The notes beneath the pieces are model-generated. The model worked only from the letters and a program-made list of their open reading frames with translations. It did not search any database and was not told where the DNA came from. DNA of 25,921 bases, from assembly GCA_031288005.1 (NCBI GenBank), contig JAITSE010000051.1, forward strand, positions 1 to 25,921. The letters are read 5' to 3'. Shown here one piece after another: positions 1 through 25,921 of this stretch; the first letter of the stretch is position 1; every line of letters starts with the position of its first letter. Made by a program: the position numbers and the translations under genes. The DNA comes from Treponema sp. (GTDB taxonomy: Bacteria; Spirochaetota; Spirochaetia; Treponematales; Breznakiellaceae).

Positions 1-210
1 GCTCAGGAATACACGGGAATTAGTGGAACCCTACGGGTTCCTTGGGAGTTTTGCGGCCCCTGCAATCAGGCAAAGCTGAGACCGGAGGTCTCAAGATTGC
101 TTAGGGGTTTTCAAGCGGCCCCAAGGGCCGCTCTGGTCCAACCCGCAAAACTCCAGGAGACCCCCGCAAGCGGTGAAACCGAAGGTTTCTTCGCCGCTTG
201 CGGGGGTCTC
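1..210. repeat. Structured intergenic element, copy 1 (nested palindromes)
   Basis: This region has no gene and is almost entirely palindromic. A hairpin with 7-bp arms (25-31 with 35-41) is followed three bases later by GGAGTTTTGCGG at 45-56. That sequence pairs perfectly with CCGCAAAACTCC at 143-154. Inside this outer stem are an arm pair cccctgcaatc (57-67) with gattgcttagggg (94-106), a hairpin at 78-92 and a hairpin at 115-131. Two bases after the outer stem comes a perfect 17-bp inverted repeat (157-173 with 194-210), itself holding GAAACC-GAA-GGTTTC (175-189). The last arm overlaps the stop codon of the minus-strand gene that begins at 1141, so it may also serve as that gene's terminator. 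The same plan recurs at 12574-12650 and 13628-13737. Confidence 0.7.
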
Positions 211-1141
211 AAAGCCTCCACGAAAAAACCGCCGCGGCCCGGTAGAATGTAAGCAAAACCGGCGTTTCGCCGTCAAGTTTCCGCTCAGGATAGTACAGGC
301 CCCGGCTCGCTTCGGTATAAAGCGGGACAGTCCGCAGTTGAAGAATAAAGGTTAAGCCTAGTTTTTCGCTTAGTCCGGCGTTGTAAAGGGCCGAAAACTT
401 CCATTCGGGACTGCCGTATCCGGGGCCTGACGGGTCCGCTTCGCCTTGGTCCTGGCCGTCCCGCCGCAGTTCAATCTCCATTTCCGCCATAAAGCCCGCA
501 AAATTCAGGAACCTGGACGCGGGAAGCTGATAGCCCGCCACATAGGAGGCGCGGTAATTAAGGCCGTTCCTGTACAGAACGCTGCCGGCTTCATACTGCC
601 ACAACTGCCCCGGCGCGGCGGCTGTGCAGGCCCGGTAATTTATTTCTTGATAAACCTGAAACAGAAGGTGATTCCAGTCCCCGGGCAGGAGCGCCGCAAG
701 GTCGAACTGGAGAACGCCGCCGCCGTAGACCTTCCAGACCAGGCCCTCAAAGGGGGAGCCGCTCAGCGCGTCATACAAGACGCCGTTTTCTTCCCTTGGC
801 GCGTTAAGCGCAAGCCCGTTGCCAAGGCCGGGGATGTTCCAGCCCGATCCCGCCTGGCCGCCGGCCTTAATCTGCGCCAATGCAATGGGGGTGAGGACGG
901 CTTCCGCGCCCGCGTTCAAAGACAGGGGGCTGGCGTTGAATGTAAAGTCAGCCGTCAGCTTGTTCCCGGAAAAAAGAAAGTGATCCCCCCGCGGCAGGGG
1001 AAAGGCAAAGCTCCGCGTCAGGGCGAGCTGCGCTTCAGGCAGGGAAGAAACGGAGAGGCTCAAGGCCCCGGATGCGGATGGCTCCGCGCTCAAAACGCCG
1101 GAACACAGGGCCAAGGCAATGAGCGGACAGCTTTTTCGCAT
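209..1141 (-). CDS. Exported beta-barrel-like protein, unknown function
   Basis: The predicted protein has 310 residues. An N-terminal signal peptide (basic MRKS, a hydrophobic run, likely cleavage after LSA near residue 19) indicates export. The rest alternates polar and aromatic or aliphatic residues, is rich in Gly, Tyr and Leu, and ends in a short aromatic strand (FSWRL). These traits suit an outer-membrane beta-barrel, as many treponemal envelope proteins have, but no family was recognised. The ATG is supported by GGAGG seven bases upstream on the minus strand, and a possible TATAAA -10 box lies just beyond. The gene runs divergently from recQ. Its stop codon overlaps the arm of a 17-bp palindrome. 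A long opposite-strand reading frame through the gene is judged a shadow. Confidence 0.75.
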   Translation of the reverse strand: MRKSCPLIALALCSGVLSAEPSASGALSLSVSSLPEAQLALTRSFAFPLPRGDHFLFSGNKLTADFTFNASPLSLNAGAEAVLTPIALAQIKAGGQAGSGWNIPGLGNGLALNAPREENGVLYDALSGSPFEGLVWKVYGGGVLQFDLAALLPGDWNHLLFQVYQEINYRACTAAAPGQLWQYEAGSVLYRNGLNYRASYVAGYQLPASRFLNFAGFMAEMEIELRRDGQDQGEADPSGPGYGSPEWKFSALYNAGLSEKLGLTFILQLRTVPLYTEASRGLYYPERKLDGETPVLLTFYRAAAVFSWRL

Positions 1142-1161
1142 GACATATCCTCCAAATTTTA

Positions 1162-1330
1162 TAGTAGACTTGTTCGATAACTTCAGTTATTGTCGAACCA
1201 GAGGTTCGCCAAATTCCGCTTAAAACAGCAAAATGCATTGCATTTTGCAAGACTTGTTCAACAACCCGAACCCGTCAGCCAACCGAAGGTTGGCAGGGTT
1301 CATTAGACTAGGTTTTTGAACAAGTCAAGT
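1162..1330. repeat. Palindrome-rich region with GACTTGTTCGATAA repeat, copy 1
   Basis: This is the divergent gap between the beta-barrel gene and recQ. GACTTGTTCGATAA starts at 1167, pairs imperfectly with a segment ending TCGAAC (1198), and is followed by AAATTCCGCTTA (1211-1222). The same three blocks recur at 5056-5095. Next come a 10-bp-arm palindrome GCAAAATGCA/TGCATTTTGC (1228-1248) and a 10-bp inverted repeat GACTTGTTCA (1251-1260) with TGAACAAGTC (1317-1326). The latter encloses GAACCC/GGGTTC and GCCAACC-GAA-GGTTGGC (1278-1294). The left part covers the likely promoter of the minus-strand gene, so a regulatory role is possible. Confidence 0.6.
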
Positions 1331-1342
1331 ATACAATAAGCC

Positions 1343-3286
1343 ATGCGGGACAAATTTGCCATCCTGAAAAAACATTTCGGCTACACGGATTTCCGCCCGG
1401 GTCAGGAAGAGGTGATAGACGCGCTTCTTTCGGGCCGGGACGCTCTTGCCGTCATGCCGACGGGCGCGGGGAAATCCCTGTGCTACCAGATTCCGGCGCT
1501 GCTCCTTGACGGCCTTACGGTGGTGATCTCCCCTTTGATTTCCCTGATGAAAGACCAGGTAAGCGCGCTCCGGGACGCGGGCGTTCCCGCGGCTTTTCTC
1601 AACAGTTCCATGAGTTCAAGCGAATACGCGGAGACTCTTTCCCGTTCCATTCAGGGGGAATACAAGATTCTCTATATTGCCCCGGAACGGCTTCAGCGCG
1701 GCTTTCCAGCGGCGTTTACGGAATCCAGCAGCGGAGAGAACGATGCACGCGATGCACGCGATGAGCGCATCGCCCGCATCGCCCTCGTCGTGATAGACGA
1801 AGCCCACTGCACTTCCCAGTGGGGCCACGACTTTAGGCCGAGTTACCTGCAAATAACGGAATTTATCCGGCGGCTTGCCCCCCGTCCAGGAGCCGCGGCT
1901 TTTACCGCCACCGCCACAGGAAAAGTCAGGGAAGACATTGTAAGAATTCTGAAATTGAAAGAGCCTTTTATCCTTACCACGGGCTTTAACCGGGAAAACC
2001 TCTACTTTGAGGTGCAAAAGCCCAAAAATAAAGCGCAGGCCCTCCTTGACTGCCTGGAGGCGCGCCGGGGCAGGAGCGGCATCATCTACTGTTCAACGCG
2101 GAAGGCCGTGGATGAAATATGCCAGAGCCTCGATCTGAAAGGCTTCGCCGCGACAAAATATCACGCGGGTCTGGGCGATGAGGAGCGGAGGCGGAACCAG
2201 GACGATTTCATCTATGACCGCAAAGCCCTCATGGTGGCGACCAACGCCTTCGGCATGGGCATAGACAAGTCCAACGTGGCTTTCGTGATTCACTACAATA
2301 TGCCGAAAAACATTGAAAGCTATTACCAGGAAGCCGGACGGGCCGGGCGGGACGGCGGGGCGGCGGACTGCATACTCCTCTACAGCCCCCAGGATGTGCG
2401 GATCAACAAATTTCTGATTGAAGGCGGGCAGGAAAACAGCGAAGAGCGGAACGAGGAGCGGATCGCCCATAACCTGGAACTCCTCAAGGCCATGACCTTC
2501 TACGCGGCTGCCACAGACTGCCTGCGCGCCAGGCTTCTAGGCTATTTCGGAGAGAGCGCTCCAAGCTATTGCGGACGCTGCTCCAACTGCGGCGCGGTCT
2601 TTGAGGAGGAGGACATCACGATTCCGGCCCAGAAGATAGTCTCCTGCGTTTACCGCCTGGAGCATATAAACCGCCATTTTGGAAAAACCATGGTGGTAAA
2701 CATACTGAGGGGCGGCAAAGACGAAAAGATCCGCTCTTTGGGCCTGGACAAGCTGAGTACCCACGGCATCATGGCGGATATGGACGCCCGCCGGGTGAGA
2801 GCCATCCTGGACTACCTTATTGACGAGAATTACCTTTCCGTTACCGGAGCTGAATACCCGGTTGTGGGCCTCACGGAGAAATCACGGGAACTCATTTTTG
2901 ACAAAAAGCCCCTAAGCATGAAGCTCCCAAAAGAGGCCAAGCGGAAAGCGCCGCCTGATTTACCGCCGGTTTTACCGCGGGGCGCGGGCTTTAGGGCGGA
3001 TGAAGCCGCCGCGGCGCGGGTTTCATCTGGAAATATCGAAGCCGCCGCCAATTCCGCGGACGAAGGGCTTCTCGGCAGGCTCAAGGAACTGCGGACGCGG
3101 CTTGCCCGGGAGAAGCGGGTTCCCTCCTACATAATTTTTTCAGACGCATCCCTGCGGGATATGTGCCGGAAAATGCCCGAAACTCAGGAAGAATTTTTGA
3201 ATGTTTCCGGGGCCGGCGCCTTCAAGGTGGAAAAATACGGGGCGGCCTTTACCGCCGTGATCCGGGAATGGAAGCGCGGACCTTGA
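1343..3286 (+). CDS. recQ: ATP-dependent DNA helicase RecQ
   Basis: This is a 3'-5' superfamily 2 DNA helicase for recombination and stalled-fork repair. The 647 residues carry the full RecQ layout. The Walker A GAGKS is at 41-45, DEAH at 152-155, and TSQWGHDFRPSY (usually I/CSQWGHDFRPEY) follows it. TATATGK is near 188-194, and motif VI QEAGRAGRDG is at 329-338. The RecQ zinc ligands are C393, C410, C413 and C416, then come a winged-helix RQC region and a C-terminal HRDC domain (about 576-645). Length is normal for a bacterial RecQ. An insertion rich in ARD repeats (about 132-145) just before DEAH is encoded by a short tandem DNA repeat. No Shine-Dalgarno sequence precedes the ATG; TACAAT lies five bases upstream. 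Confidence 0.97.
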   Translation: MRDKFAILKKHFGYTDFRPGQEEVIDALLSGRDALAVMPTGAGKSLCYQIPALLLDGLTVVISPLISLMKDQVSALRDAGVPAAFLNSSMSSSEYAETLSRSIQGEYKILYIAPERLQRGFPAAFTESSSGENDARDARDERIARIALVVIDEAHCTSQWGHDFRPSYLQITEFIRRLAPRPGAAAFTATATGKVREDIVRILKLKEPFILTTGFNRENLYFEVQKPKNKAQALLDCLEARRGRSGIIYCSTRKAVDEICQSLDLKGFAATKYHAGLGDEERRRNQDDFIYDRKALMVATNAFGMGIDKSNVAFVIHYNMPKNIESYYQEAGRAGRDGGAADCILLYSPQDVRINKFLIEGGQENSEERNEERIAHNLELLKAMTFYAAATDCLRARLLGYFGESAPSYCGRCSNCGAVFEEEDITIPAQKIVSCVYRLEHINRHFGKTMVVNILRGGKDEKIRSLGLDKLSTHGIMADMDARRVRAILDYLIDENYLSVTGAEYPVVGLTEKSRELIFDKKPLSMKLPKEAKRKAPPDLPPVLPRGAGFRADEAAAARVSSGNIEAAANSADEGLLGRLKELRTRLAREKRVPSYIIFSDASLRDMCRKMPETQEEFLNVSGAGAFKVEKYGAAFTAVIREWKRGP

Positions 3287-3302
3287 GTTGCTTGGGAAAC
3301 TA

Positions 3303-3331
3303 TTGCCCGGCAGCGGGAGAGGCGGTATACT
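3303..3331 (+). promoter_or_regulatory. Predicted sigma-70 promoter of the rSAM/lipoprotein operon
   Basis: TTGCCC at 3303-3308 is separated by 17 bases from TATACT at 3326-3331. Transcription would start near 3338, giving a leader of about 13 bases before the lipoprotein ATG at 3351. This is a match by eye to the housekeeping consensus. Confidence 0.5.
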
Positions 3332-3350
3332 TTTTGACGGGGCATAGAGT

Positions 3351-3758
3351 ATGGAAAAGGTAAAGCTCCTGGGCCGCAGGATTTTAAGAAAGATTTACAC
3401 CGCCTTGGGATTAACCGCGGCGGCGCTGGTATTTCAGGCGTGCTACGGGACCCCGCAAAGCCTGGGTCTGGATGTCTGTATACAGGGCCTTGTTAAATCA
3501 AAAAAACAAAAGTCCCCGGTAAGGGGAATAAAAGTCTCGGTTAAGGATATGCCCCAATATGAATTAACGGATAATTACGGCAAGTTTCAGTTCTATGTCC
3601 AACAGGACGGAAACTGCGTGATTCTGTTTGAGGATATTGACGGCGCGGAAAACGGGGTCTATGCGCCCAAGGAAATCATTGTTTATTTACCGGAAGATAA
3701 ACAGAAAAGCAGTTTCCAGATGGACCTGGGCGACATACTCCTTGATGCCGTCAAATAA
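3351..3758 (+). CDS. Radical SAM-associated putative lipoprotein
   Basis: The 135-residue predicted lipoprotein has a basic start (MEKVKLLGRRILRKIY), a hydrophobic stretch and a lipobox ending FQAC, with Cys31 as the lipidated residue. The lipidated Cys is followed directly by YGTPQ. The mature part is a small beta-rich domain with GIKVSVKD, LTDNYGKF and FEDIDGAENG. From memory these features match the putative lipoprotein of the rSAM/lipoprotein system (the TIGR04134-type family), best known from Bacteroidetes. The next gene encodes the cognate radical SAM enzyme, and its start overlaps this gene's last codons. The product is presumably the substrate or partner of that enzyme, but no function or modification is established. 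No Shine-Dalgarno sequence is obvious. Confidence 0.85.
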   Translation: MEKVKLLGRRILRKIYTALGLTAAALVFQACYGTPQSLGLDVCIQGLVKSKKQKSPVRGIKVSVKDMPQYELTDNYGKFQFYVQQDGNCVILFEDIDGAENGVYAPKEIIVYLPEDKQKSSFQMDLGDILLDAVK

Positions 3759-4959
3759 TTTTTCGGACCGCTGCTTGCTGCTAAGGGACCTCCGGTCCCA
3801 CTGCTTGCTGCGCCGCCTGCACCGCTTGTTTAGAAGCAACGAAACAAAACTGCATGAACTACGGTATCTATTTTGGGAATGTACCCGGCGCTGCAATCTG
3901 CGCTGCCTGCATTGCGGTTCGGACTGCGGTTCCGCTCCCGCGGCTCAGGATATGCCCTTTAACGATTTTCTGCGGGCAATACTGCCCCTAAAGAAGCTGT
4001 ATAAAAGCGGCTCCATAACCGTGGTAATCACAGGCGGCGAACCGCTCCTGCGGCAAGACCTGGCTTCCTGCGGCAGGGCGCTGCGGGAACATGGTTTTCC
4101 CTGGGGAATTGTTACCAACGGCTATGGCTATACCCCCGGCGTTCATTCCAGCCTGCTTGCGGCGGGAATGGGGGCCCTAAGCCTCAGCCTTGACGGGCTT
4201 GAGGAAAGCCATAACTGGCTCAGGGCGGACAAAAAAAGTTTTGAAAGGGCGGTCCGGGCATTGGAGCTTATTGCGCCGTCAAAGGGCCTTTCCTATGATG
4301 TGGTTACCTGCGTCAACCGGAGAAACATCCACGAGCTTCCCGATCTTAGAGATTTTCTGGCCGCGAAAAAGACGAAAGCCTGGCGGCTGTTTACGGTTGC
4401 GCCTATTGGAAGGGCCGCAGGCAACAAGGATCTGGCGCTGAACCCGGAAGAGTTAAAGCGGCTGATGGATTTCATCGCCGCATCCCGCGGTTTCACCCGC
4501 GGTAAAACCGGCAGTGCCGGCGGGGAAACCGCTATGGACATTAAATTCGGCTGCGAGGCGTATACCGGGAGCTATGAAAGGCGGGTGCGGGATTCCTTTT
4601 TTTTCTGCCGCGCCGGAATAAATATAGCTTCCGTACTGATAGACGGCTCCATATCGGCCTGCCCGAACATCAGCCGGAATTTCGCGCAGGGGAACATCTG
4701 CCATGAAAACTTTTTGGACGTGTGGAACAAGCGCTTTGAAGTCATGCGGGATCGCGTCTGGATGAAAACGGGCCTTTGCGGGACCTGCGGGGATTATAAA
4801 GACTGCGGCGGCGGGGCCATGCATTTATGGACCGAAAAGCGGGACGGCATAATGACCTGCATAAATCAAAGCCTGAAATTGCCCGCGGATGACGCAGATA
4901 AAGAGGGTCTCTGTCCCTGCGGCCCAAACAAACTGCGGTCATTAGGGACAGACCCCTAG
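3745..4959 (+). CDS. Radical SAM/SPASM enzyme of the rSAM/lipoprotein system
   Basis: From ATG 3745 the enzyme has 404 residues; this ATG overlaps the end of the lipoprotein gene by 14 bases, which suggests coupling. The region LRYLFWECTRRCNLRCLHC holds the CX3CX2C cluster motif (C50, C54, C57), and ITGGEP is at 95-100. The C-terminal SPASM region has C270, C288, C306, C319, C345, C348, C354 and C372, for auxiliary Fe-S clusters, plus a CPC near 390. This matches my memory of the TIGR04133-type enzyme that accompanies YGTP lipoproteins. SPASM enzymes often modify peptides, so it may act on the lipoprotein, but the chemistry is unknown. The open frame continues upstream to 3628, but that part lies inside the lipoprotein gene and is unlikely to be used. 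A TTG near 3825 is an alternative start. Confidence 0.88.
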   Translation: MPSNNFSDRCLLLRDLRSHCLLRRLHRLFRSNETKLHELRYLFWECTRRCNLRCLHCGSDCGSAPAAQDMPFNDFLRAILPLKKLYKSGSITVVITGGEPLLRQDLASCGRALREHGFPWGIVTNGYGYTPGVHSSLLAAGMGALSLSLDGLEESHNWLRADKKSFERAVRALELIAPSKGLSYDVVTCVNRRNIHELPDLRDFLAAKKTKAWRLFTVAPIGRAAGNKDLALNPEELKRLMDFIAASRGFTRGKTGSAGGETAMDIKFGCEAYTGSYERRVRDSFFFCRAGINIASVLIDGSISACPNISRNFAQGNICHENFLDVWNKRFEVMRDRVWMKTGLCGTCGDYKDCGGGAMHLWTEKRDGIMTCINQSLKLPADDADKEGLCPCGPNKLRSLGTDP

Positions 4960-4970
4960 ACCCAGGGGTC
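4951..4970. other. Short palindrome over the radical SAM stop codon
   Basis: GACCCCT (4951-4957) and AGGGGTC (4964-4970) form a 7-bp stem with a 6-base loop that spans the TAG stop. There is no T-tract after it, so intrinsic termination is doubtful. Confidence 0.4.
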
Positions 4971-4995
4971 CGGGATAAGCAGGGAAGAAGCCGCA

Positions 4996-5172
4996 TTGAA
5001 AAAATACGCAAAAGCAGGGATAATTTTTTTGTTTGCATTTGCCGAATTTAGAATAGACTTGTTCGATAAATCAGCTATCGAACAAATTCCGCTTACCGGC
5101 GGGGTAACCCTCAATATGAATAAATTCCTGGCCGGAGAGTTTAAGCCCAAAGGGGCGGAGAATTTGCACTGA
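4996..5172 (+). CDS. Possible small exported peptide (doubtful)
   Basis: A TTG-started frame of 58 codons begins MKKYAKAGIIFLFAFAEF, which resembles a short signal sequence, and a GGGAAG lies about nine bases upstream. The frame ends two bases before the next gene's ATG. Against it, the middle is made of dispersed intergenic repeats: GACTTGTTCGATAA at 5056 and a variant of the GGGGTATTAAACC element at 5098-5123. The start codon is also rare. It could be a relic, a small secreted peptide or chance. No family was recognised. Confidence 0.25.
   Translation: MKKYAKAGIIFLFAFAEFRIDLFDKSAIEQIPLTGGVTLNMNKFLAGEFKPKGAENLH
5056..5095. repeat. GACTTGTTCGATAA repeat, copy 2
   Basis: GACTTGTTCGATAA (5056-5069) contains one arm of a perfect 10-bp hairpin, TTGTTCGATA (5059-5068) with TATCGAACAA (5076-5085). 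It is followed by ATTCCGCTTA (5086-5095). The same order of blocks occurs at 1167-1222 upstream of recQ, where the hairpin is less perfect. Confidence 0.6.
5098..5123 (+). repeat. GGGGTATTAAACC element, divergent copy
   Basis: The sequence ggcggggtaaccctc followed by aatatgaataaa matches the copies at 5983 and 9114 except for a three-base gap in the core (GGGGTA-ACCC) and TGAAT in place of CGAAT. It sits directly after the GACTTGTTCGATAA repeat, so the two may form one composite unit here. Confidence 0.5.
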
Positions 5173-5173
5173 A

Positions 5174-5917
5174 ATGAAAAAGATTAACATCTTCCTTTTT
5201 TTTATACTTTTCCTATCATTAAACGCCATGGCGAGCATAAATATTTCCGTAGGATTTACGGCGCCGGCCAGCATTAGCGTCGGCGGCGATGATGATATAA
5301 ACTATATACTTGTGGATAGTTTTGGAGATAGTTATAATACAAATTTTAATCCATCTGTATTTAATAACTGGACGCCGGGCGTGCAGATAAATATCAGGAT
5401 ACCCTTTTACCACAATGATATAATTGCTGCCGGTCTTGCGGCAAATGCTTCATTGTTTAATATAGACCTGATAAATAATTCTTATCTTGGAAACGGTCTA
5501 TTGGGCGGATATTTTGAATATAAATTCAGAAAATTCAGCGGCTCTTTCATTCAACGTTTAGCAGTGTTGTCATCCTTTGGCGTGGGGATGAGTCTTGCAA
5601 ACGGAGGGGGAAAATTAGAATCCGCGGTTTCAGGCGATCCTGGTTTTTACAACGGAACTATATTTCATAAACCAGGCAGCGATCTGGGTGTTCAGGGAAA
5701 TTCCAATCCGGTATTCGGCTTTACCCTTGGGGTAAAACATCTATTTTCAAATTTTTCTTTCATTGAGGCAGGTTACAGCTTCATTGGAAAAACAACAATT
5801 GATAAATTTGAACTTTCCATGGACGGCAAAGGATATATACTATCGGAAAAACAGCCGAAACCATTAAATATCAGCAATACCCATATGGTCTATGTTTTGA
5901 TAGGAATCGGAAATTAA
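5174..5917 (+). CDS. Exported beta-barrel-like protein, AT-rich, unknown function
   Basis: The predicted protein has 247 residues with a clear signal peptide: MKKIN, a Phe/Leu-rich core, and likely cleavage after NAMA near residue 20. The mature protein is rich in Asn, Gly, Phe and Ile with alternating strands, and segments such as GGYFEYKFRKFSGS, FGFTLGVKHLF and FIEAGYSFIG resemble barrel hairpins. The last strand is MVYVLIGIGN. This suggests a small outer-membrane barrel; the family was not recognised. Base composition is visibly more AT-rich than that of recQ or pncB, so it may have been acquired or be under different selection. The ATG follows the stop of a doubtful small frame by one base, with only a weak GGAG upstream. 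Confidence 0.72.
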   Translation: MKKINIFLFFILFLSLNAMASINISVGFTAPASISVGGDDDINYILVDSFGDSYNTNFNPSVFNNWTPGVQINIRIPFYHNDIIAAGLAANASLFNIDLINNSYLGNGLLGGYFEYKFRKFSGSFIQRLAVLSSFGVGMSLANGGGKLESAVSGDPGFYNGTIFHKPGSDLGVQGNSNPVFGFTLGVKHLFSNFSFIEAGYSFIGKTTIDKFELSMDGKGYILSEKQPKPLNISNTHMVYVLIGIGN

Positions 5918-5950
5918 ACCCGGACAGCAAAAATTGATACAAACAAGCCG

Positions 5951-5968
5951 AAAAGGGAGCTTGCTCCC
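5951..5968 (-). terminator. Putative intrinsic terminator of pncA-pncB
   Basis: On the minus strand, GGGAGC-AA-GCTCCC is followed by TTTT and lies about 50 bases after the pncB stop codon. The stem is only 6 bp but GC-rich. On the plus strand the same hairpin lies after the AT-rich barrel gene but lacks a T-tract, so minus-strand use is favoured. Confidence 0.45.
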
Positions 5969-5982
5969 AAATAAGCGCCATA

Positions 5983-6015
5983 CAGCGGGGTATTAAACCC
6001 TCCGCTGCGAATAAA
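5983..6015 (+). repeat. GGGGTATTAAACC element, plus copy
   Basis: The core gcggggtattaaaccctc is followed by CGCTG and CGAATAAAA. CAGCGG (5983-5988) and CCGCTG (6002-6007) form a stem around GGTATTAAACCC, so this copy can fold into a hairpin. It lies between the convergent barrel gene and pncB and ends next to the pncB stop. Confidence 0.65.
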
Positions 6016-6018
6016 ACA

Positions 6019-7491
6019 CTATAAATCCCCCAAAAAAGTTTTTATTAGTTCCAGCTTGAGATTTCTTATTACTTCGGTGACGGACACCTTGTAGATATGC
6101 GGGTTAAGGAAGCGCTTATAGCTTTGATCGAAACTCTCAAGGTCCTCACGTACCAGCCAGCGTATGTCTTCCAGTGAAGGCCCCTCTTCAAGAGGCTCCC
6201 CGTCTTTCATGCGGAGTTTAAGAAGCGGTTCCGGTCCGGTCAAAGGAGTATGATAAAAATGGCGGTAATCCCCCGAAGGATGCCAGAATGCGTAGCGCTG
6301 TCCAGCCTCTATGCGGTCCGGGCCGCCGCCGGCTTCGTTAGAGCCTTCCTGCCCGGGGCATAGACCTAAGACATCCGCCAGGGCCATGCCATGGGCGTCC
6401 TTGATCCGCCAGACCTGCTTGACGCCGGGAGTGGTGGTTTTTTCCGGGTTGTCGGAGAATTTAATCGCCGGGCGGAGACGGCCCGAAAAATCTTCTTTCG
6501 CGATGAGCTTGTATACCCCGGTGAAGGCCGGGTCTCCGCCGCCGGTTACCATCTGCGTACCCACTCCCCAGAAATCGATGGGCGCGCCCGCGCTTGTAAG
6601 GGTCTGGATGATGGACTCGTCCAGGTCATTGGACGCCGCTATAGTCGCTTTGAAAAGCCCCGCCGCATCCAGCAGCTTCCGCACTTCCACCGAAAGGTAG
6701 TGAATATCCCCGGAATCCAGGCGGATCCCGAAGTTCTTCCCCTGCGCGGCAAGGCGCTTTCCCACGGCTATGGCGCTGGGCGCTCCGCTTTTCAGAGTGT
6801 CGTAAGTGTCAATGAGAAAAACCGGGTGTTTGGGATAGATTTCCGCATAGGCGGAAAAGGCGTCTTCCTCAGTGGCAAAGGACATCACCCATGAATGGGC
6901 CATAGTTCCCAATACAGGAATACCGAAGGCTTTTCCCGCCGCCGTGTTTGAGCTTCCCGAAGTCCCGCCGATAAAGGCCGCCCGGGAAGCTGACATGGCT
7001 CCGTCTTCGCCCTGCGCCCGGCGGAGGCCGAACTCCATGACAAGCCCCTTGCCGGAAGCCAGCCATACCCTTGCAGACTTTGTGGCGATGAGGCTTTGAA
7101 AGTTAATCGTGTTGAGAATGAGTCCCTCTAGAATCTGGCACTCGATAAGCCCGCCGTCCACCCGGACAAGAGGTTCCTGGGGAAACACCACCCGGCCCTC
7201 ATCCATGGCCCAGAGGGAGCCTGTAAAGTGGAAATCTTTCAGGTAAGAGAGGAAGTCTTCTTCAAAAATCCCCAGGCCCCTGAGATAAGCGATGTCGTCA
7301 TCTGAAAAGCCCAGATTTTCAATGGAATTTAGCAAAGGCCCCAGGCCCGCGAATATGGCGAAGCCCCCGTCGAAGGGCTGACGGCGGAAAAACACCTCAA
7401 AAACGGCCCGGCGGTTCATTCCCTTTTTCCAGTAGCCATGTGCCATGGTGAGGGAATAAAAGTCCGTAAACAGAGCCGAAGAGTTCTTCAT
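6019..7491 (-). CDS. pncB: Nicotinate phosphoribosyltransferase
   Basis: PncB joins nicotinate to PRPP to give nicotinate mononucleotide, an entry to NAD by salvage in the cytoplasm. The 490-residue protein starts with the family's typical LFTDFYSLTMAHGYW. It carries RRAQGEDGAMSASRAAFIGG (about 157-176), GTMAHSWVMS with the conserved His199 in the place of the phosphorylated histidine, FLIDTYDTLKSG (about 225-236) and the PRPP-region motif RLDSGD. Length matches the long bacterial form. The ATG overlaps the pncA stop in an ATGA, so the two are translationally coupled and lie in one minus-strand operon. A hairpin followed by T's lies downstream. Confidence 0.96.
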   Translation of the reverse strand: MKNSSALFTDFYSLTMAHGYWKKGMNRRAVFEVFFRRQPFDGGFAIFAGLGPLLNSIENLGFSDDDIAYLRGLGIFEEDFLSYLKDFHFTGSLWAMDEGRVVFPQEPLVRVDGGLIECQILEGLILNTINFQSLIATKSARVWLASGKGLVMEFGLRRAQGEDGAMSASRAAFIGGTSGSSNTAAGKAFGIPVLGTMAHSWVMSFATEEDAFSAYAEIYPKHPVFLIDTYDTLKSGAPSAIAVGKRLAAQGKNFGIRLDSGDIHYLSVEVRKLLDAAGLFKATIAASNDLDESIIQTLTSAGAPIDFWGVGTQMVTGGGDPAFTGVYKLIAKEDFSGRLRPAIKFSDNPEKTTTPGVKQVWRIKDAHGMALADVLGLCPGQEGSNEAGGGPDRIEAGQRYAFWHPSGDYRHFYHTPLTGPEPLLKLRMKDGEPLEEGPSLEDIRWLVREDLESFDQSYKRFLNPHIYKVSVTEVIRNLKLELIKTFLGDL

Positions 7492-8168
7492 TCCAGTTCC
7501 CCCGATTCGATGAGAAGTATCCCCGCGGCATCCATCGCCGAAAAAGCCTTCTCAACGGAGCCTTCTGGAAAGCCAACCCCCCGCACAGCGTCTTTGATGA
7601 CCGCTGTTTTGTAACCCAAAACCGCGGCGTCCATGGCGCTGTAAAACACGCAGTAGTCCGTGGCAAGCCCCCCCAGAAACACAGTTTTAATCCCCAGCCC
7701 TTTAAGGAAGCCGTCCAGCCCGGTGGGAGTTTTCCTGTCGTTTTCAAAGAACGCCGAATAGGAATCCAGGTTCCGCCTGAACCCTTTGCGGATGATGAGG
7801 CTGACGGGCCGCAAGTCCAGACTGTCGTGAAAGGCCGCCCCGGTCGTTCCCTGGACGCAGTGGACAGGCCAGAGAAGCTGTTCCCCCGCGCCGGGCAGGA
7901 CAAGCGAGTCCCCCGGTTTTTTTTCCGGATGAGAGGCGGCAAAGGAACAGTGGCCCGCAGGGTGCCAGTCAGCGGTGGCTATCACGGGAGCGCCTTCCAC
8001 GGCAAAGCGGGCGGCAAGGGCGTTCAGGGGCGCAATTACCGCGTCTCCTTGGGCCACAGCCAGCGTTCCCCGTGGACGCGCTTCCCCGGAAGACGCGGTA
8101 TACGCGGGGCAAAAATCATTCTGCACGTCAATTTCCAGCAGAACTGATTCACGGACAGCAAGGATCAT
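7488..8168 (-). CDS. pncA: Nicotinamidase (pyrazinamidase family)
   Basis: PncA hydrolyses nicotinamide to nicotinate and ammonia, supplying PncB. With the start at 8168 it has 226 residues; AAGGAG six bases before that ATG decides the start, although the frame stays open further upstream. The isochorismatase-fold features are present: EIDVQNDFCP with catalytic Asp14, ADWHPAGH with metal ligands D67, H69 and H73, the catalytic-triad Lys (K128 in IIRKGF), and the nucleophile Cys173 in GGLATDYCV. The pair pncA-pncB is a standard salvage operon. Confidence 0.95.
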   Translation of the reverse strand: MILAVRESVLLEIDVQNDFCPAYTASSGEARPRGTLAVAQGDAVIAPLNALAARFAVEGAPVIATADWHPAGHCSFAASHPEKKPGDSLVLPGAGEQLLWPVHCVQGTTGAAFHDSLDLRPVSLIIRKGFRRNLDSYSAFFENDRKTPTGLDGFLKGLGIKTVFLGGLATDYCVFYSAMDAAVLGYKTAVIKDAVRGVGFPEGSVEKAFSAMDAAGILLIESGELE

Positions 8169-8183
8169 AGGACACTCCTTTTC

Positions 8184-8261
8184 GTTTCCTGTAAAGACGG
8201 AAACCTGAGACCGCTTGCACGGTCCTGAACTTATTTTACGGGTTTGTTTTACAGCCCGCAA
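8184..8261 (-). promoter_or_regulatory. Predicted pncA promoter and structured leader
   Basis: On the minus strand TTGCGG (8261-8256) and TAAAAT (8238-8233) are separated by 17 bases, which predicts a start of transcription near 8226 and a leader of nearly 60 bases. The leader holds two hairpins, GACCG/CGGTC (8209-8224) and GTTTCC/GGAAAC (8184-8204), just before the AAGGAG. Whether they regulate translation cannot be told from sequence alone. Confidence 0.45.
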
Positions 8262-8389
8262 GGGCCGTGTACAGTCCGCAGGCTTGCACGTTCCAGATTT
8301 ATAACGCTGCGCTGAGAATCTTGAAGCCCAAAGCAGCCGCTTTACCGTCTGTAGATATCCTTAAATTATGAAAATTATATGAAAAATAT

Positions 8390-8418
8390 TTGACTGAAAA
8401 GACTTGAACGGCTAGAAT
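8390..8418 (+). promoter_or_regulatory. Promoter predicted to give a leaderless lipoprotein mRNA
   Basis: TTGACT (8390-8395) and TAGAAT (8413-8418) are separated by 17 bases, close to the housekeeping consensus. The ATG begins eight bases after the -10 box, so the transcript would start at or next to the start codon. No Shine-Dalgarno sequence is present. Confidence 0.6.
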
Positions 8419-8426
8419 AGAAATGT

Positions 8427-8993
8427 ATGAGAAAGCTGATTTGCATATTATTGTTTGCGTCTTTTTTTGCCCTTTCCTGCAAGACGGAGCCTGAGTATGT
8501 GGCCTCCCAGCCTGAGCTTCCCTCCGCTCCGCAGTCTGCGGCTGTTGAAATCCCGTTCCAGCCTCCTGAGCCTGCCGCTGAAGAAGAAGCCTTTGATCCA
8601 AACAATGTATCGCAGGAACTGTTTGACGCCACGCTGCTTGAAGTACAGCAGTTCATATCGGCCCTGAACAGCATTATCCGCGCCCAGAAATACGAAGAGT
8701 GGATAAAAAATCTCAGCCAGGAATACATCGATACCTATAGTTCCCCGGATTACCTGAGAAAAGCATCTCTGGATCCTCTTTTCAGGCGGGAAAAAATCGT
8801 ACTCAGGAACCTTAGAGACTTTTTTATATACAATGTTGTGCCTTCCAGGGCAAATATTGATAAAGTCGAAGTGAACGATATTGAATTTATTACCCCAACA
8901 CGGGTAAAATCCTATACGGTAAATGAAAAAGGCCAGCGTCTCCGCCTATATGAACTGGAAAAGAACGGCGACGCGTGGAAAATAGTCAGATGA
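8427..8993 (+). CDS. Lipoprotein, unknown function
   Basis: The protein has 188 residues. The signal sequence MRKLICILLFASFF ends in a lipobox ALSC, with Cys18 as the lipidated residue. A Pro/Glu/Ala-rich linker (about 20-58) tethers a C-terminal domain. That domain starts with a helical part (QELFDATLLEVQQFISALNS, EEWIKNLSQEYIDTY) and ends in beta strands (VKSYTVNEKGQRLRLYELEKN, WKIVR). The end resembles small NTF2-like or DUF4440-like domains, but the fit is weak. It is probably periplasmic, anchored to a membrane. A strong promoter with no leader precedes it, and a small hairpin (9003-9017) follows the stop. A treponeme-restricted lipoprotein is likely. Confidence 0.78.
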   Translation: MRKLICILLFASFFALSCKTEPEYVASQPELPSAPQSAAVEIPFQPPEPAAEEEAFDPNNVSQELFDATLLEVQQFISALNSIIRAQKYEEWIKNLSQEYIDTYSSPDYLRKASLDPLFRREKIVLRNLRDFFIYNVVPSRANIDKVEVNDIEFITPTRVKSYTVNEKGQRLRLYELEKNGDAWKIVR

Positions 8994-9002
8994 GCTTTTC
9001 AC

Positions 9003-9108
9003 CGGACCTAATGTCCGCGTCAGGTTTCCGCGATCCCTGTGTTCGATGGGAAAGCTCAAAGCGGCTTGACAGGCTTTGCCTGTCTTTCAAAACTAAAGCT
9101 GCGGAAAC
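9003..9108. repeat. Nested palindromes with GTTTCCGC/GCGGAAAC outer stem
   Basis: CGGAC/GTCCG (9003-9017) directly follows the lipoprotein stop. GTTTCCGC (9024-9031) pairs with GCGGAAAC (9101-9108), enclosing the hairpin GACAGGC-TTT-GCCTGTC (9068-9084). Related CGGAAAC/GTTTCCG palindromes occur at 8184-8204, 12791-12815, 12914-12930 and 16093-16121. Confidence 0.55.
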
Positions 9109-9113
9109 TGCAT

Positions 9114-9146
9114 AGCGGGGTATTAAACCCTCAATACGAATAAAAA
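9114..9146 (+). repeat. GGGGTATTAAACC element, plus copy
   Basis: The core gcggggtattaaaccctc is followed by AATA and CGAATAAAA. It is nearly identical to the copy at 5983-6015 apart from the variable four to five bases. It ends about ten bases before the AAGGAG of the next gene, so it lies within or next to that gene's leader. Confidence 0.65.
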
Positions 9147-9169
9147 TAAAACGAATAAGGAGTTATTTA

Positions 9170-9889
9170 ATGAAAAAGATGATGCGCTTGGGCGCCCTTA
9201 TGATGGTATTGCTGGCTGCCGGCGGCATTCCGGTAATGGGGCAGGATGCCGGCAGAGAAAAGTCGGTAGAAGAATCGTACCGTGAGACAATGGAGATGAT
9301 GATTATCCGGGAGCAAAGCCGGGCGGACAGCCTGGAAATGAAGTTTATTGCTCTTGAGTACATCGAGAGCGCGATTGAAAAGGGCAATACAGGGCCGGAT
9401 GTTTTGGGCGCCCTGGAATACCTGGCGCTGGAAGGAATATTAAATACAATCCGGGAAAACAACCGGATTACAAACAATTACCCTGAAGTCAGGCGCAGGG
9501 CGGTGCAGTACCTTGGGAATGTAGGCACGCCGGAAGCGAAAAGTCTTCTGATTCGGCTTATCCGTACCGATAAAGAGCCGATGATCCTTCAGGAAGCGGT
9601 AAAAGCCCTGGGAAAAATTGGCTCTAACGATAACAATGAAACCGTTAACGCCATAACGGGGATAATTGACCGGAAGTATCATCTAAATCAGCCGGATAAC
9701 CTTCTTGCCTTTTCAGCGCTGGATGCTTACGACAAAATCGCCAAAACAAACGGCGGCCTTAATGATCCGCTGGCAGTCCAAACCATAATCAGCATTGTTG
9801 AAGGCAACTATTCGCCGACTGTAAGAAACCGGGCCAAACAGGTATTGAAAAACCTGCGGGAATATTCCTCAGCCGGGAACAGCCGCTGA
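9170..9889 (+). CDS. Exported HEAT-like repeat protein
   Basis: The protein has 239 residues with a signal peptide (MKKMMRLGALMMVLLAAGG, cleavage likely after VMG near residue 24). The mature part is alpha-helical with HEAT or PBS-lyase-like repeats: VRRRAVQYLGNVGTPEAKSL, LQEAVKALGKIGS, and VRNRAKQVLKNL at the end. Such repeats form a curved scaffold for protein contacts; the partner is unknown. AAGGAG lies seven bases before the ATG, a good Shine-Dalgarno site, unlike several neighbours. The protein is probably periplasmic. Its location between a lipoprotein and a transporter does not point to a pathway. Confidence 0.8.
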   Translation: MKKMMRLGALMMVLLAAGGIPVMGQDAGREKSVEESYRETMEMMIIREQSRADSLEMKFIALEYIESAIEKGNTGPDVLGALEYLALEGILNTIRENNRITNNYPEVRRRAVQYLGNVGTPEAKSLLIRLIRTDKEPMILQEAVKALGKIGSNDNNETVNAITGIIDRKYHLNQPDNLLAFSALDAYDKIAKTNGGLNDPLAVQTIISIVEGNYSPTVRNRAKQVLKNLREYSSAGNSR

Positions 9890-9943
9890 TCAAGCAAATC
9901 CGCCGCGGCGCTGGAACCTGAGACCGGAGTTTGTAGTTCGCAA

Positions 9944-9972
9944 TTGACCGGGTATGAATTCTATACTATACT
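9944..9972 (+). promoter_or_regulatory. Promoter predicted to give a leaderless transporter mRNA
   Basis: TTGACC (9944-9949) and TATACT (9967-9972) are separated by 17 bases. The ATG starts six bases after the -10 box, which places the expected first base of the transcript at the start codon. No Shine-Dalgarno sequence is present. Confidence 0.65.
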
Positions 9973-9978
9973 ACCGCA

Positions 9979-11271
9979 ATGAAATGGATCGTTCTGATTC
10001 TCGCGGTGATCATGTACGCATTGATCGTTATCTTCCCTCAAAAAAAATCTTGGGCGAGCGTGGGGGCTGCCATTTTAATGATAAGCCTTCGCGCTCTTGG
10101 CCATGAAGAAACTTTTGGCGCCCTCATACAAGAGGCGGGGGCGGAGCTCATCAACTGGGATGTTCTAATGATCTTTGTGGGGAGCCTTGTGATCGCGGAA
10201 CTGTTCATTTATTCCCGCGTCCCCGCCGCCATAGCGGATCACATTGTCCTGCGTTCCCCCAACGTAGGCATAGCGATTGTAGCAATACTGATAATGACCG
10301 GCTTCATCTCCGCTTTTGTGGAAAATGTCGCTACTGTCCTGGTGATGGCCCCCATAGCCCTTGCGCTGTGCAAGAAGCTGGAACTGGACCCCCTCTACTT
10401 CATGGTAGGGCTTGCGGTGATGGCCAACCTCGAAGGAACAGCCACTCTTGTCGGAGATCCCCCGTCCATGATTTTCGCCGATTTTACCGGTTACGGCTTC
10501 AATGACTTTTTCGTCCTCTATGGCAGGCCGTCAATATTTTTCGCGATTCAAATGGGTATGCTCGTAGGGGCCGTTTTCTTTTATGCGTATTTTGCCCGAA
10601 AGGGAAGCGGCAAGGTAGAAGTTGAAGTTGAAAAAACCCTGAGCTTTATTCCCACAGTTCTTCTTATTCTGATGATACTTGGACTCGCGATTCTGTCGTT
10701 TGTGTTTGGCGGCATCTCCGTCTGGTCAGGACTTCTGGTGGTCTTTCTTGGAATAGGAGGACTCATCTGGTATCACATGCGTGAAGGCCGGGAAAAATCA
10801 GCGGAACTCGTGAAGAACCTCGACTGGGATACGGCTCTTTTCCTGCTGGGCATCTTCGTGGTGGTGGGCGCTGTGGGAGAAGTGGGGCTGCTCCACGACT
10901 TTTCCCGCTTCCTCTCTCAGATCGTGGGACAAAATGTGTTCATGGGTTTTGTCCTCATCGTGCTTGTATCCACCTTGATCAGCGGTTTTGTGGATAACGT
11001 ACCCTACATCATCGTGATGCTCCCCGTGGCCGCCGAGATGGCCGGCGGTTTGGGACTGCGGCAGGAACTCTATATGTTCGCCCTGCTCGTCGGCTCCTGC
11101 CTGGGAGGGAATCTTACACCTTTCGGCGCCTCCGCCAACATAGTTTCCATAGGAATCCTGAAAAAACAGGGCCGGGAATGTTCATTTGCCCAGTGGCTGA
11201 AAATCAGCCTGCCCTTTACGTTTCTAACCACGATAGCTTCCGCGGCCTTTATCTGGTTCGTGTGGCAATAG
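9979..11271 (+). CDS. ArsB/NhaD/SLC13-type ion transporter
   Basis: This is a 430-residue inner-membrane protein with about eleven hydrophobic segments. It has the two half-motifs of the ion transporter superfamily: FVENVATVLVMAPIALAL followed by LEGTATLVGDPPSMIF in the first half, and FVDNVPYIIVMLPVAAEM followed by GSCLGGNLTPFGASANIV in the second. These re-entrant loops are typical of ArsB, NhaD and citrate-type carriers. Substrate cannot be assigned; a Na+/H+ antiporter or an anion (arsenite or carboxylate) carrier are both possible, and no ars genes lie nearby. The gene stands alone and converges on the M20 amidohydrolase gene. Confidence 0.88.
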   Translation: MKWIVLILAVIMYALIVIFPQKKSWASVGAAILMISLRALGHEETFGALIQEAGAELINWDVLMIFVGSLVIAELFIYSRVPAAIADHIVLRSPNVGIAIVAILIMTGFISAFVENVATVLVMAPIALALCKKLELDPLYFMVGLAVMANLEGTATLVGDPPSMIFADFTGYGFNDFFVLYGRPSIFFAIQMGMLVGAVFFYAYFARKGSGKVEVEVEKTLSFIPTVLLILMILGLAILSFVFGGISVWSGLLVVFLGIGGLIWYHMREGREKSAELVKNLDWDTALFLLGIFVVVGAVGEVGLLHDFSRFLSQIVGQNVFMGFVLIVLVSTLISGFVDNVPYIIVMLPVAAEMAGGLGLRQELYMFALLVGSCLGGNLTPFGASANIVSIGILKKQGRECSFAQWLKISLPFTFLTTIASAAFIWFVWQ

Positions 11272-11311
11272 TAATTGCCGTGCAATAGTAACTGCCCAAT
11301 AAATAATTGCC
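11262..11311. repeat. Imperfect tandem repeat between convergent genes
   Basis: Three imperfect tandem units (gtggcaatagtaattgcc, gtgcaatagtaactgcc, caataaataattgcc) begin inside the last codons of the transporter gene. The first is also a perfect hairpin, GGCAAT-AGTA-ATTGCC (11264-11279), across the TAG stop. No T-tract follows. Confidence 0.45.
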
Positions 11312-11323
11312 AAGCAAAGCGGC

Positions 11324-12523
11324 TTAGAGGCTCTTCACCTTGGCGGCGCGGTTCGCCTTGAACTCGTCCCTCGTCTTTTTGCGGAATTCCTCATCCCGCA
11401 GCGTCTTTAAAACAAGCAAGGCAAGCGCCTGAGCGCCTTTCTCCATAGCGTCGAAGGCTTCGGCTTTAAGGGTAGCCTCGGCAAACTCCCTGGTATGAAG
11501 GGCAAAATCCTCACGGGTAATGGAAATGAGCGGCTGCACGGACGGGCAGCGGTAACTGACATTCCCCACGTCCGTAGACCCCAAGGGCGGCGATACGCTT
11601 TTCACAGGCAGCCCGAGGCTTTGGAACAGCGCCTCAATTTCCTCTTCCAGCGTGGCAATGCGGATCATATCGGCGAAATCATCGCAGCTCCGGCGCAGTT
11701 CCACGCCGCAGTCCATGGCCAAAGCCGCTCCCCTGGCGCATTTGCTTATAATGTCGTCCATAAGAGCCAGGTTTCCCATGGAAGCGGCGCGAAATTCAAG
11801 GCTCACGGAAGCGCGCCCCGGTATCACGTTGGCCGCGCTGCCCCCGCCGCTTATGACAGCGTTTACATAGGCGTCAGGGGTGAAACATTCACGCCGGGCA
11901 TCGATAAGATCGATGAACTTCCGGGCCGCGGCCAGCGCCGACCGTCCCCGCCAAGGAGCCGCTACCGCGTGGGCGGTCTGCCCCGAGAATTCCACCACAT
12001 ATCCCCTAAGGCTCAGGGCGGCCATATTCGCCTGTGAGAAGCCGCCGCCGCCGCAGCTATGCATCATCACGGCAAGATCAAGCCCGTCAAAGACGCCTTT
12101 CTCAGCCATGAGTATCTTTGCCCCGGCAGTCTCCTCGTCAGGAGTCCCAATGACGCAGACTGTTCCGTTTATAAGGTCCTTGAGTTCCGCCAGGGCAAGA
12201 GCGGCAAGCACAGACAAAGCGCCGTGCAGGTTATGCCCGCAGCCATGCCCCACCTCAGGCAGAGCGTCATATTCCGCCAGAATCGCGGCTTTCGGCCCCC
12301 TGCCGGCATCAAGGATCGCCCGGAAAGCCGTAGAAAGCCCGCGGAAGGGATACTCCACCGTGTATCCGGCTTTTTTAAGAATGGAAACCATCTTGCGGGA
12401 GCTTTCAAATTCCTGCCCGGAAAGCTCAGGATTCGCGCAGAGATCATCGCTTAAGGTTTTCGCTGTTCTTGCGTGTTTTTCAACCGCTTCTTTTACGCGG
12501 CAGGCAATTTCCTGCTTGTCCAT
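11324..12523 (-). CDS. M20 family amidohydrolase (M20D type)
   Basis: This is a 399-residue metal-dependent amidohydrolase or peptidase. It has the M20 core: AILAEYDALPEVGHGCGHNLHG with H93, C95 and H97, the Glu pair in GTPDEETAGA (130-131), and MMHSCG with H155. A lid or dimerisation domain follows from about residue 172. It ends with the substrate-side motif GSTDVGNVSY. The sequence resembles the aminoacylase/AbgB/PM20D2 group, which cleaves N-acyl amino acids or similar amides; the exact substrate is unknown. GGAGG six bases before the ATG fixes the start. No signal peptide is present, so it is cytoplasmic. It appears to be a single-gene unit. Confidence 0.9.
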   Translation of the reverse strand: MDKQEIACRVKEAVEKHARTAKTLSDDLCANPELSGQEFESSRKMVSILKKAGYTVEYPFRGLSTAFRAILDAGRGPKAAILAEYDALPEVGHGCGHNLHGALSVLAALALAELKDLINGTVCVIGTPDEETAGAKILMAEKGVFDGLDLAVMMHSCGGGGFSQANMAALSLRGYVVEFSGQTAHAVAAPWRGRSALAAARKFIDLIDARRECFTPDAYVNAVISGGGSAANVIPGRASVSLEFRAASMGNLALMDDIISKCARGAALAMDCGVELRRSCDDFADMIRIATLEEEIEALFQSLGLPVKSVSPPLGSTDVGNVSYRCPSVQPLISITREDFALHTREFAEATLKAEAFDAMEKGAQALALLVLKTLRDEEFRKKTRDEFKANRAAKVKSL

Positions 12524-12573
12524 GACATTCCTCCGGTCTCAACATACCTGGATAACTCTGTTTAGGCAAGGCT

Positions 12574-12650
12574 GAAACCTGCTCCGCAGGTTTCTAAGGA
12601 GTTTTTGAGCCCTTTGTTACTGTGAACCTTTTAGGCGGCAAAAAACTCCT
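12574..12650. repeat. Structured intergenic element, copy 2
   Basis: A hairpin GAAACCTGC-TCC-GCAGGTTTC (12574-12594) is followed three bases later by GGAGTTTTT. AGGAGTTTTT (12597-12606) pairs with AAAAACTCCT (12641-12650). The hairpin, three-base gap and GGAGTTTT stem repeat the plan of the elements at 1-210 and 13628-13737. No downstream GAGAC hairpin is seen in this copy. Confidence 0.65.
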
Positions 12651-12790
12651 CGCACTTTTTTCCCCGGAAAATCAGTCCGTGGATAAGTCAGTGGACTTGT
12701 TCTCACGGCTTGTACTGTCATACACGGGATGTGTACACTCATACAAAGCTTTTAATTTTGGATTAGAGAGCCTGACCCAAAACTAATTGA

Positions 12791-12939
12791 CCATCGGAAA
12801 TTGCGTTTCCGATGGTTTTGGACAGGCTTGAGCCTACGGCTCTTGCAGTTTTTCAGGCTTTCAGCCTTGCAAAACTGCGAAAAATAAGGTTGCTTTCCCA
12901 AAAATTGAAGTTGCGGAAACTTCGTTTCCGATGGGAAAG
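12791..12939. repeat. Structured intergenic element, variant with GCAGTTTT/AAAACTGC
   Basis: Several stems stand in a row. CCATCGGAAA (12791-12800) pairs with TTTCCGATGG (12806-12815). GAGCC-TAC-GGCTC (12830-12842) is followed two bases later by GCAGTTTT (12845-12852), which pairs with AAAACTGC (12871-12878) around a small AGGCT/AGCCT hairpin. CTTTCCCA (12893-12900) pairs with TGGGAAAG (12932-12939) around CGGAAAC-TTC-GTTTCCG (12914-12930). The GCAG/CTGC stem differs from the GGAG/CTCC of the other copies at both paired positions. The last stem ends 21 bases before the next gene's ATG. Confidence 0.6.
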
Positions 12940-12960
12940 TCTCTAGGGAGAAAAAAGATA

Positions 12961-13527
12961 ATGAAAATCGACTATGTTCCCCGGCAAGACTTGGAATTTG
13001 ACGGCTGGCTCAAGTTCATCGTTCTGTATACAGCGGAGAAATGCTCAGGCAAGCCGCCTGAATGGGACCACATTCCGCAGACGGCGTTGACGGCGCTCAA
13101 GGACGCTCTGGCGGCCTGGACCGCAGCCTACGAGCAGACTCTTGTCCCCCACACTTCGCCTGAGACAAAAGAGAAAATCCGGATCCGCAAGACTACGGAG
13201 AGCGCGATTCGGGGCTTCGTGAACCGCTGGCTCCGCTTCGAGCTTGTAACCAACGAGGACCGGGACAAAATGAAGATTCCAAACCGGAACGCAAGGCCCG
13301 CGCCGGTCCCCAAACCTCATGAAGCGCCCTATATCCATGTCTCAACGCCCCTGCCCCGCATTTTTCGCTTCCGTTTCCGCGGCTCAGACTCTATACGCTG
13401 GGGCAAGCCCGCCCGCGTTCACGGGATTGAGGTCTACTGGATCATCGCTGACGCGCCGCCTGAAACGCTCGAAGGCTTTCCGCACTGCACCTTCGCCACG
13501 AAAAGCCCCCTCGATCTGAGCTTCTAG
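12961..13527 (+). CDS. Treponemal unknown-function protein, ended by an in-frame amber codon
   Basis: The ATG at 12961, behind AGGGAG, opens a 188-codon frame starting MKIDYVPRQDLEFDGWLKF; an earlier ATG at 12931 lies in a palindrome and is less likely. From memory the sequence matches a family of about 220 residues found in many copies in treponemes and some Bacteroidetes. It has an N-terminal helical half (EWDHIPQTALTALKDALAAW, then a bridge with LVTNEDRDKM) and a C-terminal beta half (FRFRFRGSDSIRWGKPARVH, then EVYWIIADAP). Function is unknown. The frame stops at TAG 13525-13527 after SPLDLSF, but the family's usual last strands follow in the same frame. TAG also ends the radical SAM, transporter, pncB and cvpA genes, so it is a normal stop here. 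Confidence 0.75.
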   Translation: MKIDYVPRQDLEFDGWLKFIVLYTAEKCSGKPPEWDHIPQTALTALKDALAAWTAAYEQTLVPHTSPETKEKIRIRKTTESAIRGFVNRWLRFELVTNEDRDKMKIPNRNARPAPVPKPHEAPYIHVSTPLPRIFRFRFRGSDSIRWGKPARVHGIEVYWIIADAPPETLEGFPHCTFATKSPLDLSF

Positions 13528-13629
13528 GACGCGCATCGCGGCAAGAAAGTTTTCTTCGCAGCCCGTTGGGAGTCAGGCCCCTCCAAAGAGGGCCCCGAGA
13601 CAGCCATTTTCAGCGCGATTGTTCCTTGA
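13525..13629 (+). pseudogene. In-frame continuation beyond the amber codon
   Basis: Reading on after TAG in the same frame gives 33 residues starting DAHRGKKVFFAARWESGPSK and ending FSAIVP, then TGA at 13627-13629. This matches the conserved end of the family as I recall it, a GK-V-F-RWEN-G-KGPWS-I-SAIIP pattern. A single amber codon therefore separates the two parts, with no frameshift. It is either a recent nonsense mutation, a suppressed or read-through codon, or a sequencing error. Confidence 0.7.
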
Positions 13630-13737
13630 AACTTTTTCGTCTCTTCGAGACGAAAAAGTTTCTTAGGAGTTTTGGGAACCTTCGGTTCCATGGTCCAAAG
13701 GACCTAAAAAACTCCAAGAGACTGCTTTAGCAGTCTC
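13628..13737. repeat. Structured intergenic element, copy 3
   Basis: A perfect 16-bp hairpin GAAACTTTTTCGTCTC (13628-13643), loop TTC, and its complement (13647-13662) overlaps the TGA at 13627. Three bases later GGAGTTTT (13666-13673) pairs with AAAACTCC (13708-13715). This encloses GGAACC-TTC-GGTTCC (13675-13689) and GGTCC-AAA-GGACC (13692-13704). Two bases after the outer stem follows GAGACTGC-TTTA-GCAGTCTC (13718-13737). Order and spacing match copy 1. The first hairpin could also act as a terminator. Confidence 0.7.
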
Positions 13738-13763
13738 AGCCGTCTGCCGATATTTGAAAAACA

Positions 13764-14807
13764 ATGCGCGTTAAAATCCCCTTGAGCGGCTGTCTGGCGG
13801 GAATTTGTATTCCGCTTCTCCTGGCGGCGTTTTGCGAATGGGCGGAAGCCCAAAATCTGCCTCTTCCATCCACGCTTCCGGTTATAGAGCAAAATCGCAG
13901 GCCGGCGGAAAGTCTTTTCCCCTCCGCCTATTTTATGAAGTACCTTGCGGGCGTCGAGGCCCGGGAATCCGCCGCGCCCTACTGGGTTCCTGCCGGACCG
14001 GATACAACGCGGGAAGTCAAGGCCGGCAATGAACGATTGATCCTGTTGAATAATGATATTCTGGCTTTTTACGGACATCCGCTTTCAGTAAAAATGGGCA
14101 TCCTGGGCAGACATTCGATAGAAGAACTGGACGCCATGCTTACAAAGCTGGCGGAAGAGTATAACGCCGCGAACGGAGAGCGGGGGGTCCGTAAAGCCTT
14201 CTATATAATTTACGGGACCGCATGGCCCGAAGGCGAAATAGGCATAATTCAGGAAGAAACACTCCAGCGGTACATACAGTACGGCATTGAAAAGGACATT
14301 CTCGTATTCATCGATCATCAGATTGGCCGGTACAAGCCGGTGGAAGCGATCAAAAAACTTTTTCCCTATCTGCGCTACTCCAATGTGCATCTCGCGCTGG
14401 ACCCGGAATGGCGGACTACCAGGCCCATGCGGGAAATCGGCGGGGTTACTGCCGAAGAAATAAACGAAGCGCAGCAGCTTATGTCGGACTATATGCGGGA
14501 ACAAAACATTCATGGAGAGAGGATACTGATGATCCACCAGTTTAACTGGCGGATGATTCAGGGACGGGAAAAAGTAAAAAACGATTATGAAGGCGTCCAG
14601 CTTGTCCACTGCGCCGACGGCTTTGGCAGCCCGGCCACTAAAAGGGATTCCTACGCGCATAACGCTCAGGCGCTCAATATGCCTGTTAAGGGATTTAAAC
14701 TTTTTTATAATTTCAATATCCCCGGAGCGGGTTACGACAGTCCTATAATGAGTCCGGCGGAGGTCTTCGCTCTTAAGCCCAGGCCCTATGTGATTATTTA
14801 CCAGTAG
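13764..14807 (+). CDS. Exported protein of unknown function, actinobacterial-like family
   Basis: The protein has 347 residues. A signal peptide (MRVKIPLSGCLAGICIPLLLAAF, likely cleavage after AEA near residue 29) indicates export. The globular part has LAFYGHPLSVKMGILG (about 100-115), LVFIDHQIGRYKPVEAI (about 178-194), LALDPEWRTTRPMREIG (about 210-226) and ERILMIHQFNWRMI (about 252-265). The pattern YGHP / D-Q-GR / LDPEWR / HQF matches, as I recall, secreted or lipidated proteins of unknown function in Actinobacteria. Alternating strands and helices suggest a TIM barrel with Asp/Glu at strand ends, as in glycoside hydrolases, but no activity is known. No Shine-Dalgarno sequence is seen; a weak TTAGCA-N18-TATTTG lies just upstream. 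Confidence 0.8.
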   Translation: MRVKIPLSGCLAGICIPLLLAAFCEWAEAQNLPLPSTLPVIEQNRRPAESLFPSAYFMKYLAGVEARESAAPYWVPAGPDTTREVKAGNERLILLNNDILAFYGHPLSVKMGILGRHSIEELDAMLTKLAEEYNAANGERGVRKAFYIIYGTAWPEGEIGIIQEETLQRYIQYGIEKDILVFIDHQIGRYKPVEAIKKLFPYLRYSNVHLALDPEWRTTRPMREIGGVTAEEINEAQQLMSDYMREQNIHGERILMIHQFNWRMIQGREKVKNDYEGVQLVHCADGFGSPATKRDSYAHNAQALNMPVKGFKLFYNFNIPGAGYDSPIMSPAEVFALKPRPYVIIYQ

Positions 14808-14847
14808 TTATGTCAAAGCCGGACCGATTTTTGAGAAGCTCTTGTTA

Positions 14848-14877
14848 TTGTGAAAGCCCGTCAAAATAATGTAAAAT
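14848..14877 (+). promoter_or_regulatory. Promoter predicted to give a leaderless murG mRNA
   Basis: TTGTGA (14848-14853) and TAAAAT (14872-14877) are separated by 18 bases. The GTG start codon follows six bases after the -10 box, with no Shine-Dalgarno sequence between. An overlapping TATACT (14876-14881) is a second candidate -10 box but lies only two bases from the GTG. Confidence 0.5.
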
Positions 14878-14883
14878 ATACTG

Positions 14884-15981
14884 GTGATAACTATAGCGTT
14901 TACGGGGGGCGGTACAGGGGGGCATATTTTCCCCGGTCTGGCCGTGGCCGCGGTTCTTCAAAGCCTGACGCCCTGCCGTATTTTCTGGATAGGCTCGAAA
15001 GCCGGCATGGATCGAAGTATCGTTGAAGAAGGCGGGTTTAAATTTTTCGGTATCTCTTCGGGAAAGTTTAGACGGAATTTCTCTTTGCGGAATTTTACCG
15101 ATGCTTTCAGGGTTCTCCTGGGTTTTCTGGCTGCCCGCAAGATACTTATGCGGGAAAAGCCGCTTCTTCTTTTTTCAAAAGGCGGATTTGTGAGCGTCCC
15201 GCCATGTATTGCGGCGGCGTCCCTCAAAATACCGGTGTTTACCCATGAATCAGATTACAGTCCCGGTTTGGCTACCAGGATAAACGCGAAGTTCTCAAGC
15301 CGTATTTTTACCGCTTTTCCAGATACCTCCGCTTTCTTATCCTCAGGACTTAGGAAGAGGGTCACGCTTGCGGGCAACCCCATACGCCCGGAATTTCGCA
15401 CCGGAAATTCAGTCCTGGGCAGGGCCTTTCTTGGAGCGGGCGAAGGGGACCGGATCCTCCTTGTCCTGGGCGGCAGCCTTGGAGCCAGGCAAATCAACGA
15501 ACTGGTCCGCGCGGCACTGCCTGATCTTACACGGTTGTACTTGGTGGTTCATCAGACGGGTCCAAAAAGTGAATGGCGTGTTCCAGCGGAGGAGCGGTAC
15601 AGGTCATATCCTTTCATCCGGGGTGAGCTTCCCCATATAATAGCCGCCGCGGAACTTATCCTTTGCAGAAGCGGCGCCGGAACGGTCTGTGAATGTGCGG
15701 CTGCGGGGAAGCCTCTGGTACTAGTCCCCCTGGCCGGTTCTGGAACCCGGGGGGACCAAGAGGAGAACGCCGGGTATCTAGAAAAAAAAGGAGCCGCTGT
15801 GGTGCTGTCAGGGAATGTTACGCCGGCAATACTGCTGGAAGCGATAAAAACGCTGGCGGAAGACGAAGAAAAGCGCATGGATATGGGGAAGGCGGCTTTC
15901 CGCTTTGCCGCTCTTGATGGGGCGCGGATCATAGCCGAAACGATAAGAGATGCGCTTAAAACCGGGAATTTTACAGGATAA
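14884..15981 (+). CDS. murG: UDP-GlcNAc transferase MurG (lipid II synthesis)
   Basis: MurG adds GlcNAc to lipid I to make lipid II at the inner face of the cytoplasmic membrane. The 365 residues start at GTG with ITIAFTGGGTGGHIFPGLAV, the glycine-rich acceptor loop. Next are HESDYSPGLATRI (usually HEQN-PG-ANR), AGNPIRPEF, VLGGSLGARQIN, and the UDP-GlcNAc site RSGAGTVCECAAAGKPLVLVP. The loop GSGTRGDQEENAGYL replaces the common A-DHQ-NA form, which I recall as typical of spirochaetes. Length is normal. It heads the murG-cvpA-holB-atoS-atoC run, though a gap of about 200 bases separates it from cvpA. Confidence 0.96.
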   Translation: MITIAFTGGGTGGHIFPGLAVAAVLQSLTPCRIFWIGSKAGMDRSIVEEGGFKFFGISSGKFRRNFSLRNFTDAFRVLLGFLAARKILMREKPLLLFSKGGFVSVPPCIAAASLKIPVFTHESDYSPGLATRINAKFSSRIFTAFPDTSAFLSSGLRKRVTLAGNPIRPEFRTGNSVLGRAFLGAGEGDRILLVLGGSLGARQINELVRAALPDLTRLYLVVHQTGPKSEWRVPAEERYRSYPFIRGELPHIIAAAELILCRSGAGTVCECAAAGKPLVLVPLAGSGTRGDQEENAGYLEKKGAAVVLSGNVTPAILLEAIKTLAEDEEKRMDMGKAAFRFAALDGARIIAETIRDALKTGNFTG

Positions 15982-16188
15982 TCCGCTCTCTGCCATTGCG
16001 GCCCCAGCCGGGACGAAAGGCCGGGTTCCGCCTGGCAAGAGGGAAAACTCTCCTTTATTAGTGATTAAAGAGCGCCCCTGGAAATATGGAAACGCGGAAA
16101 CATCGGAAACTTGTTTCCGCGATTCCGAAGGTTCCTTGGATTTCTAGAGGCGTCGAGGCAAGAAACACGGCAAGGTGGCGTTTTTAGT
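15982..16188. other. Gap between murG and cvpA with a GCGGAAAC palindrome
   Basis: No gene is seen. CGCGGAAAC (16093-16101) pairs with GTTTCCGCG (16113-16121) over an 11-base loop, and a shorter CCGAAGG palindrome lies at about 16125-16131. AAGGTGG about ten bases before 16189 is the likely ribosome binding site of cvpA. Confidence 0.5.
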
Positions 16189-16674
16189 ATGGAAGTAATA
16201 GACATTATTTTTGCGGCGCTGATGGCGATAGTTGTTGTCCGATGCGCCCTCAGAGGCTTTGTGGAAGCGGTGATGTCCATGGCGGCTGTGGTGCTGGGCT
16301 TGGGCTGCGCGTTCGTTTTTCATAAAAAGGGAGCGGATTTTCTCACGGCGCAGTATATACCGGATATGAAGGTTCTACCTGAGGTTCTGGCTTTTGTTGT
16401 CATTTTTCTCGTTGTTTTTTTGGCAGTTAAGCTCGTTGAATTTATCCTCAAAGACATCATTACCCGTATTAATTTTGGCGGAGTGGACAGGTTCCTGGGG
16501 GCCCTTTTTGGTTTTGTCGAAGGAGCCGTCCTGATTTCCCTGGTGATCTTCGTCCTTAGCATGCAGCCTCTGTTCGATATAAAACCGGCATTGGAAAAAA
16601 GTTATTTTGCCCGGATATTGGCGCCTTTTATAGGAACGGCCAGAGACGCGATAAAATTCCCCGGGGAGGTATAG
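16189..16674 (+). CDS. cvpA: CvpA family membrane protein
   Basis: From ATG 16189 (MEVIDIIFAALM) the protein has 161 residues and four hydrophobic segments: about 4-22, 27-48, 66-88 and 102-125. The family's GF-E (ALRGFVEAVMSM) and FGGVDRFLGALFGFVEGAVL motifs are present. CvpA is linked to colicin V production and envelope homeostasis in other bacteria; its exact role is unclear. The frame is open further upstream (16111), but that part lacks a ribosome site and runs through a palindrome. It is followed three bases later by the polymerase subunit gene, so both are in one operon. Confidence 0.85.
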   Translation: MEVIDIIFAALMAIVVVRCALRGFVEAVMSMAAVVLGLGCAFVFHKKGADFLTAQYIPDMKVLPEVLAFVVIFLVVFLAVKLVEFILKDIITRINFGGVDRFLGALFGFVEGAVLISLVIFVLSMQPLFDIKPALEKSYFARILAPFIGTARDAIKFPGEV

Positions 16675-16677
16675 CCG

Positions 16678-18081
16678 GTGTTCGAGAATATCCTAGGACA
16701 GGAAGCAGTATTCAGACTCGCGGAAGATATACGCCGCAATATTCTGGCGCCTTCCATGTTGTTCACGGGACCCAGGGGAACGGGAAAGGGGACCGCCGCC
16801 CTTGAACTGGGCAGAGTCCTTTCCTGCGAAAATACTGATCCGGTCAAAGCGTGGAAGTGTTCCTGTCCGGCTTGCCGGCATCACCGTTTTCTCTACCATC
16901 CGGACTTGCTGGCTCTGGGTTCCCGTTCTTTTTCTTCGGAAATAACCGCCGCCGCCGTCGCCTTTGCCGCCTGCCCTTCGGAGTCCCCGGCGCGGACTTT
17001 CTATATCCGGGCGGTAAGAAAGTTAATCCTTCGATTTTCCCCGGTTCTCTGGGAAGACGAACCCAAGGCTGGCAAATTTGCTCAGGTCCTCATTGATCTT
17101 GAGGGGGCCCTCGACGAAATCATAGCCTGGCACGAAGAGGGAGCGGCTTCCCGGAAAGATGCGGCCTGGGTGGAAAAGATCGGTAAATCAATAAGCAAAA
17201 ATGTTCTGAATCTTGTGGCCGAAGGGATCACTGATTTTATCCCGGTGGCCCAAATTAGAAGAGCCGCCTACTGGAGCCGCCTTGCGCCCCAGGGGAAACG
17301 AAAATTGCTCCTCATTGAAAACGCCGACCGTATGCAGGACGCTTCCCGAAACGCCCTCCTCAAGATACTGGAAGAGCCTCCTGGGGACGTTATTATTGTC
17401 CTCACCACTGCCCATAGAGACGCCCTGCTCCCGACTATCCTGTCGCGGCTGCGGCCCTATCGGTTTTGCGTCCGTCCTCCGGAAACGGAAAAAGAAGTGC
17501 TCCGCCGGATCTTCCGTTTCGACACAGTGCGGGAGAAGGCCGCCGGCGCTGCCGAAATTTTAGATGTTTCCGGTGTGGAACTTTCCATTAATGATTATAT
17601 GGATTCGTTTCTGCCTATTTCCGGGGAGACTCTGTATCCCCTGGCGGCTTTTTTTGCCGCTTCCGCCGCCTGCCTGGGGGCAAGTTCCCTTTTAAGAGCG
17701 GGGCTTTCCAACCTTCCCCCGGAATTGGAAGTCCTGAAGCAGTACGCGTCGAGTATCGCCGAAAAGTCTGGACTTGAATGCAGCGTCGTGGACACGGGTT
17801 CATCTGTGGCTGCGATTCTCAAAGGCGCGGAAGACTTTAAACCGTCTGGACTGTTCATCCGGTTTTTTGAATTCCTCCTCGGGATAGTTTCAAGCAGTCT
17901 GCGGTGCGCTCCTCCCTCTCCCGGAGTGGCGGTCTTCGCGGACATCTGGCGGGAAGCGGCTTCAGAAGCGGTTTTGGCCGTGGAAACCTATAACCAGGCG
18001 CCGGCTCTGGTTTTGGACCGGCTCTATACGGAATTAACGAGGAGACTGACGGCCCTTTACCGTCCATCTGTAGGACTATGA
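16678..18081 (+). CDS. holB: DNA polymerase III delta'/gamma-like clamp-loader subunit
   Basis: This is an AAA+ clamp-loader ATPase subunit of 467 residues. It opens MFENILGQEAVFRLAEDI, then the Walker A GPRGTGKG (31-38) and zinc-type cysteines C50, C61, C63 and C66. LLLIENADRMQDASRNALLK is at 211-229, and ILEEPP with sensor 1 (VLTTAHRDALLPTILSR) is at about 230-257. The intact Walker A is more gamma-like than E. coli delta', which lacks it. A charged insertion of about 110 residues (about 80-190) lies between the zinc site and Walker B; I believe treponemal homologs are also long here. GGGGAGG seven bases before the GTG supports the start. The stop overlaps the kinase start (ATGA). Confidence 0.85.
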   Translation: MFENILGQEAVFRLAEDIRRNILAPSMLFTGPRGTGKGTAALELGRVLSCENTDPVKAWKCSCPACRHHRFLYHPDLLALGSRSFSSEITAAAVAFAACPSESPARTFYIRAVRKLILRFSPVLWEDEPKAGKFAQVLIDLEGALDEIIAWHEEGAASRKDAAWVEKIGKSISKNVLNLVAEGITDFIPVAQIRRAAYWSRLAPQGKRKLLLIENADRMQDASRNALLKILEEPPGDVIIVLTTAHRDALLPTILSRLRPYRFCVRPPETEKEVLRRIFRFDTVREKAAGAAEILDVSGVELSINDYMDSFLPISGETLYPLAAFFAASAACLGASSLLRAGLSNLPPELEVLKQYASSIAEKSGLECSVVDTGSSVAAILKGAEDFKPSGLFIRFFEFLLGIVSSSLRCAPPSPGVAVFADIWREAASEAVLAVETYNQAPALVLDRLYTELTRRLTALYRPSVGL

Positions 18082-19298
18082 GGGATTTTATAAAACGGGC
18101 CTTAAAGAAACTCAACAAACTTACTTTTGAACAGGTACAAGACCTGTTGATTTCCGTCGCAGAGGAAATAGACCGTCTGGAAACGGTTCTTGATTCTTTG
18201 AATCAAGGCTTACTGGTCTGCGATACCCGGCATCACTTGGTTATGGTGAATAAGTACACCGAGCGTTTCCTCACAGTTACCCACTATGAATACGAAAACG
18301 CGCCGGTCTGGACACTGGCGAAAAACGAGAAAATACGGGAATTCCTTGAGGCTGCCCTGACAAACGGCGACCGGGTTGAGGAGCGCGAATTCGATGCGGA
18401 AGTTAAAGGCATTCCCCGACTTCTCAGCATCAGCGTCCTGCCCCTGGTCAGGGACCACCAAGTATCAGGTTCACTCATCCATGTTGAGGATATCACTGAA
18501 AAGCGGGGGAAGGAAGCCCGCTTAAGGAGAGCGGAAAATCTGGCCAGTCTTACCACCCTGGCGGCTGGCGTTGCCCATGAGATAAAAAATCCCCTGGGTT
18601 CCCTCTCAATTCACATACAATTGATCCAGAAGGCCCTGGCCGCAAACCGGGAAATGTTTTTCAAAGCACACCCAGACGGTATAGACGAAAAGCCTGCCGT
18701 TTGCTTCGATATGCTAGATAAATATATAGCCGTGATTAACGAGGAGATAGACCGCCTTAACCGCATTGTGGTTGATTTTCTGTTTGCCGTCCGGCCCATG
18801 AACATGGATTTCCGCGATGGAAATATCAATACTCTTATTGAAGAGCTTGTTGAATTCGTTAAATATGAGTTGGACGAAGCGGGAATAGGATATGCGCTTG
18901 AACTTGACAAAAAAATTCCAGATGCCGAATTTGACGAACGGTATATGAAACAAGCCCTCCTCAACCTGATTAAAAACGCCATCGCCGCCATGCCAGAAGG
19001 CGGGACGCTTACTATTAAAACCGGCGGTACGGATACGGAAATTCAAATCGATGTCTGTGATACCGGGACAGGCATAACCGAGGAAAACCTCCCGAAAATT
19101 TTTGAGCCGTACTTTACCACAAAAGATACAGGTTTGGGCCTGGGCTTGACTCTAGTCTTCAAGGTAATCAGGGAACACAAAGGGGATGTTAGCGTAAAAT
19201 CCAGGAAAGGCGAGGGGTCCTGTTTTATCGTTACCTTGCCTATTCCACAAAAAGAAACCCGGCTGCTGGCTTATGAAGGAGAAGATGTTGAAGTTTAA
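18078..19298 (+). CDS. atoS: Sensor histidine kinase, AtoS/NtrB type
   Basis: This 406-residue kinase has no transmembrane segment, so it is probably cytosolic. A PAS-like domain (about 38-140, ending HVEDITEKR) precedes HisKA with the phospho-accepting His167 in AAGVAHEIKNPLGSL. The ATPase domain has an N box LLNLIKNAIAAMPEGG (about 294-309), G1 DTGTGI (328-333), F box FEPYFTTKD, and G2 GLGLGLTL (352-359). It should phosphorylate the activator encoded directly downstream. The ligand sensed by the PAS domain is unknown. The ATG overlaps the preceding stop by four bases, so it is coupled to the polymerase subunit gene. An AtoS/AtoC pair next to these genes agrees with my memory of T. pallidum. 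Confidence 0.92.
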   Translation: MRDFIKRALKKLNKLTFEQVQDLLISVAEEIDRLETVLDSLNQGLLVCDTRHHLVMVNKYTERFLTVTHYEYENAPVWTLAKNEKIREFLEAALTNGDRVEEREFDAEVKGIPRLLSISVLPLVRDHQVSGSLIHVEDITEKRGKEARLRRAENLASLTTLAAGVAHEIKNPLGSLSIHIQLIQKALAANREMFFKAHPDGIDEKPAVCFDMLDKYIAVINEEIDRLNRIVVDFLFAVRPMNMDFRDGNINTLIEELVEFVKYELDEAGIGYALELDKKIPDAEFDERYMKQALLNLIKNAIAAMPEGGTLTIKTGGTDTEIQIDVCDTGTGITEENLPKIFEPYFTTKDTGLGLGLTLVFKVIREHKGDVSVKSRKGEGSCFIVTLPIPQKETRLLAYEGEDVEV

Positions 19299-20655
19299 GC
19301 TGTTGGTTGTAGACGACGAAAAAAATATTCGGGAAGGCTTGGCGGCGTCCTTGCAAATGGACGGTTATGAGATAGAAACCGCTGACTCGGGTGATGAAGG
19401 TTGGCGGCGCTTTCAAAAAGGAGACATAGACCTGGCGATCACCGATCTGCGTATGCCCGGCGTTTCAGGAGAAGAACTCCTCAAACGAATAAGCGCCGAA
19501 ACTCCCGGAGTGCCTGTCATTGTCCTTACCGGTCACGGCACGGTGGAAAACGCCGTGTCCGCCATGAGAAACGGCGCCTACGATTTTCTCACTAAGCCAG
19601 TGAATCTGGAACGCCTGTCCCTCCTTGTGAAGCGGGCCCTGCAAAACCGGGAACTGGCGATTCGCCACCACAGGCTGGAAGAAGAACTGGAACACCAAAA
19701 AAAGTTCGAGACCATCATAGGCAGTAGCGTCCCCATGCGAAAAGTCTTCGACACCATAAGCCGCGCAGCGCCGGCCAAGGCTTCGGTACTTATTACCGGT
19801 GAATCCGGGGTGGGTAAGGAACTTGTGGCGGACGCCCTTCATGAGCTTTCTCCCAGAAAGGGCAAGCCATTGATTAAGGTCCACTGCGCCGCCCTGGCCG
19901 CAAGCCTCCTGGAAAGCGAGCTTTTTGGCCATGAAAAAGGAGCCTTTACCGGGGCGGTCTCCCGTATGCGGGGCCGCTTTGAGCTTGCCAACGAGGGGAC
20001 GCTTTTTCTCGATGAAATCGGCGAAATCGATCAGAATATACAGATTAAGCTGCTTAGGGTACTTCAAGAAAAAAAATTCCAACGGGTCGGCGGTGAAGAA
20101 ACCATTGAGGTGGATGTCCGTATCGTTGCCGCCACGAACAAGGACCTTAAAGCGGAAATCGAGAAAGGCAGCTTCAGAGAAGATCTCTACTTCCGTCTCA
20201 ACGTTGTGAATATTCATATCCCTCCCCTTAGAGAACGCAAAGACGACATCCCCCTCCTTATCAGCGCCTTCCTTAAAGAATTCGCCGCGGAAAACGGCAA
20301 GCCCGTGGAGGGCATGGATGACAAGGCCAGGGCCGTCCTCTACGCTTACAGCTGGCCGGGCAACGTCCGGGAACTGCGGAACTGCATCGAAAGCGCGGTG
20401 GTCATGGCCAAAGGTCCGGCTATCACCGAAGCCGACATTCCTCCCACCATAAAAAGCCGGAATGATGAAGGGTGGATCCGTATTCCGCTGGGAGCAAATC
20501 TTGAGGAAGCGGAGAGAATTATCATTCGGGATACACTTTCTTCTCTCAAGGGCAACAAGAGCAAAACTGCGGAAGTCCTTGCCATTGGGCGAAAGACACT
20601 GCACCGTAAGCTGGCCGCTTGGGGGGAAGGCGTGGAAACCGGGGGGGCGGACTAA
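19285..20655 (+). CDS. atoC: Sigma-54-dependent response regulator, AtoC/NtrC type
   Basis: The protein has about 456 residues. The receiver domain (5-120) has acidic pocket DD at 10-11 and phospho-acceptor Asp54 in ITDLRMPG. The AAA+ domain has Walker A GESGVGKE (172-179), GAFTGA (219-224) for contact with sigma-54, Walker B TLFLDEIGEI (about 239-248) and SWPGNVREL (about 356-364). A Fis-type helix-turn-helix ends it (about 425-445). The kinase gene upstream is the obvious partner. AAGGAG at 19276-19281 suits a start at ATG 19285 or, with better spacing, TTG 19288; an ATG at 19273 has no ribosome site. The start lies within the last codons of the kinase gene. Confidence 0.93.
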   Translation: MLKFKLLVVDDEKNIREGLAASLQMDGYEIETADSGDEGWRRFQKGDIDLAITDLRMPGVSGEELLKRISAETPGVPVIVLTGHGTVENAVSAMRNGAYDFLTKPVNLERLSLLVKRALQNRELAIRHHRLEEELEHQKKFETIIGSSVPMRKVFDTISRAAPAKASVLITGESGVGKELVADALHELSPRKGKPLIKVHCAALAASLLESELFGHEKGAFTGAVSRMRGRFELANEGTLFLDEIGEIDQNIQIKLLRVLQEKKFQRVGGEETIEVDVRIVAATNKDLKAEIEKGSFREDLYFRLNVVNIHIPPLRERKDDIPLLISAFLKEFAAENGKPVEGMDDKARAVLYAYSWPGNVRELRNCIESAVVMAKGPAITEADIPPTIKSRNDEGWIRIPLGANLEEAERIIIRDTLSSLKGNKSKTAEVLAIGRKTLHRKLAAWGEGVETGGAD

Positions 20656-20661
20656 GGCATA

Positions 20662-20681
20662 AGGCATGGCCGGGGATGCCT
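20662..20681. other. Small palindrome between convergent genes
   Basis: AGGCAT (20662-20667) and ATGCCT (20676-20681) form a short hairpin between the ends of atoC and the minus-strand glycan cluster. It could slow both polymerases, but there is no T-tract. Confidence 0.3.
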
Positions 20682-20691
20682 CCGCTGCGGC

Positions 20692-21477
20692 TTACAAGCT
20701 GACGGCCTGTATACCTTCGGCAATCCATTCGATGATCACTTCAAGCCGTTTTCTAATGGCCGAAGGAATGTTGATCATGGAGGCAATTAAATCCGAAACA
20801 TCAACTCCTGACACACTGTAGATCAGGATGCCTTCGTCCAGAGGTTCAATGTACAGATGAGCGACAAATTTATTCTCCCGAATGGCGGGAATAAAGAGAT
20901 AGGTCAAATTTCTAAAATTAGTCAAACTATAGGTAAGACCGTATTGATCCACGGAAATATCCGCCCGATAATAGGAATTCCCGAAATTCGCGTCTTTAAG
21001 GCGCATATACATGGTCTCCTTTGATGGAACCGTTTGAGCGTCGGGAGGATCCGGAATGGCGGAATTTCTTCTTGGACTTTCAAGGCGGGTTGCTTCGTCA
21101 AACAAGGGGATTTCCTTGTCCCGGGTAACCGAAAAGTATGTGCGGCCTTGTAGCTTTTGTACCTTGCCGCAGGCATTGTAGATCTTAAGCATGTCAGGTA
21201 CATTTTTCTGAAAGGGGATAACCAGGAGGGATTCACTTAAAAAAAAAGGCCGCTGCTCCGCGATGACTTTTTGAATAGCTGTCCCCGCCGGAATGGGGGG
21301 GGATAACCGCAAAGAAACCGTATCTTCCGCAAAAACAAGCAATCCGTTTTTAGAAAAGACTTTTTCCCGTTTTGCTTCATCACAATCGGGAAAAACGTCA
21401 TTAAAAGAACGGCGTTGAGCGAAAACCGGCGCGGCATAGAATAAAATGGCGCACAATAAAATGGAAAAAAAACGCAC
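20692..21477 (-). CDS. Exported treponemal protein of unknown function
   Basis: The protein has 261 residues with a signal peptide MRFFSILLCAILFYAAPVFA, likely cleaved at FA-QR (residue 20). The mature part has an alpha/beta pattern with RTYFSVTRDKEIPLFDEA and a well-defined C-terminal domain (ADISVDQYGLTYSLTNFRNL to the end). I recall similar proteins in other treponemes, possibly a DUF6675-type family, but no function. GTG is the start: AAAGGAG lies seven bases upstream inside the end of the phosphoglycosyltransferase gene, and TAG/GTG share one base, so translation is coupled. It may be a periplasmic or surface partner of glycan synthesis, by context only. Confidence 0.78.
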   Translation of the reverse strand: MRFFSILLCAILFYAAPVFAQRRSFNDVFPDCDEAKREKVFSKNGLLVFAEDTVSLRLSPPIPAGTAIQKVIAEQRPFFLSESLLVIPFQKNVPDMLKIYNACGKVQKLQGRTYFSVTRDKEIPLFDEATRLESPRRNSAIPDPPDAQTVPSKETMYMRLKDANFGNSYYRADISVDQYGLTYSLTNFRNLTYLFIPAIRENKFVAHLYIEPLDEGILIYSVSGVDVSDLIASMINIPSAIRKRLEVIIEWIAEGIQAVSL

Positions 21478-22916
21478 TAATACGCTCCTTTACCTTTCAG
21501 CACGACCCCGGATGTTTTATACAGCACCCAAAGATCAAGCCAAAGAGACCAGCTCTGTAAATAATATGTGTCGTAGACAACCCTGTCACGGTAATCTATA
21601 TCCGACCGGCCCGATACCTGCCAAAGGCCGGTCATGCCCGGCTTGACAGAAAATATGCGGCTGAAATCAGCGCCGTATTTTTTTACTTCCTCTTCCGTAA
21701 CCGGCCTGGGACCCACAAGGCTCATTTCTCCTTTTAAAACATTGATGATTTGGGGGAATTCATCAAAGCTGGTACGGCGCAGAAATCTGCCCACAAGGGT
21801 TACCCGTGGATCGTCTTTGAGCTTATGGCTGCTCTCCCATTCCTTTTGAATATTTGGATCTCCCAGCAGTTTTTCCAGTTGTTCTTCGGAATCCATGACC
21901 ATAGATCTGAATTTATACACCTTTATAGGTTTGCCATTAAGCCCAAGCCTGTTATGTTTATAAAAAACAGGTCCAGGCGTAGTTATTTTAATAAGCAGGG
22001 CGATAAAAAGCAGCATTGGAAGAATAATGATTCCTCCAATGAGAACAATGGACAAATCAACAAACCGCTTAATTCCCAGGTTCCAGGGCATCTTTAACCG
22101 GTGACTGGTGGCCAGGCCAAGAACTCCGTCAATATCGCGGACAGACATCCATATACTGACAATGCCGGAAAAATCAGGAATCAGCACACTGTAGCGGAAG
22201 GATGCGGTTGAATCTTTTAACGGATTTTCGACTGCCGTCCGATCCATTTCCGGCATGGCGATAATCGCCATTTTTATATTAAACCGCCTGACAATTTCCG
22301 GCCCCAGATTTGTATCGTGAATAATGGGAATTTTCTGATAATAGTTCCCCGAAGCGGGATTGTCATCCAGGATCAGGACTGGTATATAGCTCATTTTTCT
22401 GTTTGCCAAGAGCCGGTCAATGACCAGCCTGCCGGCAGGACCGCTGCCGAAAATAACCGCGGGGATACCTTTTAGTTTTAACTGTTTTAGAATTGAATGA
22501 GTACAGGAACGGCACAGCAGTAAACTATAACAAGAAACAATGAAGCTGATGATAAAAGCGACAGAAATGGCGTCGAATTCCCTGTCTTCGATATACCGGG
22601 AAATAATGATGCCGCCATGGGCAATCAAAGACGCGAAGGCAAAATTCTTAAGTTCTTCTGCGGGAGCCAGAAGTATTCCGGGATACAAACGGAACATTTG
22701 GAAAATAATGATGAATATCGGCAGATACGGCCAATAGGTAACAAAGGATTTAAAGTTAATGGCCGATAAATCGTAGAGGTTGACCAGGAAGAATCCCGTC
22801 CCGAATGAAAGCATAACCCCCAGCAGATCCGACACGATCAACATAACCGCGAGCATAGCCGAAGATGTATGCCGATACCGTGCTCTGAACCAGATATCAA
22901 ATTCATTGAGCGTCAT
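21477..22916 (-). CDS. Undecaprenyl-phosphate sugar phosphotransferase, WbaP type
   Basis: This is an initiating phosphoglycosyltransferase that loads a sugar-1-phosphate onto undecaprenyl phosphate. It has 479 residues. Four N-terminal membrane segments lie within about 19-135, then a Rossmann-like domain begins VIFGSGPAGR (about 155-163). A further hydrophobic segment (about 288-310) precedes the catalytic domain with YKFRSM (334-339), RRTSFDEFPQIINVL (380-394) and the catalytic-domain signature GPRP (402-405). The layout is that of WbaP/WcaJ proteins; the sugar is probably galactose-, glucose- or a related hexose-phosphate. It starts the glycan made by this cluster. Its promoter lies directly before the ATG with no ribosome site. 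Confidence 0.93.
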   Translation of the reverse strand: MTLNEFDIWFRARYRHTSSAMLAVMLIVSDLLGVMLSFGTGFFLVNLYDLSAINFKSFVTYWPYLPIFIIIFQMFRLYPGILLAPAEELKNFAFASLIAHGGIIISRYIEDREFDAISVAFIISFIVSCYSLLLCRSCTHSILKQLKLKGIPAVIFGSGPAGRLVIDRLLANRKMSYIPVLILDDNPASGNYYQKIPIIHDTNLGPEIVRRFNIKMAIIAMPEMDRTAVENPLKDSTASFRYSVLIPDFSGIVSIWMSVRDIDGVLGLATSHRLKMPWNLGIKRFVDLSIVLIGGIIILPMLLFIALLIKITTPGPVFYKHNRLGLNGKPIKVYKFRSMVMDSEEQLEKLLGDPNIQKEWESSHKLKDDPRVTLVGRFLRRTSFDEFPQIINVLKGEMSLVGPRPVTEEEVKKYGADFSRIFSVKPGMTGLWQVSGRSDIDYRDRVVYDTYYLQSWSLWLDLWVLYKTSGVVLKGKGAY

Positions 22917-22922
22917 AGGTAA

Positions 22923-22951
22923 AGTATGGTCTAAAAAGTTTTTTTTGACAA
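22923..22951 (-). promoter_or_regulatory. Promoter predicted to give a leaderless phosphoglycosyltransferase mRNA
   Basis: On the minus strand TTGTCA (22951-22946) and CATACT (22928-22923) are separated by 17 bases, and the ATG follows six bases after the -10 box. No Shine-Dalgarno sequence is present. This suggests that the downstream half of the cluster has its own promoter. Confidence 0.55.
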
Positions 22952-22985
22952 GATTTAAACAGTCGAAAAATTTTCATGGTCTGGC

Positions 22986-24230
22986 TTATGGATACGCCTG
23001 CCTGAACATACGGCGGGAAGAACGGTAGATGTGTTCCAGCTTTGCCGTCATGGTTTCTATGGTCCACCCCTGGGCATGGCGTTTTGCCTCCTCTGCTTTA
23101 CGCCGGTATAATTCATTATCTTCCAGGAGGTCAAAGACCCGGGCCGTAAACTCCTGAGGATCGTCGTGGACCATAAAACCGCCGTTATCCCCGTTCATTA
23201 CCTGGATGGTACCCATGGCGCCTATTGCCACCACCGGCGTACCGGAAAGCATAGCCTCGATGGTCACAAGCCCCTGGGTTTCCGTTAACGATGGAAAAAC
23301 AAAAATATCGGACATGCTGTAGATCAACGCCAAATCTTCCCGGGCAACGTATCCGGTAAAGACGCAGTGATCCTCAATCTTGAGCCGTTCACATTCTTCT
23401 GTATAAAAGTACAGATCAGGTCCGTTCCCGACAAATAAGAAAATGGCTTCCGGATGTCTCGCTATGACCTGCGGCACTATTTTCAGCAAAAAATCTATGT
23501 TCTTCTCTTTGGCTATGCGGCCCGCAAACAGTAATACGCGCTTATTAATAAGCAGAGGATATTTTTGCGTCAGAATGTCCCGGAACTGTACTGTTTCGGA
23601 TGTGTCATGACTAAAGAGATGCGGGTCTATGCCTGTCGGCAGCAGGTATGCTTGTTTTTTTGTGGTATATTTTTTTAGTACATCCTGAATCTGCACAGAA
23701 GGTACGATAATTGTATCGGCCCGCCGGATGATATTTTTAAGAATTCTCCGTATAACTAAACGCAGCAAAAAAGTCGGAACCAGGGGAATATAGTTTGCTA
23801 CGTAATCTTCCCACAAAGTATGAAATGTATAGACAACCGGCAGATTGTGGAGTTTTGCGTATTGAAAACCGAATTCAGCAATGACAAATTCAGTATTGAC
23901 ATGGATGATATCAGGGTTAAAGACTTCTATCTTTTTAGAAACCCAAAACCATTTGCTAAATTTCGCTATCCTGTCTTCCTTGGAAATGATAAGCGGGAGG
24001 GAAGGCACCCGAACAACAACAGGTTTTCCATATCCTGCGTCAACCAGCTCTTTTTTTGTCTGGGTTTTTTTGACACGTATCCTTTCGGCCTCTTCCGATT
24101 CAGGATAATGAGAACAGATAATCATTACTTCATTCCCAGAGCGTACTAGGGCGTGGGAAAACGAATCGACAGAAACGGTAACGCCGTTTATGCGGGGCCA
24201 GTAAGCGTCGGTAAACATTACTATTTTCAT
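22986..24230 (-). CDS. Glycosyltransferase family 4
   Basis: This is a GT-B fold retaining glycosyltransferase of 414 residues from ATG 24230. It begins MKIVMFTDAYWPRINGVTVS, the family's glycine-containing N-terminal loop. It has the donor-site region FAGRIAKEKN (about 235-244), VGNGPDL, and the E-X7-E motif in SLTETQGLVTIE (E317, E325). The closest match in memory is diacylglycerol glucosyltransferase-like and mannosyltransferase-like enzymes, so it may build a glycolipid or extend the WbaP-initiated glycan. The frame runs a further 16 codons upstream into the radical SAM gene, but the motif start favours 24230. No Shine-Dalgarno sequence is seen; it lies 13 bases after the radical SAM stop, so reinitiation is possible. 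Confidence 0.92.
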   Translation of the reverse strand: MKIVMFTDAYWPRINGVTVSVDSFSHALVRSGNEVMIICSHYPESEEAERIRVKKTQTKKELVDAGYGKPVVVRVPSLPLIISKEDRIAKFSKWFWVSKKIEVFNPDIIHVNTEFVIAEFGFQYAKLHNLPVVYTFHTLWEDYVANYIPLVPTFLLRLVIRRILKNIIRRADTIIVPSVQIQDVLKKYTTKKQAYLLPTGIDPHLFSHDTSETVQFRDILTQKYPLLINKRVLLFAGRIAKEKNIDFLLKIVPQVIARHPEAIFLFVGNGPDLYFYTEECERLKIEDHCVFTGYVAREDLALIYSMSDIFVFPSLTETQGLVTIEAMLSGTPVVAIGAMGTIQVMNGDNGGFMVHDDPQEFTARVFDLLEDNELYRRKAEEAKRHAQGWTIETMTAKLEHIYRSSRRMFRQAYP

Positions 24231-24243
24231 AAGATACAGCGCG

Positions 24244-25248
24244 TTATAAAAGACCTTTTGTTCCAGATAGTGAGTCAAGCCATACGGGGATACTCTTGAT
24301 CCCGTGAAAAAACATACTAAAATCCCGGTACCAACTCATATTACATTCATTGCATGGCGGACGCATCAAATCTCTCTCTTTCATTGTTAAAATATTTCCA
24401 AGCACATGGGGAAGCTGCATACAGGGACGTACATCGAAAAACCAGTCTACAAATAGTACATGACGCCCACCGCGGCAAGTGTATTTTACCGCCGCGGGAT
24501 TTGTAAGGTAATGAATAATATTTCGCATGGAGACAGGCATATTGATGATTCCGTATTTCCCGGTCTTCCTGAGTTTGATTGCGTCTTTAAGTCCATGGAT
24601 AACTTTTTCCCGGGACAGGCTTATCCCATCGCCTCCCAGGGGATACACTCCTGATTTTGAAAAAGTCGGGTAATTCAGAGAGACAAAATCAAATCCCATA
24701 TTCTTGGCTCGCATAAATACTTCTTCCAACTTGTTATAGTTATCGTTCCAGATAAGCACGGAAGCCATAGTCTTGAGCGTAGTTTTTTTCGCCATTTCCA
24801 TGGCTTTTGCCATCTCGTCCATGATGTTGGGTATCTTGCGGGATTCGGCCATAGTAAGCGGGTCCCCTGAATCAAAAGAAATGCTCAAGAGATCGCATCC
24901 GGCGCCTTCTAGCCGCTTGAGGATATCATTGCGCATCAGTAGCTGAGGAGCGGCGTTTAAAACCGCGTTGTTCATTTTCCGCTTAGTCGCGAGTTTCACA
25001 AAATCAATAACATTTGGGTGCAGGATGGGTTCCCCGCCGGTGATGGTAAGATGGGACACTCCAAAATCGGCGAGCCGGTTAATTGCGGCAAGGGCCTTCT
25101 CTCGTTCCACGAAAACTTTCGGCTGCTGCTTCCAAATATCACAAAAAGAACATTTTGCTATACAAGCGTTGGTGATCGCAAACTCTGTAAACCGCAGTCT
25201 GCCATGCAGATAATTTTTTGTGATGTTCCTTTTTTTTCCGTATGCCAT
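24244..25248 (-). CDS. Radical SAM protein with SPASM/twitch-like C-terminus
   Basis: The enzyme has 334 residues. FTEFAITNACIAKCSFCDIW carries the CX3CX2C motif (C29, C33, C36), and ITGGEP at 69-74 is the SAM-binding glycine motif. Late cysteines C258, C276, C299 and C302 suggest one auxiliary Fe-S cluster of SPASM/twitch type. AAGGTGG four bases before the ATG supports the start. It is the first gene of the minus-strand cluster with a GT4 glycosyltransferase directly downstream, so a glycan- or lipid-modifying role is possible, but similar proteins act on many substrates. No short precursor-peptide gene is visible beside it. Confidence 0.88.
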   Translation of the reverse strand: MAYGKKRNITKNYLHGRLRFTEFAITNACIAKCSFCDIWKQQPKVFVEREKALAAINRLADFGVSHLTITGGEPILHPNVIDFVKLATKRKMNNAVLNAAPQLLMRNDILKRLEGAGCDLLSISFDSGDPLTMAESRKIPNIMDEMAKAMEMAKKTTLKTMASVLIWNDNYNKLEEVFMRAKNMGFDFVSLNYPTFSKSGVYPLGGDGISLSREKVIHGLKDAIKLRKTGKYGIINMPVSMRNIIHYLTNPAAVKYTCRGGRHVLFVDWFFDVRPCMQLPHVLGNILTMKERDLMRPPCNECNMSWYRDFSMFFHGIKSIPVWLDSLSGTKGLL

Positions 25249-25438
25249 AAATCCACCTTGAATTAGCCTATTTTAACGCGGAGTACTAAGATTGTTAAGA
25301 ATGATTAGGATGAAATTCCATAAATTCTCTTGGATAATTTTACACCTTCCCAACTCCGAGGACAGTCTGCTAGAAAATATAGCTGATTTTATCCCCCACG
25401 TCTACCCTTTTGCAGTAAATATATGTAGATTTATCATA

Positions 25439-25464
25439 AATTCGCAGCAAATGGTTTAATACCC
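25439..25464 (-). repeat. GGGGTATTAAACC element, minus copy
   Basis: On the minus strand it reads gggtattaaacc, then atttgctg, then cgaat. The core and the CGAAT end match the plus copies at 5983 and 9114, while the bases between differ (here ATTTGCTG). Confidence 0.55.
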
Positions 25465-25687
25465 AAAAAACCCATTCACCAGTTTGTAGAAGCTGGGACT
25501 TTCGGTCTCATGTCATTGCAGACAAACTAAGTGACCCGGAAATTCCGCACAATTGACCAGTATTAATTATTATGTTCCCGGTACATTTCATACAAGCAGT
25601 TTGCCAGGACTAGAAGTCTATTATTGTATACAAGTAATTTTTTATGCCAGATCGTTGTATCATAAAAAGCATTTTTCTAAAATTTAT

Positions 25688-25712
25688 ATTCGTATTAATG
25701 GTTTAATACCCC
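25688..25712 (-). repeat. GGGGTATTAAACC element, minus copy
   Basis: On the minus strand it reads ggggtattaaaccattaa followed by tacgaat. It shares the full GGGGTATTAAACC core and the AATACGAAT end with the copy at 9114. Confidence 0.6.
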
Positions 25713-25813
25713 GGCGGACCCAGATGTCAGTCAAACCACAGATTTAAAATTTACAGCGCCCATGTGCCGCCCAGCTTAATGGCTTGCATATATAAAAATT
25801 TTAAAATTTTTTC

Positions 25814-25866
25814 TTGACAATTTATTATTATTGTGAAATAATTATAATCACAATAATTTTAGGAGG
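25814..25866 (+). promoter_or_regulatory. Promoter with palindromic operator and strong ribosome site
   Basis: TTGACA at 25814-25819 is a perfect -35 box. A perfect 10-bp inverted repeat, ATTATTGTGA (25827-25836) and TCACAATAAT (25848-25857), with 11 bases between, covers the spacer and -10 region; TAATTA (25839) or TATAAT (25843) are possible -10 boxes. AGGAGG at 25861-25866 gives a strong ribosome site six bases before the ATG. A dimeric repressor bound here would block the polymerase. The TGTGA/TCACA halves recall CRP/FNR-type sites, but their spacing of 11 is wider than the usual 6. Confidence 0.6.
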
Positions 25867-25872
25867 TTCATT

Positions 25873-25921
25873 ATGAAAAAAATTCTTTGTTCAGCGCTTT
25901 TGGGAGTTTTGTGTCTGGCTG
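25873..25921 (+). CDS. Exported protein, start only (cut by window end)
   Basis: Only the first 16 codons are visible: MKKILCSALLGVLCLA, the start of a signal peptide, or of a lipoprotein signal if a lipobox follows. AGGAGG six bases upstream and the well-formed promoter region show that this is a true gene start. The product cannot be named. Confidence 0.8.
   Translation, partial: MKKILCSALLGVLCLA

Follow-up and report, generated by a model that had tools for sequence, protein, structure and literature searches.

We consider it probable that the multi-hairpin loci in a 25,921-nucleotide stretch of Treponema sp. DNA (contig JAITSE010000051.1; the whole stretch is called the window here) are divergent copies of a TD-2-type repeat and that the family is REP-like palindromic DNA. 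Among relatives, the repeat has a conserved plan, a wide multi-copy spread and covariation, it is present or absent at the same gaps, and one copy lies in frame in a phage gene. The TD-2 family itself is already catalogued; what we favour as new is that TD-2 behaves like REP-type palindromic DNA. If this is true, a candidate small RNA family is re-read as mobile palindromic DNA, and the annotation of treponeme genomes changes.

Hairpin loci of the window and their relation to TD-2

All four loci of the original prediction were present in the window, with a common plan of a perfect hairpin (A), two or three bases and a stem (B). The foot of stem B is GGAGTTTT/AAAACTCC in loci 1-3 and GCAG/CTGC in locus 4, where a G-to-C change is paired with a C-to-G change. 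The spacer between A and B is TTG, TAA and TTA in loci 1, 2 and 3, and TT in locus 4. A further hairpin (C) lies two bases past stem B in loci 1 and 3. In TD-2 (RF03162, clan CL00124), hairpin 1 is followed after about 14 nt by hairpin 2 (cGAGUUUu...AAACUCg), and two bases separate hairpin 2 from hairpin 3. Read on the opposite strand, hairpins 2 and 3 correspond to B and A of the window loci. The plus-strand order would thus be TD-2 hairpin 3 (A), 2-3 nt and hairpin 2 (B), with hairpin C of loci 1 and 3 on the side where TD-2 hairpin 1 would be. The features are as follows; R1 is a covariance model built, with hairpin 3 first, from 33 TD-2 copies (32 distinct), none of them from the window.

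25..41 (+), locus 1 hairpin A, 7 bp, position like TD-2 hairpin 3
42-44, locus 1 spacer TTG, between hairpin A and stem B
45..154 (+), locus 1 stem B, 12 bp, GGAGTTTTGCGG at 45-56 and CCGCAAAACTCC at 143-154, with smaller hairpins nested within
157..210 (+), locus 1 hairpin C, separated from stem B by AG (2 nt)
12574..12594 (+), locus 2 hairpin A, 9 bp, then TAA; within the R1 match 12569-12680
12598..12649 (+), locus 2 stem B, GGAGTTTT at 12598-12605 and AAAACTCC at 12642-12649
12830..12842 (+), locus 4 hairpin A, only 5 bp, then TT; not significant alone
12845..12878 (+), locus 4 stem B, GCAGTTTT at 12845-12852 and AAAACTGC at 12871-12878, with an inner hairpin
13628..13662 (+), locus 3 hairpin A, 16 bp, perfect, then TTA; within the R1 match 13623-13734
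13666..13715 (+), locus 3 stem B, GGAGTTTT at 13666-13673 and AAAACTCC at 13708-13715, with two inner hairpins
13718..13737 (+), locus 3 hairpin C, 8 bp, AA (2 nt) after B; aligned by R1 to TD-2 hairpin 1

Two bases of locus 1 hairpin C belong to the stop codon of ORF 209-1141 on the minus strand, and the last base of the TGA at 13626-13628 is the first base of locus 3 hairpin A. Locus 2 is placed between divergent ORFs, and a run of six T (12656-12661) begins six bases past its stem B. Stem B of locus 1 resembles the long B form of genome G073, a likeness without support from R1.

Other features were seen nearby. The ORF at 12931-13527 ends at TAG, and its frame is open further to TGA 13626-13628. 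Homologues of this ORF numbered 19 in G073, 11 in G081 and one each in G001 and G141 among ten genomes searched. Those of G073 and G081 often lie 3' of short tandem-repeat arrays (repeats of ~19-23 bases by eye), and the repeats before them differ from copy to copy (L263, L264, L267, L270, L273, L275, L277). Just ahead of locus 4, at 12769-12828, a nested palindrome AGCCTGACCCAAAAC..GTTTTGGACAGGCT encloses a perfect 11-bp hairpin. A second hairpin family consists of a GTTC-rich palindrome ending in GAACA or similar and then a TCCGCTTA-like stretch, after which an AAAAT/ATTTT hairpin and AAGACTTG come in places; its sites include window 1156-1337 and 5059-5085, and L201:11450, L212:1501 and L215:18224 (G122, G151, G073).

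The original prediction knew of no named family for these loci. Their plan is found in the hairpin-2/hairpin-3 core of Rfam TD-2, while the window copies themselves are below Rfam detection. When G073 loci were scanned with Rfam, TD-2 matched weakly at two places, with 40.5 and 37.9 bits (gathering score 48.7). No TD-2 match was found in the window at the gathering score of 48.7 bits or at E up to 2, nor in 12540-13770 at E up to 10, and MIR/mir matches were far under their gathering scores. Without filters, R1 ranked locus 3 first in the window (13623-13734, 20.2 bits, E 0.0041) and locus 2 second (12569-12680, 15.6 bits, E 0.041); the next window score was 13.3, locus 4 reached 4.9 bits, locus 1 was not matched as A-B, and the top score in 95.6 kb of unrelated DNA was 13.7 bits. 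With filters, R1 gave 62 matches (E up to 1, 78 sources), every one of them in a Treponema locus or in the window; the 37 viral control loci gave no match. In this larger search locus 3 was found at E 0.052 and locus 2 was not recovered.

The window loci appear to resemble TD-2 in the order and close spacing of hairpins 3 and 2 with a GAGTTTT/AAAACTC foot, in the third hairpin of loci 1 and 3, and in coming from the same bacterial group. They differ in that they have no ATCCNT-type loops and no recognisable hairpin 1, that 3 nt rather than 2 precede B in loci 1-3, and that the B interiors are longer with nested hairpins; locus 4 has the 2-nt spacer of TD-2, but a GCAG foot. No clear hairpin 1 (ATCCNT-type loop, ~14 nt beyond hairpin 2) was present in loci 2 and 4, and loci 1 and 3 have instead a hairpin 2 nt away, with loops other than the ATCCNT type. 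Since the copies do not reach TD-2 itself, we call the loci TD-2-type and not TD-2, and the family link is based on plan, spacing and, for two of the four loci, model R1. The window loci are real and, in our reading, divergent relatives of the TD-2-type Treponema multi-hairpin repeat. TD-2 reportedly has its source in a NAR paper of 2017. Our literature search gave no title on TD-2 or Treponema palindromes among the matches listed, and TD-1 and TD-2 have no occurrence in the main text of PMC2864571.

Specificity, spread and pairing of the hairpin plan

The strict pattern (GGAGTTTTN{10,40}AAAACTCC) occurred twice in the window against 0.01 expected (100 shuffles). With a relaxed foot (G[GC]AGTTTT..AAAACT[GC]C within 100 bases), four window stems were found, three of them beside a hairpin (6 bp or more, 1-5 nt away), and 500 dinucleotide shuffles of the whole window gave one relaxed stem in total and none beside a hairpin. 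Locus 4 on its own is not convincing; its hairpin is too short to count. The strict pattern was present in unrelated viral contigs too (at least 109 distinct stems), which we used solely as a control. A hairpin of at least 8 bp at 1-5 nt accompanied 43/74 Treponema-family stems, and 1/109 viral stems among the matches listed. When loci fetched via TD-2, proteins or long-B patterns were excluded, 40/69 Treponema stems had an adjacent hairpin, a set partly drawn from loci picked because their genomes are pattern-rich; the one-per-genome set gave 10/30 with a hairpin 1-5 nt away. Among stems of at least 9 bp, the adjacent hairpin was found for 36/60 in Treponema vs 1/40 in viral contigs (the latter among the matches listed). 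These results indicate that the A-B plan is specific to Treponema loci, and the structured intergenic family proposed in the original prediction recurs in Treponema relatives.

A search of all fetched loci for perfectly paired feet of the NN[AG]GTTT kind gave 113 distinct A-B units. Their spacers were 2 nt in 55, 3 nt in 39, 4 nt in 11, 1 nt in 6 and 5 nt in 2, and their feet were GGAG in 83 and GAAG, TGAG, AGAG, CGAG, GCAG and others in the rest, each with the matching partner. Because pairing was required and TD-2-fetched loci were included, this search tells which feet occur and not how strongly they covary.

The MurG protein of the window (14884-15981) is 81% identical to the MurG of isolate Iy174_bin49, a Treponema MAG (genome G001), which served as the centre for choosing related genomes. 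The strict pattern was absent from G001 and present in 72/195 family genomes (G122 25, G081 23, G073 12, G151 10, others 0-5), with 0-3 matches per genome for a reversed-pattern control. In pattern-rich genomes the stems are species-specific, and near-perfect hairpins are strung together with other hairpins. G073 had 40 copies of a long form of B (62-64 nt, interior partly conserved), and seven others of 190 genomes had 1-5 each; the reversed-pattern control for long B gave 0 among the matches listed. The interior gives long B a direction, and A was on the same side in 28/29 units, these being the units in which an A hairpin at exactly 3 nt was demanded; one unit (L215) is also flanked by a hairpin on the opposite side.

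TD-2 matches were found in 83/190 family genomes (52 above cut-off; at most 20 candidates scored per genome), in 0/14 control genomes and in 58/392 phylum genomes including G359 (39 above cut-off; 10 candidates scored per genome). At least 5 of the 23 GGAGTTTT stems of G081 fall within TD-2 matches. Flavo-1 RNA (RF01705) scored above its gathering score at L337:1435-1511, L337:419-503 and L327:1041-1122, and two of these three matches overlap a TD-2 copy end by ~11 bases. Other dispersed repeats of ~100-220 bases, with many matches in six G359-related genomes, lie at L371:7615-7753, 11440-11665 and 15193-15587.

Pairing in TD-2 was nearly complete. In the alignment 97.8% of cells were paired, vs 75.9% in shuffles and 39-51% when slid, a figure favoured by the picking of copies with a structure model. 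Changes on both sides were seen in 21/27 pairs, with 188 double vs 9 single changes. G-U pairs made up 11/845 paired cells (1.3%), compared with 27/385 (7.0%) in 19 tRNAs of the same loci, a small and mixed set set against high-scoring TD-2 copies whose G-U share is possibly lowered. Scarce G-U fits selection or correction on DNA, because a G-U pair on one strand reads A-C on the complement. Only the G-U share, and not the ratio of double to single changes, favours DNA, because the tRNAs also show few single changes (151 double vs 15 single).

The original prediction would be refuted by a lack of further copies or of covariation in the outer stem; in relatives, further copies were found and the outer stem covaries. 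It had also read the paired foot change of locus 4 as selection on structure. Matched foot changes do occur elsewhere, in TD-2 copies, but the change alone is no proof of selection on RNA, since palindrome repair or selection on folded DNA gives the same pattern.

Turnover of copies, gene context and competing readings

A 12-kb stretch of G159 (L338) carries nine TD-2 copies above cut-off and reads as a prophage. All nine copies are on the strand opposite the phage genes, so that hairpin 3 comes first in the gene direction. An integron attC array was considered for these same-orientation copies (G159:C20) and set aside as less likely in a stretch that reads as a prophage. We compared it with 13 stretches with related phage genes from ten genomes (flanks of ~64-83% identity, segments read by eye), and the nine copies were mostly missing from the same gaps. 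At sites 2890, 4485, 4866, 6098 and 6710, no intact copy was present in the 7, 11, 7, 5 and 6 stretches with both flanks aligned, with a possible hairpin 1 remnant in G169 at site 6098. Site 7370 has a degenerate copy in G160 and none in six others, and site 9191 a different intact copy in G005 and none in two others. At site 9574, G160 shares hairpin 3 and has a damaged hairpin 2, and four others have none. The copy at site 1271 is common to G152, and one other stretch gives no clear reading.

In 7/9 copies the match includes the stop codon of the ORF upstream. At sites 4866, 6098, 7370 and 9574, homology on the left reaches 0-1 base from the match in several relatives, and at site 2890 it stops ~24 bases before. 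No clear target-site duplication was seen at the prophage copies (copy 1271 left out); at site 4866 a gene start apparently occurs on both sides, in diverged form. Copy 1271 sits in frame within a phage gene. Residues at the place of this insert are present in about half (41-60 by column) of the best 120 of 1012 homologous phage proteins, with more than one kind of insert among these 120; the insert was seen as TD-2 at the DNA level in G159 and G152 only.

One G359 locus, compared with four relatives (flanks of 87-95% identity), gave a graded series. The copy is complete in G359 and damaged in G367; G214 has only hairpin-3-like sequence, G321 has a fused remnant, and G226 has no trace of the copy. 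This series shows turnover in which gain and loss are not separable, because the differences partly resemble internal deletions. Presence and absence at the gaps of relatives make a mobile palindromic repeat, which the original prediction had listed as an alternative, the best fit.

Gene context was called from mechanical ORFs, with G159 copy 1271 left out. Among the 42 copies of the family set, 8 of which come from the single G159 prophage, 23 have hairpin 3 at the 3' end of a gene and 4 have it at a 5' end; 8 copies were called within ORFs and 7 had no left neighbour. The 29 copies of the G359-like set were split into 10 at the 3' end, 12 at the 5' end and 7 within ORFs, and the 10 vs 12 therefore speak for no general link to gene 3' ends. 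Copies occur in gaps between ORFs of every relative orientation (convergent, divergent, co-directional), and in some cases inside an ORF, which counts against the suggestion that the fold hides or exposes a ribosome site. Such a switch was rejected; the feet vary in pairs and have no consistent place before start codons.

The same positions bear on whether the repeats are structured RNA, that is, transcribed sRNAs or 3'-UTR or intercistronic hairpins (terminators, mRNA-end protection) under selection on RNA, which we regard as unlikely. Rfam classes TD-2 as sRNA, and hairpin 3 is at a gene 3' end in 23/27 family-set copies with a callable left neighbour, but the G359-like set has no 3'-end bias (10 vs 12 of 22, plus 7 within ORFs). 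The hairpin-3-first strand is the phage-gene strand in all nine G159 copies, although the strand that Rfam assigns is then the antisense strand in this prophage. Terminator-like GGAGTTTTT hairpins with a T run after them were found downstream of flagellin-like ORFs (as read), and the six T after locus 2 stem B would suit the same role, whereas no T run directly follows hairpin C in loci 1 and 3 or B in locus 4. The few G-U pairs also argue against RNA.

Palindromes made by replication slippage and template switching alone, with neither a mobile element nor a function and with the common foot as a mutational attractor, are a distinctly less probable source. Nested and tandem hairpins in locus 1, G122 and G073, G122 loops in both senses (AAC and GTT) and partial deletions between hairpins at the G359 locus are consistent with such slippage, but it leaves unexplained why many species share the foot, the spacing and the order of the three hairpins, and why whole ~98-nt copies are found at gaps that are empty in relatives. 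That the 12.5-13.76 kb block is one insertion, with ORF 12931-13527 carried between hairpin arrays as the ends of a larger mobile unit, seems highly improbable. By eye, the gene upstream of the 13764 gene is a different one in G001 and G030, where the stretch listed ahead of the 13764 gene has no hairpins, and the ORF homologues are many in hairpin-rich G073 and G081 (19 and 11 among the ten genomes), some of them beside hairpins. However, hairpin-rich G122 and G151 have no homologue, and several of the eleven ORF copies listed lack hairpins on at least one side.

Read as REP-like palindromic DNA, the repeats would be short non-autonomous elements that come and go as whole units at the borders of genes, in many cases over stop codons. 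Their hairpins may be kept perfect by acting, or being copied, in the form of folded single-stranded DNA, or alternatively by correction of palindromes against themselves, and the elements would later decay, shed modules or take up other hairpins. We infer that TD-2 copies move as folded DNA and that they were gained rather than lost. The window copies presumably share the turnover history of copies in the relatives, on which, and not on the window, their mobility rests. In a broader form, which we offer as possible but doubtful, the TD-1/TD-2 'RNAs' would not be RNAs but Treponema-wide mobile DNA with 2-3 perfect hairpins at a near-fixed spacing of 2-3 nt. A putative non-RAYT enzyme would recognise the fold and spacing and not the sequence, each lineage would have its own drifted set, and the window would represent a nested, late stage. 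Recognition of fold and spacing would leave the sequence free to drift in pairs and give each lineage a new species-specific set. The extent of TD-2-type repeats is probably underestimated, because repeats defined by fold and spacing easily escape sequence repeat finders. Whether some enzyme recognises a pair of hairpins at a distance of 2-3 nt, and if so which one, is a testable question.

Comparison with REPs and Rickettsia palindromic elements

No mobilising enzyme was found when Y1 and hairpin counts were compared in 20 relatives. Four genomes (G006, G007, G008, G009) had 46, 33, 97 and 34 Y1 (PF01797) matches and no strict GGAGTTTT pattern, and G081, G151 and G086 had 23, 10 and 5 strict patterns and no Y1 match. 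RAYT as the driver was rejected, as Y1_Tnp counts in these 20 genomes do not track hairpin counts; the absent link between Y1 transposase copy number and the strict pattern is one difference from REP/RAYT systems. Among the hairpins listed around fetched Y1 genes, one had such a foot, a GGAGTTTG pair near that of G002. The Y1 open frames listed for G006-G009 were mostly of 140-240 aa.

REPs are regarded as mobile palindromes of other bacteria, and the GTAG REPs described in PMC3733652 often supply a stop codon or lie within ORFs. The repeats studied here differ from REPs in that the window loci have no GTAG or CGTC end outside the stem; their foot tetranucleotide is part of the stem, GGAG facing CTCC in loci 1-3 and GCAG facing CTGC in locus 4. 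They resemble REPs and BIMEs in being short, palindromic and multi-copy, in standing in pairs or arrays, in lying mostly between genes and in having species-specific sequences. High copy number, overlap with stop codons and occasional placement within ORFs, which are traits of REPs, were all found for TD-2 in the relatives.

Rickettsia palindromic elements are a second known system, in which copies of ~100 bp can sit in frame inside genes. Sequence and host differ between these elements and TD-2, and the in-frame placement is alike.
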